Shown one piece after another: positions 1-64,000 of a stretch of DNA of 64,000 nucleotides. Location of the stretch: positions 1 through 64,000 of the forward strand of contig NZ_KV823549.1 of assembly GCF_001815985.1 (NCBI RefSeq). The letters run 5' to 3'. The notes beneath the pieces were generated by a model that ran no database searches, was not told where the DNA came from, and was given only the letters and a program-made list of their open reading frames with translations. How positions within the stretch are numbered: position 1 is the first letter of the stretch; every line of letters begins with the position of its first letter. Source of the DNA: Corynebacterium sp. HMSC27B11. GTDB lineage: Bacteria; Actinomycetota; Actinomycetes; Mycobacteriales; Mycobacteriaceae. The position numbers and the translations under genes were made by a program.

Positions 1-67
1 GAAAAGACACACTTTTCTTTACTTAACCCCCGTCGGCCACCCAACTAGAACGGGGATGCCCGATACG

Positions 68-98
68 AAAAAGGGGCCGGTCGTTGACGACCAGCCCC
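68..98 (-). terminator. Intrinsic terminator of tRNA-Val(CAC)
   Basis: Read on the minus strand, a GGGGC/GCCCC stem (94-98 with 73-77) continues into a GGTCG/CGACC stem with a short loop and is followed by five U residues. It lies about 10 nt behind the tRNA-Val gene and fits a Rho-independent terminator. Confidence 0.8.
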
Positions 99-108
99 TT
101 AATAACCG

Positions 109-180
109 TGGTCCTAACTGGGATTGAACCAGTGACCCCTTCGGTGTGAACGAAGTGCTCTCCCACTGAGCTATAGGACC
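109..180 (-). tRNA. tRNA-Val (anticodon CAC)
   Basis: The cloverleaf folds completely on the minus strand: a 7-bp acceptor stem (GGTCCTA/TAGGACC), D stem GCTC/GAGC, anticodon stem CTTCG/CGAAG with loop TTCACAC (anticodon CAC, U33 present), and T stem ACTGG/CCAGT with loop TTCAATC. The discriminator is A, as expected for valine. CCA is not encoded. It reads GUG codons. Confidence 0.95.
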
Positions 181-191
181 TTGCAGGAGAT

Positions 192-220
192 AATCTAGCT
201 GAGCGCTACAGCCTTTCCAA
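192..220 (-). promoter_or_regulatory. Promoter of tRNA-Val(CAC)
   Basis: On the minus strand a -35 element TTGGAA (215-220) and a -10 element TAGATT (192-197) are separated by exactly 17 nt. The predicted start lies a few bases ahead of the tRNA 5' end. Both hexamers and spacing fit a SigA promoter. Confidence 0.6.
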
Positions 221-495
221 AACCTGCAGGCCACAAGACATATTCGGCACGATACGCGTCGACCCCTAAGCGGCCACCCCAAGAGCATTACCTCCCGAAA
301 GGTCGACACCAGGTGCCCGCCCGCCCCAACAAGAAACAATGACAGACAAATAACAACGAGGTGACTTTAAAACGACCTGATTTTCAGCCCTACACCTGGC
401 GATTTGTCGCTTCGGACACGATTGACTATCGTTTAGTGCTGCAGCACAGCGTGCAGCCGGTGAACCACAGGTTCTCGGTGAAACTATGTTGCGAT
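221..495. other. Intergenic region between divergent tRNA genes
   Basis: I see no convincing gene here. Open frames crossing this stretch run on into the tRNA genes and have no usable start signal. A possible -10 (TATGTT, 485-490) lies directly before tRNA-Gly, perhaps with TGAACC about 18 nt upstream as a weak -35. If real it would start the transcript almost at the mature tRNA 5' end. Confidence 0.4.
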
Positions 496-571
496 GCGGA
501 TGTAGCGCAGTTGGTAGCGCATCACCTTGCCAAGGTGAGGGTCGCGAGTTCGAGTCTCGTCATCCGCTCCA
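496..571 (+). tRNA. tRNA-Gly (anticodon GCC), copy 1
   Basis: Full cloverleaf: acceptor GCGGATG/CATCCGC, D stem GCGC/GCGC, anticodon stem TCACC/GGTGA with loop TTGCCAA (anticodon GCC), then a T arm with GTTCGAG. The discriminator is T and the CCA end is encoded (569-571). It decodes GGC and GGU. The 76-base gene is identical to the second copy at 834-909. Confidence 0.97.
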
Positions 572-624
572 GGTATTCTCTGCTTTACGTGGAGGATCAC
601 CACATCAGGCGGGTTTCACGCCAC

Positions 625-696
625 GGTGGAATGGCTGAGTGGCTTAGGCAACGGTCTGCAAAACCGTCTACACGGGTTCGATTCCCGTTTCCACCT
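625..696 (+). tRNA. tRNA-Cys (anticodon GCA)
   Basis: Acceptor GGTGGAA/TTCCACC-type pairing, anticodon stem ACGGT/ACCGT with loop CTGCAAA (anticodon GCA, U33 present), and T arm CGGG-TTCGATT-CCCG are all present. The discriminator is T, typical for cysteine tRNA. CCA is not encoded. It lies in a four-gene tRNA cluster, probably co-transcribed. Confidence 0.95.
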
Positions 697-730
697 CTCA
701 GTTCGCCCCCGAGGCTGAACTTGAAAGCTA

Positions 731-802
731 GCGCGATTAGCTCAGCGGTAGAGCACTTCCCCGACACGGAAGGGGTCACTGGTTCGATCCCAGTATCGCG
801 CA
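731..802 (+). tRNA. tRNA-Val (anticodon GAC) with C at position 33
   Basis: Acceptor GCGCGAT/ATCGCGC, D stem GCTC/GAGC, anticodon stem CTTCC/GGAAG and T stem ACTGG/CCAGT are all perfect. The anticodon loop reads CCGACAC, giving anticodon GAC but C instead of the near-universal U at position 33 (base 762). The discriminator is A. This would be the reader of GUC/GUU codons. The intact stems argue against a pseudogene, but the U-turn base is missing. Confidence 0.9.
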
Positions 803-833
803 CGGTGAGTTCACTATTACAGTGGATTCGCAC

Positions 834-909
834 GCGGATGTAGCGCAGTTGGTAGCGCATCACCTTGCCAAGGTGAGGGTCGCGAGTTCGAGTCTCGTCA
901 TCCGCTCCA
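834..909 (+). tRNA. tRNA-Gly (anticodon GCC), copy 2
   Basis: Base-for-base identical to the copy at 496-571 including the encoded CCA end. Together with tRNA-Cys and tRNA-Val(GAC) between them, the plus-strand order is Gly-Cys-Val-Gly. It is followed within 10 nt by an intrinsic terminator, so it is probably the last gene of the tRNA transcript. Confidence 0.97.
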
Positions 910-917
910 AAGATGAA

Positions 918-949
918 GAGGCAGCAGTATTCACACTGTTGCCTCTTTT
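918..949 (+). terminator. Intrinsic terminator of the Gly-Cys-Val-Gly tRNA cluster
   Basis: The stem GAGGCA-G-CAGT pairs with ACTG-T-TGCCTC around a six-base loop and is followed by TTTT. It sits directly after the last tRNA and before the aftC start. Confidence 0.85.
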
Positions 950-980
950 CTCATATCCCCACGATATTCTCGAAGACACC

Positions 981-2327
981 ATGAGCCACTCTGCCTCTTC
1001 CCCAGCGCCTGCCTCCGCGAATCCAACCCGGGACGAGCCTCGTCGCGTCAGCGCTAGGACCACCCGCTTCGATGAACGCTTTCCATGGGTGAGTTGGGCA
1101 CTGTGGCCGCTGGCGATCCTCACCGCCCTGCATAAGATCTGGGCTTCCTACGAGAGCGGCACGACGGACGACTTCACAACAGTATGGGAAGCCATCAACC
1201 GCTTCTGGTCGGGCGTTCCGGTGTACTCCGAGGACTACACCACCACCGACCCGCACTATCTCTACCTCCCGGGCGGGACGATGCTGCTGAGCCCGCTGTC
1301 AGCCCTCGGCAGTTTTGAAGCGGCGCGGGCGCTGTATATCTTCGGCAACGCCATCGCGATCGTGATTGCCCTTGGGATCCTCAGCCACATCATCTACACC
1401 GCCCGCGGCTGGTCTAAGACCTGGCTGGGGTCCCTTTCCTGTGCGCTGTGGCCACTCAGCATCGTCGCAGTGTTCAACACCGAAGCCGTTCAAAACAACC
1501 TGCTCTTCGCCAATATCAACGGAGTGCTCCTACTCCTCGCCACGCTGTTCCTGTACTTCCTCCTGCGAGAAGGCACCACCTCCCAGGTGTTCAGCGGGCT
1601 CGCGCTGGGACTCGCAATCACGATCAAGCCACAGTTCGTCGTCTTGCTGTTTCTTCCCTTCTTTCGACGTCAGTGGCTAAGCCTCGTTGCGGCTCTCCTC
1701 CTACCTATCGTCTGCAACGTCGTGGGCTGGGCGTTGATGGCTGAGCCCCAGGGCTTCTTCGACAACCTCGTTCCGTACCTCGGCGAGGTCCGCGACTTCG
1801 CGAACTCCTCGATCGTCGGTGTCGGCGTGTACTTCGGGGCCAGCACCGCAACGATTTGGTTCTGGCGCATTCTCGCCGCCGTCCTCGTACTCATCGGCGC
1901 ATTTACCCTGCTGCCGTGGCGCAACTCCACCCGGCCCGGGGATCGCGCGATGTGGGCATTCACCACCTCCTCGCTGCTGCTGATCGGGGTGTTCCTCGTC
2001 AGTTCCCTGGGGCAGATGTACTATTCACTGCTCATCGTGCCGCTGCTCTTCACGGCATTCCTCCGCCGATCGACAATGCATAATCCAGTCGCGTGGCTGG
2101 GCGTCTACCTGTGCCTGGCCATCGACAGCTGGTACTCGGATCAATGGTTCTGGGCCGGGCGAATCTTCGAAACTCTGCGCGGCACCGTAGGCTGGATGCT
2201 GCTGCTCATCAGCATCTCGATCAGCGCGCTGATCTGGTTGCTGAACCGCTCCACCCCGTCCATCTCCGGTGGACGGCATCGCAAGCCAGCGGAAGAGAAC
2301 AAAACCCAAGCCTGGGAAGGTGAATAG
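981..2327 (+). CDS. aftC: Alpha-(1->3) arabinofuranosyltransferase AftC (GT87 family)
   Basis: Polytopic membrane glycosyltransferase of the DUF2029/GT87 family, 448 residues. AftC adds the alpha-1,3-linked arabinofuranose branches to cell-wall arabinan, using decaprenyl-phosphoarabinose on the outer side of the membrane. Along the sequence I recognise blocks shared with mycobacterial AftC: TTDDF (61-65), the TDPHYLYLPGG loop (89-99), FANING and a QMYYSLL stretch near the end. About ten hydrophobic spans are visible. I chose the ATG whose product begins MSHSASSPAP; a longer frame would run through tRNA-Gly and its terminator. The neighbour msrB is the same as in M. tuberculosis (Rv2673-Rv2674). 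The basic C-terminal tail is expected in the cytoplasm. Confidence 0.88.
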   Translation: MSHSASSPAPASANPTRDEPRRVSARTTRFDERFPWVSWALWPLAILTALHKIWASYESGTTDDFTTVWEAINRFWSGVPVYSEDYTTTDPHYLYLPGGTMLLSPLSALGSFEAARALYIFGNAIAIVIALGILSHIIYTARGWSKTWLGSLSCALWPLSIVAVFNTEAVQNNLLFANINGVLLLLATLFLYFLLREGTTSQVFSGLALGLAITIKPQFVVLLFLPFFRRQWLSLVAALLLPIVCNVVGWALMAEPQGFFDNLVPYLGEVRDFANSSIVGVGVYFGASTATIWFWRILAAVLVLIGAFTLLPWRNSTRPGDRAMWAFTTSSLLLIGVFLVSSLGQMYYSLLIVPLLFTAFLRRSTMHNPVAWLGVYLCLAIDSWYSDQWFWAGRIFETLRGTVGWMLLLISISISALIWLLNRSTPSISGGRHRKPAEENKTQAWEGE

Positions 2328-2334
2328 TTTTCCA

Positions 2335-2745
2335 ATGACCGAAGATTTCCAGAATCTTTCTAACGAGCAGTGGCGCCAGCGCCTCAATCCCGAAGAGTTT
2401 CAGGTGCTGCGACTGGCTGGCACCGAGCGCCCCCACACCGGCGAGTACGTCGATACCGAAACCGAGGGTGTCTACCGTTGCCGCGGCTGTGGCTCCGAGC
2501 TCTTCCGTTCCTCGGAGAAGTTCCACTCTGGGTGCGGCTGGCCGAGCTTCTTCGACCCAGCTGATAGCGATGCGGTTGTGCTGCGAGAAGATCTGAGCCT
2601 CGGCATGCGCCGCGTGGAGGTTCTCTGCGCGACCTGCCACGGCCACCTGGGGCACGTCTTTGAGGGCGAGGGCTACGATACGCCCACCGACCTGCGCTAC
2701 TGCATCAATAGCATCGCGATGACCCTCGAGCCCCGCCAGCTTTAG
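2335..2745 (+). CDS. msrB: Peptide-methionine (R)-S-oxide reductase MsrB
   Basis: MsrB reduces the R-epimer of methionine sulfoxide in oxidised proteins and works in the cytosol. The 136-residue protein is a complete single domain. It has the two structural zinc CxxC pairs (Cys49/Cys52 and Cys98/Cys101), the CGWPSF motif (67-72), HGHLGHVF (102-109) and the catalytic cysteine in RYCINS (Cys123). The ATG lies 7 nt after the aftC stop with AAGG upstream, so the two genes are probably co-transcribed. A longer in-frame start inside aftC is ignored because the family begins near this ATG. Confidence 0.95.
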   Translation: MTEDFQNLSNEQWRQRLNPEEFQVLRLAGTERPHTGEYVDTETEGVYRCRGCGSELFRSSEKFHSGCGWPSFFDPADSDAVVLREDLSLGMRRVEVLCATCHGHLGHVFEGEGYDTPTDLRYCINSIAMTLEPRQL

Positions 2746-2761
2746 CCCAACCACTCCCCGA

Positions 2762-2808
2762 AGAAAAAGCCGGGTGCAGCCCCGTCCTTAGGGGCTGCAC
2801 CCGGCTTT
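2762..2808. terminator. Bidirectional terminator between msrB and hemY
   Basis: A perfect 15-bp inverted repeat (GCCGGGTGCAGCCCC at 2769-2783 with its complement at 2791-2805) has a 7-base loop. It is flanked by an A-rich run on the left, giving TTTTTCTT for minus transcripts, and by TTTAG on the right. It separates the converging msrB and hemE-hemY transcripts. Confidence 0.9.
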
Positions 2809-2839
2809 AGTCGCTCACTGCCTTCGCGCAGCGTGGGCC

Positions 2840-4243
2840 CTAACCCAAGTCGGCAATGATCTTATCTGCCGCAGCGATCCCGGTCGCAACGGTAGCTGGC
2901 ACCCCGACGCCGCGGAGCATCGAACCAGCGACCGCGAGACGTGGCACCCCGGCTACGTCATCCAGCACCTGCGACATCTTCTCGGCGTGCTTAACCCCGT
3001 AGCACGGGATCCCGCCATGCCAGCGCTGCACGAAGATCTCCTCCGGCGTCTTCCGCTCACCGGTGACCCGCTCCAGGTCCTCCAGGGCGTAAGCCAACAG
3101 AGCCCGATCACTAGCGTCGACGTACCAGGGCTCGTCCTTGGTACCGAAGGAGGCGCGGACGAAGGCCCCACCGCCCTGGGCGAGGTGCGGCCACTTCTTG
3201 GAGCTGAAGGTGAAGGCTTTCGCCGCGGTGCCCGAGTTGGACCCCAGCAGCACGCCGGAGCGCTCGGGAATACCGTGGTCAGAGGCAAAGCGCATACCCA
3301 CCACCGCAGAGCTCGAGAGTTCCACGCTGCCCAATGCCTCCGCCGCCACCGGCGCAGCGTCCTCCAAGATGACGGACGCGGTCGGCGCGGAGGTCGCGAC
3401 GACGACGGCGTCCACCGTCCCCAGTGGATCAATCACCCACCGGCCGTCCGAGGTCCGGCCGAGAGACTCAACAGCGGAGTTCAGGATCAGCTCGGGGTCG
3501 GCCTGGCGCATCATCTCCTCGATCAGGCTGCGGTAGCCCTTGTCGAAGGAGCGGAACGGTGATCCCCCACCGCCCACCGCAGTGGCCCGACGCTTCGCCA
3601 GCAGATCTTCCACCACGTCGAGCAGGAAGAAGCCCTGACCTCCCTCGCCTGCGCGATCCAGTGCCGCTGCCAGCTGTGGCAGGGTTGCCCGCACACCGAG
3701 ATCGTAGGCGCTGCAGGAGTACACCCCACCCAGAAGCGGGGAGACCAGCTTATCCACCACAGCCTTGCCCAACCGGGCCTCAACGAGCGTGCCCACGGTG
3801 GTGTCGTCGCCCGCGTTCCACGTCATCGGCTGGCCATCGCGCTCAGCATCCAGCCGGGCAGCTTCCGCAGGGCTGAGGATCTCGGACACCGCATCAGCCG
3901 AGACAGGAATGCCCATCAGGGTCTCCCGCGGGATGTCAACGAACTTGCCATCCACCAGGAAGGACGAGCGCGCCGTAGAGGGGGTACGTAGCTCGGAGCT
4001 CATTCCCAGCTTGTCGATCAGTTCCATGAACGGCTGGTCGAAGCTCAGGAACGCCTCGGCTCCCATATCCACGGGACCGGTGGAAAAGCGCACCGTCTTT
4101 AGCTTCCCGCCCAGGCGCCCGTAGGCCTCGGCGAGCATCAGCTGGGCGCGATCCCCGAGCTGTTGGCGCAGCTGCCAGACCGCGCTGACTCCGGCGATCC
4201 CGCCGCCGATAACGGCAATGCGTGGCTTTCGCGCCGTGGTCAT
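2840..4243 (-). CDS. hemY: Coproporphyrinogen III oxidase, HemY/CgoX-type flavoprotein
   Basis: FAD-dependent oxidase of the HemY/protoporphyrinogen-oxidase family, 467 residues. In Gram-positive bacteria this enzyme works in the coproporphyrin-dependent haem pathway and oxidises coproporphyrinogen III to coproporphyrin III. The N-terminal Rossmann fingerprint GGGIAG (13-18) and the C-terminal FAD-contact block with VPATVATGIAAADK are both visible, and the length is normal. The start codon overlaps the hemE stop (ATGA), so translation is coupled and the two genes form an operon. A chlorite-dismutase-like chdC (hemQ) gene, which finishes this pathway and lies between hemY and msrB in mycobacteria, is not in this window. 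Confidence 0.92.
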   Translation of the reverse strand: MTTARKPRIAVIGGGIAGVSAVWQLRQQLGDRAQLMLAEAYGRLGGKLKTVRFSTGPVDMGAEAFLSFDQPFMELIDKLGMSSELRTPSTARSSFLVDGKFVDIPRETLMGIPVSADAVSEILSPAEAARLDAERDGQPMTWNAGDDTTVGTLVEARLGKAVVDKLVSPLLGGVYSCSAYDLGVRATLPQLAAALDRAGEGGQGFFLLDVVEDLLAKRRATAVGGGGSPFRSFDKGYRSLIEEMMRQADPELILNSAVESLGRTSDGRWVIDPLGTVDAVVVATSAPTASVILEDAAPVAAEALGSVELSSSAVVGMRFASDHGIPERSGVLLGSNSGTAAKAFTFSSKKWPHLAQGGGAFVRASFGTKDEPWYVDASDRALLAYALEDLERVTGERKTPEEIFVQRWHGGIPCYGVKHAEKMSQVLDDVAGVPRLAVAGSMLRGVGVPATVATGIAAADKIIADLG

Positions 4244-5352
4244 GAGTTGTGAACCTCCTCGAAGGCTGCGGTGATGGCGTCGGCGTCCGTGTGTGGCATC
4301 ACACCGTGGCCAAGGTTAAAGATGTGGCCCCGGGAATAGCCCAATTCGATGGCCTCATCGGCTTCGGCGGCGATCCGCTGCACGTGCTCGCGGATCACGT
4401 CACGGCCTGCAAAGAGCACCGCCGGGTCGAGGTTTCCCTGATAAACCTTCGGGGTCTGGTCTGGTAGCGCCTCCTGCACCCGCTTCGCGGCGACGTTCAT
4501 CGGCACGCGCCAGTCCACGCCCACCACATCCGGACCAACCTTCGCCAGGTCGACCAGCAACTCGCCAGTGCCGACGCCGAAGTGCGTCATTGGGATACCG
4601 TACGGCCGCACCGCATCGAGGATCTTCTGGGAATACGGGGCGACGTACTCCCGGTAATCGCGGGCGGTGAGGAAGCCTGCCCAGGAGTCGAAAAGCTGGA
4701 TTGCGTCCACGCCGGCCTCGATCTGCGCCTGGAGGAAGTGCGCGATCATCGGGCTAAGCTTTTCCATGAGCGCGTGCCACAACTGTGGCTCGGCGTACAT
4801 CATCGCCTTGGTGACCTCATGGTTCTTCGACGGCCCACCCTCGATCAAGTAGCTAGCTACCGTGAACGGAGCTCCCGCGAAACCAATGAGTACCTGGTCC
4901 GTGCGCAGGCGCTCGAGGATCTGCCCGATGCCCTCCACGATCGGGCCGAGCTGGTCGGGCTCGAGGTCCGGGATGTTCGCGATCTGCTCGGCGGTGCGCA
5001 CCGCCTCCCCCATGACTGGACCGCGCCCAGCGACGATCTCGACGTCCATCCCGGCGGCCTTCAGCGGGACAACGATGTCGCTGAAAAGAATCGCAGCATC
5101 GGCATCGTGGCGAACGACGGGCTGCATGGTGATCTCAGCGAGCAGATCCGGCATGAAGCAGGAATCCAGCATCGGAATGCCCTCGCGAACCTTGCGGTAT
5201 TCCGGCAGGGAGCGGCCGGCCTGGCGCATCATCCACACAGGTCGGCGGGATGGCTTCTCGCCACGCACCGCCGCCAGGTACGGGGCGTCCGCATCGGCGC
5301 GTCGGGCGGCAGAGGCTGCAGCGAGATCGGGCGTCAACAACTCATTAGTCAT
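4240..5352 (-). CDS. hemE: Uroporphyrinogen III decarboxylase HemE
   Basis: Cytosolic enzyme that decarboxylates the four acetate side chains of uroporphyrinogen III to give coproporphyrinogen III. The 370-residue product has the signature RPVWMMRQAGR (37-47) with its substrate-binding arginines, the ILFSDI block with the key Asp92, FAGAPFTVASY, and the C-terminal GHGVMP motif. I chose the ATG giving MTNELLTPD. A longer frame adds an unconserved, low-complexity N terminus. A CATAAT hexamer lies 7 nt before this ATG, so the message may be leaderless. It is the first gene of a hemE-hemY operon with a 4-nt overlap and is transcribed away from the DUF3000 gene. Confidence 0.94.
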   Translation of the reverse strand: MTNELLTPDLAAASAARRADADAPYLAAVRGEKPSRRPVWMMRQAGRSLPEYRKVREGIPMLDSCFMPDLLAEITMQPVVRHDADAAILFSDIVVPLKAAGMDVEIVAGRGPVMGEAVRTAEQIANIPDLEPDQLGPIVEGIGQILERLRTDQVLIGFAGAPFTVASYLIEGGPSKNHEVTKAMMYAEPQLWHALMEKLSPMIAHFLQAQIEAGVDAIQLFDSWAGFLTARDYREYVAPYSQKILDAVRPYGIPMTHFGVGTGELLVDLAKVGPDVVGVDWRVPMNVAAKRVQEALPDQTPKVYQGNLDPAVLFAGRDVIREHVQRIAAEADEAIELGYSRGHIFNLGHGVMPHTDADAITAAFEEVHNS

Positions 5353-5454
5353 GGCTCCCATTATGCCAGCTATCCCCAAATAACCGGCAGGTGGTAATGG
5401 CGGTCTTCTTGGGCTTCCCTCGGCGTGGCAACCCCCACCAAAAACCTTAAAGGC

Positions 5455-5468
5455 TAGGTTTAGACATT
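5455..5468 (+). promoter_or_regulatory. -10 element for a leaderless DUF3000 transcript
   Basis: TAGGTT (5455-5460) lies 8 nt before the GTG start codon, which has no Shine-Dalgarno sequence. This spacing would place the transcription start at or next to the GTG. Confidence 0.55.
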
Positions 5469-6146
5469 GTGAATGAGCTGAACAACGCGAAAGACAATCA
5501 CCAGCGCCCGGGAGCAACCGCGCTCGGCGTCCGCACCCCCGAGGCGGAGCCTGAACAGACGCCGGAGTATTTCGAGCACGCCGTGAAGTCGATGTCGGAG
5601 GCACCCCTGCGCTCGGGCATCACCATCGCGGAGATTCGGCCACCGCGTAACCTCGCGCCACTGAGCCACGCGATCGGCCTGGAGATCAGCCAGGTGGATC
5701 TGGCTGACCGCATTGCCTCGCAGGAAGAGCCAGATGGCACGGTGGCCGCCGGGGATGCCTTCGGCCGGCTCATTCTTCTCCACGACCCGCACGGCGAGGA
5801 GCCGTGGCAGGGAGCCAAGATGCGCATGGTCGCCTATATCCAGGCCGATATGGACGCCGACGTCGCGTCCGACCCGCTGCTGCCCGAGGTCGCGTGGGAC
5901 TGGCTTACCGAGGAGCTTGGTGGCCCTGGTGCCGAGTACTCCGATCTCGGTGGCACCGTCACCTCCACGGCCTCCGTACGCTACGGCGAGATCGGTGGGC
6001 CACCGCGCGCCTTCCAGCTGGAGATGCGTGCGTCCTGGACCGCGACAGGCGTTGATCTGGAAGGCCACGTCCAGGCCTTCGCGAATGTCTTGGCGAACGT
6101 CGCTGGCCTTCCGCCGGAGGGTGTCTCGCAGCTGCCGCGCTTCTAG
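5469..6146 (+). CDS. DUF3000 domain-containing protein
   Basis: Conserved actinobacterial protein of unknown function, 225 residues, matching the DUF3000 family over its length. It has no signal peptide or membrane span and is predicted cytosolic. I recognise it by its position after hemE (as Rv2680 in M. tuberculosis) and by its family-like blocks (APLRSGITIAEIRPP, RLILLHDP). The GTG start has no ribosome binding site but lies 8 nt behind a TAGGTT -10 element, so it is probably translated from a leaderless mRNA. In mycobacteria an RNase D gene follows it before dxs. Here a siderophore transporter occupies that place. No function should be assigned. Confidence 0.85.
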   Translation: MNELNNAKDNHQRPGATALGVRTPEAEPEQTPEYFEHAVKSMSEAPLRSGITIAEIRPPRNLAPLSHAIGLEISQVDLADRIASQEEPDGTVAAGDAFGRLILLHDPHGEEPWQGAKMRMVAYIQADMDADVASDPLLPEVAWDWLTEELGGPGAEYSDLGGTVTSTASVRYGEIGGPPRAFQLEMRASWTATGVDLEGHVQAFANVLANVAGLPPEGVSQLPRF

Positions 6147-6202
6147 GCTCACCTAACGCTCGTTCTATTCGCGTCGACAGGCGGCGCGAATGCAAATATT
6201 CA

Positions 6203-6249
6203 ACCCCGGCCCCTGCAGGTTGTCACTGCAAGGCCGGGGTTGGTTTTAT
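6203..6249 (+). terminator. Terminator after the DUF3000 gene, facing the siderophore operon
   Basis: A 10-bp stem (AACCCCGGCC with GGCCGGGGTT) with an inner TGCAG/CTGCA helix is followed by GGTTTTA on the plus strand. It lies between two converging genes. The minus-strand tail is less U-rich, so its role for the transporter operon is uncertain. Confidence 0.75.
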
Positions 6250-6260
6250 CCCATCTGCCT

Positions 6261-7016
6261 CTAGTAGTAGATGGCGGTCGGTCGACCGTGGATCCGCTCG
6301 ACCTGAACGGGAAAGTCATAGAGGCTGCTGAGCGTCTCCTCGGTCATGACCTCCTCCGGCGTCCCCGTGGTGTGGACCTTGCCGTTCTTCATTGCAACAA
6401 GCCGGTCGGAGAACGCGGCGGCCATGTTGATGTCGTGAATGACGATGACGACGGTGCGGCCCTGCTCGTGGGCGGCAGCCTTAATCGTGCGCATCATTGA
6501 CACGGAGTGCTTCATATCGAGGTTGTTCAGCGGCTCGTCCAGCAGGATGTATTCGGTGTCCTGGGCGAGCACCATCGCAACGAAGGCGCGCTGGCGCTGT
6601 CCGCCGGAGAGCTCGTCGATGAACTTATCGGCGATCTCACCGAGTTCCATCGTCTCAATCGCCGCATCGACGGCTTCTTCGCACTCGGCCGTGAGCCGGC
6701 CCCGGGAATGTGGGAAGCGTCCGAAAGCCACCAGCTCCCTCACCCGAATTCGGCTCAAGGTGTGGTTTTCCTGCCGGAGGACCGCGAGAATCTTCGCGAG
6801 CTCTCGGGTGTCCGTGGCGTATACGTCCATTCCCGCGACCTCCGCGGTGCCACCATCGGCGTCGATCAGGCGCGCGATCGCAGTCAGCAGGGTGGATTTT
6901 CCTGCTCCGTTGGCTCCGATAATACTGGTGACTCCGCCCTCGGGGATACGAAGGTCGACGTGATCCAGAACCAGCGAATCACCGTAGCGTTTGCTGAGTT
7001 GCTTGGTCTCAATCAC
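6261..7016 (-). CDS. Iron-siderophore ABC transporter, ATP-binding protein (CeuD-like)
   Basis: Cytoplasmic ATPase that powers a ferric-siderophore importer, 251 residues. It has Walker A GANGAGKST (34-42), the Q-loop near 82, signature LSGGQRQ (136-142), Walker B ILLDEP (157-162) and the switch histidine in VIVIHDINM. The overall pattern, including LRQENHTLSRI and FGRFPHSRGRL, resembles the CeuD/YclP/ViuC subgroup used for catecholate-type siderophores. That assignment is from memory of the family. The GTG start overlaps the permease stop (GTGA), so it is coupled to the gene before it. It is the last gene of a four-gene operon. Confidence 0.9.
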   Translation of the reverse strand: MIETKQLSKRYGDSLVLDHVDLRIPEGGVTSIIGANGAGKSTLLTAIARLIDADGGTAEVAGMDVYATDTRELAKILAVLRQENHTLSRIRVRELVAFGRFPHSRGRLTAECEEAVDAAIETMELGEIADKFIDELSGGQRQRAFVAMVLAQDTEYILLDEPLNNLDMKHSVSMMRTIKAAAHEQGRTVVIVIHDINMAAAFSDRLVAMKNGKVHTTGTPEEVMTEETLSSLYDFPVQVERIHGRPTAIYY

Positions 7017-8011
7017 TTGAGTTTCTCCTTCCGCAAGAGCAGGAACAGGAACAAAATACCGCCCACAAATTCAATCAGCACTGAGACGGTGGTGCCGTAG
7101 CCAAGAATCTGGCCCAGAATAAACTGCGCGCCCACGAGGGAGGAAACGCCGAGCAGAGCCGCAACCGGGAGGGTCCAGGTATGCCGGGTCGTACCCGTCG
7201 CCCGGTAAGCCAGGTGCGCGACAATGAGCCCTAAGAACAGGATCGGGCCGACCAGCGCGGTGGAGGCTGCTACCAGGATGGTGATCGCGGCGAGCAGGAG
7301 CAGGCTTTCCTTGCGGTACCCCACGCCCAGGCCAATGGATGTCTCTTGCCCCAGCGCCATGACATCGAGCACATGGCGTTTATGCCAGATCCAGGCGCAG
7401 ACAACGATCGTCACCAGCAGTGTAAAGACCAACAGCGGCCGGTCGATACCGGTGAAGGATGCAAAGAAGGCATCCTGCAGCACCTGGTACTCATTGGGGT
7501 CGATCATCTTCTGCAGAAGTCCGGCCAGCGACCTAAAGAAGATCCCGCACACCACACCAATGAGCAGCAGAACGTCCAGGGTCATCGTCGTCGATGTCAC
7601 CAGGGGGCTGAACACGACTACGGCAAAAACGACCATGATCACCGTATTCAGCACGAAGCCCGCGATGGGGTGCATGCCACTCAGCGCACCGCTGCCGAGG
7701 AAAAACACGATCAGCGTGTTGATCAGCACATAAATTGAATCGAAACCGATCAGGCCCGGGGTCAAAATATGGTTCCGGGTCAGTGTGTGAAAGACCACGG
7801 TGGATACGCCAGCGGTAATCCCGGCCACAGCGAGCGCGCCGACGGTGGTCAACCGCATGGGCAGTACAAAACCCCAGGCGCGGGGAAGCTGCCACAAGAT
7901 GAACAGGCCTACCAGCGCTACGGTAATGAGGAGTACCGCCACGAACGTGCGCCGTGGCCTCTTCGAATCATCCCGCTTCGTGCTCGATGCGTGTGTCACG
8001 CGTCCCAGCAA
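7013..8011 (-). CDS. Iron-siderophore ABC transporter permease (FecCD family, second subunit)
   Basis: Integral membrane permease of the BtuC/FecCD family, 332 residues with about nine hydrophobic spans. It should pair with the permease encoded just upstream to form the translocation channel. The family-typical LVGPILFLGLIVAHLAYR block, which contacts the ATPase, is present in the C-terminal third. I accept the TTG start because AAGGAAAGG lies 7 nt before it; a GTG four codons later is the alternative. The gap to the upstream permease is only 23 nt, and its stop overlaps the ATPase start. Together these mark one operon. Confidence 0.88.
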   Translation of the reverse strand: MLGRVTHASSTKRDDSKRPRRTFVAVLLITVALVGLFILWQLPRAWGFVLPMRLTTVGALAVAGITAGVSTVVFHTLTRNHILTPGLIGFDSIYVLINTLIVFFLGSGALSGMHPIAGFVLNTVIMVVFAVVVFSPLVTSTTMTLDVLLLIGVVCGIFFRSLAGLLQKMIDPNEYQVLQDAFFASFTGIDRPLLVFTLLVTIVVCAWIWHKRHVLDVMALGQETSIGLGVGYRKESLLLLAAITILVAASTALVGPILFLGLIVAHLAYRATGTTRHTWTLPVAALLGVSSLVGAQFILGQILGYGTTVSVLIEFVGGILFLFLLLRKEKLK

Positions 8012-8034
8012 AAGCTAACCTTTCCTTACTATCG

Positions 8035-9180
8035 TTAGCCGCGACGAGCGCGACGGAACAGCTTTGGCTTCGTTGAGTTCTGGATGCGAGCCCCGCGAAT
8101 CAAGATGTAGAGGAATACGGCAGCACCCAGCACGCCAAGAACGGTACCCACCGGGATTTCGTATGGGTAACGGATGACGCGGCTCAGAATGTCCCCGCCC
8201 AGCGTCATGACTGCGCCGCAGGCCGCGACCCAAGGCAGTGCCTTGCGAGCGTTGTCACCAATGCGTGCGCGAACCAGGTTCGGGACGATCAGCCCGATGA
8301 ACGGGATAGCACCCACGACGGTGACGGTGACAGCCGCGATGACAGCCACGATGACGATGGCAGAGTACTCGACGAGCTTGACGCGGACGCCCACTCCCTT
8401 AGCCAGGTCGTGGCCCAGGCCGAGCAGAGTCAACCGGTCAGCGAGGACATAGGCTGCGAGGGCGAGCACTGCGACGAGCCAGAGGAGCTCGTAGCGGCCA
8501 CGGAGCACACCTGCGAAGGATCCGAGCTGCCACGCACCGAGGCTCTGCAGCAGGTCGAAGGAGTATGCGAAAAACGTGGTGGCCGCGCCAATGATGCCAC
8601 CGTAGATGATGCCGACCAGTGGGACGGTGAATCCGGTTCGCACCTTGATGCGAGACACGATGAACAGGAATCCGATCGTGCCGATGAGCGCGGTGAGGCT
8701 GGCCATCCCGAGCTTCGCCCACATCGGGGCACCGGGGAGCAGTAGCGCGATGGCCAGCAGTCCTGCCATCGCGGACTCCGTGGAGCCGACGGTAGAGGCT
8801 TCGACGAAGCGGTTACGTGCCAGCAGCTGCATGATCAGCCCGCCCATGGCCAACGCGGATCCGGCCAGCAAGGCAGCGAGAGTGCGCGGGATACGGGAAA
8901 CTGCGACAACCGAGGAATCCGCATCCGCAGCCCCCAGCATCAGGCTGAGCAGCGAGAGCAGAACGAGAACGCCCGCCAGGATCATGGCATAGACGGGGCC
9001 GCGCGAACGACGCGCTTTCTGGTCTGCGTATTCGGCTGTTGCCGCGGAATTGCTCCCCGCAGCGGTGTCGGCAGCGGCGCGCTGAGCACCGACCTGATCC
9101 TGGTACGAGGTCTGCGGGGCATGTGACAAGGGAGCCCCTGCCTGCCTCGTCAGGGTGCTCACGGAACCGTTGGTACCCAT
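8035..9180 (-). CDS. Iron-siderophore ABC transporter permease (FecCD family, first subunit)
   Basis: BtuC/FecCD-type permease, 381 residues. The membrane core begins near residue 65 and holds the family blocks SRIPRTLAALLAGSALAMGG, VGSTESAMAG and GAIPFIGLIVPNLVR. About 65 hydrophilic residues (Ala/Ser/Gln-rich) precede the first span, longer than most family members, so a later start is possible, though the ATG used here has AGGAGAG about 10 nt upstream. It is separated from the binding-protein gene by 89 nt holding a hairpin. It probably forms a heterodimer with the next permease. Confidence 0.87.
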   Translation of the reverse strand: MGTNGSVSTLTRQAGAPLSHAPQTSYQDQVGAQRAAADTAAGSNSAATAEYADQKARRSRGPVYAMILAGVLVLLSLLSLMLGAADADSSVVAVSRIPRTLAALLAGSALAMGGLIMQLLARNRFVEASTVGSTESAMAGLLAIALLLPGAPMWAKLGMASLTALIGTIGFLFIVSRIKVRTGFTVPLVGIIYGGIIGAATTFFAYSFDLLQSLGAWQLGSFAGVLRGRYELLWLVAVLALAAYVLADRLTLLGLGHDLAKGVGVRVKLVEYSAIVIVAVIAAVTVTVVGAIPFIGLIVPNLVRARIGDNARKALPWVAACGAVMTLGGDILSRVIRYPYEIPVGTVLGVLGAAVFLYILIRGARIQNSTKPKLFRRARRG

Positions 9181-9229
9181 CTTGCTCGCTACTCTCCTAC
9201 TACCGTCTCGCTCGCTAGTTACGTGATTG

Positions 9230-9260
9230 AACCGCGCCCCGGGGTTCCCGTGACGCGGTT
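9230..9260 (-). other. Intercistronic hairpin behind the siderophore-binding protein gene
   Basis: AACCGCG (9230-9236) and CGCGGTT (9254-9260) pair around a 17-base spacer. No U-run follows on the minus strand, so it is more likely an RNA-stabilising or partial-attenuation hairpin than a full terminator. Such a site can favour expression of the binding protein over the permeases. This role is inferred. Confidence 0.45.
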
Positions 9261-9269
9261 GTTGTTTTA

Positions 9270-10229
9270 TTAGAGTGCCTGCTCGATATCATCGAGCATG
9301 GTGTTCATGCCGGCGATACCGCCACCGTTGAGGTACCAATCAGCACCGCTCAGCATGTAGATCCGGTCCTCCTTGGCCGCATCCGTCTGCTTGACCAGCT
9401 CGTTGTCGAGGGTGGCCTTAGCGGAGTGACCCTCCTGACCGATCGCTGCGTCGCGGTCGAGAACGAACATGGTCTTCGGGTTGATCTTCTTCAGCAGCTC
9501 GAAGGAAGCGTTCTCACCGTGGGCGCTATCGCTCTTGATGCCGCCTGCCGGGGTGAAGCCCAGGTCGTTGAAGACCAGGCCGAAGCGGGAATCCGCACCG
9601 TAGAGGCTGATCTCGCCACCGTTGGTCATCAAGACGGCGGCTTCCTTCTTATCAGCCGGAACGGACTCGGAGATCTTCTTCACGCGCTCGCGGATCTCGT
9701 CAGCCTTCTCCTTCGCTTCGGCCTCCTTGCCGAAGAGCTTGCCCAGGGCCTCGACGCGCTCCAGATTGCTCTCGATCGTGTAGTGATCGTAGTTGATCGT
9801 CATGTTCGCGGTCGGGGCGATCTTCTCGAACTCCTTGAGCATCTTCGCCTGACGACCGCCGATGAGGATCAGATCCGGATCTGCTTCGGCGATGGCTTCC
9901 ATGTCCGGCTCCTTCAGAGAACCAGCGTTAGCCTCGATCCCCTCTGCAGCCTTCGGCATGGTGGCAGCCTTGGCGGTGGACACGACGCGGTCCTTCTCTC
10001 CCAGCGCAGCCAGGGTATCGAGGGAAGCGTAGTCGAGGACGACGATGCGCTTCGGCTCGGACTTCAGCTCGACGGTGCCGTTTTCAGCTTCGAGGGTATA
10101 GGTCCGATCCGCGTTATTCTGCTGGCTGGACGCGGAGTTATTCTCGGCGGAGTTGTCCTCGGCTGCGCAGCCCGTGAGGAGCAGAGAGAATCCGGCAGCT
10201 GCTGCAACGAGTGCGTGTGAGATCTTCAA
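9270..10229 (-). CDS. Iron-siderophore ABC transporter substrate-binding lipoprotein (CeuE-like)
   Basis: Membrane-anchored binding protein that captures a ferric siderophore outside the membrane and delivers it to the FecCD permeases. The 319-residue product starts with a lipoprotein signal: charged start MKISH, hydrophobic core, and lipobox LLTGC with lipidated Cys21. A Ser/Asn-rich linker follows, then the periplasmic-binding domain with KRIVVLDYASLDTLAALG and DPDLILIGGR, typical of the FepB/CeuE class. I chose the TTG codon preceded by AGGAAG. A longer frame adds 28 residues before the signal peptide and looks artificial. Two DtxR-like boxes upstream suggest iron repression. It is the first gene of the importer operon. 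Confidence 0.88.
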   Translation of the reverse strand: MKISHALVAAAAGFSLLLTGCAAEDNSAENNSASSQQNNADRTYTLEAENGTVELKSEPKRIVVLDYASLDTLAALGEKDRVVSTAKAATMPKAAEGIEANAGSLKEPDMEAIAEADPDLILIGGRQAKMLKEFEKIAPTANMTINYDHYTIESNLERVEALGKLFGKEAEAKEKADEIRERVKKISESVPADKKEAAVLMTNGGEISLYGADSRFGLVFNDLGFTPAGGIKSDSAHGENASFELLKKINPKTMFVLDRDAAIGQEGHSAKATLDNELVKQTDAAKEDRIYMLSGADWYLNGGGIAGMNTMLDDIEQAL

Positions 10230-10310
10230 TCTTTTGCTCTTCCTAGTTCGTCCCGGTCCGCCTCTGCAGGCAGATACGGCCGGTATTATTCCGAAAGTTG
10301 ACCGAACAAG

Positions 10311-10329
10311 CAAGGTTAGCTTGCCCTAA
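10311..10329. promoter_or_regulatory. DtxR-like box 1 of the siderophore operon
   Basis: The 19-mer CAAGGTTAGCTTGCCCTAA agrees at about 14 positions with the known DtxR operator (TTAGGTTAGCCTAACCTAA). It lies some 80 nt ahead of the binding-protein start codon. DtxR itself is encoded at 26881. Confidence 0.7.
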
Positions 10330-10341
10330 GTCCCCCTAGAT

Positions 10342-10356
10342 ACTGTCAAAGACAGT
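10342..10356. promoter_or_regulatory. Perfect inverted repeat between the two DtxR boxes
   Basis: ACTGTC-AAA-GACAGT is a perfect 6-bp inverted repeat with a 3-base centre. On the minus strand it contains TTGACA, a consensus -35 hexamer, so it may be an operator of a second regulator overlapping the promoter, or a chance repeat. Confidence 0.4.
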
Positions 10357-10360
10357 GAAG

Positions 10361-10379
10361 ATAGGCAAGCCTAAATTGA
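10361..10379. promoter_or_regulatory. DtxR-like box 2 of the siderophore operon
   Basis: ATAGGCAAGCCTAAATTGA contains the palindrome TAGGC-AA-GCCTA and agrees at about 13 of 19 positions with the DtxR consensus. It lies 32 nt beyond box 1, further from the gene. Confidence 0.65.
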
Positions 10380-10415
10380 ACCCTTCGCGGAATTAGGCAA
10401 CATTATTGTTTCTAA

Positions 10416-10446
10416 TTACCCCCGTTGGCGGGTGAACAGGGGGTAA
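10416..10446 (-). other. Hairpin at the 3' end of dxs
   Basis: TTACCCCC and GGGGGTAA pair perfectly around a 15-base loop just after the dxs stop codon. No U-run follows on the minus strand, so termination there would be inefficient, and read-through into the siderophore operon, which points the same way, is possible. Confidence 0.45.
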
Positions 10447-10452
10447 ATGCCA

Positions 10453-12342
10453 CTAGAAGCGGTCGAGCCACCCCGTCACGCGCTCCTCCACGGATGCCAC
10501 ATCGAGGCCCACTTCCTCGAGCACTTCTCCCCGCGATGCGTGCGCGAGGTACTCCTGCGGCACCGCGAGCAAACGCACCGGAGTATCCACCTCTGCAGCG
10601 CTCAATGCCGCCTGCAGCGCAGAACCGGCCCCGCCGTGGATACCGTTATCCTCGACCGTCACCACTAGGTCGGCATCGCTGGCGAGCTCGACGAGTTCCT
10701 CGGAGACCGGGTAGACCCAGTGTGGATCCACGACCGCAGACTCCCAGCCCTTCGCCTTGGCCGCCTCAGCTGCCGCCCGGGACTGCCCCACGAGCGCGCC
10801 GTAGTTAATCACCAGCAGCTTCTTCGCACCGTCCCCATCGGTCGAGCGGTGGTCGAACAGGACGTCGTAGCTCTCCTCCTGCCGCAGGGCAGGAATGTCT
10901 GCCGGAACGCTGCCCTTCGGGAAGCGCACGACGGTGGGGGCGTCGTCAACATCGAGGCACCGGTCCAGCGCCACGCGCAGTTGCGCTCCGTCGCGAGGAG
11001 CAGCGACATGAATCCCCGGCACAATTCCGGTGATGGACATGTCCCACATACCGTTGTGGCTGGCACCATCCGGGCCGGTAATCCCAGCGCGATCCAGCAC
11101 AAAGGTCACGCCCAGCCCCAGCAGACCGACATCCATCAGCATCTGGTCGAAGGCGCGGTTGAGGAAGGTCGAATACACCGCAACAACCGGATGCAAGCCG
11201 CCCAGGGCAAGGCCAGCCGCGGAGGTGACGGCATGCTGCTCTGCGATGCCGACGTCAAAGGTGCGCTGCGGAAAGACCTCACCAAACTCAGCGAGTCCAG
11301 TGGGGCCGGCCATCGCGGCGGTGATCGCCACGACGTCATCCCTCTCCCCCGCCCGCTCGATGAGGTGGGAGGAGAACACCTGGGTCCAGCCAGGCTTCGA
11401 GGCTTCCTTCGGCACACCGGTGACTGGGTCGATCACACCCGTGGCGTGCATCTGATCAGCTTCGTCGTTCTCCGCAGGGTCGAAGCCCTTGCCTTTGTGG
11501 GTGATCGTGTGGACGATGACGGGGCCGCCGTAGTCCTTGGCGTAACGCAGTGCGTTCTCCACCTGGCCGATATCGTGCCCATCAACCGGACCGATGTACT
11601 TCAGCCCCAGGTCGGAGAACATTTCCTGCGGGAGGATGGAGTGCTTGACCCCTTCCTTGAGACCGGAAATCAGCTGGAATGCACGGTCCCCAACCCAGCC
11701 CATGCGGCCGAGGGTGTTTTTCCCGGACTCCATGACCTTGTCGTAGGCAGGCTGCAAGCGAAGTGCAGCGAGGTTCTCCGCCAGCCCGCCGATGGTCGGC
11801 GAGTAGGAACGCCCATTGTCGTTGACGACGATGACGATCGAGCGCTTCTTGCCGGTGGCGATGTTGTTCAGCGCCTCCCAGCACATGCCACCTGTGAGTG
11901 CCCCATCACCAACGACAGCCGCGACGTGACGGTGAGACTGGCCGCTGAGCTCGAAGGCCTTGGCCAGCCCGTCGGCATAAGAAAGGGATGCCGAGGCGTG
12001 GGAGGACTCGGTCCAGTCATGCGGGCTTTCCGCGCGGTCAGGGTAGCCCGACAGGCCGTCCTTCTGTCGCAGCGTGTCGAAGAGATCGCGGCGCCCCGTG
12101 AGGATCTTGTGCACGTACGCCTGGTGTCCCGTATCGAAGATCAGGGGGTCGGACGGCGAGTCGAAGACCCGGTGCAGCGCCATCGTCAGCTCGACGACAC
12201 CGAGGTTCGGACCCAAGTGTCCGCCGGTCGCGGAAACTTTTTCAATCAAAAACTCCCGAATCTCCCGCGCCAGCTGATCCAGCTTGCCCTCATCGAGCAT
12301 CTTCAGATCCGCTGGTGAGGAAATATTTTCAAGGATTCCCAT
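10453..12342 (-). CDS. dxs: 1-deoxy-D-xylulose-5-phosphate synthase Dxs
   Basis: Thiamine-diphosphate enzyme that condenses pyruvate and glyceraldehyde 3-phosphate to 1-deoxyxylulose 5-phosphate, the entry step of the MEP isoprenoid pathway. The isoprenoids feed menaquinone and the decaprenyl carriers of cell-wall synthesis. The 629-residue protein is full length. It has [12 protein letters not shown] near 42-53, HASASLS (115-121), the ThDP-binding GDG (145-147) with NN downstream, the transketolase pyrimidine domain with [11 protein letters not shown], and the C-terminal domain. I chose the ATG giving [13 protein letters not shown], which matches corynebacterial Dxs N termini. It is transcribed toward the siderophore operon. 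Confidence 0.96.
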
Positions 12343-12412
12343 TGAACTCAGTTTCTCTCCATCCCACATTGAATTCGCTGGCCCCATCTTAGTGGGGACA
12401 CCGCCTTCAGCG

Positions 12413-13663
12413 TTATTCGCCCGCCGCCTCGAAGTACATCAGTGTTTCGACGTGATGGGTCAACCCGAAAGCGTCGACGATCTCCATCTCGCGCAACTCA
12501 TAACCCGCGTCTCGCCACAGACCCGCGTCGCGGGCTGCCGTGGCGGGGTCGCAGCCGATGTGAATCACCCGCGGGGGGCGGTGCTGCGCGATGTTCTGAA
12601 TGACGGCGGCCCCCGCCCCCGTACGTGGCGGGTCGAGAACGACGGCGTCCAGGTCCGCGACCTCCTCGAGGTCCTCCAGCCACGCGCCGACGTCGTTGCT
12701 GCGGAACCGAACGGCCGTGTCCGTCCCTTCTGAGCCGGCTTCCCGGGCTGCAGCGAAGGCTTCCTGTCCAGCACGAGTTGCACTGCTCGCGACGTCCACA
12801 ATCTCAACATTGCGAGCGGAGCCCAGCAGGCCCGCGGACAGAGCACCGCAGCCACCGTAGAGATCCCACACGGTGTGCAGCTCCCCGTTCAGCCGGTCGG
12901 CGACCCAGCGGGCGTAATAGGCGCTGGCTTGGATGTGAGACTGCCAGAACGCGTCCACCGGCACCTTCCAGCTCACGCCGAGGTGCGAATGCAGCACATC
13001 GCCATCGCCGTCGAGAACACGGCGTTTCCGGCCACGTCGGGTCTTCTTGAGCTCCACGACGGAGCGCTTACCGTCGCGACCGACACCCACCACAACCTCG
13101 CTGTGTGGACTGGGATTGAGCCCTCCAACACCGTCGGTCAGCCCGGGCAACCATTGGGAGCACTCCACCTCAGCCAGCGGGACGATCTCATTGCTCTTCG
13201 GCTTCCGCAACCCGGCCTGCCCTTCCGCGTCGACGCCGAGGCGTACGCGGTGGCGGTAGTGGGTAAAAGGCCATAGGCTCGTCGCGCGAACATGAGCATC
13301 GAGGAATTCCTGCGGCAGCTCGAACTTGGCGAGGCGGCGGAACTGGTCGATGACCACCGCCTGCTTAAATTCCAGGGAGCCGTGGGCATCAACGAAGTCG
13401 AGGTCGCAGCAACCAGCTCCGGCCTCAGCAGCGTCGCATTGCCCAGCCACCCGGTGCGGGCTCGGCTGGTCAATAGCTAGCGCTTGACCAGTGCGGAACC
13501 TTTGCTTGCCGTTCTTTTTAGCCGGGTCCAGCGCAACCTCGACCCCCTTCTCCCCGGGCAACCCGCCACGCACAAAAACGATCTGTCCGTCGTGCTGGCC
13601 GATGACCACACCTCGGTGGCCGGGTTGATCCAGATCCAGAGTGACGGTCTCCGGGCTAGTCAT
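12413..13663 (-). CDS. Class I SAM-dependent RNA methyltransferase, TrmA/RlmD-like
   Basis: Probable uracil-C5 methyltransferase acting on rRNA or tRNA, 416 residues. An N-terminal TRAM-like beta domain is followed by a cysteine group (Cys76, Cys85, Cys86, Cys168) in the place of the family iron-sulfur cluster. Its spacing, C-x8-C-C, differs from the usual C-x5-C-x2-C, so the cluster may be altered or lost. Then come the SAM-binding motif [14 protein letters not shown] (267-280), [11 protein letters not shown] (341-351) and the catalytic cysteine in [11 protein letters not shown] (Cys371). I chose the ATG giving [10 protein letters not shown]. It overlaps the end of the DUF3710 gene by 8 nt. 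Which RNA it modifies cannot be told from sequence. Confidence 0.88.
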
Positions 13664-14402
13664 TGCCGTCCTCGTTGGGATCCTGCTGCTGTGCCGGGGC
13701 ATTCTGCTGCTCCTGCAGGTGTCGCGCCAGCTCCTCAACCATGGCCTGCGGCAGCTGAACCGGCAACGGATCGCCGGCAGGGATTGGGTCCGTGCCGCGA
13801 ACAACGAAGGTGCGGGCGATGATCTCGCGGCCCAGCGCCGCCATCTGCTCAGCTGCCTCCTGTGGGCCGGCGAGCGTCATGCGCAGCATCCATCGCGGGC
13901 CGGTCGCCCCAATAACTCGGAGTGTGCCCTCACCGGACTCTGCAACGATCTCCGCGCCCCAGGGGCCTTCCTCGGTGGTTGCCTCCAGCCCGTCGGCTGC
14001 CATGCCCTCGATGAGGGTAGGCACCGTGTTATCCCAGAGTTCGCCGGTGGTTGGGGCGGCGAAGGCCACCGGGGTGACCCGGCCGAAGGGGGTGAGGATG
14101 TGGAGCATTTGCGGGCCATCATCGCCCATCTCCACCTGTACCTCGGCCTCGTGTGGGACCGGGATCATCATGGACCCCAGGTCGAGCCCGCCCTTGGCGA
14201 AATCGCTGAAATTGTATTCACGGTAGTCCAGCGTGTCCCCGTCGAAGGGCCCAAAGTCCTCACCCTGGACGGGTTGGTCAGCGTCTAGCGGTCCGCCTGC
14301 GGCGTTTTCCGTCGCGTCGGAGACCTCCTGCTCGGCCTGGCTCTGAGGTGCGCTTGGATCTGCACCGCTGGGTTCGTTTTTCTTCTTAGAAAATGGCCAC
14401 AT
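13656..14402 (-). CDS. DUF3710 domain-containing protein
   Basis: Conserved actinobacterial protein of unknown function, 248 residues, homologous in position and pattern to the gene downstream of dut in mycobacteria (Rv2696c). The N-terminal ~50 residues are acidic and low in complexity after a basic start MWPFSKKK; the C-terminal ~25 residues are Gln/Asn-rich. No membrane span or catalytic motif is visible. GGAAGGAA precedes the ATG by about 10 nt. The stop overlaps the methyltransferase start, so the two are probably translated from one message, with dut 116 nt upstream. Confidence 0.85.
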   Translation of the reverse strand: MWPFSKKKNEPSGADPSAPQSQAEQEVSDATENAAGGPLDADQPVQGEDFGPFDGDTLDYREYNFSDFAKGGLDLGSMMIPVPHEAEVQVEMGDDGPQMLHILTPFGRVTPVAFAAPTTGELWDNTVPTLIEGMAADGLEATTEEGPWGAEIVAESGEGTLRVIGATGPRWMLRMTLAGPQEAAEQMAALGREIIARTFVVRGTDPIPAGDPLPVQLPQAMVEELARHLQEQQNAPAQQQDPNEDGND

Positions 14403-14518
14403 TTTTTAAACATTCCTTCCGCACTTGCCAACGCGGCGCTGGATAGCGCCACCGTTGGGGTTTAAAAGCTGGAAATTAAACTCAATCGGCTATCGGGACC
14501 AGCTGCCCCGACCCCGCA

Positions 14519-14968
14519 TCAACGCGTGCCGGTGGAGCCGTGGCCACCACTTCCGCGGGCGGTCTCCCCGAGTTGCTCAATGCTGTCCACAGCCACGACG
14601 TCGCAGAGGCTGACCTCCTGAATGAGCAGCTGAGCGATGCGTTCACCCCGGCTGATGCTGATTGTTTCTTGCGGGTCAAGGTTGATCAGGTTGACCTTGA
14701 CCTCCCCCCGATATCCCGCATCGATGGTGCCGGGCGCATTAACGATCGACAATCCCTTCTTCACCGCCAGTCCGCTGCGCGGGTGAACCAGACCAACCTT
14801 GCCGACCGGCACCGCCATCGCAATGCCCGTCCCCACCAGGCTGCGCTGCCCGGGGTTCAAGGTGATGTCCTCGGCGGAGTAAAGATCGATGCCCGCATCT
14901 TCGGGGTGTGCCCGGTTCGGTAGCGGGAGAGATGGATCAATCTGAAAAATTTCCAACGGGCTGCTCAT
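14519..14968 (-). CDS. dut: Deoxyuridine 5'-triphosphate nucleotidohydrolase (dUTPase)
   Basis: Trimeric cytosolic enzyme that hydrolyses dUTP to dUMP and pyrophosphate, keeping uracil out of DNA and supplying dUMP for thymidylate. The 149-residue product has all five family motifs: [22 protein letters not shown], the catalytic [23 protein letters not shown], and the flexible C-terminal P-loop-like [10 protein letters not shown] (137-146). The length is normal for the homotrimeric class. It is divergent from the DUF3093 gene, with a 221-nt gap between them, and reads toward DUF3710. Confidence 0.96.
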
Positions 14969-15189
14969 GAGGCTCCACTCTACAAGGTCGTTCCCATCTC
15001 GTTATTGGCCCGCTGTAGGAAAGTCTCCTCCTTGGTGGGAGCCACGGCGGCTTCGGAACACCTGGTGGTGTGTGGGTAAGATGGTGGCCGGTAATTGCCA
15101 CCCAATAACGGCTCGGTATGGCGCCTCACCGCCTGCGAGGCCGGGCCCGGGTAAAGATCCACATGTAGACGAGGAGCACTCTGCGAGTC

Positions 15190-15711
15190 ATGGACGCTGC
15201 GAACGGAGCATCGACCCCACCGGCGAAGACCGACGAGGCGGCGGGCACGCGGGTGCTGTACAGCGAGACCCAGCGCGTTCCGCTGTCCTGGTGGCTCGTC
15301 GCCGCCGGCGTGGTGGCTATCATCGCTTGGCAGGCTCAAATGGGACGCGACTGGTGGTGGTCGATCGTGGCGGGCGTGATCGCGGCTGCCCTCGCGGCCT
15401 GGGGGCTCATCGCGCTTTCTCGGACGAAGGTCGAGGTCGTGGAAGACTCCCAGGGTGGCAGGATCATCCGCGCGGGAGACGCCCAGCTACCGGCCTCCGT
15501 GGTCGACCGCACGCTGGTCATCCCGCCCACCGCGAAGCAAGCTGCGTTGGGACGCCAGCTTGATCCTGCCGCTTTCGTCATTCACAAGGGCTGGATTCCG
15601 ACGATGGCGATGCTCGTGCTCGATGACCCGTTGGATCCCACCCCCTACTGGCTGGTCTCCAGCAAGAACCCCCAGGAACTGCTGGAGGCGCTGGGAAGGC
15701 CCATTTACTAG
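15190..15711 (+). CDS. DUF3093 domain-containing membrane protein
   Basis: Conserved actinobacterial membrane protein, 173 residues, unknown function. Two hydrophobic segments (roughly 34-50 and 55-75) are followed by a soluble C-terminal domain with the family-typical ending DDPLDPTPYWLVSSKNPQELLEAL. Gene order (DUF4193, DUF3093, dut) matches mycobacteria (Rv2699c-Rv2697c). The ATG used has only a distant GAGGAG upstream, so the exact start is less certain. It is followed by a clear terminator. Confidence 0.85.
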   Translation: MDAANGASTPPAKTDEAAGTRVLYSETQRVPLSWWLVAAGVVAIIAWQAQMGRDWWWSIVAGVIAAALAAWGLIALSRTKVEVVEDSQGGRIIRAGDAQLPASVVDRTLVIPPTAKQAALGRQLDPAAFVIHKGWIPTMAMLVLDDPLDPTPYWLVSSKNPQELLEALGRPIY

Positions 15712-15732
15712 GGTTCCCAGCGCCTCCGCGCT

Positions 15733-15773
15733 CCCGGTCTGCTCGGTGTTACACCCACAGGCCGGGTCTTTTT
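15733..15773 (+). terminator. Terminator after the DUF3093 gene
   Basis: CCCGGTCTG (15733-15741) pairs with CAGGCCGGG (15758-15766) through nine pairs including one G-U, followed by TCTTTTT. It separates the gene from the converging DUF4193 gene. Confidence 0.82.
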
Positions 15774-15778
15774 ATGTC

Positions 15779-16078
15779 TTAAGCGCAGTCGATGCAGATG
15801 AACTCGGTATCGCTGATCTTCTCACCGATACGGCTGCGGTGCTGCACGAGGAAGCACTCGGAGCAGGTGAACTCGTCGTTCTGCTTTGGCGTGACCGTGG
15901 TGGACAGTTCCTCGCCGGAGACTTCCTCCATCGGCAGTTCGAAGGGTTCCACGATTTCGCCATCGTCGGTGTCCGAGATCGCTGGCTCCGCCTTCTCAGC
16001 GGCCTTCAAGCCTTCGAGAGAATCGGTCTCCAGCTCTTCCTCGTCGCTTCGCCGTGGTGCATCGTAGTCCGTGGCCAT
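15779..16078 (-). CDS. DUF4193 domain-containing zinc-ribbon-like protein
   Basis: Small acidic cytosolic protein, 99 residues, of the conserved actinobacterial DUF4193 family. The N-terminal half is rich in Asp and Glu. The C-terminal half carries two CxxC pairs (CSEC near 71-74, CIDC at the end) and a QHRSRIGE block, consistent with a small zinc-binding domain. The function is unknown, and its metal binding is an inference from the cysteine spacing. It is conserved next to DUF3093 and dut in mycobacteria. The 185 bases upstream hold nothing I can identify. Confidence 0.88.
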   Translation of the reverse strand: MATDYDAPRRSDEEELETDSLEGLKAAEKAEPAISDTDDGEIVEPFELPMEEVSGEELSTTVTPKQNDEFTCSECFLVQHRSRIGEKISDTEFICIDCA

Positions 16079-16263
16079 CGTTGTCCTCCCACACTCCTCG
16101 GATGATGCTCATCAGTTCTTGGGCGGGATCCCCGCCACCTGCCGTATCGCGGGCCACAAGCCCATTCTTCACGGCAGCCATTCGGCCCCTAGTCGAGGGC
16201 GCCTCATGTGTGCTGAACGCGGATATTAGGCCATGAGGTGCACACTTGTCACCTCCCCCATAC

Positions 16264-17286
16264 TCAGGGCAAAGAAAGTTGCTCGATGCTACCCCCTGCA
16301 CCCTGGCTCAGCAGCATTTTTTCGAGTTCTTCCTGCACCCCCGGCACGCCAGCGATGATGGGCAGCCCGCTCTCCGCCGTGTAGTTCAGCGTGGGGGTAA
16401 CCACGGTTGCGCCCGCTCGGGCAGCAATCAACGCCCCGGCAGCGAAGTCCCACCCGTTAAGCCCGTGCTCGTAGTAGCCGTCCACCTGACCGCTGGCCAC
16501 CATGCAGAGGTCGAGCGCGGCGGAGCCCAGGCGTCGGATGTCCCGCACGTGGGGCAGTACGGCGCCCAGCACGCGTGCCTGCCGCTGACGGCGTTCAGCG
16601 TCGTAGGAAAAACCGGTCGCCACGAGCGCCTGTGCAGCGTCCTTTCGTGCCTCCTGCCGACTGATGTTCTTGCGTTCACCGACGACTGCCTCCTCGCTCC
16701 TCAAATCAACGGGAGCGACTGTCGCGGGGCCGCCGACACAGGCGCCGAAGACATGGCCATGGGCGGCGTCCACGACCGCGCCAGCTACCGGCACCCCGTC
16801 GAGGGCAGCTGCCACCGACACAGCGAAGGCGGGAATCCCGTAGACGAAATTGACGGTGCCGTCGATCGGATCCACGATCCACTCCAGCCTTGGCCCTGCA
16901 GAGTCCCCAGGATCGGCACCCAAGGATCCTGCAGCGGGGGCAGAACTATCCGCACCCTCCTCCTCGCCGATCACGGTGGCCTGCGGGAACCTGTGATGCA
17001 GCCACTCGCGGATGAACGTCTCCGCGCCGCGGTCTGCTTCGGTGACGGGGTCGACTGCGGAAGACTTGGTCTGAGCCACCGGCATCGCCGAACCCATCAG
17101 CTCGATGATGGAGCCCGCCACCGCCTCACCATCGGTGCGTTCCCGACGAGTGCGCAACACCAAGGCAGCGGCGAGTGCCGCGACCTCTTCAGCCGCGGCT
17201 TGCAGCTCGTGCACGCTCGCCCCGCCGGAGATTACCGCCGGAGCGTGGTCGGTGGTGGTTTTATCAAGCAACAAGGTCTCGGTCAT
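16264..17286 (-). CDS. suhB: Inositol monophosphatase family protein (SuhB-like)
   Basis: Magnesium-dependent sugar or inositol phosphatase, 340 residues. The metal-binding signatures of the family are present: GEEEG (107-111), WIVDPIDGTVNF (136-147) and the C-terminal GWDFAAGALIA. In corynebacteria, inositol made by such enzymes feeds phosphatidylinositol, mannosides and mycothiol. Substrate cannot be decided from sequence. A loose N-terminal extension of about 60 residues precedes the catalytic core. I chose the ATG giving MTETLLLD because GGAGG is adjacent, though the spacing is only 1 nt; an upstream in-frame ATG ten codons earlier is possible. It is divergent from ppgK, as in M. tuberculosis. 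Confidence 0.88.
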   Translation of the reverse strand: MTETLLLDKTTTDHAPAVISGGASVHELQAAAEEVAALAAALVLRTRRERTDGEAVAGSIIELMGSAMPVAQTKSSAVDPVTEADRGAETFIREWLHHRFPQATVIGEEEGADSSAPAAGSLGADPGDSAGPRLEWIVDPIDGTVNFVYGIPAFAVSVAAALDGVPVAGAVVDAAHGHVFGACVGGPATVAPVDLRSEEAVVGERKNISRQEARKDAAQALVATGFSYDAERRQRQARVLGAVLPHVRDIRRLGSAALDLCMVASGQVDGYYEHGLNGWDFAAGALIAARAGATVVTPTLNYTAESGLPIIAGVPGVQEELEKMLLSQGAGGSIEQLSLP

Positions 17287-17310
17287 GCCTCCACAGATAC
17301 CACTGATGTG

Positions 17311-17324
17311 TAGCATTCAGACCC
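17311..17324 (+). promoter_or_regulatory. -10 element for a leaderless ppgK transcript
   Basis: TAGCAT (17311-17316) is followed by 8 nt and then the ATG. No Shine-Dalgarno sequence is present, so a leaderless message is likely. Confidence 0.55.
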
Positions 17325-18230
17325 ATGAGCACCGAGCAGGCTAGTAGCGCCGAATGGGCCGGAATCACCGTGGGAATCGACGTCGGTGGGTCCGCGATCA
17401 AAGCAGGCTTCGTCGACACCCGCTCCCACTGCCTCGTCGGGGAAAGATTCACCGCCCCTACACCCCAACCGGCCACGCCCGAGAGGGTTGCTGGCGCCGC
17501 CGCAGCTCTCGCAACGCAGGTACTCACCCAGGAGGTGGGCGCGGAGCTCACCACGCCTGCTAGCCCAGGCGGGTTCCGTGCGCTGCGGATCGGCGTCGCC
17601 ATTCCCAGCGTGGTCACCAACCAGGAGGCACGCACCGCAGCGAATATCGCACCGTCGTGGGTCGGCACCCGTCCCGCTGCGCTTTTCGACGACGCCCTGC
17701 GACAGGCGTTATCGGGTGGCACATCGGGGTCTTCCTCCCTCCAGGTGGAGTGGTTCTTCCTCAACGACGCCGACGCTGCTGGGATCTCTGAATGCGGCCC
17801 GTTTAGCGCCGACGAGACGGCCGACCCGGAATACAGCCGGCTTTTCCTAACCTTGGGCACTGGGATCGGCTCTGCTCTCTTCCGCGGCGCGAGGCTGTAC
17901 CCCAATACCGAGCTGGGTCACCTGACCGTGTTGACCGACGACGGCTCCCCCAGTGCTGCGGAGCATTGGGCCTCGGCCGCGGTGAAGGCACGCCAAAACC
18001 TCACGTTCCCCGAGTGGGCGGCCCGGTTGAGCACAGTACTCAATACCTATGTCGCACTGCTGCGCCCCCAGGAGCTGATCCTCGGTGGCGGAATTTCCGC
18101 CGAGGCAGAACGGTGGCTGCCGATGCTTAACCTCGAGGAGTCTTCGGTCCGGGTGAGCATCGCTCGCCACTTCAACAGCGCCGGGGTCATCGGAGCAGGG
18201 CTCGCCGCTGCCTGGGACCTACGCCCCTAG
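17325..18230 (+). CDS. ppgK: Polyphosphate glucokinase PpgK (ROK family)
   Basis: Cytosolic kinase that phosphorylates glucose to glucose 6-phosphate using inorganic polyphosphate, and usually also ATP. The 301-residue protein has the ROK phosphate motif VGIDVGGSAIKAG (16-28), the PpgK-typical TPQPATPERVA (46-56), the sugar-binding NDADAAG (147-153), LTLGTGIGSALF (175-186), NTELGHL (194-200) and LGGGISAEA. This pattern matches mycobacterial PpgK better than ordinary glucokinase. It precedes sigA, as in C. glutamicum and M. tuberculosis. It looks leaderless. If the cell lacks PTS sugar uptake, as the sugR locus hints, PpgK could be a major entry route for free glucose. That is inference. Confidence 0.92.
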   Translation: MSTEQASSAEWAGITVGIDVGGSAIKAGFVDTRSHCLVGERFTAPTPQPATPERVAGAAAALATQVLTQEVGAELTTPASPGGFRALRIGVAIPSVVTNQEARTAANIAPSWVGTRPAALFDDALRQALSGGTSGSSSLQVEWFFLNDADAAGISECGPFSADETADPEYSRLFLTLGTGIGSALFRGARLYPNTELGHLTVLTDDGSPSAAEHWASAAVKARQNLTFPEWAARLSTVLNTYVALLRPQELILGGGISAEAERWLPMLNLEESSVRVSIARHFNSAGVIGAGLAAAWDLRP

Positions 18231-18254
18231 ACGGCATGAGTAATAAAGCTTGGC

Positions 18255-18260
18255 TATAAT
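18255..18260 (+). promoter_or_regulatory. Consensus -10 (TATAAT) upstream of the sigA leader
   Basis: A perfect TATAAT preceded by TTGGC lies 25 nt behind ppgK. No good -35 is seen at 17 nt. Transcription from here would give sigA a 5' leader of about 318 nt. Confidence 0.55.
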
Positions 18261-18266
18261 GGTCGG

Positions 18267-18584
18267 CCGTTGGGCGCTTGAGCGCCAGAGGCAGCCTTTC
18301 AGCTGCTCAGAGAAACTGCTCCCCCAGTAAAATGCCGTCCGGTGAACCGGGTCGGTTGTACGCCACCGACACGAACTCGTTGGTGAACGTATGCTGGCGA
18401 GTAGAACTGAATGCGTCGTTTCCTGGTCGCTATCCACCAGGAAACGGCGAGCAAACGTAGTTTGGATAGCGACTGGTAGGAAAACCCCCAAGCGGGTGAC
18501 CTTCCTAAACGTACAGCGCGCTCGTCGGCTCTTCCCGGCGGTCGCACCCGTACGTTGCAACAATCCCCGACCGAAAGGGCTTCT
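18267..18584 (+). promoter_or_regulatory. Long structured 5' leader of sigA with competing helices
   Basis: This 318-base stretch has no gene but strong inverted repeats. Helix 1 pairs 18414-18426 with 18437-18449 (13 bp, one G-U). Its 10-base loop (18427-18436) is exactly complementary to 18463-18472, and the alternative helix 2 extends to 18419-18436 with 18463-18483, which would destroy helix 1. A third helix, 18477-18482 with 18502-18507, competes with helix 2. A further AACGTAC/GTACGTT pair lies at 18508-18514 and 18550-18556. I do not recognise a known riboswitch class. The ribosome site GAAAGGG lies at 18573. Confidence 0.6.
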
Positions 18585-20213
<1,629 letters not shown>

Positions 20214-20251
20214 CCCACACGCCGAGCCCGCCATTAGCGGGGCCGGAAAAG

Positions 20252-20285
20252 AAAACAACCGCCGGGAAACCCGGCGGTTGTTTTT
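20252..20285. terminator. Bidirectional terminator after sigA
   Basis: AAAACAACCGCCGGG-AAA-CCCGGCGGTTGTTTTT forms a near-perfect hairpin with A and T runs on both sides. It serves both sigA and the converging small membrane protein gene. Confidence 0.93.
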
Positions 20286-20300
20286 ATCTCTATCTGTCCC

Positions 20301-20660
20301 CTAGTTTTCGCGGTGCTCCTTGACGCACTGGGTCAGCTCCTCGTCGCTGAGCCCCTGGCACTGTTCCGGAAACTCGGTGGCCACCTTCGTGGTGATCAGC
20401 GCAAGACCCATCGCGAGGATCGCGAGCACGAGGCCTGCGATGGGGTAGGTTCGCGCCGTGCCGTGGCGGTTCGCGCGGATGAGGGCAACGATCGCCACGA
20501 CCAGCGCAATCATCGCCACGAAAATGCCGATCAGCGGGAGCAGGCCAGCCGGGAGGGCAAGCACACCCAGGATCAGTGCGGCCAGCGACATCCGGCTGGC
20601 TACCTGGGGTGCGCGGGCCGGTACGGCCGGCTGGCCACCAGCTGGATTCTTCTTCGCCAT
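20301..20660 (-). CDS. Small membrane protein, DUF4190-like
   Basis: Predicted integral membrane protein of 119 residues. A hydrophilic N terminus (about 24 residues, Ala/Pro-rich) is followed by two or three hydrophobic helices (about 25-60 and 74-92) and a short acidic C-terminal tail with two cysteines (CQGLSDEELTQC). The helical part with the ANRHGTAR linker resembles DUF4190 proteins. The function is unknown. GAGG precedes the ATG by 6 nt. It lies 78 nt after the helicase gene on the same strand and may be co-transcribed with it. Confidence 0.75.
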   Translation of the reverse strand: MAKKNPAGGQPAVPARAPQVASRMSLAALILGVLALPAGLLPLIGIFVAMIALVVAIVALIRANRHGTARTYPIAGLVLAILAMGLALITTKVATEFPEQCQGLSDEELTQCVKEHREN

Positions 20661-20738
20661 CTCGCCTCAACGATCCTTTCTCGGAATTTATCTAATAGCC
20701 CTTCCCGGGCTGCGGTGTACCCGGCATGAGGGCACAGC

Positions 20739-22475
20739 CTACCAGTCGCGCAGGTAGGCGATGCGGTCTCGCAGCTGCTCAGCAGTGCACAACGCCGTCG
20801 GAGGGCCACCGCAGTTGCGGCGCGCCTCGTTGTGGATCGCCCCCTGTGGTCTACCGGTTCGTGCCGCGGTCATGTTCACCAGCGCGTTGAGCTCCTTGCG
20901 CAGGGCCGGCAGCTCCTCGCTGGCCACGCGGCGACGGTGCGCCTCTGCACCGCTCATCCCACCGGCAGCCCCGCCGTTGCGACGCTCTTCGGCCTCCCGA
21001 CGCTTGCGCTCCTCAGCTTCGCGGGCGCGTGCCTCGACCTGGTCGGCCTGGCGCTGCTTCAACAGGGTGCGCATCTGCTCCGCATCCAACAGGCCTGGAA
21101 GACCAAGGTAATCCTGTTCCTCCGCGGAACCGGCCAGGGTGGTCGTGCCGTAGGTCGAGCCGTCGTAAATCAAGGAATCCAGCTCGGCCTCCGCGCCGAT
21201 GGACTCGTAGGTCGTCAGCTCGTCCGGCTCGTTCTCCTCGCGATTAGCCTGGGCCAGCAGCTCATCATCCCAGCCTTCCTCGTCCTTCTTCGGCGCGCCC
21301 AGCACGTGGTTGCGCTGCTTTTCCAGCTTGGACGCCAGGTCCAACAGCACCGGCACGCTGGGCAGGAACACGCTGGCGGACTCGCCCTTACGGCGGGAAC
21401 GGACGAAACGACCGATCGCCTGGGCGAAGAACAGCGGCGTCGCAGCGCTCGTGGCATAAACACCCACCGCCAGGCGGGGCACGTCCACGCCCTCCGAAAC
21501 CATGCGCACCGCGACCATCCATTCGTCCTGGCTGGCGGAGAATTCCTTAATGCGGTCGGAGGCACCGACCTCGTCGGAAAGGACGACGGTGACCGGGGTG
21601 CTGCTGATCGTCGACAGGATCTTGGCGTAGGCGCGGGCGGTCGTCTTGTCGGTCGCGATGACGAGACCGCCGGCGTCCGGGATGTGGGTGCGCAGCTGCA
21701 GCAGGCGGGTATGAGCAGCCTTTAAGACCGCGGGGATCCACTCCCCCTTCGGGTCCAGCGCCGTCCGCCACGCACGGGCGGTCTGCTCCGGGGTGAGGGT
21801 CTCACCCAGCCGAGCCTCGAACTCCTCGCCCGCGCTGGAACGCCACCGGGCGTGGCCGGAGTAGGCCATGAAGACCACCGGCCGAACCACGCCGTCGCGC
21901 AGGGCCTCCGAGTAGCCGTAGGTATAGTCCGCACGCGATTCCAGCGCGCCGTCTGCGCCCGGCACCTCGATGTAGTCCACGAAAGGGATTTGTGCATCGT
22001 CGGAGCGGAACGGGGTACCGGTCAGCGCCAGTCGGCGCTCAGCGTGGGCATAGGCCAAGCGAACGCCGTCTCCCCAGCTCTTCGCGTCACCTGCGTGGTG
22101 GATCTCGTCGAGGATCACCAGGGTCTTTTGGGCGGTGGCTACCTGATAGTGCTTGGTGGGCTTCATACCAACCTGGGCATAGGTCACGGCCACGCCGTCG
22201 AAGGCGTTGTTGAACGGCGAAGAGTTGGAAAACTCAGCGTCGAGAGCAATCCCCATGGCAGCGGCGGAGAGCGCCCACTGGACCTTCAGGTGCTCGGTGG
22301 GAACCACGATGACGAGTCGCTGGACAACGCGTTTCTCCAGCAACATCGACGCCAGCGTCAGGGCGAAGGTGGTCTTACCGGCACCCGGGGTTGCGACCGC
22401 AAGGAAGTCCCGTGGCTGCTGCTCCTGGTAGAGGTCCAGGGCCTCCTGCTGCCAGGCACGGAGGGTTCTTTTCAC
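20739..22475 (-). CDS. DEAD/DEAH-box helicase (superfamily 2, XPB/ResIII-like)
   Basis: SF2 ATPase of 578 residues, probably a DNA helicase or translocase. Motif I is ATPGAGKT (28-35), motif II DEIHH (123-127), motif III TGTPFRS, and motif VI QAIGRFVRSRR. Between about 360 and 480 is an acidic and then Arg/Glu-rich segment with a predicted coiled coil. The C-terminal ~75 residues (ALVNMTAARTGRPQGAIHNEARR) look like a small DNA-associated domain. There is no nuclease or methylase partner nearby, so I do not read it as part of a restriction system. The GTG start has AAGG overlapping closely. It follows the DUF3039 gene by 12 nt. Confidence 0.82.
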   Translation of the reverse strand: MKRTLRAWQQEALDLYQEQQPRDFLAVATPGAGKTTFALTLASMLLEKRVVQRLVIVVPTEHLKVQWALSAAAMGIALDAEFSNSSPFNNAFDGVAVTYAQVGMKPTKHYQVATAQKTLVILDEIHHAGDAKSWGDGVRLAYAHAERRLALTGTPFRSDDAQIPFVDYIEVPGADGALESRADYTYGYSEALRDGVVRPVVFMAYSGHARWRSSAGEEFEARLGETLTPEQTARAWRTALDPKGEWIPAVLKAAHTRLLQLRTHIPDAGGLVIATDKTTARAYAKILSTISSTPVTVVLSDEVGASDRIKEFSASQDEWMVAVRMVSEGVDVPRLAVGVYATSAATPLFFAQAIGRFVRSRRKGESASVFLPSVPVLLDLASKLEKQRNHVLGAPKKDEEGWDDELLAQANREENEPDELTTYESIGAEAELDSLIYDGSTYGTTTLAGSAEEQDYLGLPGLLDAEQMRTLLKQRQADQVEARAREAEERKRREAEERRNGGAAGGMSGAEAHRRRVASEELPALRKELNALVNMTAARTGRPQGAIHNEARRNCGGPPTALCTAEQLRDRIAYLRDW

Positions 22476-22487
22476 CTTGTATCGGAC

Positions 22488-22730
22488 CTACTTCTTACGC
22501 AGGCTCTGGTAAATTTCCTCGCACTCTGGGCACACCGGGGAGCCCGGTTTTGCCTGCTTGGTCACCGGGAAGGTCTCACCGCACAGTGCAACCACCAACC
22601 GGCCCATGACCGCTGACTCCACGATCTGGTCTTTCTTGACGTAGTGGAAAAACTTTGGGGTGTCGTCCTGGGTCTGCTCCTGCTCATCGACCTTCGGACG
22701 TTCCAGCGTGCTGGTGCTCGTGGCGCTCAC
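22488..22730 (-). CDS. DUF3039 domain-containing protein
   Basis: Small conserved actinobacterial protein of 80 residues, unknown function. The family pattern is clear: HYVKKDQIVESAVMGRLVVALCGE, then a CPECE motif near 67-71 which with Cys50 may bind zinc. A strong GGAGG site precedes the GTG start. In M. tuberculosis its counterpart (Rv2708c) is also divergent from the DUF3099 gene near sigB. It sits 12 nt ahead of the helicase gene, so the two are probably co-transcribed. Confidence 0.87.
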   Translation of the reverse strand: MSATSTSTLERPKVDEQEQTQDDTPKFFHYVKKDQIVESAVMGRLVVALCGETFPVTKQAKPGSPVCPECEEIYQSLRKK

Positions 22731-22790
22731 AATCCTCCATCTTGCCCCTGAGGGCTTCCCACAGTTGACTCTCGTACTACCGTAGACGGT

Positions 22791-23261
22791 ATGTCAGCAG
22801 CAGAGAAACGTGCCGGTCGCGCCCGGGGCAGTTCAGCCACCGGGGCGCGCCGTTTCCGCCGCCCTGGCAAGCGGGTCGATCGGATCACCGACGCGAGGAA
22901 GTCGCAGCTGGAGGACTGGCACCACCGGCGTCGGCTCTATTTGGGGCTACAGATTGCACGCATCCCGGTGCTTGTCCTGGCCGTGATCCTGCTGTGGGTC
23001 ACCAATAACATCATTGTGGGTGCGATCGTGGCGTTCATCAGTGTTCCGCTGCCCTGGGTTGCGGTCATGCTCGCCAACGAGTCCGGGGAAGCCACGAAGG
23101 AGTCGGAAAAGGTCTATAAGCCTGGCCTCGTGCGGGCCAACCGGGCGGCGATGGCCAATTCCCAGCTCTCCCAAGCAACGAGCCCACAGCGACAGCTGGA
23201 GCCCAACGAGGTGGACTCCACCGACCGCCACCCCGTCATCGACCACGAGTCCGAGGACTAG
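22791..23261 (+). CDS. DUF3099 domain-containing membrane protein
   Basis: Conserved actinobacterial membrane protein of 156 residues, unknown function. A very basic N terminus with RITDARKSQLEDWHHRRR leads into two hydrophobic helices (about 52-68 and 72-94), the DUF3099 pattern, and then a hydrophilic tail. Its place between DUF3039 and sigB is the same as in M. tuberculosis (Rv2709). No Shine-Dalgarno sequence is evident before the ATG, so a leaderless message is possible, but the -10 is not convincing. Confidence 0.84.
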   Translation: MSAAEKRAGRARGSSATGARRFRRPGKRVDRITDARKSQLEDWHHRRRLYLGLQIARIPVLVLAVILLWVTNNIIVGAIVAFISVPLPWVAVMLANESGEATKESEKVYKPGLVRANRAAMANSQLSQATSPQRQLEPNEVDSTDRHPVIDHESED

Positions 23262-23385
23262 CCCGGCCATCACCTGGGCGTACAGCTTGCGACTGCCCCA
23301 GCGCCCTTGAAGAGACCAATGCTGTACCGGCGGCACGCAGAGCCCGTTTCCCAACCACGACCGAGACAAGAAGGCACACCCCGCA

Positions 23386-25116
23386 GTGACAACCCACCCT
23401 TCCAGCATGCAGCTCACCTCCCAGCCCGCCCGCGAGGCTCTCGGTGGCCTGCTCGCCGTTGCCCGTGAACGCGGACTCAGCACCACCCTGCTCGAGGACG
23501 TCCTCGGCGAGCCCGGTCTCCGCGCCCTCAACCTCGCCAATCCTGCCGGAGCGCTGCGCGCGGTCCGCACCCCTGGCCGGGGCGATTCCCCAGACGCCAC
23601 AAACACAGCCCAACTGGTGGAGCTCTTCGTCTTACGGGAACCAGCTGCCCTTGCGACGTGGCAGGAAGCCATCGGCACAGACCTCACCCGGCGTGCCATC
23701 GACGCTCGCCTGATCACCTCCCTGCCCGGCAGTGCGGATGAGCTGCAGTTGCGGGTGGATATCCGCCCGTACTCTTTCCCTCACCTGTTCGGTGATGCGG
23801 ATGGCGATGCATCAGGCCTGGGCGGAGAATTCCTGCTCGCGTCGGATCCGGACGCTGGCCTGTGGCCGCAGGAGCCCACCGCGGACGATCACGTACCGGG
23901 CCTGGGTAACGCTCCGCGGTCGTTGCTTCGGGTCATCCCGCCGGCGGACAATCCGTGGCTACCCTCCCCGCGGCGGATCCTGGACCTGGGTTGCGGTGGT
24001 GGGGCGCTGAGCCTGGCCTTGCAGTTGGCCTACCCCGAGGCGCAGGTGGTGGGGACGGATATTAGTGGCCGAGCATTGGACTTCGCCGCGGTCAATGGCG
24101 CTCAGCTGGGTCAGGCACGAGGCGAGTTCTCCACGGCTGAGGCAGCCCCCGCGAGCGCCATCGAGTGGCGAGAGGGTTCCTGGTTCGAGCCCGTGGCGGG
24201 TGAGCGCTTCGACCTCATCGTGTCGAATCCGCCTTTTGTGGTCCAGCCCCCGGAGGTCGGGCATGTTTACCGCGATTCTGGGCTGGGCTTGGACCGCGCG
24301 ACCGAGCTCGTGGTCTCCCACGCTCCTGAGCATCTCTCCCCCGGCGGCACGGCGCATATTCTGTGTTCTTGGGCGGTGTCCCCCGAGGATTCCGTGGCGT
24401 CGAAGATGGGGCGTTGGCTGCCGGCGGAGGGGGTGCGTGCCTACGGCCTCGTGCGGGAATACGTGGACCCGGAGACCTACGTGACGACGTGGCTGAGCGA
24501 CGAAGGTATTGACCCACGCTCCCCGGCGGGCCGGCGGAAGGCTGGGCAGTGGCTTCACTACCTGGCTGAGAACGGGGTCAGCCATATTGCCTTGGGTTTC
24601 GCCCACCTGCGTGCGATTGATGGGCCCACTGAGGTCACTGTGGAGCAGTTGCCCGACACCATGGTGCCGGGTACCCCGCTGGGTGCTGAGGTGGCGGAGT
24701 GGTTCATCCGTAGTCAGTGGCTGGCCGATGTCTCCGCCGAGGATGTCCTGGGCGAGCGTTTTGCCGTGCGCCCGGGGGTGGCCACCGAGTTGGTCCGGCA
24801 GGCCGATGCGGAGGCCGGGCAGGGGTTCCGGGAGCTGTGTCTGCGCCTGGCCAGGACAGACGGTCCGGCGTGGACGCATGAGATCGATGCCGCGGTGGAG
24901 TCGATTCTCGCGGGCCTGAATCCGGAGGGCTTGGCCCTGGAGGATGTGCTGGGTCTCTATGCGGCTGTGACCGGGCCTGCCGAAGGCGAGGACCCGGTTG
25001 CTGCAGGCGAAGATTATGAGGAAGTCCTGGCGGAGAGGATGCTGGGGATCATCGTCGACCTCGTGCGCCACGGCATCGTATTGCCGAGCGGTCTGGTCGA
25101 CTGGGCAGAAAGGTAA
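23386..25116 (+). CDS. Class I SAM-dependent methyltransferase with N- and C-terminal extensions
   Basis: Protein of 576 residues with a central Rossmann methyltransferase domain: motif [15 protein letters not shown] (199-212), acidic motif II VVGTDIS, and catalytic NPPF (281-284). The NPPF tetrad is typical of enzymes that methylate amino groups in rRNA bases, DNA adenines or protein glutamine (HemK/RsmC group). About 190 residues before and 250 after the core have no motif I can name. The GTG start has AGAAGG 10 nt upstream. It lies directly upstream of dtd, with 10 nt between them, in the sigB neighbourhood. The substrate is unknown. Confidence 0.8.
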
Positions 25117-25126
25117 GTGGAGGATC

Positions 25127-25594
25127 ATGAAGGCAGTTATCAGCACGGTGAGTCAGGCCAGCGTCGACGTCCGGGATGAATCCGGTGAGGTCCGTCGGGT
25201 CGGTGAGGTCTCCGGTCCGGCGTTGCTTGCCCTCATCGGCAGCGGCAAGGACGACGACGCTGACGCCTGGGAGACGATGGTGCGCAAGATCGCCGAGCTG
25301 CGGTTGTTCCCCGCCTCGGGTGAGCCGTGGGGCGGCCAACGGGATCTGTCGGTTGAGGAGGTAGGCGGTTCCGTGCTGGTGGTCAGCCAGTTCACCTTGA
25401 TGGGCAAGACGAAGCGGGGGCGGCGTCCCAGCTGGTCAGAGGCGATGCCGGGTCCTGCTGCGGAACCGGTGATTGAGAGCATCGTCCAGGGGCTTCGGGA
25501 CCGTGGGATCCACGTTGAAACTGGCGAGTTCGGGGCTGATATGCAGGTCAGCTCGGTCAACGAGGGACCTTATACCGTGTTGGTCGAGTGTTAG
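25127..25594 (+). CDS. dtd: D-aminoacyl-tRNA deacylase Dtd
   Basis: Cytosolic enzyme that removes D-amino acids (and glycine) mischarged onto tRNA. The 155-residue protein has the family motif [17 protein letters not shown] (87-103) that holds the active-site region, and the C-terminal Gly-Pro motif as [10 protein letters not shown]. Most family members read NDGPVT there, so the Tyr after Gly-Pro is unusual. AGGAGGATC precedes the ATG. It follows the methyltransferase gene closely and is probably in its operon. Confidence 0.92.
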
Positions 25595-25668
25595 GTCGGC
25601 GATACTTGGGGTAGCTAGCCCCGTTTGTGGGGTGTGGCGTTCTCCACCCCGACGGTTGGTCTGGGTCT

Positions 25669-25695
25669 GGGAACAAAATCCGGGTTCTGGCCGTT
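25669..25695 (+). promoter_or_regulatory. SigH-type (ECF) promoter of sigB
   Basis: GGGAACA (25669-25675) and CGTT (25692-25695) are separated by 16 nt, an excellent match to the actinobacterial SigH/SigR consensus GGGAAY-N16-17-CGTT. It lies 72 nt before the sigB start. In C. glutamicum sigB is known to be under SigH control. Confidence 0.7.
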
Positions 25696-25766
25696 GGTTG
25701 TATTAGCGCCTCAAAAATAGCGCCCCGTCGGATGCCCATCGTGAGCTCAAGAGGAGACCTAACTGC

Positions 25767-26789
<1,023 letters not shown>

Positions 26790-26880
26790 TGCGCCACTCC
26801 CCAAGACCGGGGATGTATGGTTGAGGCATTGATTTTTTCGAGGCTTCCATCAGCTCGAAAGGTGAGAAAGGGCGAGTAGG

Positions 26881-27600
26881 GTGCGTGACCTAGTAGACAC
26901 CACGGAGATGTATCTCCGGACGATTTACGAGCTCGAGGAAGAGGGCATCCCGCCGCTGCGCGCCCGGATCGCTGAGCGGCTTGAGCAGTCCGGCCCCACG
27001 GTGAGCCAGACGGTGGCCCGCATGGAGCGCGATGGTCTGCTCTCCGTTGAGAAGGACCGTTCCCTGAAGCTCTCCGACGAGGGTCGAGCACTCGCGACCG
27101 CCGTGATGCGCAAGCACCGCCTTGCCGAACGCCTGCTGACCGACGTGATCGGCCTGCCGTGGGACAAGGTTCACGACGAGGCCTGCCGCTGGGAGCACGT
27201 CATGAGTGACGAGGTCGAGCAGCGCCTCGTTGAGGTTCTCGACGAGCACGACACCTCCCCCTTCGGCAACCCCATCCCGGGGCTGAATTTCCTGACCGAA
27301 CAGGCGGCGGACGGCACGGATATCTCCCAGACGGCCGTGGCGGAAGACCCGAATTCGGTCCGCGCCGCCGACCTGGCCACCGGCGAGGAACACGAGGCCG
27401 TGGTCACCAGCTTTAACGAGATCGTGCAGGTCGAGGGCTCGTTGATGAAGCGGCTGCGCGAGGCGGGCATTCTCCCAGGTGTCGCCGTCTCCGTCATCCC
27501 GACTGAGGATCACCTCATTCTGCGTGGCGAATCCGCTGAGGTCGTCATCCCCAGCGAGCTGGCGCACGCGGTCCGCGTACGCAACGTGTCGAACGCTTAA
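26881..27600 (+). CDS. dtxR: Iron-dependent transcriptional repressor DtxR
   Basis: Dimeric repressor that binds Fe2+ and blocks iron-uptake genes. The 239-residue protein has an N-terminal winged helix (about 1-70) and dimerisation domain with every known metal ligand in its standard place: Met10, Cys102, Glu105, His106 (site 2) and His79, Glu83, His98 (site 1). The C-terminal SH3-like domain (about 150-235) follows. The GTG start gives [20 protein letters not shown], almost identical to C. diphtheriae DtxR. The linker around 140-165 carries extra acidic residues. Candidate DtxR boxes lie before the siderophore operon at 10311-10379. Confidence 0.97.
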
Positions 27601-27662
27601 CCGCCTCGACGCCTCCTGACCCCGCCAGACCTCGCATTCCTCGATTGAAGAAAGCCCCCACA

Positions 27663-28679
27663 GTGACTGAACACAACGCAATTGAACCTGGCAGCAACGT
27701 CCTCGTCACCGGTGGTGCGGGCTACGTGGGTAGCGTATGCACCGCCGTCCTCGTTGAAAACGGGTTCCACGTCACCGTCGTGGATAACTTGAGCACCGGC
27801 AATCGCTCCGCGATCCACCCCAAAGCCAACTTCGTGGAAGGCGACATTGCGGATGTGGCCAGCGAGGTTTTGGCGGATGGCGATTTCGCTGCCGTCTTCC
27901 ACTTCGCCGCGCGCTCGCTCGTGGGCGAATCCGTGGAGCAGCCGGATGCCTACTGGCACCACAATGTTCTCACAACCCTCACGCTGCTGGACGCGATGCG
28001 CGAAACAGGAGTGAAGAACATCGTCTTCTCCTCCACCGCTGCCTGCTACGGCGAACCGGAGCAGGTGCCTATCACGGAGGATATGCCCACGGCCCCGACG
28101 AACCCCTACGGTGCCTCGAAGCTGACGATCGACTACATGCTCTCCTCCTACGCCAAGGCTTACGGACTGGCAGCGACGAGCCTGCGCTACTTCAACGTCG
28201 CGGGCGCCTATCAGCAGTTCGGTGAGAACCGTGAGGTGGAGACCCACCTGATCCCGATCGTCCTGCAGGTCGCTCTGGGCCACCGCGAGTCGATCAGCAT
28301 CTTCGGCTCCGATTGGCCCACCAAGGACGGCACAGCAGTGCGCGACTACATCCACATCAAGGACCTCGCGGATGCCCACGTGCTCGCTGCGACGTCCAAC
28401 GTGGCCGGCGAGCACCGGATCTTCAACCTTGGTAGCGGTGACGGGTTCAGCGTCCGGGAGGTCATCGACACCTGCCGGGAGGTCACCGGGGCCGACATTC
28501 CGGCGATCGAGGCCCCACGACGCGCCGGAGACCCAGCAGTGCTCATCGCCTCGAGTGCGAAGGCTATCGCTGAGCTGGGCTGGGAGCCGCAACTCTCGGA
28601 CCTGAAGACGGTGGTGTCGGACGCGTGGCGGTTTACCTCCGCCCTGGGAGATGCGGCCCACTCCGCTCCCCGTCCCTAG
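27663..28679 (+). CDS. galE: UDP-glucose 4-epimerase GalE
   Basis: NAD-dependent epimerase interconverting UDP-glucose and UDP-galactose, 338 residues. UDP-galactose is the precursor of the cell-wall galactan. The Rossmann motif GGAGYVG (17-23), the catalytic Ser/Thr region [10 protein letters not shown] (123-132), and Tyr149-x3-Lys153 (YGASK) are all present, and the [14 protein letters not shown] block closes the C-terminal domain. The GTG start has GAAGAAAG about 9 nt upstream; a TTG six codons earlier is the alternative. Location after dtxR matches C. glutamicum. The stop codon overlaps that of the converging DUF4192 gene. Confidence 0.94.
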
Positions 28680-29992
28680 GGTTTCGCGAGCTCACCTCCC
28701 TCGGTGTCCAGGTGACGTAGGTGTTCAAGGGCATCCCAGTCCAGCACCCGCATGAAGGCCTCGCGCGTGTCGGCCGGGACGTGTTCGCGCGGGTTCTTCC
28801 CGTTCAGGACCCCTGTGGCGATTGCGACCTTATCCTTGACGATCTGGAGCGCGAGGCCGGTTTTCAGGGCTATGACGAGCACCTGGTTATCCTTCCATCC
28901 CATGGCGCTGGTCGCCTCGGAGACTGCCCGGCGCGCGGTGTGAAATGCGACCACTCCTTCCCCATTCCCGACGAGTACCTGGGTGAGCACGTAAAGCACA
29001 TTGCTTCTCACGTCGCCGGCTGTGTGGCGCGCAGTTGCCGCGAGCAGTGAGCGGATGACGGGCGAGGGCATGCCGATTGATGTGGTGATGAGAAAGGCCT
29101 GGCTGCGGGGCTCGCCGCAGAGCCGGGCGATCGCGGTCAGCAGCGCCAGGTCTGCCATTGCATCCTCCACCGTGGTGAACCCGTCGAGTATCTCTTCTGT
29201 TTTTGCCAATAGTTGGTGGAGGGCGGTGTCCAGACACTGCGGTTCCGCCTGCCCTGCCAGGGGTGGGTCCTGCTGGTCCAGCCAGCATTCCATGTCCTCG
29301 CGAGCTGCGAAGTTCAAGGCATTGGTCACCCCCGCGTGGAGAGCTACTGGGTTGGCGCTTTGTACCGGGATGGTCCCCTCGTCCACCCATAGTTGTGTGT
29401 GGAGGTCGTATGTCGCCCACTCTTGGTGGTCTGCGATCTCCTGAGCCCAGTGGCTGGTGTGCACGGGGATTCCGGCCAGGGCGAGTTGGGTGCGTGTGTC
29501 AGTGAATACGTCGACGGCGCGGGCCGGGGTGCCACCGATAACGAGGATGATCGCCTGCGGGCATTGATCCGTCGGCACGGTGTCCGAGATGGGAGCCCCC
29601 AGTGCGGCACAGAAGGTGTCGAGGGCCTCCACGGTGCTATCGCCGTCCAGGTCGGCTCTCACGACGGGGCCTACCTGAAAGGTGACGGTGGCGTGTGTGG
29701 TGGCGCGGTCACCCGGGTTGCTGCCTCGAGGTGGCCCGTCCTTGCTGACCGGTTGGAGTCCGATGAGCACCAAGGAGTCCTGCGGTGTGAAACCGAGCAT
29801 GGCTGGTAGGCCTGCGAGCAGAGCCCCGGGGTCGGCTCCCAGGGAGATGCTGCGATGCCCAGCTGGTGCTGTGCTGTGCCCTTGGCAGCCCCGTAGCCTG
29901 TTGTCGGATGGTGGGGCCTGCGCGGCGGTTGTCTCGTGGGGAATATTGCGATGGTCGTTGTGGTTGGAATGACGTGAATCGTGTGATCTCAT
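28676..29992 (-). CDS. DUF4192 domain-containing protein
   Basis: Actinobacterial protein of unknown function, about 438 residues. The family pattern appears from residue ~45: a segment with [25 protein letters not shown], then [14 protein letters not shown], and a C-terminal helical part with [16 protein letters not shown]. No signal peptide or catalytic motif is seen. The start is uncertain: I use the ATG giving [12 protein letters not shown], but it has no clear ribosome site, and the first 40 residues are low in conservation, so a later start is possible. Base use resembles its neighbours. It converges on galE with overlapping stop codons. Confidence 0.75.
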
Positions 29993-30205
29993 GAGCAAAG
30001 TGTGCTCGATCACCCGGTCAGCCCCAGCGCAGCAGCGTTGGTCTGCGGAGGAGAACCGCCAGGGCCCTGTGGACACGCAGTGGACTGTGGATAACTTCCC
30101 CACGCCGGAGCCCGCCACGTGTTTTGGCTGGCCTGAACTCGGTTAATGCCGAGATCTCCGGCCCGCTGCCCCGCAGTCGTTGTAAAGAAAGGGAGCGCAA
30201 GGACG

Positions 30206-31240
30206 ATGCCTCAGGACAATTCTTTTAGCCGCCGTCCCCGGAACACCATGTATGAGATGGAATATCCCGTTCCGCTGGAGGCGGATTCGCCGGACGAAGG
30301 TATTCCGATGCTGATCGCGCTCCAGGGCTATGCCGATGCGGGCCAGGCCATCGCAGTCAGTGGAAATCACCTCCTGGAGGCTCTGGATAGCTCGGTTGTC
30401 GCCAGCTTCAACCTCGATGATCTACTGGATTACCGCGCACGGCGCCCCAGCATCACGATCGACCAGAATCGTATCACCAAGTCCGACAAGCTCAGCCTGG
30501 ACGTGCGCATCGTCAAGGACGTCAACGACCGGCCGTTCCTGCTGGTCGCCGGCCCAGAGCCGGACCTGAAGTGGGAGGCATTCGGGCACGCGATCATGGA
30601 GTTGGCGCAGCGAGCGAATGTCTCCCGGGCGATTTCCTTCTATGCTGCCCCGATGACGGTGCCGCACACCCGCCCGCTGGTGATTTCCGCGCACGCTTCG
30701 GACCCGTCCCTGGTGCGGGATTACCACACGTGGGACGCACGGCTGGTGATCCCGGGGGCTGCTGCGCTCGAGACCGAGATGCAGCTGTCTGCCGCGGGAT
30801 TCGACGCCATTGGGCTCACGGCCCATGTGCCGCACTACATCGCGGGTTCAGAGTACCCGGAGGCAAGCTACGCGCTGCTGAAGGCCTTCGGCGACCTTGC
30901 CGACCGCGAGCTGCCGTTGAAGGCGCTGGAGAAGGATATGTCGCGCGTACAGCAGCAGCTCGCACAGCAGACGGAGGATTCCCACGAGATCGCTACCGTC
31001 GTTGGGGCCCTCGAGCAGCAGTACGACAAGGAAGTCCGTAGGCTTCGAAAGAAGAAGAGTTCGTTGCTCGAGCCAGGACAGGACATCCCTACTGGCGAGG
31101 AGCTGGGCGCCGAGTTCGAGGCATTCCTGGCCCGCATGAATGACGCGGCGGATACCGATTCCGCGGCCGGCGGGGAGGATCCGGCGGATCCCACCCATAG
31201 CAACGACCCACACGACGACGATGAAGGAGACTCACAGTAG
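30206..31240 (+). CDS. PAC2 family protein
   Basis: Cytosolic protein of 344 residues with the PAC2 (proteasome-assembly-chaperone-2-like) fold, as in mycobacterial Rv2714. The N-terminal ~240 residues hold the family blocks MLIALQGYADAGQAIAVSGNHLL and ISFYAAPMTVPHTRP. A helical segment with QQQLAQQTEDSHEIATVV follows, then an acidic Asp/Gly-rich tail. Corynebacteria lack a proteasome, so its role is unknown. I chose the ATG with AAGGACG directly upstream. Its stop overlaps the helicase start by one base (TAGTG), a sign of coupled translation. Confidence 0.87.
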   Translation: MPQDNSFSRRPRNTMYEMEYPVPLEADSPDEGIPMLIALQGYADAGQAIAVSGNHLLEALDSSVVASFNLDDLLDYRARRPSITIDQNRITKSDKLSLDVRIVKDVNDRPFLLVAGPEPDLKWEAFGHAIMELAQRANVSRAISFYAAPMTVPHTRPLVISAHASDPSLVRDYHTWDARLVIPGAAALETEMQLSAAGFDAIGLTAHVPHYIAGSEYPEASYALLKAFGDLADRELPLKALEKDMSRVQQQLAQQTEDSHEIATVVGALEQQYDKEVRRLRKKKSSLLEPGQDIPTGEELGAEFEAFLARMNDAADTDSAAGGEDPADPTHSNDPHDDDEGDSQ

Positions 31241-33798
31241 TGGGAATCGCTGCCCAGCTGGCCGACCTACTCCCCGACCTCGACGAGGTCCCTGAAGGGC
31301 TCGTTGACGACGCCGTGTTGGCGTCCTTCCTGCGGTGGACGGAAGACCGCGGGATCAGCCTCTACGAGGCGCAGAAGGAGGCAGCCACGGCGTTGGTCGC
31401 CCAGGACCACGTCATCCTGGCGACCCCCACGGGGTCCGGGAAGTCGATGGTGGCTCTGGCGGCCCACTTCGTGGCGCTGGCGCGCGGGCAGCGCAGTTTC
31501 TACACCGCCCCAATCAAAGCCCTGGTCAGCGAGAAGTTCTTCGACCTCTGCGCAACCTTTGGCCCTGAGAATGTGGGCATGATGACCGGTGATGCGACCG
31601 TCAATGGTGGTGCCCCCATCATCTGCGCCACCGCCGAGATCCTCGCCAATATCGCGTTGCGCGACGGGAAGGACGCGCAGGTCGACCAGGTGGTCATGGA
31701 TGAGTTCCACTACTACTCCGAGCCCGACCGTGGCTGGGCCTGGCAGGTGCCCCTCCTGGAACTCCCCCACGCCCAGTTCCTGCTGATGAGCGCCACGCTG
31801 GGAGACACTGCGTGGCTGGAGAAGGATCTGACCGACCGCACCGGCAGGCCCTGCACCCACGTTTCTGGCTCCGTCCGCCCGGTTCCGCTGAGCTTCGACT
31901 ACGTCTATACCCCGGTGCACGAGACGATCGAGGAGCTAGTCAAGGATGGCAAGGCCCCGGTCTACGTCGTACACTTCACCCAGCGCGAGGCCATCGAGCG
32001 CGCTCAGGCGCTGACGAGCCTGAGCTTGGTCAGCGAAGAGAAGAAGAAGGCGATCGCCGAGGCGATCGGGAACTTCAAGTTCACCACCAGCTTCGGCAAG
32101 ACCCTATCCAAACTGCTGCGCCGCGGGATTGGTGTCCACCACGCCGGCCTGCTGCCAAAATACCGGCGCCTGGTGGAACAGCTCGCCCAGCAGGGTCTGC
32201 TGACCGTCATCTGCGGCACCGACACCCTGGGCGTGGGAATCAACGTCCCGATCCGCTCGGTGCTCATGACGGAGCTAGCGAAGTTCGACGGCGAACGCCA
32301 CCGCATCCTGAAGTCCCGGGAGTTCCACCAGATCGCCGGACGAGCAGGACGCGCAGGCTACGACACGGAAGGCACCGTCGTCGTCCAGGCGCCGGAACAC
32401 GAGATCGAGAACTTCCGGCTTCGCCAGCGCGCTGGGACGGACCCGAAGAAGCTCAAGCGGCTGCGCAAGAAGTCCGCACCACAGGGCCGAACCACCTGGT
32501 CCGAGTCCACGTACGAACGCCTGCTCACCGCGGAGCCAGAGGAGCTGGTCAGCCAGTTCACGATGAGCAACTCGATGCTGCTGAACATCGTCGCTCGCAA
32601 GGAATGGACCTTTGCTGCCCTCAAGCGTCTGCTCCGCAGCAGCCACGAGACCCGCGCGAAGCAGAACGCTCACATCCGCACCACGATCGAGCTCTACCGT
32701 GGCCTGCTTCGGTCCGAGGTGGTCGAGGAGTTCGCGGCGGACACGCCGTCCGGGAAGGACGCCCGGCTAACCCAGGAACTGCAGCGAGACTTCGCGCTCA
32801 ACCAACCGCTGGCCCCGTTCGCGCTGGCTGCTCTAGACCTGCTCGACCCGGAGTCCCCGGAGTTCACCCTGGACGTGATCTCCACCTTCGAGGCGGTTCT
32901 CAACGACCCCCGTCAGGTACTCAGCGGCCAGCAACGCGCAGCCCGCGATGAGGAGCTCGCCGCGCTCAAGGCGGAGGGCGTCGACTACACCGAGCGGATG
33001 AACATCCTCGAGGACGTCACCTACCCGCAGCCGCTGGCCGAATCCCTCGACAATGCCTTCGACATTTTCTGCGAATCCAACCCCTGGGCGAAGGACTTCG
33101 ACATCTCCCCGAAGTCCGTTCTGCGCGACATGATCGAAAAGGGCATGACCTTCTCGGACATCATCGCCACCTACCGTTTGGGGCGTTCCGAGGGCGTGGT
33201 GCTGCGCTACCTCACCGACGCGTGGCGCACCCTGGACCATTCGGTGCCACAGAGCTACCGCACGGAGGAGCTCGAGGACATCATCGAGTGGCTGGGCGAG
33301 CTCATCCGCCAGGTGGACTCCTCCCTGCTGGATGAGTGGGCCACCCTCTCCGACCCGGATGCTCCGCTGACCGAGGAGCAGGTCACGGAGCATGCCTTCG
33401 GGGTCACCGATAGTTCCGCGCTCTCGGCCAACAAGCGAGCACTGCGGCGGATGGTACGCAACCACATGTTCCGCCACGTGGAGCTCTTCGCCTTCGAGAA
33501 GGAGGAGCAGCTGGCGGAGCTGGATTCCTACCTGGAGGACGCCCCCGATTGGCCCGCCGCCATGGACGATTACTTCGAGGAGTATGCGGACCTGGGGGTT
33601 GACGCCGACGCGCGTTCCAACTCAATGGTGCTCATCGACGAGAACCCGGAGGCTGCGCCCGGCCAATGGCGGGTGCGCCAGATTCTGGATGACCCGGAGA
33701 AGGACCACGGCTGGGCCTTCGAGGGCATGGTGGACCTGGCCGCTACCGACGAGGCCGGAGAGGTGCGCCTAGCCAGCCTGGTTATTCACCAAGGCTAG
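31240..33798 (+). CDS. Ski2-like DExH-box helicase with C-terminal DUF3516 domain
   Basis: Large SF2 helicase, 852 residues. Motif I is ATPTGSGKS (about 60-68), motif II DEFHYY (DEFH rather than DEVH), motif III SATLGD, and motif VI HQIAGRAGRAGYD. The C-terminal ~350 residues match the DUF3516 arrangement found in actinobacterial members. The Ski2/HelY group unwinds RNA or structured nucleic acid, but the substrate here is not known. The GTG start overlaps the PAC2 stop (TAGTG) and has GAAGGAG upstream, so the two proteins are made together in fixed ratio. Gene order PAC2-helicase-oxyR is the corynebacterial arrangement. Confidence 0.87.
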   Translation: MGIAAQLADLLPDLDEVPEGLVDDAVLASFLRWTEDRGISLYEAQKEAATALVAQDHVILATPTGSGKSMVALAAHFVALARGQRSFYTAPIKALVSEKFFDLCATFGPENVGMMTGDATVNGGAPIICATAEILANIALRDGKDAQVDQVVMDEFHYYSEPDRGWAWQVPLLELPHAQFLLMSATLGDTAWLEKDLTDRTGRPCTHVSGSVRPVPLSFDYVYTPVHETIEELVKDGKAPVYVVHFTQREAIERAQALTSLSLVSEEKKKAIAEAIGNFKFTTSFGKTLSKLLRRGIGVHHAGLLPKYRRLVEQLAQQGLLTVICGTDTLGVGINVPIRSVLMTELAKFDGERHRILKSREFHQIAGRAGRAGYDTEGTVVVQAPEHEIENFRLRQRAGTDPKKLKRLRKKSAPQGRTTWSESTYERLLTAEPEELVSQFTMSNSMLLNIVARKEWTFAALKRLLRSSHETRAKQNAHIRTTIELYRGLLRSEVVEEFAADTPSGKDARLTQELQRDFALNQPLAPFALAALDLLDPESPEFTLDVISTFEAVLNDPRQVLSGQQRAARDEELAALKAEGVDYTERMNILEDVTYPQPLAESLDNAFDIFCESNPWAKDFDISPKSVLRDMIEKGMTFSDIIATYRLGRSEGVVLRYLTDAWRTLDHSVPQSYRTEELEDIIEWLGELIRQVDSSLLDEWATLSDPDAPLTEEQVTEHAFGVTDSSALSANKRALRRMVRNHMFRHVELFAFEKEEQLAELDSYLEDAPDWPAAMDDYFEEYADLGVDADARSNSMVLIDENPEAAPGQWRVRQILDDPEKDHGWAFEGMVDLAATDEAGEVRLASLVIHQG

Positions 33799-34750
33799 CG
33801 GCCAGCTCCGCCCGGGCGGTTTCCTGCACCGCTGCAAAGGACTCAGAGAGGATGCGGCCGAGCTCCTCATAATCCTCGGTACGCACGCTGCTGGAGCGGT
33901 GGGCAATCCCCACCGTGCGGCCAGCCGCCTTCTCCTCGGGGTGGAATGTCGCCAAGCCGATGCCCGGGCGCTGGCACTCACTGGGCACCGCACTCAGCGG
34001 AACAAGGGTCGCGCCCTGCCCGGCGGCGACGAGGTGAACCACGGTGGACAGACTCGTTGCCCGGGTCACCGCCAACCGGGGGTCATGGCTCATATTCACC
34101 CTGCGGCACAGGTCCATCACCTGGTCCCGCAAACAGTGCCCCTCGTCGAGAAGCAGGAGGTCGAGTTTTTCGAGGTCGGCGACGCACAGGTCGCGGCGGC
34201 CGGCCATCGGGTGGCCTTCTGGGACGACCACCACGAACTCCTCCTCGTAGAGGGGAATCGTGGTCAGCCCGGCGTCCTCAAACGGAAGCCCCAACACCGC
34301 GACGTCGATGCGCCCCTGCCGAAGGGCATCCACCAGGTGGTGGGTCTTCTCCTCCACGATGCGGGGGGCATCCCCAGTCTGCGGTTCGTCGAGGGCGCGC
34401 AAGAAATCCGGGAGCAGGAATGGGGCGATCGTCGGGATCATGCCCACGACCAGGGCACTGCCCAACCCGCCTTTCACAGAATTGGCGTGATCAACGAGGG
34501 CGTCCACGCTCTCCAGCGTGGCGTGGGCGAAAGGCAGGAGCGAGCGCCCCATCGGCGTCACGATGACTTTTCGGGTGGAGCGCTCGATCAGCTGCACTCC
34601 GAGCCCCTGCTCGAGGGTCGCGAGAGCCTGCGAGAGCGATGGCTGGGAAATGCCCAGGTGCGCCGCGGCGGTGCCGAAGTGGCCGTGTTCCGCGATCGTC
34701 GCGAAGGTCCGGACCTGCGCAATGGTCGGCCGATACTCTTTGTGGGTCAC
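33782..34750 (-). CDS. oxyR: Hydrogen-peroxide-responsive regulator OxyR (LysR family)
   Basis: LysR-type regulator of 322 residues. The N-terminal winged helix-turn-helix (about 10-65, FGTAAAHLGISQPSLSQAL) is followed by the sensor domain with the two redox cysteines in GHCLRDQVMDLC at Cys206 and Cys215, the exact positions used in C. glutamicum OxyR. There it represses catalase and iron-storage genes until oxidised. The GTG start is preceded by a short spacer with weak ribosome site. It is divergent from hrpA, and its 3' end overlaps the helicase gene by 17 nt on the opposite strand. Confidence 0.94.
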   Translation of the reverse strand: MTHKEYRPTIAQVRTFATIAEHGHFGTAAAHLGISQPSLSQALATLEQGLGVQLIERSTRKVIVTPMGRSLLPFAHATLESVDALVDHANSVKGGLGSALVVGMIPTIAPFLLPDFLRALDEPQTGDAPRIVEEKTHHLVDALRQGRIDVAVLGLPFEDAGLTTIPLYEEEFVVVVPEGHPMAGRRDLCVADLEKLDLLLLDEGHCLRDQVMDLCRRVNMSHDPRLAVTRATSLSTVVHLVAAGQGATLVPLSAVPSECQRPGIGLATFHPEEKAAGRTVGIAHRSSSVRTEDYEELGRILSESFAAVQETARAELAASLGE

Positions 34751-34880
34751 AGCTACCTATCAATGTTTCAACAATGCTGAAGCCTTATCCTACGCGAGCT
34801 GGCCGGGTGGTTTTAGCCAAAAGCTATGAATGGCTCCCGGCTACAGGTGCCAGCCACAGAGTTGTTAAGCTGGAGCCCTA
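34751..34880. promoter_or_regulatory. Divergent promoter region of oxyR and hrpA
   Basis: This 130-base stretch must hold the promoters of both genes and probably an OxyR site. The oxyR-proximal part is AT-rich (CTATCAATGTTTCAACAATGC), which differs from the surrounding GC-rich DNA. I cannot fix the -10 and -35 elements with confidence. Confidence 0.4.
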
Positions 34881-37800
34881 ATGAGCAGGGAAAATAGCGA
34901 TAAGAGCACGCAAAAATCAGCGCAACAGCCGTCGCGGCACGCCAGAAACGGGCGTCACCGCAACCGCGGGGGCAAGTCGCGCCGCCGGGGACGCAGCGGC
35001 CGACAGCGCCGGGAGCGCACGGCCGGCGTCAATCTGCCCCAGCAGGACCGGGTCTTCCCTCAGATCCACTTCCCTAGCGAGCTGCCCGTCTCGGAGCGCC
35101 AGGCGGATATCGAAAAGGCTATCGCTGAAAATCAGGTTGTCATCATCGCCGGTGAGACTGGCTCCGGTAAGACCACGCAGATCCCGAAGATGTGCCTGAA
35201 CCTGGGTCGCGGCAACCGGCAGCGCATCGGGCACACCCAGCCCCGGCGCATCGCCGCCCGCAGCGTGGCGGACCGCATCGCCGAGGAGCTCGGATCGAGC
35301 ACGGATAAGCCGGATTCCCTGGTCGGTTACAAGATCCGCTTCGACGATAAGACCAGCGAGAACACCGCGGTCAAGCTCATGACCGACGGTGTGCTTCTCA
35401 ACGAGATCCAGCGCGACCGGCTACTCCGCGAATACGACACGATCATCATCGATGAGGCGCACGAGCGCAGCCTGAACATCGACTTCCTGCTGGGCTACCT
35501 GAAGAATCTGCTGCCGAAGCGCCCGGATCTGAAGCTGATCATCACCTCCGCGACGATCGACCCCGAAAGCTTCGCGGAGCACTTCGCCAGCGCCGATGGC
35601 ACACCCGCGCCAATCGTCGAGGTCTCGGGGCGAACCTACCCGGTCGAGATCCTGTACCGCCCGCTGGAGCGAAGCTATACCGACCCGGACAGTGGGGAGA
35701 TCACCACCCACGTGACGGACCCGTTGGACGCGCTCATCGAGGCCGTCGACGAGCTGTGGAGCTTCGGCAGCGGCGACATCCTGTGCTTCTTCTCCGGGGA
35801 ACGCGAGATCCGCGACGCCGCCGAGGCGCTGGATAAGCATCTCAACCGCGACCGGCGCGGGGCACGCGTCGACATCCTCCCCCTGTTTGGGCGACTGTCG
35901 AATGCGGAACAGCACCGCGTGTTCAACCCTGGCCAACGCCGCCGGATCGTGTTGGCCACGAATATCGCCGAGACGTCCCTGACCGTGCCGGGCATCCGCT
36001 TCGTCGTGGATACCGGCTATGCGCGCATCTCCCGCTACTCCAATCGCACGAAGGTACAGCGACTGCCGGTCGAGGAGATCAGCCAGGCCTCCGCGAAGCA
36101 GCGTTCGGGCCGTTGTGGCCGTGTCGCCGACGGTATTGCGATCCGGCTGTATTCGGAAGAAAACTTCGAAGCCCGACCGGAGTTCACCGACCCCGAAATT
36201 CTGCGCACCCACCTGGCCAGCGTCATCCTGGCGATGCTTGCTCTTGGCCTCGGTGATATCCAGAAGTTCCCCTTCCTGCAGGCCCCTGACTCTCGCGCGG
36301 TGCGCGACGGCGTGGCCCTGCTCAGCGAGCTGGGCGCGATCTCCGGAGGCGACCGGCACGCGTTGACGGACGTGGGACGGGACATGTCTCGCATCCCGAC
36401 CGACCCCCGCTTGGCGCGCATGATGGTCGCCGCCCACCGGCTGAACATCCTGGATCAGGTCACCGTCATCGTCGCTGCGCTATCCATCCAGGACGTCCGG
36501 GAACGGCCGCTGGAGAAGCAGCAGCAGGCCGATGAGCTCCACGCGCGTTTCAAGGCGAACTCGGACTTCATCTCCACCCTGAAGCTGTGGAGCTACCTGC
36601 AACAGCAGCGCGCCGAGCTCAGCGGTAACCAGTTCCGCAAGCTCTGCCAGCGGGAGTTCATCCACTACTTGCGTGTCCTGGAGTGGGCGGATCTGGTTCG
36701 TCAGCTGCTCAATATCGCCAAGGAGCTGCGCTGGTCCGTGCCGAATATTCGGCATGTCCGGCAGCTGACCTTCGACGGCGAGCGCATCGCCGAAGATGAT
36801 GTCCACCGAGCCCTGCTGGCCGGGCTGATCAGCCACATCGGCATGCGGGAGGGCGAGAGCCGCCAGTTCACCGGCCCCCGCAATTCGCACTTTGTGGTGC
36901 ACCCGAGCTCCCATGTGGCGAAGAAACCACCGCAGTGGATCATGGCCGCGGAGCTGGTCGAGACATCCCGGATTTTCGCCCGAACGGTGGGGCCGATCCG
37001 CCCGGAGTGGGTGGAATCAATCGCACCCCACATGGTGAAGTACACCCATTCGGAGCCTCACTGGTCCTCGAAGCGCGGTGCGGCGATGGTCTACGAAAAG
37101 GCCCTCCTGCTTGGACTCCCCATCGTCACGGAGCGACGCGTCAACCTGGGTCGTATCGACCCGGAGCTGGCGCGGGATATGTTCATCCGCAAGGCGCTGG
37201 TCGAGGGCGACTGGGAGACGCGCCACAAGTTCTACCGCCACAATCAGGAGCTTCTTGAGCAAGCCGAGAAGCTGGAGGATAAGGCCCGTCGCCGGGACAT
37301 CGTGATCGACGATGATGCCCTGTTTTCTTTTTACGACGCCCGCCTGCCCGCAGACATCATCTCCAGCCGACATTTTGATTCCTGGTGGAAGAAGGCACGC
37401 CACAAGAAGCCAGACCTGCTGGATTTTTCGCTCGACGCGCTCATCGATTCGCACGAAGGGGCCGCGGAGGCCAATGAGTTCCCGGATACCTGGCGGCAGG
37501 GCAGCCTGGAGTTCGACCTGGAGTATGTCTTCGACCCCACCGATCCGCGCGACGGCATCACCATGCAGGTTCCACTGCCCCTGCTGGCGAACATCGACCC
37601 CGAAATCACGCAGTGGTTGGTTCCGGGCATGCGTCACGAGCTAGCGGTGGCGCTCATCCGTTCCCTGCCCAAGGCGATCCGCAAGTCGGTGGTCCCGGCA
37701 ACGGATTTCGCAGCACGGGCGCTGGAGGCCATGACGCCCTACGACGGGGCGATCGATGAGTCGCTGGCCGATGCGCTGCGCTCGCTGGGCGGTCGGGGCA

Positions 37801-38999
37801 TCAACGCCACGGACTTCGACTGGACCAAGGTGCCCGACCACCTGCGCATGAATTTTGCGGTTATTGACCGCCGCGGCAATGTGGTGCGCACCGGCCGGGA
37901 CATCGTCGCACTCCAGCGGGAGCTGGCCGGTGATGTCCGCCAGGCAATTGCGGCGGCGAGTGCTCGGTCCCTGCGTGGTGGCCAGGGTTCTACGGCTGCC
38001 AGCCCGCTGGACGCCAAGGTGCACCAGAAGGGTGCGGGCGCAGCTGGCAAGAAGGGCCGTGGCACTGGCGGGAAGCAGAAGGCACCTCAGGGCGGGGCCG
38101 GCGTGGGTGGCGTGCTTCAGCACGCTGACGAGTGGTCGGCCGAAAGCATCGGCGATATCCCTGAGTCCATCGAGACCGTCGTCGACGGCCAGGCCGTGAA
38201 CGCTTTCCCCGCACTGGTTGCCAGCTTCTCCGCTGGCAAGACGGGTCACCGCAGCACGCGTTTCGAGCTCAAGGCCTTCCCCACCGAGCACGCGGCGAAG
38301 GCTCAGCAGTTCTCGACGGTGCTAAGCCTGATGGCCGAGGCCACCCCGATTTCCGCCGGACAGATGCTCAAGGGGCTGCCGTTGCGCCAGCGCGTGGCGC
38401 TGGAGAACTATCCGAACGGTGGTATTGAGGCGTTGGTGGACGATGCGCGCACGGCGGCGTGCCGCCAGCTTCTGGAGAAGGTTGGCCCGGTGATCAGAAC
38501 CCCTGACGAGTGCGAACGGGCCTGCCAGACGGCCCGCCAGCAGGCTCCTGGTCTGGTGCGCCAGATCCTGGTTGCATTCGCCCCTGCTGCATTAGCCATC
38601 CAGGACATCTCCTCGGAGCTGGAGCAGTGGGATGGTCCCGCGATTGCGGAGATGAAAAAGCAGGTGCAGTTGTACGCCGCGGACCACAGTCTGGTCACGT
38701 GGGGCATTCAGCGCCTCCGGCACGTCCCCCGGTACGTCGAGGCTATGAAGGAGAGGCTGGCACTGCTGGAGCGGGATCCTGATCGCGAGGCGGAGCTGGC
38801 GGAGGAGCTGGCGGAAGCGATGAAGATTTATCAGCAGACGGTGGATCGCCTGCCCAGCGCCCGGCAGGCTTCGCCCCAGGTCAAGGACCTGCGTTGGCTG
38901 ATCGAGGAGCTCATGGTGGCTCTGTTTGCCCAGCATTTGGGCACTGCACGCAGCGCATCACTGCAGCGGGTTAGCAAGGCTGCCGGTCAGATCCGCTAG
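34881..38999 (+). CDS. hrpA: ATP-dependent RNA helicase HrpA
   Basis: DEAH-box helicase of 1,372 residues. The first ~50 residues are an Arg/Gly-rich basic tail, likely RNA binding. The helicase core follows: GETGSGKT (91-98), DEAH (191-194), SAT (223-225), and the QRSGRCGR motif VI. Next come the HA2/OB-type domain and the long C-terminal DUF3418-like region of HrpA, with a low-complexity Gly/Ala/Lys insert near 1040-1075. In E. coli HrpA resolves stalled ribosome collisions on mRNA. The same role here is by family. The ATG has GGAG 7 nt upstream. It lies between oxyR and nrdR as in C. glutamicum. Confidence 0.95.
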   Translation: MSRENSDKSTQKSAQQPSRHARNGRHRNRGGKSRRRGRSGRQRRERTAGVNLPQQDRVFPQIHFPSELPVSERQADIEKAIAENQVVIIAGETGSGKTTQIPKMCLNLGRGNRQRIGHTQPRRIAARSVADRIAEELGSSTDKPDSLVGYKIRFDDKTSENTAVKLMTDGVLLNEIQRDRLLREYDTIIIDEAHERSLNIDFLLGYLKNLLPKRPDLKLIITSATIDPESFAEHFASADGTPAPIVEVSGRTYPVEILYRPLERSYTDPDSGEITTHVTDPLDALIEAVDELWSFGSGDILCFFSGEREIRDAAEALDKHLNRDRRGARVDILPLFGRLSNAEQHRVFNPGQRRRIVLATNIAETSLTVPGIRFVVDTGYARISRYSNRTKVQRLPVEEISQASAKQRSGRCGRVADGIAIRLYSEENFEARPEFTDPEILRTHLASVILAMLALGLGDIQKFPFLQAPDSRAVRDGVALLSELGAISGGDRHALTDVGRDMSRIPTDPRLARMMVAAHRLNILDQVTVIVAALSIQDVRERPLEKQQQADELHARFKANSDFISTLKLWSYLQQQRAELSGNQFRKLCQREFIHYLRVLEWADLVRQLLNIAKELRWSVPNIRHVRQLTFDGERIAEDDVHRALLAGLISHIGMREGESRQFTGPRNSHFVVHPSSHVAKKPPQWIMAAELVETSRIFARTVGPIRPEWVESIAPHMVKYTHSEPHWSSKRGAAMVYEKALLLGLPIVTERRVNLGRIDPELARDMFIRKALVEGDWETRHKFYRHNQELLEQAEKLEDKARRRDIVIDDDALFSFYDARLPADIISSRHFDSWWKKARHKKPDLLDFSLDALIDSHEGAAEANEFPDTWRQGSLEFDLEYVFDPTDPRDGITMQVPLPLLANIDPEITQWLVPGMRHELAVALIRSLPKAIRKSVVPATDFAARALEAMTPYDGAIDESLADALRSLGGRGINATDFDWTKVPDHLRMNFAVIDRRGNVVRTGRDIVALQRELAGDVRQAIAAASARSLRGGQGSTAASPLDAKVHQKGAGAAGKKGRGTGGKQKAPQGGAGVGGVLQHADEWSAESIGDIPESIETVVDGQAVNAFPALVASFSAGKTGHRSTRFELKAFPTEHAAKAQQFSTVLSLMAEATPISAGQMLKGLPLRQRVALENYPNGGIEALVDDARTAACRQLLEKVGPVIRTPDECERACQTARQQAPGLVRQILVAFAPAALAIQDISSELEQWDGPAIAEMKKQVQLYAADHSLVTWGIQRLRHVPRYVEAMKERLALLERDPDREAELAEELAEAMKIYQQTVDRLPSARQASPQVKDLRWLIEELMVALFAQHLGTARSASLQRVSKAAGQIR

Positions 39000-39051
39000 T
39001 CCGTGGTGCACCGGGAGCGTGAGCGCCGGGGACGGCGCTATGGTCTCGGTT

Positions 39052-39525
39052 TTAGTTGCCCGGGTGCGGAGGGTTGCCCTGGTGCTGGCTGCGCAGCAAT
39101 GCGATCTCTGCCTCGAAGTCCTCGGAGGAGCTGAAGGACTTATACACGGAGGCGAAGCGGAGGTAGGCGACTTCGTCGAGTCGGCGCAGCGGAGGCAGGA
39201 TCGCCAGGCCAATGTCGTGGGCGTTAACCTGGGATCCGTAGTCCGCACGAACGCTCTGCTCAACCTCGTGGGCGAGCAGCTTGAGGTCGTCATCTGACAC
39301 ATCGCGTCCCTGGCAGGCTTGCCTTACACCCTTGATGACCTTCTCGCGGCTGAATTCCTCCGTCACCCCGTTGCGCTTCGTTACGAGAAGGACCGAGCGC
39401 TCCATGGTGGTGAACCGAGTGAGGCATTGCAGGCACTCCCGGCGGCGGCGGATGGCAATTCCGCCTTCGACAACTCGGGAGTCCACAACACGGGAATCTT
39501 CACAGCGACAACTTGGGCACAGCAC
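39052..39525 (-). CDS. nrdR: Transcriptional repressor NrdR
   Basis: ATP/dATP-sensing repressor of ribonucleotide reductase genes, 157 residues. It has the N-terminal zinc ribbon with Cys3, Cys6, Cys31 and Cys34, the basic RRRRECLQC stretch that contacts DNA, and the ATP-cone domain (about 46-136, [16 protein letters not shown]). The GTG start gives MLCPSC where most homologues have MHCPFC. The C-terminal tail is short and hydrophilic. It reads away from divS and lexA with 106 nt to divS on the same strand, so the divS message could continue into nrdR. Confidence 0.95.
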
Positions 39526-39631
39526 GCCACTAGTTTATGCCCAGCACGCAGAAAAAGCGCCCCGGCGGATTCCACAGTTCCCCCCAATTCGATCGCCACG
39601 GCACTACTCCGCCAACCCGAGCGGAAGATGG

Positions 39632-40081
39632 CTAGTCCGCCGCCTCGGCTGACGCGATCTCAGACACGGCCGCGGTGGCGGCAGGAGCCTGCTCGTCACC
39701 ACCCTGGCCCATCGCCAACGGAGACAGTCCAAGGCTGAGTACCAATGCAATTCCACTCAGCAGCACCCCACCCCGGGAAGTGGCCACCCGGTTGGCAATA
39801 TCCATTCCACGGCGAAGTGCAGAGGCCTGCGAAGCCATGACCCGCTGGGAACGAGCATTCGCTACCGGGTGAGCGAAGCGACGCTGCTGCACGAAGTTCG
39901 GAGTGAAGGCCCGCCCCTCACCATGAGTATTCGAACGTACATTCTTGCCGACGCCAGGTGAAACGACCCCGGAAAGCGACTCGGAACCTTCGAACAGGAC
40001 CCGCTCAGTTGGAATAGCGACGCGTCGACCGGCGCGAGACGCAGCCGCAGGGGCGTGGGAAACGTTCTTAACGAGAGTCAT
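39632..40081 (-). CDS. divS: SOS-induced cell division suppressor DivS-like protein
   Basis: Protein of 149 residues in the position of C. glutamicum divS, divergent from lexA. The N-terminal ~100 residues are basic and hydrophilic, followed by one hydrophobic helix (about 104-124, GVLLSGIALVLSLGLSPLAMG without long conserved motif) and a short acidic tail, so it is a single-span membrane protein. In C. glutamicum DivS blocks division after DNA damage. AGGAAGGA lies 6 nt before the ATG. A LexA box lies 129 nt upstream. The assignment rests on gene context and architecture rather than on clear sequence signatures. Confidence 0.78.
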   Translation of the reverse strand: MTLVKNVSHAPAAASRAGRRVAIPTERVLFEGSESLSGVVSPGVGKNVRSNTHGEGRAFTPNFVQQRRFAHPVANARSQRVMASQASALRRGMDIANRVATSRGGVLLSGIALVLSLGLSPLAMGQGGDEQAPAATAAVSEIASAEAAD

Positions 40082-40209
40082 AGTAGATTCCTTCCTCGTT
40101 CGAATTCCGATCATCAGCGCTGATCTTTCCGATGAATCACCGGTAACCAGCCGTTGGATAGGAGTGAATCATCCGCTAGGGACAGCGCCCCAACACCGCC
40201 TCACATGTA

Positions 40210-40225
40210 TCGAACGGGTGTTCTA
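40210..40225. promoter_or_regulatory. LexA (SOS) box on the divS side
   Basis: TCGAACGGGTGTTCTA matches the actinobacterial SOS box TCGAACNNNNGTTCGA at all but one defined position. A -10 (TATATT on the minus strand, 40241-40246) lies just upstream of it for divS, so bound LexA would block early transcription. Confidence 0.75.
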
Positions 40226-40287
40226 GGCGGCCACATCGAAAATATAGCACGCACGTTCGAAGAAAGTCGAGCGTTTTACCCCAAATA

Positions 40288-40303
40288 TCGAACATGCAGG
40301 TGA
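40288..40303. promoter_or_regulatory. Second, weaker LexA box on the lexA side
   Basis: TCGAACATGCAGGTGA keeps one perfect half-site (TCGAAC) and a degenerate second half. It lies about 117 nt before lexA and overlaps a likely -10 region, consistent with autoregulation. Weaker than the box at 40210. Confidence 0.5.
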
Positions 40304-40419
40304 TACAGTGGGTGCCAGCGCGGTCGAGGCCTCCCTCGAACGCGGGAGCATAAGTTTTCAATCACAAGCCAGGTGGCACACGCAGCTGACTGCCGCCCGG
40401 GCCGCAAGGAGAGTTCACC

Positions 40420-41169
40420 GTGACGACGTCCCCCGAGTCCCCCCGTCGGCGCCCAGGCCGCCCCAAGAAGAGCGCTGCAGATGCGAAGATCAAGGGCAAC
40501 CTGAGCTCCCGCCAACGCCGCATCCTGGAGGTCATCAAGGACTCCACGGTTCTCCGGGGCTATCCCCCAAGCATCCGCGAAATCGCAGATGCTGTCGGTC
40601 TCCAATCCACATCCTCGGTGTCCTACCAACTCAAGCAACTTGAGGAGAAGGGCTACCTGCGCCGGGAGGACAACAAGCCTCGCGCATTCGATGTTCGAGG
40701 CTACGAGGACCACACCAACCCCGGCCTCGTGAAGCCCGTGCCGCGGAAGCAGCCCAAGACCACCCCCGCTCCCGTCTCCGACGACCGCCCCGCAGCGACG
40801 TACGTGCCCGTCGTCGGCCAAATCGCCGCCGGCAATCCGATCCTGGCGGAGCAGAACGTGGAAGCGCAGTTCCCACTCCCCGCCGAGCTGGTCGGTACTT
40901 CCGACGAGCTTTTCCTCTTGCAGGTGGTCGGCGAGTCCATGCGCGATGCGGGCATCTACGACTCCGACTGGGTTGTGGTCCGCTCGCAGCCGACCGCAGA
41001 TCAGGGTGACTTTGTCGCCGCCATGATCGACGGGGAGGCCACGGTCAAGGAACTGCACCACGATGAGGACGGTGTGTGGCTGCTCCCCCACAACGATCTG
41101 TTCGAACCAATCGCCGGCAATGAAGCGCAGATCCTCGGTAAAGTCTCCGCGGTCCTGCGCAAGATCTAA
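40420..41169 (+). CDS. lexA: SOS response repressor LexA
   Basis: Repressor of DNA-damage genes that cleaves itself when RecA filaments form, 249 residues. The N-terminal winged helix (about 29-90, [23 protein letters not shown]) is joined by an extended linker to the S24 peptidase domain. The cleavage pair is Ala137-Gly138 in IAAGNPI, and the Ser-Lys dyad is Ser173 (GESM) and Lys210 (ATVKE). AAGGAG lies 8 nt before the GTG start. The first ~25 residues are basic and typical of actinobacterial LexA. It is divergent from divS and upstream of sugR, as in C. glutamicum. Confidence 0.96.
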
Positions 41170-41201
41170 CCCAAGTTTTTGGATTAAGTGGGTATCTAAG
41201 C

Positions 41202-42002
41202 GTGCTTTCAGCTCAGCGTCGTCGACAAATCACCTCGCTTGCCGCCGTGCAGGGCAAGGTCACCGTCACCGAACTCGCGGCCCAGTTTGGGGTCACGGCC
41301 GAAACCATCCGTCGGGACTTAGCCCAGCTTACGGCCGAGGGCAAGCTCTACCGGGTCCACGGCGGGGCCGTCCCGGCACGGCAGTTCCAGACCGACTACG
41401 TCCCCCTGGAGACGCGGAAACACTCCGCCGCGCTCGCCAAGCATGCGATCGGCAGGGCCGCAGTGCAGTTCGTTCCCCTCGACGGCGGAACCATCTTCCT
41501 GGACTCCGGAACCACCACGGCGATGATCGCCGAGGCCATCGTCGAGCATGCCGAGAGCATCGACAAGAACTACTCCCTGTCCGTCGTGACGAACTCGCCG
41601 CACAACGCACTGTTACTCTCCACCGACCCCCGCATCAAGGTGCAGCTGCTGGGTGGCAAGATCCGCGCCCAGTCGCAGGCGGTGGTGGGAGATGTTGCCC
41701 TCCAGACATTGGCGCTGTTGCACGCTGATGTGGCGTTCATCGGCACCGACGCCTTCACCCTCACTCACGGGCTGTCCACCCACGACGCGGCCGAGGCCGC
41801 CATTAAGCGCGCGATGATTGCCTATTCAGACAAGGTGGTCACCCTGTGCGATTCGACGAAATTCGGCCTGGACTACATCGTGAGCTTCGCCGAACCGGAG
41901 AAGATCGATGTGGTCATCACCGATAGCTCCGCCCCCGAAGGATTCATCGCCCAACTCAACGACACTGGCATTCAAACGGTGGTCGTCGACCAGCAAGGGT
42001 AG
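41202..42002 (+). CDS. sugR: DeoR-family sugar regulator SugR
   Basis: DeoR-type repressor of 266 residues. It has the N-terminal winged helix with VTVTELAAQFGVTAETIRRDL (20-40) and the sugar-phosphate-binding domain with LDSGTTT (near 100), VVTNS and FIGTDAF. In C. glutamicum SugR, at the same place after lexA, represses PTS genes and others, relieved by fructose 1-phosphate and related phosphates. Here no PTS gene follows; the next gene is uraA on the other strand. The GTG start has no good ribosome site and the gap to lexA is only 32 nt, so it may be read from the lexA message. Confidence 0.88.
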   Translation: MLSAQRRRQITSLAAVQGKVTVTELAAQFGVTAETIRRDLAQLTAEGKLYRVHGGAVPARQFQTDYVPLETRKHSAALAKHAIGRAAVQFVPLDGGTIFLDSGTTTAMIAEAIVEHAESIDKNYSLSVVTNSPHNALLLSTDPRIKVQLLGGKIRAQSQAVVGDVALQTLALLHADVAFIGTDAFTLTHGLSTHDAAEAAIKRAMIAYSDKVVTLCDSTKFGLDYIVSFAEPEKIDVVITDSSAPEGFIAQLNDTGIQTVVVDQQG

Positions 42003-42134
42003 CTGCCGGGCTCCCGAACTCCCACACGCACCGGGGTCGGCAGCCCCGCCCCCTGCTTCGCCCAGGCCAAGCCTCCCCCGCAGGCAGCTCCCATCCGATC
42101 CGCAACGACAGGCACCCACTCACGGGACTTAGCG

Positions 42135-43511
42135 CTACGAGATGTAGCGCCCCTCGCCGAAGTTGTCGTAGAGGTAGCGCAGCACCGGGTAGCCCAGGAT
42201 GATGCCCACCGAGCCCCAAGCAATGCCCTCCATCGGGATGGAGCCCACGTTCAGAGTCAGGTTGCCGATGCCGACGATCATCGCCACCGCAGCAGCGGTG
42301 AGGTTCACCGGGTCCGTCAACGAGACCTCGTTATCCATCCAAATGCGCACCCCGAGCAGGCCGATCATGCCGTAGAGCACGAGCGTTGCCCCGCCCAACA
42401 CGCCCACCGGGATGGTAAGAATCGCGGCGCCAAACTTCGGGATGAAGGCCAGCACGATCGCCGTTGCGGCAGCCACCCAATACGCGGCCGAGGAGTACAC
42501 CTTCGTCGCCGCCATCACGCCAATGTTCTCCGCATACGTGGTGGTACCGGAGCCACCACCGGATCCAGCGAGCACCGTGGACATGCCATCGGCCATCAAC
42601 GCCTTGCCTGCAAGATCGTCGAGGTTACGGCTAGTCATCGTCGACACGGCCTTCACATGGCCGACGTTCTCAGCGATGAGGACGACCACCACTGGCAGCG
42701 TGATCGTCACGGCGGTCACCGTGAATTCCGGGGTCTCGAAGTGCGGGAAGCCGATCCACGCGGCCTCACCCACGTGCTGCCGCGCCTCCTCAGAAACACC
42801 GCCCGAAAGGAAGGCGAAGCCCCAACCGGTCAGCACGCCCAAAAGAATTCCGAGTCGCGCCACCATTCCGCGGCCCATCACTGTGAACAGGAGGATCCCC
42901 AGCAGCGTCACGCCGGCGATCAGTGGCTGCTCCTGGACGTTTCCCGTCGAGGTGGGAGCGAGGTTCAACCCGATCAGGGCCACGATCGCACCAGTCACGG
43001 CCGGTGGCATCACGGCATCCAGCACCTGGCGTCCGGCGAGCTGGACCACGAGACCGATCACGAACAGCAGCGCACCGGTGGCCACAATTCCGCCGAGCTG
43101 TGCCGCGAAACCCTCCGCTTGGGTTGCCGCCAGCGGGGCGAGGAAGGCGAAGGAGGAACCGAGGTAGGACGGTAGTCGGTTGCGGGTCACCAACAGGAAG
43201 AGGATCGTCCCGAGTCCGGAGAACAGCAGGGTGGTGTTCACCGGGAAACCCGTGATCGTCGGCACCAGGAGGGTCGCACCGAACATCGCGATGACGTGCT
43301 GCATACCCACGCCGATGGTGCGTGGCCACGAGAGGCGCTCCTCAGGCTTAACGACCCCACCCGGTTCGATGTCGCGGCCGTTGCCGTGCAAATCCCACCC
43401 GAAGAACGAGCCGCGGTGCTCCGTCTTCTCTCCTGGCCCGGGCGTGCCCGGCTCCGAACTACCTGCTTTGTTCTGCGCGTTGAGCGCCCCATTGTCCTTA
43501 GTCACGGCCAT
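42135..43511 (-). CDS. uraA: Uracil permease (NCS2 family)
   Basis: Inner-membrane nucleobase:cation symporter of 458 residues with about 12 to 14 hydrophobic spans. After a ~45-residue hydrophilic N terminus come family blocks such as GMQHVIAMFGATLLVP, the substrate-site ENVGHVKAVS and GSGTTTYAENIGVM, which are the UraA-type pattern rather than xanthine-type. It brings in uracil for salvage. The ATG has no Shine-Dalgarno sequence. It follows hflX by 63 nt on the same strand and may share its transcript. The same gene lies in this area in C. glutamicum. Confidence 0.92.
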   Translation of the reverse strand: MAVTKDNGALNAQNKAGSSEPGTPGPGEKTEHRGSFFGWDLHGNGRDIEPGGVVKPEERLSWPRTIGVGMQHVIAMFGATLLVPTITGFPVNTTLLFSGLGTILFLLVTRNRLPSYLGSSFAFLAPLAATQAEGFAAQLGGIVATGALLFVIGLVVQLAGRQVLDAVMPPAVTGAIVALIGLNLAPTSTGNVQEQPLIAGVTLLGILLFTVMGRGMVARLGILLGVLTGWGFAFLSGGVSEEARQHVGEAAWIGFPHFETPEFTVTAVTITLPVVVVLIAENVGHVKAVSTMTSRNLDDLAGKALMADGMSTVLAGSGGGSGTTTYAENIGVMAATKVYSSAAYWVAAATAIVLAFIPKFGAAILTIPVGVLGGATLVLYGMIGLLGVRIWMDNEVSLTDPVNLTAAAVAMIVGIGNLTLNVGSIPMEGIAWGSVGIILGYPVLRYLYDNFGEGRYIS

Positions 43512-43574
43512 AACACTACTGCAGCTAAGGAGGGTTCAGTGCGTCAGCTCCGCGTCCCGCGCGCTGCGGGCGGA

Positions 43575-45095
43575 TTAGCTGGTCGCAGCGCCGTCGACGT
43601 CCAGATCGTCGTGGTGTCGGTCAGTCACGCGGAAGGCGTCCAGTTCCCGGGCGAGCTTCTTCGGGACGCGAGCGGTGAGGACGGTGCCGGTGGCGTCGTA
43701 TTCCTCCTGTGTGACGGTACCCAGGTCGTGAATGCGGGAGACGACGTCGCCCCGGTCGAACGGGACCGCGAACACTCCCATCTCGTCCAGTGAGTTTAGG
43801 AAGAGCTCGAGCCTGGTCTCCAGCTCGTCGATGCCCTCCCCGGTGTGTGCGGAGACGAACACCACGTCGTTGAGCTTGTGGCGCAGCTCGGCGAGGACCA
43901 GCGGATCCGCCTTGTCGATCTTGTTGACCACCATGATCTCTGGCGGGGCGTCCTGGCCACTCTCGGCGACGATCTCGCTGATCACCGTGTTCACCGAACG
44001 GATCTGCTCGAGTGGGAAGGGGTCGGAGCCGTCGACGACATGCAGAACGACGTCCGCGGCCATGACCTCCTCCAGCGTGGAGCGGAAGGCTTCGACCAGC
44101 TGCGTCGGCAGGTGGCGGACGAAGCCCACGGTGTCGCTGAAAATCACGCTGCGTCCATCGGCGAGTTCCGCCTTGCGGGTCGTGGGGTCCAGGGTGGCGA
44201 ACAGCGCGTCCTCGACGAGCACACCCGCGCCAGTCAGCGCATTAATCAGCGAGGACTTTCCTGCGTTGGTGTACCCGGCGATTGCGACCTGGGGAACCGC
44301 AGAGGCGTCGCGGCGCTGGCGCTTGGTATCGCGGGAGGTCTTCATCGCCGCGATTTCCTTGCGCAGGCGTGCCATCTCGGCGCGCAACCGGCGACGGTCG
44401 GCCTCGATTTTTGTCTCACCCGGGCCACGCAGACCGACGCCACCGTTGGAGCCAGCCCGGCCACCGGTCTGTCGCGACAGCGAAGTACCCCAGCCGCGAA
44501 CCCGGTTGATGAGGTACTCCATCTGAGCCAGGGAGACCTGCGCTTTGCCCTCGCGGGACTTCGCGTGCTGCGCGAAGATATCGAGGATCAGCATGGTGCG
44601 GTCGATGACCTTCGCGTTCAGCGCGTTCTCCAGGGCGATCATCTGGCCCGGGCTCAGCTCACCATCGCAGATCACGGTATCCGCGCCCGTGGATTGGATG
44701 ATCTCCGCAAGCTCGCTGACTTTGCCGCGGCCGATATAGGTGCCCGGGTCCGGCTTATCGCGCTTCTGGTAGACCGTCTCCAGGACCTCGGAGCCAGCGG
44801 TCTCAGCAAGGGCAACTAGTTCCTCCAGGCTCGCTTCGATCTGCGCGATTGTTCCCTCAGTCCACACCCCCACGAGGATGACCTTCTCCAAGCGAAGCTG
44901 GCGGTACTCGACCTCAGTGATCTCGGATTGATCGTCCGTGTAGCTGCTGACCCCTCTGGTCAGCCGCCGGAGGCTGGAACGCGCCTCCAGATCGAGCTCA
45001 CCGATGGTCGGACTCTGCTGAGATTCGAGTTCGAAATCCTCGCCTTCCGACGAGTCTGAAAAAAGATCGACAACATTATCTGAATTTGAAGCCAT
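43575..45095 (-). CDS. hflX: Ribosome-associated GTPase HflX
   Basis: GTPase that binds the 50S subunit and splits stalled or hibernating ribosomes, 506 residues. The N-terminal HflX domain contains DPGTYIGRGKV (116-125) and the loop GGVGLRGPGETKIE (218-231). The G domain holds G1 GYTNAGKS (274-281), G3 DTVGF, G4 NKID and G5 VSAHTGEG. A 40-residue acidic N-terminal extension is present. An ATG with GGAAGGCA upstream starts it. It is divergent from the Cys-tailed gene. In mycobacteria hflX follows dapF and miaA on the same strand; here dapF is absent. Confidence 0.95.
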   Translation of the reverse strand: MASNSDNVVDLFSDSSEGEDFELESQQSPTIGELDLEARSSLRRLTRGVSSYTDDQSEITEVEYRQLRLEKVILVGVWTEGTIAQIEASLEELVALAETAGSEVLETVYQKRDKPDPGTYIGRGKVSELAEIIQSTGADTVICDGELSPGQMIALENALNAKVIDRTMLILDIFAQHAKSREGKAQVSLAQMEYLINRVRGWGTSLSRQTGGRAGSNGGVGLRGPGETKIEADRRRLRAEMARLRKEIAAMKTSRDTKRQRRDASAVPQVAIAGYTNAGKSSLINALTGAGVLVEDALFATLDPTTRKAELADGRSVIFSDTVGFVRHLPTQLVEAFRSTLEEVMAADVVLHVVDGSDPFPLEQIRSVNTVISEIVAESGQDAPPEIMVVNKIDKADPLVLAELRHKLNDVVFVSAHTGEGIDELETRLELFLNSLDEMGVFAVPFDRGDVVSRIHDLGTVTQEEYDATGTVLTARVPKKLARELDAFRVTDRHHDDLDVDGAATS

Positions 45096-45273
45096 TGCCT
45101 TCCAGTTCTACACTGTCACCTGCATAAAAGAAAGTAAATAGCGGGCTTATCCGGGGCGTAAACCCCGGCGGTGTCCCCACTCGCTCATGCTCCTTTCACC
45201 GGCTGTGGGCCGGGACGCTGAGCACGTGTCAACCCCGCTATCCCACTCCCCGAGTTTTAAGGCGTTGGTTCCC

Positions 45274-46098
45274 ATGGCTACTGCATCCCACAAGGAGATT
45301 CCCGAACTCAGCAGCGTTGGACTGGCCTATCCCCAGTGGCAGGATGCCCTCGAGGCCGCTTATGCCTCCGGCCAGCTCTCGGTCATCGGGGAGGTATCGG
45401 GCGGCCAGGTCCTCCAGTACGCGGACGCCTCCGGGGCGACGCTGACGATCCTCGCTGCCCCGCCGTATGGCTCCTTCGTGGGCCTGCACCCGGCAGGTCA
45501 GCTGTCCACGACGGGGCACGTGACGATGGTCAACGACCTCATCGGGATCGTGGACATCGTCGCCGATAGCCCGATGCTGCAAGTCAGCGGGGCAAGCGCC
45601 CCAGTCATCGCTTCCTTCACCGCGACGGTTGGTCAAGGCCCCATGATCGCTGAGCAGGAGCCGCTGGAGTACCAGCCGCTCTCGATTTCCGCGTTGGCCA
45701 CGGATGTCCGCATCTTCCCGGACGCTGTCGCCTTCGCCGAGTCCGGCGGCACCGAGGTCGGCTCTGTGAACTCCCGGGGACTATCCGAGCTCAACAACGG
45801 CGCTACCTCCCCGCACGCCCAGGCCACGGTCGCGGTCGAGGTTTCCGAAGCGGAGTTGAAGACGAATGAGCTTAACGGCCAACAGTTCTGGGTGTTGACC
45901 TGCCGCCGCCCGTTCGAGTTCTGCCTCGCGGTCGCCGCGGATCACCCCGACCTTCCGACGGACGCCACCCGCCCACCGTTCGCCACCCCTGGCGCTGTCA
46001 TCAGCGGGGACGTCCAGTTCGCCATCAGCATTAATGATCCTGGTGCCTGTAGCCCCGGCGGCTGCGGCAGCGGGGATTGTGGCTGCGGAGGCCACTAG
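45274..46098 (+). CDS. Hypothetical protein with Cys/Gly-rich C terminus
   Basis: I do not recognise a family. The product is 274 residues from the ATG with AAGGCG upstream (MATASHKEIPE); earlier in-frame GTG and ATG codons at 45229 and 45187 are possible. It is acidic and Ala/Gly-rich with no signal peptide or membrane span. Repeated beta-type stretches suggest a globular fold. A CRRPFEFC pair is followed by the tail CSPGGCGSGDCGCGGH, with four cysteines and a final histidine, a likely metal-binding tail. It lies between hflX and miaA, where dapF is found in relatives, but shows none of the DapF cysteine motifs. It converges on miaA with a 2-base gap. Confidence 0.7.
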   Translation: MATASHKEIPELSSVGLAYPQWQDALEAAYASGQLSVIGEVSGGQVLQYADASGATLTILAAPPYGSFVGLHPAGQLSTTGHVTMVNDLIGIVDIVADSPMLQVSGASAPVIASFTATVGQGPMIAEQEPLEYQPLSISALATDVRIFPDAVAFAESGGTEVGSVNSRGLSELNNGATSPHAQATVAVEVSEAELKTNELNGQQFWVLTCRRPFEFCLAVAADHPDLPTDATRPPFATPGAVISGDVQFAISINDPGACSPGGCGSGDCGCGGH

Positions 46099-46100
46099 CT

Positions 46101-47087
46101 CTAGGTGTTTCCCCGCAGCTCGTCGATGACCTGGTCGGCGAGCAGGCCAGGGTCGGCGAGAGTCGCATCCAACCAGTGGATCCGCGGGTCACGGCGGAAC
46201 CAGCTGCGCTGGCGGCGGGCATAGCGACGGGTTCCCACGACCGTATCCTCCCGGGCCTGTTCCATGCTGCACTCCCCCGCCAGCGCGCTTAAGACCTGGG
46301 CGTAGCCAATCGCTTTGCCGGCCGTGGATTCCCGACTCAGCCCAGCTGCGGCCAGTCCCTCGACCTCCGCGACGAGACCAGCGGCAAACATACGATCGAC
46401 GCGAGCCTCCAGTCGGGGGTTGAGCCAATTCCCCGGGGCGTTGAGCCCGAAGATCCTCGTCCCCCACCGGGTGGGGACATTCTTTGGTGGTTGCGAGGCC
46501 GCGAAGGGTTTGCCCGTCAGCTCGATGACCTCCAAGGCGCGGACAATGCGGCGCGGGTCCTTTTGCTCAATGATGTCTGCCGCATCGGGATCCTTGGAAC
46601 GCAATACCTCATGGAGTGCTTCCACCCCGATGCGATCCTGTTCGGCCATCCACTTCGCCCGCACCGCCGGGTCGGTCGGCGGGAACTGCCAGTCGTCGAC
46701 CAGCGCCTGCAGGTACATCATCGAGCCGCCGACGATGATCGGACGGGCACCGCGGGCCTGGATCTGTTCCACCGTCTCCCCCGCCATCGCGCGGTACGCA
46801 GCCACGCTGGCCGTGTCGTCGACGTCCAAACAGTCGAAGAGGTGGTGCGGGAATTCGGCGCGTTCAGCGCGGGATATCTTGGCAGTGCCGATATCCATGC
46901 CGCGGTACATCTGCATCGAATCGCCGTTGATAATCTCCACCGGCTGATCCAGTCTGCGCGCGAGTTCGAGGGAAAGCTCGGATTTACCGGAGCCCGTGGG
47001 CCCCACGATCAATAGTGGACGCAGGCTGTCCGCTGCGGTTACCCCGGCGGGTGCGGTGAGCGGCGAATCTGTTTGAGAGTTATCCAT
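46101..47087 (-). CDS. miaA: tRNA dimethylallyltransferase MiaA
   Basis: Transfers a dimethylallyl group to adenosine 37 of tRNAs reading codons that start with U, the first step toward the ms2i6A made by MiaB (encoded nearby). The 328-residue protein has the P-loop GPTGSGKS (29-36), [17 protein letters not shown], the PHHLFD block, and the tRNA-contacting [16 protein letters not shown] near the end. I use the ATG giving MDNSQ. A TTG five codons earlier with GGAG 8 nt upstream is a real alternative. An N-terminal tail of about 22 residues precedes the core. Confidence 0.93.
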
Positions 47088-47228
47088 GGCTATCACCGCC
47101 AAATCTTAGTCTCCGGACGCCTTAAAGCCTCAGTTAGGCGCGGTCTTGGCCGGGGCATCTGCCATAATGAGTCCGCAACGAGTATTTCCGCTCGCGGAGC
47201 CGGTGACTGACGTGCAAAGGAAGAAAGC

Positions 47229-48623
47229 ATGACCGACAAGCAGCAGAGTTCCCAGCCCCAGACCGGGGCTGTCCGCCCGAAGCCGGGCCCACGCCCAGGC
47301 CCGGGTGCCATGCCCAAAAAGGTGAAGCCCACCCCGGGGATGAAGGCGCAAGCTCCTGTGTCAGTACACCCGGTCAGGTCCAATCCAGCGGACTTCGGGC
47401 GAGTCGACGCCGACGGTGCGGTGTGGCTGCGCCGGGAAGGCCATGAGGACCGCGTTGTCGGGCAGTGGCAGGCTGGAGCTCCCGAGGAGGGTCTAAAGCA
47501 CTTCGGGGCGAAATTCGATGACCTCGCCACACAGGTCGCCACGCTCGAAACACGGCTGAGCACCCAGCCGGAGCAAGCGGCAACGATCAAGGCCTCGGCC
47601 AGCGAGCTGCTCGACGGACTGGATGATGCGGAGGTCGTGGGCGACCTCAATGCCCTGCAGACCAAGCTTGAGGCGTTGCTGCGGGACTGCGACAAGGCGC
47701 AGCAGGAGGTCGCGCAGGCCAAGGCGGAGCGCAAGGACCGGGCCCTCCGGGGTAAGAAGGCACTTGCCGAGGAGGCTGAGAAGCTGGGCGAAAGCTCGAC
47801 CGAGTGGAAGGCAACGGGAGACCGTTTCCGCGCGATGGTCGACGAGTGGCGAGGATTCCGCGGCCTTGATAAGAAGACCGACGATGAGTTGTGGGAGCGT
47901 TTCTCCCGGGCTCGCGAGCAGTTCAATAAGCGCCGTGGGGCTCACTTCGCAGACCTCGATAAGCAGCGCGAGGTGGCACGCCGAAAGAAGGAAGAGCTCA
48001 TCGTCGCCGCGGAGGAGCTCCAGCACTCCACCCGCTGGGCGGAGACGTCGGCAGCCTACCGCGATCTGATGGACCAGTGGAAGGCCGCCGGGCACGCCCC
48101 GCGCAACGTCGACGACGAGCTGTGGGAGCGCTTCCGCGCTGCGCGCGAGGTATTCTTCAACGCCCGCAAAGCGGATCAGGATGCCCGCGACGAAGAGTTC
48201 GAAGAGAATGCGACCAAGAAGCAGCAGCTGCTCGACGAATACTCCTCCCTGATCGACCCCAAGGCTCACCTCGACAACGCCCAGCGCCTGCTGCGGGAGC
48301 TGCAGGAGAAGTGGGACGAGATCGGCTTCGTGCCGCGGGCTAAGATCCGCGAATTCGAGGACAAGATCGGGGCGATCGAAACGCGGGTCACGGACGCCGT
48401 TGAGGAGAAGTGGCGCCAGACCGATCCGGAGCTGCAAGCTCGCGTCGACCAGTTCTTCGCCAAGGCGAAGGATCTGCAGCAGCAGGCCAATGAGGCCAAG
48501 GAGGCTGCGAAGGATAAGCTCGCCGCTACCCTGCAGGAACAGGCCGATCAGTGGCGGCAGTGGGCGGAGACCGCACAGGCCTCCACGAAGTCCGAATCCG
48601 ACTCCGAATCCGAGGAAAACTAA
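47229..48623 (+). CDS. DUF349 domain-containing coiled-coil protein
   Basis: Cytosolic protein of 464 residues with a Pro/Lys-rich N terminus (about 1-50) and several DUF349 repeats, each a helical segment with a W-x8-11-G and ELWERF(S/R)xARExF pattern (about 200-240, 275-310 and after). The rest is a long charged coiled coil, ending in an acidic Ser/Glu tail. Mycobacterial Rv2731 is the counterpart in the same place between miaA and miaB. The function is unknown. AAAGGAAG precedes the ATG. It is followed by two strong hairpins. Confidence 0.87.
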   Translation: MTDKQQSSQPQTGAVRPKPGPRPGPGAMPKKVKPTPGMKAQAPVSVHPVRSNPADFGRVDADGAVWLRREGHEDRVVGQWQAGAPEEGLKHFGAKFDDLATQVATLETRLSTQPEQAATIKASASELLDGLDDAEVVGDLNALQTKLEALLRDCDKAQQEVAQAKAERKDRALRGKKALAEEAEKLGESSTEWKATGDRFRAMVDEWRGFRGLDKKTDDELWERFSRAREQFNKRRGAHFADLDKQREVARRKKEELIVAAEELQHSTRWAETSAAYRDLMDQWKAAGHAPRNVDDELWERFRAAREVFFNARKADQDARDEEFEENATKKQQLLDEYSSLIDPKAHLDNAQRLLRELQEKWDEIGFVPRAKIREFEDKIGAIETRVTDAVEEKWRQTDPELQARVDQFFAKAKDLQQQANEAKEAAKDKLAATLQEQADQWRQWAETAQASTKSESDSESEEN

Positions 48624-48626
48624 AAG

Positions 48627-48683
48627 AGGGGGCTCGAAGCCCCCTAGCCCTAGCTCTTTGTCAAGAGCTAGGGCTTGTCTTTA
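48627..48683. terminator. Double hairpin terminator between converging genes
   Basis: Hairpin 1 is AGGGGGCT-CGA-AGCCCCCT (48627-48645). Hairpin 2 follows directly: a perfect 13-bp stem (48646-48658 with 48663-48675) and then TGTCTTT. Stem 2 could end plus transcripts; for minus transcripts the U-run is poor, so they may rely on the tandem stems. Confidence 0.8.
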
Positions 48684-49445
48684 GCCTTCTTGGCCACCGA
48701 TGTTCTTATCGCCGTCGGTTTTCCGGCGGCGCTGCTTAGCGCGAGCGCGGCGATCATCGACGATGTCCTCGAGCTCAGCCTTGGGCCATTCCTCGACGCC
48801 CGTGCGTAGGCGCTGCTGGGCGGCCTGGGCCTCCGCAGAACGGTGCGCCTCCTCGCGACGGGCGGCCGCGAGCGCGCGCTGCAATGGATTACGGCGGAAC
48901 AGCACCCACGTGATCATCACGAACAAGATCGTCATGCCGATCGCACCAATGACCAAGCCATAAGAAGGCGGGCCGGCCGGGTCGGTGACCGGGCGAGATT
49001 GACGCATCCAGATCGCGAACACGCTATACCACCAGCCCACGCCTGCGAAAGCCCAGTTGACCCACGCAACCAGCCAGGATCGAGAGACGATCGTTCCGAT
49101 GGTCAGCATGACGCCGCCCAGGACGGCGAGGGTGGCGTACACCCGTTCCGGCATGGTGATTTGGAACTTCTGTGCGGTCGGCGAGTTGAAGAGCACATCG
49201 ATGCCCAGCACGTCCCGGGAGTGCGGCAGGAAGAGGGAGACGAGCACCAACATGAGGCCGAGAGCCATGAACGGCAGCTGCTGGCGGTAGTCGACCATCT
49301 TCGCGGCCTTCTCCTCGGCGGCGGTGAGGTCGCCCCGGTAGGCGGCCAGCGGATCCTTGCCCTGCGTGTCCTCGGTGGCGCCGGCTACGCCGGGCTTGCT
49401 TTCCTGCGGCGAATCGGCGGAATTCGCGTCGTTCTTTTTAGTCAC
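48681..49445 (-). CDS. Conserved membrane protein (Rv2732c-like)
   Basis: Predicted membrane protein of 254 residues. A hydrophilic, acidic N terminus (~65 residues) leads into four hydrophobic helices (about 70-90, 108-128, 133-152 and 175-195), then a basic helical tail rich in Ala, Arg and Gln. In M. tuberculosis a similar protein follows miaB (Rv2732c after Rv2733c). The function is unknown. I chose the GTG with GAAGGG 8 nt upstream, which overlaps the miaB stop by 8 nt; an earlier in-frame start would overlap more. It is likely co-transcribed with miaB. Confidence 0.8.
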
Positions 49446-50991
49446 AGCCACACCCTTCGTGGACGTTGTTGGGCGCCGCGGTTGCATCAGCCTGGGGCCT
49501 AATACCGATGGTTGGCACGCCGAGGCTCACCCCGATCGGCGCGGTGGTCGGGGTCTGGCCAGCACCCGACATGTCGCCGGCCTTGGTCAACCGGTGGTTG
49601 ACGAGTGGGCCGTCCGCAATGAGGAAGAACGGACGGGCGTCGGTAATCGTGACTTCCACTATATCCCCAGGACGAACGTCCTCGCTTGGGGTGAAGTGCA
49701 CGAGCCGACCGTCCCGAGCACGGCCCGACATGCGGTGGCGCTGGGCGTCCTTGCGGCCACCGGTCTCCTGGACCAGCAGTTCCTGGGTCGTTCCCACCAG
49801 CTCCTGGTTGTCCTCGGCCTGGATGCGCTCCTGCAGCGCGATGAGGCGCTCGTAGCGCTCCTGCACGACGGCCTTGGGGATCTGGTCTGGCATGCTAGCT
49901 GCCGGGGTGCCGGGGCGTGGCGAGTACTGGAAGGTAAATGCGCTGGAGAAGCGCGCCTTCTCGACGACGTCGAGGGTCGCCTGGAAGTCCTCCTCCGTTT
50001 CGCCGGGGAATCCCACGATGATGTCGGTCGTGATGGCCGCGTGTGGAATGCGTTCGCGGACCTTGTCCAGGATCCCCAGGAATTTCTTCGAGCGGTAGGA
50101 GCGACGCATCTCCTTGAGGATGCGGTCGGAGCCAGACTGCAGGGGCATGTGCAGCTGGGGGCAGACATTGGGGGTCTCTGCCATCGCATCGATGACGTCG
50201 TCGGTGAATTCAGCAGGGTGAGGGCTGGTGAAGCGCAGCCTCTCGAGACCTTCGATCTCGCCGCAGGCGCGCAGCAGCTTGGCGAATGCGCCCCGATCTC
50301 GCGGCAGGTCCTCGTCGGCGAAGTTCACGCCGTAGGCGTTGACGTTCTGCCCCAGGAGGGTGACCTCCTGCACGCCCTGGTCCACCAGCGCCTGAACCTC
50401 AGCGAGGATCTCCCCCGGCCGGCGGTCCTGCTCCTTGCCTCGGAGAGAGGGCACGATGCAGAAGGTGCAGGTGTTATTGCAGCCCACGGAGACCGATACC
50501 CAACCCGAGTAAGCGGATTCCCGCTTTGCCGGGAGCACGGAGGGGAATTCCTCGAGGGAGTCGAGGATCTCAACCTCTGCCCGCTGGTTGTGGGCGGAAC
50601 GCTCCAGCAGAGTGGGCAGCGAGCCGATATTGTGGGTGCCGAAGACGACGTCCACCCAGGGGGCGCGGTCGACCACCGCGTCCTTGTCCTTCTGCGCCAT
50701 GCAACCGCCAACGGCGATCTGCATGCCGGGATTGCGATCCTTCATGGGCTTGACCATGGCGAGCGTTCCGTAGAGCCGGTTATCCGCGTTCTCCCTCACC
50801 GCGCAGGTATTGAAGACGAGGACGTCTGGTTCCTCACCGTCCGCCGCAGGTTGGTAGCCCGAGTCCTCGAGGAGCCCGGAGAGGCGCTCGGAATCGTGAA
50901 CGTTCATCTGGCAGCCGAAGGTGCGGACCTCGTAGGTGCGCTGTTCAGGCTGCTCAGATGCGGAAGTTTTCTTCTCCATAGCGTGAGTCAC
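49438..50991 (-). CDS. miaB: tRNA-2-methylthio-N6-dimethylallyladenosine synthase MiaB
   Basis: Radical-SAM methylthiotransferase that turns i6A37 into ms2i6A37, using two iron-sulfur clusters; 517 residues. Cluster ligands of the N-terminal UPF0004 domain are Cys27 (GCQMN), Cys63 (NTCAV) and Cys97 (GGCMAQ). The radical-SAM motif is C171-x3-C175-x2-C178. A TRAM domain follows, and the tail ends in a Cys-rich GCGCD. I chose the GTG that lies 8 nt behind TAGGAT, indicating a leaderless mRNA; the ATG four codons later lacks a good ribosome site. It works after MiaA, encoded nearby. In C. glutamicum gluABCD lies between miaB and recX; here the gap is 81 nt. Confidence 0.94.
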
Positions 50992-50999
50992 GTGTGCAG

Positions 51000-51005
51000 A
51001 TCCTA
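51000..51005 (-). promoter_or_regulatory. -10 element for a leaderless miaB transcript
   Basis: TAGGAT on the minus strand lies 8 nt before the GTG start. No ribosome binding site is seen. Confidence 0.5.
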
Positions 51006-51072
51006 CCCCCAGGGCGGGGGCGAACACGAACCGTGTCACGTTCGCTACTGCCCCGCCCGCCGGCACCCCGCG

Positions 51073-51714
51073 CTAACTAGATTTGAGTTCGGCGAGCTGC
51101 TGATCCAACGCCTCACGGGCGTATGCCAGGCTGGTGCCCGCGGGAAAACCGCGGCGGGCAGCGACCCCCACCACTCGCTTGAGGAATTTATTGTATTCCG
51201 CGCGGTCCGCAGGAACGGCCCGAATGCTCGCGGCCTTCTTGTCGATCAGTCCACGCATGATCGCGTCCTGATCCTCCTCGTCGACGAGCTCCACCGCAGC
51301 CTCGATGTGTTGCTCGGCGACCCCCTTATCCCGCAGTTCGCGGCGCAGCACAGCGACAGATTTCTTTTGATTCCTGCTTCTTTGCTCGACCCAGAGCCTC
51401 GCGAACTCGCCGTCATCGAGCATGCCGTTGCGCTGGCAGCGCTCGACGACTTCCCTGACGAGTTCCGGGGCATAGTCCTGCTTGAGTAGCCGCTCCTCGA
51501 GCTCCGCCACCGAGCGCGGGCGATGGTTGATGAGGCTTTGCGCCCGGTTGATCACCGGGGCGAGAGCCTCCTCCTTCTCCCGATCAACGAGCTGGCTACC
51601 GCTCCCCTGCGTCCAGGACGCGATTGCCCGCCGCAGCGCGGCAATCTTCTGTTCCCGGCTCTCCGGGGCACCCCCAGCTGTAGCCCAATGGTCGTCTGCG
51701 TTGCCTTCAGTCAC
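51073..51714 (-). CDS. recX: RecA regulator RecX
   Basis: Helical regulator that binds RecA filaments and limits recombination, 213 residues. The family three-helix repeats are visible from about residue 55 on: RPRSVAELEERLLKQDY, FARLWVEQRSRNQKKS and RRELRDKGV. The N-terminal ~50 residues are less conserved. The GTG start lies 8 nt after the recA stop, so the two genes form one operon and are probably induced together in the SOS response. The length is normal for actinobacteria. Confidence 0.93.
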   Translation of the reverse strand: MTEGNADDHWATAGGAPESREQKIAALRRAIASWTQGSGSQLVDREKEEALAPVINRAQSLINHRPRSVAELEERLLKQDYAPELVREVVERCQRNGMLDDGEFARLWVEQRSRNQKKSVAVLRRELRDKGVAEQHIEAAVELVDEEDQDAIMRGLIDKKAASIRAVPADRAEYNKFLKRVVGVAARRGFPAGTSLAYAREALDQQLAELKSS

Positions 51715-51722
51715 AGCGGGGC

Positions 51723-52838
51723 CTAGTTCTCCGTCTCGACGTCTGGGTCATCGAAGTTCGGAACCACGTCGATGGGCTTATCCTCATCGGCGATGGGCTC
51801 GTCCTTCGCCTTGGCGTAGGGGCCAACCTTGAGCTCTTGCATGATGCGATCCTCTAGCTGTTCGGCCAGCTCGGGGTTGGACTTCAGGAACTCGCGGGCC
51901 TTTTCCTTGCCCTGGCCGAGCTGTTCGCCCTCATAGGTGAACCAGGACCCCGACTTCTTGATAATCCCGGCGTCCACGCCGAGGTCGAGGATCGAGCCCT
52001 CCCGAGAGATGCCCTCGCCATAGAGGATGTCGAACTCCGCGATCTTGAACGGTGGCGAAACCTTGTTCTTCACGATCTTCAACCGGGTGCGGTTACCCAC
52101 CACGTCCTGGCCGTCCTTCAGTGCCTGGATGCGGCGGATGTCGCAGCGAACGGAGGCGTAGAACTTCAGGGCCTTACCACCGGTGGTGGTCTCCGGAGAG
52201 CCGAACATCACGCCGATCTTCTCACGCAGCTGGTTAATAAAGATCGCGGTAGTGCCGGTCTGGTACAGCGCGCTGGTCATCTTGCGCAGCGCCTGGCTCA
52301 TCAGTCGAGCCTGGAGACCCACGTGAGAATCTCCCATTTCGCCGTCGATCTCCGCCTTGGGGGTCAGCGCTGCCACGGAGTCGATGACCACCACGTCGAT
52401 CGCGCCAGAACGCACCAGCATGTCCGCAATCTCGAGGGCCTGCTCGCCCGTGTCCGGCTGGGAGACCAGCAACGCATCCGTATCCACGCCCAAAGCCTTG
52501 GCATACTCCGGGTCCAGTGCGTGCTCGGCGTCGATGAAGGCTGCAATGCCGCCGCCCTTCTGAGCTTCAGCAATGGCGTGCAGCGCGACGGTGGTCTTAC
52601 CCGAGGATTCCGGCCCGTAAATCTCTACGACACGGCCACGCGGGAAGCCTCCGATACCCAGAGCAACATTGATGGCGATATTGCCCGACGGGATTGCGCT
52701 AATGGGTGGGCGATTGTCATCGCCCAGTCGCATGATCGCCCCCTTGCCGAAATCCTTCTCGATCTGGGCCATTGCTAGATCGAGAGCCTTGGAGCGATCC
52801 TTCTGTGCCGCCGTGGTGGCCTTCTTCTTTGGCGCCAT
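51723..52838 (-). CDS. recA: DNA recombinase RecA
   Basis: ATP-dependent recombinase that forms filaments on single-stranded DNA, drives strand exchange, and triggers LexA self-cleavage. The 371-residue protein has Walker A GPESSGKT (75-82), [10 protein letters not shown] (Walker B), the L1 loop with [12 protein letters not shown], the L2 loop with [21 protein letters not shown], and an acidic C-terminal tail. No intein is present, unlike in M. tuberculosis. GAGGAGG precedes the ATG. A strong SOS box lies about 300 nt upstream. recX follows. Confidence 0.98.
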
Positions 52839-53124
52839 GACACCCTCCTCGTTTTCGCGTCTGTGTTTTCGTTCTTGTCTTAATCAGTTCAAGCCGACAA
52901 CGTGGCGTCACCTCGCCCCGCGTCCGCGCGGCGAGGGCGAAAGCTATTGTCTTCCGCTTGGGGCTAGTTCTATCACCCGCAGCGGACACCGACCTCGCCC
53001 ACCTGCGCTCGCTGTGGGCAGCGATGGCGGCTATCCACAGGGGCAAAGAGGTACTGGCACGTTGTTCGGATTTAGTTATAGGACACCGGGCAGACACGCA
53101 GCGCGCCACCCACCACCTCGAACC
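52839..53124 (-). other. Long recA 5' leader without a gene
   Basis: About 285 bases lie between the recA start and the predicted promoter beside the SOS box. I find no supported gene in either strand. A strong GC hairpin CTCGCC/GGCGAG (52912-52935) and possible extra -10 elements (TATAAC on minus near 53085; TAGAAC near 52966) are present. So the region may hold a constitutive second promoter or a structured leader. Confidence 0.45.
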
Positions 53125-53157
53125 ACATTACACGAACCTTTGTTCGATTTATTCGAA
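53125..53157. promoter_or_regulatory. SOS box and promoter of recA
   Basis: ACGAACCTTTGTTCGA (53132-53147) is one base from the actinobacterial SOS consensus. A second, partly overlapping palindrome TTCGATTTATTCGAA lies at 53143-53157. On the minus strand a -10 TAATGT (53125-53130) directly follows, so LexA bound here would cover the promoter. Confidence 0.75.
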
Positions 53158-53249
53158 CGGCGCGCCGCGATCTTTCGCGGGTTCTCCGCACCCCTTAATC
53201 CCCCGTTAAGCAACGCACATGAGCCAACAATCTTCCCCCTCCCGAAGGC

Positions 53250-53456
53250 TCAGTCATCCTCCCCGAGCATCCGCTCTTCGGGAATGTCGAAGTCGCGGCA
53301 GAGCTCCCACCACACATTTCGTGGCTCTTCACCAGCCTCGATCGCCTCCTCGGCGGTCTTCCCCAGCCTGGACAACACGTGGCTTTCCACGATCCAGCCA
53401 CCGTAGGTGGCGCCAAACTCGCCCGCGATAAGCCGGTCAAACTCGGTTCTCCTCAT
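53250..53456 (-). CDS. DUF3046 domain-containing protein
   Basis: Small conserved actinobacterial protein of 68 residues, unknown function. The family pattern MRRTEFDRLIAGEFG...SHVLSRLGKTAEEAIEAGEEPRNVWWELC is seen over almost the whole length. It is acidic and soluble. In mycobacteria and corynebacteria it lies upstream of recA. The ATG has no ribosome site but a TAGCGT hexamer 6 nt upstream, suggesting a leaderless message. It is divergent from bioY and shares with it the palindrome at 53481-53507. Confidence 0.87.
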   Translation of the reverse strand: MRRTEFDRLIAGEFGATYGGWIVESHVLSRLGKTAEEAIEAGEEPRNVWWELCRDFDIPEERMLGEDD

Positions 53457-53480
53457 GCCCGGACGCTAGCACAAAAATAG

Positions 53481-53507
53481 TTGAACAAAATGGGAAGCTT
53501 TGTTCAA
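53481..53507. promoter_or_regulatory. 27-bp palindrome in the bioY/DUF3046 promoter region
   Basis: TTGAACAAA (53481-53489) and TTTGTTCAA (53499-53507) are perfect 9-bp arms around a 9-base spacer. The right arm lies just upstream of the bioY -10 (TAATAT, 53516-53521). It is a likely operator for biotin control. The half-site TGAAC is shared with the corynebacterial BioQ motif (TGAAC-N3-GTTAC), but the spacing is different. Confidence 0.6.
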
Positions 53508-53529
53508 TGACTTGTTAATATGTCCATCG

Positions 53530-54132
53530 ATGAAAACTCTCAATGTTCGCGATCTGGGCGCGATCGTCGCATTCGCCGCCCTGACCATCGCACTAGGCGC
53601 AGTAACCATTCCAGTCGGCTTCACCGGTGTGCCGATCGTCCTCCAGAACATGGGCGTGATCCTCACCGCCATGATCCTCGGCTGCCTCCGTGGCGGGCTA
53701 TCCATCAGCCTGTTCGTCGGCGTCGGCCTCGTGGGCGTGCCGAACCTCGCTGGGTGGAGCCCGACGATTTCCGCGATTTCCGGCCCCAGCATCGGCTACA
53801 TCGTGGGCTATATCTTCGCAGCCTTCATCGTTGGTGCAATCTCTCAAGCAATCCTCGGCCGCTGCAACCGCACTGATCAACCCGGACAGAGCTGGTCTTC
53901 CATCGTCGGGCTGACAATCGCGGGTGTGATCGGTATGGCCGTGATGTACCTTTTCGGTTCCGTCGGGCTGATGTTCCGGCTCGGCCTGGATTTCCCGGGC
54001 GCCCTGGTGTCCAACACTCCGTTCATCCTTCCCGACCTGATTAAGTGCGTCGCCGCGGCTGTCATCACCTTCGGTGTCTTCCGCGCGGTACCTCACCTGG
54101 TTCCGGCCGCGAACCTGCGCTCCCGCAACTAG
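53530..54132 (+). CDS. bioY: Biotin ECF transporter substrate-binding subunit BioY
   Basis: S-component of the biotin importer, 200 residues with six predicted membrane helices. Family blocks are clear: VPIVLQNMGVILTAMILGCLRGG, the GVPNLAGWSPTISAISGPSIGYIVGY segment (biotin-binding loops, here in parts), and a C-terminal FILPDLIKCVAAA. With BioM and BioN it forms the high-affinity importer, needed in corynebacteria that cannot make biotin fully. The ATG lies 8 nt behind TAATAT and has no ribosome site, so the message is probably leaderless. It is the first gene of bioYMN. Confidence 0.94.
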   Translation: MKTLNVRDLGAIVAFAALTIALGAVTIPVGFTGVPIVLQNMGVILTAMILGCLRGGLSISLFVGVGLVGVPNLAGWSPTISAISGPSIGYIVGYIFAAFIVGAISQAILGRCNRTDQPGQSWSSIVGLTIAGVIGMAVMYLFGSVGLMFRLGLDFPGALVSNTPFILPDLIKCVAAAVITFGVFRAVPHLVPAANLRSRN

Positions 54133-54148
54133 ATTTCCCTCCCCCCCC

Positions 54149-54856
54149 ATGCCTCTCATCGAGTTCCGCGACCTTACCTTGCGGGGTATCGGCCGCTCCC
54201 CCGACGCCCCGCCCATTCTCGATTCGATCAGTCTCCGGCTCTCCGAACACCGCATCGGCATCATCGGCGCCAACGGCTCCGGGAAGTCTTCGCTGGTGCG
54301 GTGCATCAACGGGCTCAACATTCCCGACGAGGGTGAAGTCACCGTCGATGGACTCTCCACCGCCAAGCGCGCCGGGGATATCCGCCGCCAGGTGGGCTTC
54401 CTGTTCTCCAACGCGGATAACCAGATCATCATGCCCACCGTTGCTGAGGACGTCGGGTTCTCCCTGCGCGGCAAGAAGCTGAACCGCCAGGAGAAGCGCG
54501 CCGCCGTGGCCGAGATTCTCGACCAGCTTGGGCTGGCGGGCAAGGAAGAGCAGTCACCCCACACCCTCTCCGGCGGAGAGAAGCAGCTCCTTGCGCTGGC
54601 GTCGATCCTCGTGATGAACCCACGTCTCATCATCGCCGATGAGCCGACCACGCTACTCGATCTGCGCAACCGCCAACGTATCGCCCGCACGCTGGCGTCA
54701 TTGGAGCAGCAGCTGATCGTGGTGTCGCACGACCTGGAGCTCTTCGAAGGCTTCGATCGGGTCATTTGGATCGACGATGGTCGCATTCGGGCCGATAGTG
54801 CCGACGAAGATTCCGTCACCACTGTGCTCTCGGATTACCGGACGTGCATGCTGTGA
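54149..54856 (+). CDS. bioM: Biotin ECF transporter ATPase BioM
   Basis: ABC ATPase of the CbiO/EcfA type, 235 residues. Walker A is GANGSGKS (40-47), the Q-loop lies near 91-92 (NADNQI), signature LSGGEKQ (140-146), Walker B IIADEP (161-166) and the switch histidine in VVSHDLE. The NADNQI stretch after FLF is typical of ECF ATPases. The chosen ATG directly follows eight C residues and has no ribosome site, which is odd; a GTG 25 codons earlier inside bioY is the alternative. It should power uptake through BioN and BioY. Confidence 0.93.
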   Translation: MPLIEFRDLTLRGIGRSPDAPPILDSISLRLSEHRIGIIGANGSGKSSLVRCINGLNIPDEGEVTVDGLSTAKRAGDIRRQVGFLFSNADNQIIMPTVAEDVGFSLRGKKLNRQEKRAAVAEILDQLGLAGKEEQSPHTLSGGEKQLLALASILVMNPRLIIADEPTTLLDLRNRQRIARTLASLEQQLIVVSHDLELFEGFDRVIWIDDGRIRADSADEDSVTTVLSDYRTCML

Positions 54857-55479
54857 GACTGCCCCGCATCAATACCGCGGCCCCGGTTCTGTACATCCCG
54901 ACGGGCTCGGTCATTCATAGGCTTCCCGCCGGAGCGAAGCTCACTGGTCTCATTGCTTTTCTCGTGCTCGCCGCCATCTTCGCCAAGACTCTGGTGGCTG
55001 GCGCGGGCTGTGTGGTGGCCGCGGTTGTCGCTTACGCTCTGGCGAAGATCCCCTGGCGCACCGCGCTACGCCAGCTCATCCCGATTCTCATCATTCTGCT
55101 GGCTTTCGGCGCGCTGACGTGGTGGCGCAGCGGTCTGAACGAAGCCCTGGTGCGTTTCCTAGTGCTGTGGGCCTCGGTCTCCGTAGCCATCCTGTTGACG
55201 ATGACCACCAAGGTCTCCGACCTCCAGCGCGCCGTGGAACGGGCACTCGCCCCGGCTGCCACCATCGGCCTGCCGGTGGACAAGATCTCCCTGGCCATCA
55301 GCCTGACGATCCACATGATCCCCCTGCAGCTGCGCACCATCAACGAGGTCGTAGAAGCACAACAGGCCCGTGGCGGAAAGTTTTCCGCCCGGGCCTTGGG
55401 CATCCCCCTGGTGATCCGCACCCTGCTTCGCGGCCGGGAAGTCGGCGAGGCGCTGCAGGCGCGCGGGGTGGGCGACTAA
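54853..55479 (+). CDS. bioN: Biotin ECF transporter transmembrane subunit BioN (EcfT)
   Basis: Membrane coupling subunit of the biotin importer, 208 residues. After an N-terminal VPTGSVIHRLPAGAKL-like start (here PTGSVIHRLPAGAKL), four to five hydrophobic helices are seen. The two Ala-Arg-Gly signatures of EcfT coupling helices are present: AQQARGG and, near the C terminus, ALQARGV. I chose the GTG that overlaps the bioM stop (GTGA), a typical coupled start; a GTG three codons earlier is possible. Only one T subunit and one ATPase are encoded, so BioM probably acts as a homodimer. Confidence 0.92.
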   Translation: MRLPRINTAAPVLYIPTGSVIHRLPAGAKLTGLIAFLVLAAIFAKTLVAGAGCVVAAVVAYALAKIPWRTALRQLIPILIILLAFGALTWWRSGLNEALVRFLVLWASVSVAILLTMTTKVSDLQRAVERALAPAATIGLPVDKISLAISLTIHMIPLQLRTINEVVEAQQARGGKFSARALGIPLVIRTLLRGREVGEALQARGVGD

Positions 55480-55497
55480 GCGCCCACGAGGAAGGGT

Positions 55498-56364
55498 TTA
55501 GTTGCCTTCGCGCAGCTGACGCATGCGCTCGGCAACGGCGTCCGCATTCGGCTGCGCCTGCTGGTCGGCAGACTGTGCAGTGCCAGCCGACCCGGAAGTG
55601 CTGGCGTCGATGGACTTCTGGGCCGAACCGCTGATCTGCCCCTGCTCCTTGCGCATCTCCGAGCGGATCTGTTCCAAACGGGAGTGCCCCGCGAGCTGGG
55701 TGCTGGCTTGGTTGATGTCCGCCATGCGCCCCTGCACCGAGTTCTGGGCGAGTTCCGCCTGCCCCAGCGCACGTGCGTAGCGGCCCTCGATCTTCTCCCG
55801 CACCTGGTCGAGGTTCGGCGAGGAACCGGATACGGCCTGGTTCATCGACTGCAGGGATTCCGCGACCTTCTCCTGCATCTTCGCCTGCTCCAGCTGGCTG
55901 AGCAGCTTGGTGCGCTCGGCCACCTTCTGCTGCAGCTGCATGGCGTTGCGCTCAACTGCCTGCTTGGCCTGGTTGGCCTGCTGCAGCGACTGGTCGTGGA
56001 GGCCCTTGAGATCCTCTACGGACTGCTCCGCTGTCACCAACTGGGCGGCGAAGGCCTCAGCGGCGTTGTTGTACTCCGCAGCCTTGGCCGCGTCGCCATT
56101 GTTCTGTGCATCGTCCGCCAGCTTCAACGCCTGGCGAGTATTGTCCTGGAGCTTCTCCACCTCAGCCAGCTGGCGGTTGAGCTTCATCTCCAGCTGGCGC
56201 TGGTTACCGATGACCGCTGCTGCCTGCTGAGACAGCGCCTGGTGCTGGCGCTGAGCTTCCTGGATGGCCTGCTCGATCTGGATCTTCGGATCCGCATTCT
56301 CTTCAATCTTGGAGTCGAAGAGAGCCATGAGGTACTTCCACGCCTTAGTGAAGGGATTTGCCAT
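55498..56364 (-). CDS. pspA: Phage shock protein A homologue PspA
   Basis: Peripheral membrane protein of the PspA/ESCRT-III-like family, 288 residues, that supports membrane integrity under envelope stress. Nearly the whole chain from about 25 to 220 is heptad-rich coiled coil (many Gln, Ala and Glu), after an amphipathic N-terminal helix ([13 protein letters not shown]). A Ser/Ala/Gln-rich tail of about 50 residues precedes the conserved end [20 protein letters not shown] lies 9 nt before the ATG. As in M. tuberculosis (Rv2744c-Rv2745c) it follows clgR, the regulator known to control it there. Confidence 0.94.
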
Positions 56365-56471
56365 GCGGCCTGCACTCCTTGGGGATAACTATCGACAAAA
56401 TTTTTGCCCGCCCCGTGGGAGACGAGCCTCATCTGCGCTAATTTTAGCAGCATCCGCGCTGCCAATAGTGC

Positions 56472-56912
56472 TTAGTTCACGCGCACCATCGACGAAGCCA
56501 GCTCTGCCGCTGCCGCGTCAAGGGTCATCATGGACGCCGCTTCGAGGATCGCCGAAGCAACGCTGATTCCCATAGCGTGGCACACGCTCGCGAGCAGCTC
56601 GGAGGAAACTTCCTTACGCCCCCGCTCCAGCTCCGAAAGATAACCGGGGCTGACGTTGGCGAGCTTAGCCAGCTCGCGGAGGGTGAATCCTGTCTGCCGA
56701 CGCGTATCCCGCAGCGTCGCGCCGAGAGCTTCGCGCAGCAGCGGCTCGTCACTGGGTGCCATCGGCATGGAGGCATCCCAGTTCTGCTCCAATACGTGTT
56801 CCGCGCTGAAGTCATCCAGCTTGTCCGCCGAGTGGGCTCGCTGAGCGCTCCCGCGGGAAGTCTCTGGACTGCGCGAGGGGGAATCTAGCAGCAAAATATT
56901 TTCTACCATCAT
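56472..56912 (-). CDS. clgR: Transcriptional activator ClgR
   Basis: Cro/CI-type helix-turn-helix regulator, 146 residues. In actinobacteria ClgR activates clp protease genes, pspA and others after proteotoxic or membrane stress and is itself degraded by Clp. The HTH is at about 72-100 (FTLRELAKLANVSPGYLSELERGRKE). The chain ends in a hydrophobic VRVN, in the place where ClgR proteins carry their degradation signal. An N-terminal tail of about 55 residues is longer than in mycobacteria. Two ATG codons stand together after AGAGG; the second has better spacing. Confidence 0.9.
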   Translation of the reverse strand: MMVENILLLDSPSRSPETSRGSAQRAHSADKLDDFSAEHVLEQNWDASMPMAPSDEPLLREALGATLRDTRRQTGFTLRELAKLANVSPGYLSELERGRKEVSSELLASVCHAMGISVASAILEAASMMTLDAAAAELASSMVRVN

Positions 56913-56934
56913 TACCTCTAACGATCCTGGCGGA

Positions 56935-57471
56935 CTATTTGTTCCCGTCGCCGGCGATCCCGAGGATCATCTCCAGCGCACCATTCACAGCGAGCTGTCG
57001 GATCACGGCGCGTGACCGGGTTCCGAGATCCAGGGTACGTACGGTCGTTCCCCCGGCTCCTGCGGGCGCTGACAACCCGATATGCACCTCGCCGACCGAA
57101 TGGCCGTCCTGCCCATCCGGCCCCGCCACACCAGTCAGCCCGATGCCAATGCTCGCCCCGCAACGCTGCGCCGCACCCTTGGACAGCTGGACCGCCACCG
57201 CAGGGTCGACGGGGCCGCGCTTGCGCAGCAACTCCCGGTCCACCCCCGCCAGCGTGGCTTTGAGGTCTGTCGCGTACACCACCAGGCCACCGCGCAGTAC
57301 AGCTGAGGCCCCCGGAATATCGGCGATGCATGCGGCGAGCATTCCCGCAGTGAGGGATTCAGCGGTGGCCAGTGTCCAGCCTCGTTCCCGGCAGGTGTCG
57401 ATCACCTGGGCGGCTAGCTCCGCCGCCTGCGCGCGGAGCGCTTCCAGCGAGTTTTTCCCAACCTGCTGCAC
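56935..57471 (-). CDS. cinA: CinA C-terminal domain protein (nicotinamide-nucleotide amidohydrolase family)
   Basis: Stand-alone CinA_C/PncC domain, 178 residues, predicted to deamidate nicotinamide mononucleotide to nicotinate mononucleotide in NAD recycling. Motifs are LATAESLTAGMLAACIADIPGAS (34-56) with the catalytic Ser/Thr region, YATDLK and IGLTGVAGPDG. The N-terminal molybdopterin-like domain of full CinA is absent, as in many actinobacteria. The GTG start lies 21 nt after the pgsA stop and its stop is 22 nt before clgR, giving a tight pgsA-cinA-clgR order as in mycobacteria. Confidence 0.9.
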   Translation of the reverse strand: MQQVGKNSLEALRAQAAELAAQVIDTCRERGWTLATAESLTAGMLAACIADIPGASAVLRGGLVVYATDLKATLAGVDRELLRKRGPVDPAVAVQLSKGAAQRCGASIGIGLTGVAGPDGQDGHSVGEVHIGLSAPAGAGGTTVRTLDLGTRSRAVIRQLAVNGALEMILGIAGDGNK

Positions 57472-57492
57472 GATCCTGCCCAGCCCTCTCGA

Positions 57493-58107
57493 CTAGTTCT
57501 GTTTCCGGGAGTCCACCATGTACTGCAGTCCAGTCACCACGGTGACCGCGACAGCCACGGCCATGACCCCGTGCCCGATCCAGGCGACGGCACCTGCCAG
57601 CGGCATGATGTACAGCGCGACGGCAAGCGTCTGCAACACGGTTTTGAGCTTCCCACCCTTGGAGGCCGGGACCACCAGCCCGCGCCGGGCGAGAACCAGC
57701 CGCCACAGCGTGATGCCGAGTTCGCGGACGACGATGACCGCAGTGACCGTCCACCACAGTTCGCCCAGCAGGTTGAGGCTGATGAAGGCCGCAAGCATCA
57801 GCAGCTTGTCGGCGATCGGATCGGCAAGCTTTCCGAAGTCCGTGATCACCTCATACTTGCGCGCGAGGTACCCGTCCAGCTGGTCGGTCACCATCAGCAG
57901 CAAGAAGACGACAAGCGCCCACCAACGGTCCGCCCGAGCGGCGGCCTCGTCCGGCCACGCCCCTGTGCCCGCGATCGCCCACAGGAAGATGGGGATCAGC
58001 AGGATGCGAATGGTCGTGAGAACGTTCGGCACGTTAAAGCGACGCACAAAACGACCAAATGCGCTCAGCGTATCTGGTTGCGTGTTCCGCTCCACTGTTG
58101 TCTCCAC
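57493..58107 (-). CDS. pgsA: CDP-diacylglycerol-glycerol-3-phosphate 3-phosphatidyltransferase PgsA
   Basis: Membrane enzyme of phosphatidylglycerol synthesis, 204 residues, with about five helices. The CDP-alcohol phosphotransferase motif is complete: Asp75-x2-Asp78-Gly79-x2-Ala82-Arg83-x8-Gly92-x3-Asp96-x3-Asp100. The N-terminal NVPNVLTTIRILLIPIF is typical of PgsA rather than of the phosphatidylinositol enzyme. I chose the GTG that lies 7 nt behind TAGAAT (58115-58120), so the transcript is probably leaderless. The promoter then overlaps the terC 3' end. Confidence 0.92.
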   Translation of the reverse strand: METTVERNTQPDTLSAFGRFVRRFNVPNVLTTIRILLIPIFLWAIAGTGAWPDEAAARADRWWALVVFLLLMVTDQLDGYLARKYEVITDFGKLADPIADKLLMLAAFISLNLLGELWWTVTAVIVVRELGITLWRLVLARRGLVVPASKGGKLKTVLQTLAVALYIMPLAGAVAWIGHGVMAVAVAVTVVTGLQYMVDSRKQN

Positions 58108-58117
58108 GCTGGTAATT

Positions 58118-59233
58118 CTACCTACCTGCGGGATCTTTACCGAAACCGGCATCGCTTGCATGCGTAGGTGCTGGCTCCTCGGTCACCCCGGCCTGCTTCT
58201 GCTGGGCCTTCTTCCCCACCGTGAGGCTCAGCACCGTCGTAATGGCCAGCGTCAACACGATGAAGATCAAGGAGAACTCGACCGACACCTCCGGGACGGA
58301 AACATTACCGCCACCGTTGATGAACGGCAGGTTATTTTCGTGCAGCGCGTGCAGCACCAGCTTCACGCCGATGAAGGCGAGGATGATGGACAGCCCGTAG
58401 GAAAGGTAGACCAGCTTCTCCAGCAGCCCATTCAGCAGGAAGAACAGCTGTCGCAGCCCCATCAGAGCCAGTGCATTGGCGGTGAAGACGATGTAGGGCT
58501 CGCTGGTGATGCCGTAGATCGCGGGAATCGAATCCAGCGCGAAGAGCACATCGATGAAGCCGATGGCCAACAGCGCGACGAGCAGCGGGGTCACCACGAG
58601 GCGCCCCTTGCCGGAAGACTTCTTCTTTCCTTCGACGTCGCCGGTCGCACCGCCCTCCCGAACGAAGAGGCGGTCCGAATGAACCTTGTCCGTCACCGGC
58701 ACTGCCTTGCGCAGGATCCGGATGATCTTCATGTCGTTGAGGTCGGTCTCCTCGGCGCCGGTGACCTCGTCGTAGGCCAGCTTCGCGGCGGTCCACAGCA
58801 GGAAGATGCCGAAGAGATAGAACACATCGGACCAGCGTGCGATCGCAGCCGCGCCAAGCCAGATAAAGATGCCGCGCAGGGCAAGTGCCATAAGGATGCC
58901 GGCGAGCAGTACCTTCTGCTGGTACTTCCGCGGAATCTTAAACGTGGTCAGGATCAGCGAGAAGATGAACAGGTTATCGACGCTGAGCGCCTTCTCGGTG
59001 ATGTAGCCGGCGAAGAACTCCAGCCCGTGTTGGTGAGGATTGCCCGGCTCGCCCCAGGTGAACCACAGGAACACCCCGAAGGCCATCGCCAGGCCGACGT
59101 AAAACGCCGACCAGAGTGCGGACTCCTTCAGCGTCGGCTCGTGCGGTGTGCGCACGTGCGTAAGAAAATCGAAAACAAAGAATCCGAGCACCACGACAAT
59201 CGTGATGATCCAGGTTAAGGCGTTAACTTCCAT
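58118..59233 (-). CDS. terC: TerC family membrane protein (probable Mn2+ exporter)
   Basis: Integral membrane protein of 371 residues with seven to nine hydrophobic spans. TerC family blocks with acidic residues inside helices are present: ALSVDNLFIFSLIL, GIFIWLGAAAIARW and IDVLFALDSIPAI. TerC/Alx/MeeF proteins export manganese, protecting cells or metallating secreted enzymes. A hydrophilic insert with GKKKSSGKG (about 205-215) splits the two halves. GGAGGAA lies 6 nt before the ATG. The leader carries a yybP-ykoY-type manganese riboswitch, which supports a manganese role. Homologue of Rv2723 in similar context. Confidence 0.9.
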   Translation of the reverse strand: MEVNALTWIITIVVVLGFFVFDFLTHVRTPHEPTLKESALWSAFYVGLAMAFGVFLWFTWGEPGNPHQHGLEFFAGYITEKALSVDNLFIFSLILTTFKIPRKYQQKVLLAGILMALALRGIFIWLGAAAIARWSDVFYLFGIFLLWTAAKLAYDEVTGAEETDLNDMKIIRILRKAVPVTDKVHSDRLFVREGGATGDVEGKKKSSGKGRLVVTPLLVALLAIGFIDVLFALDSIPAIYGITSEPYIVFTANALALMGLRQLFFLLNGLLEKLVYLSYGLSIILAFIGVKLVLHALHENNLPFINGGGNVSVPEVSVEFSLIFIVLTLAITTVLSLTVGKKAQQKQAGVTEEPAPTHASDAGFGKDPAGR

Positions 59234-59238
59234 TGGTT

Positions 59239-59408
59239 CCTCCGGCCCTTAAAGCGTGTTCAATGACCGGAGGTCTCCCCCGCCAGGCGTCAACGCGACC
59301 TGACCGGAGTGGCCGGGTGAGCGCCACGCCGGCAGGGTTGAGGCCTGCTCGCCGCCGCTCCGCCGTGTTGACGACCGACTCCGTGGATTGGGGTACTCCC
59401 CTCCATCG
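59239..59408 (-). promoter_or_regulatory. yybP-ykoY (manganese) riboswitch of terC
   Basis: On the minus strand the two conserved loops of this class are seen: GGGGAGTA in the 5' part (59393-59402) and TCGTCAACACG in the middle, then GGGGGAGACC near the 3' end (59272-59282), as in the L. lactis reference. The ribosome site region CCGGAGG (59239-59245) is exactly complementary to CCTCCGG (59267-59273), which forms part of the closing helix. Mn2+ binding should hold CCTCCGG in the aptamer and free the ribosome site, turning terC on. Confidence 0.8.
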
Positions 59409-59414
59409 GGAGCA

Positions 59415-59420
59415 ATGCTA
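59415..59420 (-). promoter_or_regulatory. -10 element of terC
   Basis: TAGCAT on the minus strand lies about 7 nt before the 5' side of the riboswitch. The terC promoter therefore lies just after the end of ftsK, and the leader is about 170 nt. Confidence 0.5.
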
Positions 59421-59476
59421 CACCAGCGAGCAGACAAGGTCCGCACCACCCGCCGGGGCGTCCCCGCAGGCGTGCC

Positions 59477-62400
59477 TTAGAAAGCCCCCGAGGGCGGGCT
59501 GGCGGGAATGACGCGCGTCTGAGTGTCGTCGTCGCCGTCGTTACCAGCCGAATCCTCGCCGGACGTCGTCGGCGGTGCCGCGTTCTCGGGGGCCTCCGCA
59601 CCTTCGTCCTCGTCGAGCACGTCCTTCGGGGCATCCTCTGGGTCGGCGCCCTTGATCATCCAGATGATGGTCTCGAGCTCCTCCGGCTTGACCAGCACCT
59701 CACGTGCCTTCGAGCCCTCGGATGGCCCAACGACACCGCGGGTCTCCATCAGATCCATGAGGCGGCCGGCCTTGGCGAAACCGATGCGCAGCTTGCGCTG
59801 CAGCATGGACGTCGAACCGAACTGCGACGTCACGACCAGCTCGACTGCCTGGATGAGGTCCTCGAGGTCGTCGCCGATGTCGGCGTCGATGTTCTTTTTC
59901 GCCTCGGCGGACTTATCCTCGGTGACTCCCTCCGTGTAGTCCGGCTCAGCCTGCGCCTTAGCTGTCTCGACGACAGCGAAGATCTCCTCGTCGGTGACGA
60001 AGGCTCCCTGCATGCGAATGGGCCGCGGAGCACCCTGCGGGATGAACAGCCCGTCGCCCATGCCGATGAGCTTCTCGGCGCCTGCCTGGTCGAGGATCAC
60101 GCGGGAGTCCGTCAGCGAGCTCGTCGCGAAGGCCAGCCGGGACGGCACGTTCGTCTTGATCAGGCCCGTGACGACGTCCACGGACGGGCGTTGGGTCGCC
60201 AAAACCAGGTGGATGCCGGCGGCTCGCGCCTTCTGGGTGATGCGGACGATGGCGTCCTCAATCTCGCGCGGGGCGGTCATCATGAGGTCAGCGAGCTCGT
60301 CCACCACACAGACGATGTACGGGTACGGGCGGTATTCGCGCTCCGAGCCCAACGGGGTGGTGATCTCCCCGGACTTGACCTTGCGGTTGAAGTCCTTGAT
60401 GTGACGCACGCGGGTGGCCTTCATGTCCATGTACCGCTGCTCCATCTCCTCCACCAGCCAGGTCAGCGCGGCGGCTGCCTTCTTCGGCTGGGTGATAATC
60501 GGAGTGATGAGGTGCGGGATGCCCTCGTATGGAGTCAGCTCCACCATCTTCGGGTCGATGAGGATGAGGCGGACATCCTCTGGCGTGGCGCGGGTGAGCA
60601 GGGAGACCAGCATCGAGTTCACGAACGCGGACTTACCGGAGCCGGTGGAACCGGCAACCAGCAGGTGTGGCATCTTCTGCAAGGAGTGCCCCACGAAGTC
60701 GCCCTCGATGTTCTTGCCCAGGCCGATGAGCATCGGGTCCTGGTTGGCCACGACGTCCGCGGAGCCCAGCACGTCGCCGAGGCGAACCATCTCGCGGTCG
60801 GAGTTCGGCACCTCGATGCCGACGGCGGATTTACCCGGGATCGGGGTCAGCAGCCGGACGTTATCCGTGGCCACCGCGTAGGCGAGGTTAGACTGCAGAT
60901 TCGTGATCTTGGAGACCTTCACGCCGGGGCCGAGCTCGATCTCGTAGCGGGTGACCGTCGGGCCTCGCTGGAAACCGGTGACGTGGGCGTCGACGTTGAA
61001 TTCCTCGAAGACCTCCGTGATCGCGTCGATCATCCGGTCGTTGGCGTCGCTGCGTTCCTTCGCCGGCTCGCCCGGGATCAGCAGTTCGGTGGACGGCAGG
61101 ACGTAGCTGCTCTCTGCCCCCTGCGGTGCGGCTGGGGACGAGGACGCCTCCGACGCGGTGGCGTCCCCGTTTTCGTTCTGCTCCTCGGTCTTACCCGCAG
61201 CCAGTGCGGCAGCGTCGATGCCGGAGCGAGCGACGATAGCCTGGCGCATGGCCTCGCGGGACTGGTTGACAGCCTTGTCTCCTGCCTCGCGCTCTTCGGC
61301 GTGGCTGCGCCCGGCAGCGGGCTCGGCCTGCGGAGATTCCTCGCGCGCCGCGGGGATCGCGGAACGCTGTTGGGCACGAGCGGGCTTGCGGCGTGGCGTG
61401 CCCTCCTCCGGGCTAGCGGCGACATCGAGCACCGCGGTCTCATCCGTATCGGAGACCAGTGGGAGTGGCTCATCGATATCATCCGGCACAGCTGGCTCGG
61501 GCTGCCGTGGCGCGGCGGCGCGCGGCGCCGGGGCACTGCGGCGGCGGGCTCGGCGGGCAGGCTGCGCGGGCTCCTCCTCCACCGGGTAGTTAGCCGCCGG
61601 GGATTTCTTACGGCTGCGGGTTGGCAGGAAGTAGTCGTCTTGATCCACGGCCTCATCGAGGCGCTGGTCGATTTCGCCGTACGGATCGTCGTCGTACTCC
61701 TCCGAATCCCGGGAGAAGCGTTCACGCAGCGCGTCGAACGTGCCCTCGAGCCCCAGCCAGGAAACGGATCCGGCGAAGAACTCGGCGACCGTGCGGCCGG
61801 TGAGCTGCAGGGCACCGTAAATCATGATGAGGAACAGCAGCGGAACGGCAACGTAATTACTGAAGCCCACGGACATCGGCGTGCCGATGAACTGTCCGAC
61901 GATGCCGCCCGCTCCAGCCTTATCCGCGGTGCTGGTCGGAAGACCAGCGAAGATGTGAATGATCCCCAGCAGGGATCCGGCGACAAGACCCACGCCGAGG
62001 CCGCGGCGCAGGTCAGAGCTCTGCGTCGTGCGAACTCCGAACATCAGGATCCAGGCAAGCCCCAGCAGGACGACCGGGACGATGTACGCCCCCACACCGA
62101 TAGCCCAGGTCAGCGCGTAGGCGATGCCTTTGCCGACCGCGCCAGCAACGTTGAACCACAGGGTGGCGGCGAGAATGATCGCAACACCGCCGCTGACGAG
62201 CGCCGGGCCGTCGAAACCGCCGCCGATCTGGCGTGGCCCCTCCTCGTCGAACTCATCGCCGTCGAACTGCGTGTCCTCGACCGGCGCCATCTCCTTCGCC
62301 GCCTGCTTCTTGCGTCGGGGACGCCGCGGCTGGGTGCCGTCTTCGTGCTGCTGAGAGGCCAAACCTTCTACTTTCTTCTTTGACGTGCGGGCTTGTGGTC

Positions 62401-62746
62401 GGTGCGCGGCGAATTCGGCTGCGTCTGAGTCCTCGCTCTCATGCCGGGGGCGCCGGAGCGCGCCACCGATTCCGCTGGCTACCGAGTCCGCGATCGTTTT
62501 GATGCTTCCGCCCACGGCACGGTAGGCACTGCCCGTCCTACCAAACTCCATGTCGGAGGCCGAACTACCCGATCGCGCGGTCTTGGCCGTCGACGCACCG
62601 GGGTCGACGGAGAGGTCCTCGTCGATCCCCATGCGTGGGGCACGGCGCCTCGCAGCTGGGCGAGAATCCCGCTGACCGGGGCGGGAGGGAGAGCGCCGGG
62701 AGCGGTTGCGGGAGGGCGACGTGCCGGGACGGTTTCTGACAGACAT
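59477..62746 (-). CDS. ftsK: DNA translocase FtsK
   Basis: Septum-bound DNA pump that clears and aligns chromosome dimers during division, 1,089 residues. An Arg/Ser-rich cytoplasmic N terminus (~190 residues) is followed by four or so membrane helices (about 195-390), a long acidic Ala/Pro/Glu-rich linker (about 400-590), then the motor. Walker A is [11 protein letters not shown] (about 697) and Walker [11 protein letters not shown]. The C-terminal winged-helix gamma domain ([30 protein letters not shown]) reads KOPS sites. I chose the ATG 7 nt behind TAATAT (62754-62759); an ATG three codons and a GTG nine codons earlier are possible. Neighbours terC and rnj match C. glutamicum. Confidence 0.94.
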
Positions 62747-62889
62747 GTCCGCCATATTAGTCCCAGTAGTCACATGTTTAACACTTTCAACACGCCTCGC
62801 AGTGGGTTTCCTGGCGAGAATCCCGGTTATCCGGGCACAGAGCTCCCCTCCCCCACCGCCCCGCGGGGCGACATAAGGACGGGGACGAA

Positions 62890-62965
62890 AAGGAAGACCG
62901 GGCCGTGGGTCACCGCGTGTGTCACGGCGAGCCCCCGGCCCGGTCAGCCAGTTCAGTCGTTATTG
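62890..62965 (-). terminator. Terminator after rnj
   Basis: On the minus strand GACCGGGCC (62957-62965) pairs with GGCCCGGTC (62896-62904), with an inner CCGTG/CGCGG-type stem, followed by TTCCTTTTCG. The hairpin lies directly after the rnj stop codon and before the ftsK promoter. Confidence 0.75.
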
Positions 62966-64000
62966 AGCAGGCACGGACGGTGCGTCCTCCAGCTCCTCAA
63001 CGATCTCGCTGGTCATCGGAACCACGGTCGGAACGATGAGCGGCTTGCGGTTCCACTTATCGGAGACATGGCGGGCGAGACGACGACGCAGGGTCTGAGC
63101 CATGCGGTAAGGGTTATTTTCCCCCTCACCGGCCAGATCCATCATCACGTCGTCGGCGATCTCGCCGAGCTCCTTGAGCAGGTCCTTGGCATCCCCAGAG
63201 AAGCCTTTGGCCTGGATGTGCGGGGCCTCCAGCGGACGGCCGGTGCGGTTGTCGATCACCACGGATACGGCGATGAGGCCACCCTCGGCCATCGCGGTGC
63301 GGTCCTCGAGGGTATCCGCGTCCACGTCGCCCATGCGGGTGCCGTCGACGTACAGGTTGCCCACGGTGATCTGACCCACGACCTTCGCATGCCCGTTGTG
63401 CAGGTCCACGACCACGCCGTTCTGGGCGAGCGGGACGTTCTTCGGGTCCACGCCGGTGGAGATAGCCAGATCGCGGTTGGCGCGCAGGTGGCGCCACTCG
63501 CCGTGCACCGGCATCGCATTGCGCGGGCGCGCTGCGTTGTACAGGAACAGCAGCTCCCCTGCCAGGCCGTGACCAGAGGTGTGGACGTTGGCGTCGCGGC
63601 TGGTGACCACCGTCGCGCCGATCTGCGACAGCATGTTGATCACGCCGAACACTGCCTCCTCGTTACCCGGGACGAGGGAGGAGGAGAGAATGATCAGGTC
63701 GCCGCTGCGGACGGTGATCTGGCGGTGCTCCCGGCGTGCCATGCGCGACAGCGCGGCCATCGGCTCGCCCTGGGTACCGGTGGTGATGAGAACCACCTTG
63801 TGCGGAGCCATGCGGGAGGCCTCGTCCATGGAGACGATGGTGCCGCGCGGGGCGTTCAGGTAGCCCATGCGCTCTGCGATCTCCATGTTGCGGATCATCG
63901 AGCGCCCGGTGAAGGCCACCTTCCGGTTCGCCGCGACCGCCGCGTTCACGGCGGACTGAATGCGGGCCACGTTGGAGGCAAAGGACGCCAGAATCACGCG
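62960..64000 (-). CDS. rnj: Ribonuclease J, C-terminal part (runs off the window)
   Basis: Endo/5'-exoribonuclease for mRNA decay and rRNA processing. Only the 3' part is in the window, at least 346 codons; the frame stays open to the last base, so the N-terminal metallo-beta-lactamase half is beyond the edge. Visible parts are the beta-CASP segment with SFASNVARIQ, VLITTGTQGEPMAALSRMA, SGDLIILSSSLVPGNE, the metal-binding HTSGHG, VHGEWRHLRAN, and the C-terminal dimerisation domain. The end has PSVPAQ. In actinobacteria an extra N-terminal extension is common but cannot be checked here. It lies upstream of ftsK as in C. glutamicum. Confidence 0.95.
   Translation of the reverse strand, partial: RVILASFASNVARIQSAVNAAVAANRKVAFTGRSMIRNMEIAERMGYLNAPRGTIVSMDEASRMAPHKVVLITTGTQGEPMAALSRMARREHRQITVRSGDLIILSSSLVPGNEEAVFGVINMLSQIGATVVTSRDANVHTSGHGLAGELLFLYNAARPRNAMPVHGEWRHLRANRDLAISTGVDPKNVPLAQNGVVVDLHNGHAKVVGQITVGNLYVDGTRMGDVDADTLEDRTAMAEGGLIAVSVVIDNRTGRPLEAPHIQAKGFSGDAKDLLKELGEIADDVMMDLAGEGENNPYRMAQTLRRRLARHVSDKWNRKPLIVPTVVPMTSEIVEELEDAPSVPAQ

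Follow-up and report, generated by a model that had tools for sequence, protein, structure and literature searches.

The window, a 64,000-nt stretch of DNA from Corynebacterium sp. HMSC27B11, contains the primary sigma factor gene sigA (NCBIfam NF004560, RNA polymerase sigma factor, E 1e-262) and, upstream of it, a polyphosphate glucokinase-like ORF (ppgK; NF045942, 209 bits, under the cut-off of 250). The sigA reading frame as listed opens at an upstream TTG (18555) that is in frame with a GTG at 18585, and we consider the latter, which follows a GAAAGG ribosome-binding site, to be the most likely start. From this start, the SigA protein opens with a long N-terminal tail rich in lysine and alanine, followed by a strongly acidic stretch before the conserved core (18585-19250), and the length of the open frame around the core differs among relatives. 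At the beginning of the window, two tRNA genes (496-568 and 834-906) with equal Rfam scores of 71 bits lie in a small tRNA cluster and are possibly a duplication. The features of the sigA leader are collected in Table 1.

Table 1. Features of the predicted sigA leader, in window coordinates
Feature	Position	Strand	Remarks
-10 element TATAAT, context GCTATAATGG	18255..18260	+	Putative sigA promoter; predicted transcription start near 18267
Predicted sigA 5' untranslated leader	18267..18584	+	About 318 nt, from predicted start to sigA GTG
Putative 22-codon upstream ORF, MRRFLVAIHQETASKRSLDSDW	18411..18479	+	Spans H1 with its loop, and the 3' strand of H2
Hairpin H1	18414..18449	+	Arms 18414-18426 / 18437-18449, loop 18427-18436; from sequence, 13 pairs including one U-G
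H2 3' strand	18463..18476	+	Pairs with 18423-18436, 14 contiguous pairs; 18463-18472 span the whole H1 loop
Hairpin H3	18477..18507	+	18477-18482 / 18502-18507, with inner CCC/GGG pairs; four-genome alignment
Predicted helix H4	18508..18556	+	AACGTAC 18508-18514 / GTACGTT 18550-18556, encloses a small hairpin; alignment fold
sigA ribosome-binding site GAAAGG and GTG start codon	18573..18578; 18585..18587	+	Columns 18548-18586 invariant in four genomes

We found a putative sigA promoter whose -10 element, in its context, matches the extended -10 consensus of C. glutamicum, GNTANANTNG (PMC3917453), and whose surroundings (columns 18252-18266) show no variation in an alignment of four genomes, namely the window's own and those of three relatives, G079, G227 and G228. 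A two-hexamer promoter scan reported none in the region of 18255-18260, as is to be expected where a good -35 is absent. Upon searching other Corynebacterium sigA leaders by pattern, we obtained a comparable -10 located 66-388 nt before the sigA start in 78 of the 83 leaders that could be parsed, with the exact TATAAT in 43 of the 78; as the pattern requires T[CT]G after the -10, this search cannot prove that motif. Given the -10 in the window and its counterparts in other genomes, the segment 18414-18507 is very probably transcribed and lies inside the predicted sigA leader. By virtue of the predicted promoter, the gene resembles long-leadered primary sigma genes, with a sigma-A-type promoter and a leader of more than 100 nt, and further promoters are possible. 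In large groups of the genus, the bases right after the -10 (18255-18275) resemble one another (GGGCGGTCGAT, GGCACTTTGTC and GGCGAGTTGACC), a similarity that the search pattern itself partly demands through T[CT]G, and they are possibly a conserved discriminator or early transcribed sequence.

The initial annotation had described competing helices in this leader, and the pairings at its centre are real. The 13-bp hairpin H1 is present, and its whole 10-base loop, TCGCTATCCA, matches the reverse complement of 18463-18472 exactly. The arrangement exceeds chance. A scan of both strands of the window for such a geometry (a stem of at least 9 pairs, a loop of 6-16 bases and a 9-base loop complement at most 80 bases downstream) turned up no second case, and ten forward-strand mononucleotide shuffles of the 64 kb yielded one match in total. 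When the 137 bases downstream were shuffled 20,000 times, a complement to all 10 loop bases appeared once. In 10 of 5,000 shuffles, the downstream DNA could form a helix of at least 14 contiguous pairs with the 5' arm and loop of H1. Folded by itself, H1 reaches -22.8 kcal/mol (z -6.5), while in G228 the stability excess is weaker (z -1.5 for the 107-nt core). Across the four genomes, 96.2% of the H1 cells are paired and 11 of the 13 pairs are invariant; one pair is broken in G227 (18418-18445), and the sole compensatory pair, 18419-18444, reads T-A, T-A, A.A and A-T. The helix between loop and anti-loop is 100% paired, without a single variable column among its 20.

The alternative helices fared less uniformly. 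H2 had been drawn as 18419-18436 with 18463-18483, and these pairings exist in the window, but two genomes lack the outermost pair of the bulged extension, and one lacks a further pair. The part that holds is a bulge-free register of 14 pairs (18423-18436 with 18463-18476), in which all 56 of 56 cells are paired and 13 pairs are invariant, the remaining one changing from G-C to G-U. H3, of whose outer pairs five of six are invariant and one cell is unpaired, encloses a C-run that varies in length. It had been thought to exclude H2, but only the outer part of H2 in the bulged register clashes with it, and the bulge-free H2 directly abuts H3, coexists with it and stacks on it. The seven pairs of H4 are all invariant in the four genomes. 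The leader contains three copies of the motif AACGTA (18386-18391, 18454-18459 and 18508-18513), the second and third being invariant in the four genomes and the first not, and each copy can pair with part of GTACGTT at 18550-18556, which offers further alternative pairings upstream of the sigA ribosome site. A suggested pairing between CCTTTC (18295-18300) and the sigA GAAAGG was rejected: the motif exists in the window, but it is altered to CATTTC or CATTCC in all three relatives.

Conservation of the leader is local. In the four-genome alignment, the fraction of variable columns was 25% in 18267-18383, 15% in 18384-18410 and 5.8% (4 of 69) in 18411-18479, followed by 35% in 18480-18501, 31% in 18516-18547 and none of 39 in 18548-18586. 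Among the neighboring genes, two species pairs differ at 35-39% of four-fold sites in ppgK and at 26-27% in sigA. Windows of 69 bases as conserved as 18411-18479 were found in none of 284 positions in ppgK, where the median is 16 of 69 variable columns, and in 45 of 461 positions of the sigA coding sequence. Base pairing itself left few traces of compensation: there is one compensatory pair in the four sequences, which 224 of 500 shuffles did as well as and which lies below the mean of 1.6 in a separate set of column shuffles, no pair of the 14-pair H2 register changed on both sides, and over the whole region 1 of 118 predicted pairs is compensatory. None of these counts amounts to significant covariation. 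The consensus fold of the four leaders was matched by none of 30 column shuffles. Measured against the refuting condition of the initial annotation, the helices are conserved in relatives, as far as found only within a four-genome clade, and divergence in this clade is too low for a covariation test.

Among the Corynebacterium genomes searched, the element is confined to the C. urealyticum group. Upon searching 242 Corynebacterium genomes, 239 of which have a SigA match, we obtained strong matches in four, all of that group and all before sigA, and the same four genomes were returned by blastn, peptide and covariance model searches. With the leader DNA as blastn query, there were six matches, four of them strong; the weaker two (G207 and G142; E 2e-4 and 4e-4) were discarded, as by eye they sit inside seemingly unrelated coding sequence. 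The peptide of the upstream ORF gave nine matches, five of which were weak at E 1.3-1.9, and no clear homologue in the other 238 genomes. The covariance model gave eleven matches, seven of them weaker; the best of these, in G179 (E 5e-6), is an unrelated strong hairpin beside surface-protein-like ORFs and away from sigA, and was likewise rejected, and the second, in G055, has an E of 0.02. On 40 loci of other lineages, the same model returned one match at E 2.3. In a wider scan of contigs, a pattern of 20 fixed bases (the loop, 20-40 bases, the anti-loop) hit 18 stretches, two of them in the clade (L048 and L054) and 16 in other organisms. Within the window's own genome, the element is single-copy with no close repeat elsewhere, and the 16-base loop word occurs at four places at 2 mismatches. 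Among the literature titles and abstract openings surveyed, none named a sigA leader RNA element for Corynebacterium.

To set the window beside the rest of the genus, we used the sigA loci of 90 top-ranked SigA matches, a non-random sample with about 149 further genomes outside it. GAAAGG precedes the sigA start in 83 of the 90, and this motif served as the criterion for parsing leaders; the seven loci without a sigA start by this rule (L022, L058, L059, L060, L073, L091 and L097) were dropped, as were five more without a -10 by the pattern (L018, L034, L096, L099 and L108), leaving 83 and then 78. The predicted leader lengths of the 78 range from 54 to 376 nt (median 168), and by eye the middle parts of the leaders of other lineages look unrelated. 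Compared with 60 shuffles each, the window's leader folds at z -3.7, that of G228 only weakly better than shuffled at -1.7 and those of the other two relatives at -4.5 and -3.6; in a separate test, a 301-nt piece of the window's leader gave -3.6. Over all 78 leaders the mean is -1.25 and z lies below -2 in 20, indicating that structured leaders are common and not universal. We considered a pseudoknot-like architecture general to Corynebacterium sigA leaders and rejected it: the geometry of a hairpin with loop complement reached a score of at least 12 in 23 of 78 leaders compared to 13.2 expected, and a score of at least 16 in 4 of 78 (0.9 expected), all in the C. urealyticum clade. In 7 of 14 groups of related leaders, this clade included, the consensus energy was better than in all 30 column shuffles. 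Compensatory counts exceeded every column shuffle in 1 of the 14, a group from another Corynebacterium lineage (L102, L103, L110 and L113) with five compensatory pairs against a maximum of four in 30 shuffles, and this group may be a better case than the window for a structured sigA leader.

Predicted energies place the two folds close together. When H1 or H2 was enforced in the core of 104-107 nt, we obtained -38.6 and -34.7 kcal/mol for the window, -38.8 and -34.9 for G079, -35.0 and -32.8 for G228, and -34.4 and -35.0 for G227. The two states hence lie at most 4 kcal/mol apart in all four species and the sign flips, H2 being favored in G227 and H1 in the others; as the balance is not kept in sign across the four genomes, a tuned switch is not evident. 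In equilibrium folds of growing transcripts, H1 stayed at 0.97 or above in both the window and G079 and never fell below 0.81 in G228, while the H2 core of G227 reached 0.85, dropped to 0.22 once the H3 strand was made and stood at 0.78 in the full leader. Alternatively, the anti-loop strand could pair with the loop of an intact H1 as an H-type pseudoknot. A rough hand sum (the H1 fold with a free loop, -11.1 for eight loop pairs and an assumed penalty of about 8, an order-of-magnitude value) puts this state at about -36 for the window and likewise for G079, and at about -32 for both G228 and G227; by this estimate the pseudoknot is feasible, but it is not the lowest state.

We found no consistent effect of the choice between H1 and H2 on the predicted access to the sigA ribosome site. 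The predicted mean unpaired probability of GAAAGG was 0.51 with H1 and 0.28 with H2 in the window, and it was unchanged in the three relatives (0.67 vs 0.66, 0.51 vs 0.51 and 0.57 vs 0.53). Furthermore, a search for terminators, defined as a G+C-rich hairpin with a U run, found none in 18150-18700, which argues against an intrinsic attenuator, and with neither a terminator nor a masked ribosome site the leader has, by prediction, no riboswitch expression platform. Rfam 15 gave no match in 18231-18620, where E values as high as 1 were admitted, or in 20 loci of relatives, consistent with the initial annotation, which knew of no RNA class here. The initial annotation had also likened the chained exclusive pairings to the usual build of riboswitches and attenuators, a likeness that the lack of a terminator, the inconsistent opening of the ribosome site and the compatibility of H2 with H3 do not support. 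What remains of its proposal is a set of competing helices that are real, conserved in four genomes and near-balanced in predicted energy; their operation as a switch is not supported.

New in this analysis is a candidate 22-codon ORF that overlies the competing strands. Its ATG (18411-18413) sits at the foot of H1, and its stop codon TAG (18477-18479) lies just past the end of the H2 strand at 18476. The ORF is intact in all four genomes and free of indels, while indels occur at three sites elsewhere in the leader; relative to the window, G228 carries changes in two synonymous codons and G227 the replacements R3Q and T12S. A short ORF overlapping alternative helices, as found in leader-peptide attenuators, is hence present in 4 of 4 genomes. 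Its ribosome-site match is weak, at -3.6 kcal/mol compared to -8.6 for sigA and -2.9 for ppgK. With only four variable columns in the block, a coding test has no power. Among the degenerate third positions, 2 of 20 vary where 8.2 would be expected from ppgK rates (P 0.002) or 5.6 from sigA rates (P 0.05), and coding alone is therefore insufficient to explain the conservation. On these sequence comparisons, the safest account is a clade-specific structured element of the leader that can exchange strands or adopt a pseudoknot, and that appears to be held by selection on its nucleotides and not solely on a possible peptide.

We tentatively favor, at somewhat less than an even chance, a model in which a clade-specific element in the predicted sigA leader adopts two folds of near-equal predicted energy and tunes the SigA output per mRNA, as distinct from sensing a metabolite. 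During transcription, H1 would form first, after which 18463-18476 would pair with the exposed 10-base loop as with a built-in toehold. The outcome would be either a pseudoknot on the intact H1 or displacement of the H1 3' arm, giving the 14-pair H2 stacked on H3, and the fold adopted would alter the decay of the sigA mRNA or its ribosome loading, as we infer by analogy with the sigA 5' UTR of M. smegmatis. The sigA 5' UTR is 123 nt in M. smegmatis and 128 nt in M. tuberculosis, and measurements in M. smegmatis showed that the leader shortens the half-life of the mRNA and lowers apparent translation (PMC7148126). Like these genes, the one studied here encodes a primary sigma factor, starts at a GTG and has a leader that is longer than usual; it differs in a predicted leader of about 318 nt that holds a strand-exchange hairpin, and the measured effect pertains to M. 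smegmatis. By this analogy, the most likely role of the element would be to set the lifetime or the translation of the sigA mRNA.

The most interesting rival is a ribosome-operated switch, in which a ribosome passing, stalling or terminating on the 22-codon ORF would pick H1 or H2/H3 and thereby affect sigA. We regard this attenuator as unlikely. It would account for the coincidence of the ORF limits with the H1 foot and the end of the H2 3' strand, for the intact ORF with its mild amino-acid changes, and for the way constraint falls directly after the stop codon, where 35% of the columns in 18480-18501 changed. The ribosome-site match of the ORF is weak, however, its start codon adjoins a stable stem, its third positions are less variable than coding alone permits, it holds no run of one amino acid, its peptide lacks a clear homologue in the other 238 genomes, and in three of the four species predicted access to the sigA ribosome site does not depend on whether H1 or H2 forms. 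Translation attenuators of the ermC type combine a leader-peptide ORF with alternative hairpins. The present leader is like them in that a short ORF overlaps alternative hairpins, and unlike them in its weak start site and in that neither fold is consistently predicted to mask the ribosome site downstream. A bolder form, in which the loop acts as the toehold, translation of the ORF resets the structure, SigA synthesis reads the translation state and each lineage has an unrelated leader of its own, strikes us as rather improbable.

Conversely, the structure could have no regulatory function, being a stable hairpin, followed by a strand that is in part similar to it, in a fast-evolving leader, and still alike in four genomes through their kinship. 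This would fit the shallow clade, the confinement to it of all leaders scoring at least 16 with no repetition of the geometry in other lineages, and the stretches of sigA coding sequence that are equally conserved. The constraint is local, though, as it contrasts with the 25-31% of variable columns in the leader flanks and has no equal among the ppgK windows. We consider absence of function about as unlikely as the attenuator.

The other readings are weaker still. Competing helices and pseudoknot-capable loops occur in several riboswitches, and no Rfam class explains the element, but a metabolite-sensing riboswitch of an undescribed class is very improbable given its presence in four close genomes only, the lack of an expression platform and the single compensatory pair; sigA would also be an unusual target for a riboswitch. 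The leader is like riboswitches with pseudoknotted aptamers in that its loop can pair with a downstream strand and alternative helices exist, and unlike them in having no Rfam match, no expression platform found and a four-genome distribution. An operator palindrome acting at the DNA level for a transcription factor, which the initial annotation had offered as its alternative, is not favored and is, if anything, less probable: GTTTCCTGG-N10-CCAGGAAAC is a perfect inverted repeat, but it lies about 150 bp downstream of the predicted transcription start and inside the likely transcript, has a single look-alike, with 3 mismatches, elsewhere in the 2.19-Mb genome and hence does not recur as the site of a regulon would, and leaves the invariant, complementary loop and anti-loop unexplained. 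Just as remote, in our estimate, is autoregulation by SigA binding to its own mRNA leader to repress or stabilize it. In both mycobacteria and B. subtilis, sigma proteins co-precipitate sigma-factor transcripts, that of sigA included (PMC11077062), and the SigA encoded here has a long lysine-rich N-terminal tail, but the consulted sections of the same study report no such sigA enrichment for C. glutamicum (PMC11077062). The leader shares with these sigma-protein-associated transcripts a possible post-transcriptional control and a primary sigma gene, and differs in that those were enriched whole, with no leader element described in these sections (PMC11077062). The co-precipitation could moreover stem from nascent chains, and nothing in this analysis links the fold to SigA.

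Overall, the best reading of the locus is a fast-evolving leader within which the C. urealyticum group carries a strand-exchange or pseudoknot element. SigA drives most transcription, and to our knowledge the post-transcriptional setting of its amount has been little studied in Actinobacteria. If the element is functionless, it would serve as a warning that a perfect competing-helix design can occur in one shallow clade. If it works as proposed, it would be a compact and testable part for the control of SigA, and an instance of toehold-like strand exchange evolved within an mRNA. Across the genus, sigA genes with a similar -10 and GAAAGG and with unrelated-looking leaders of 54-376 nt form a natural series on what the leaders of sigma factors must do.
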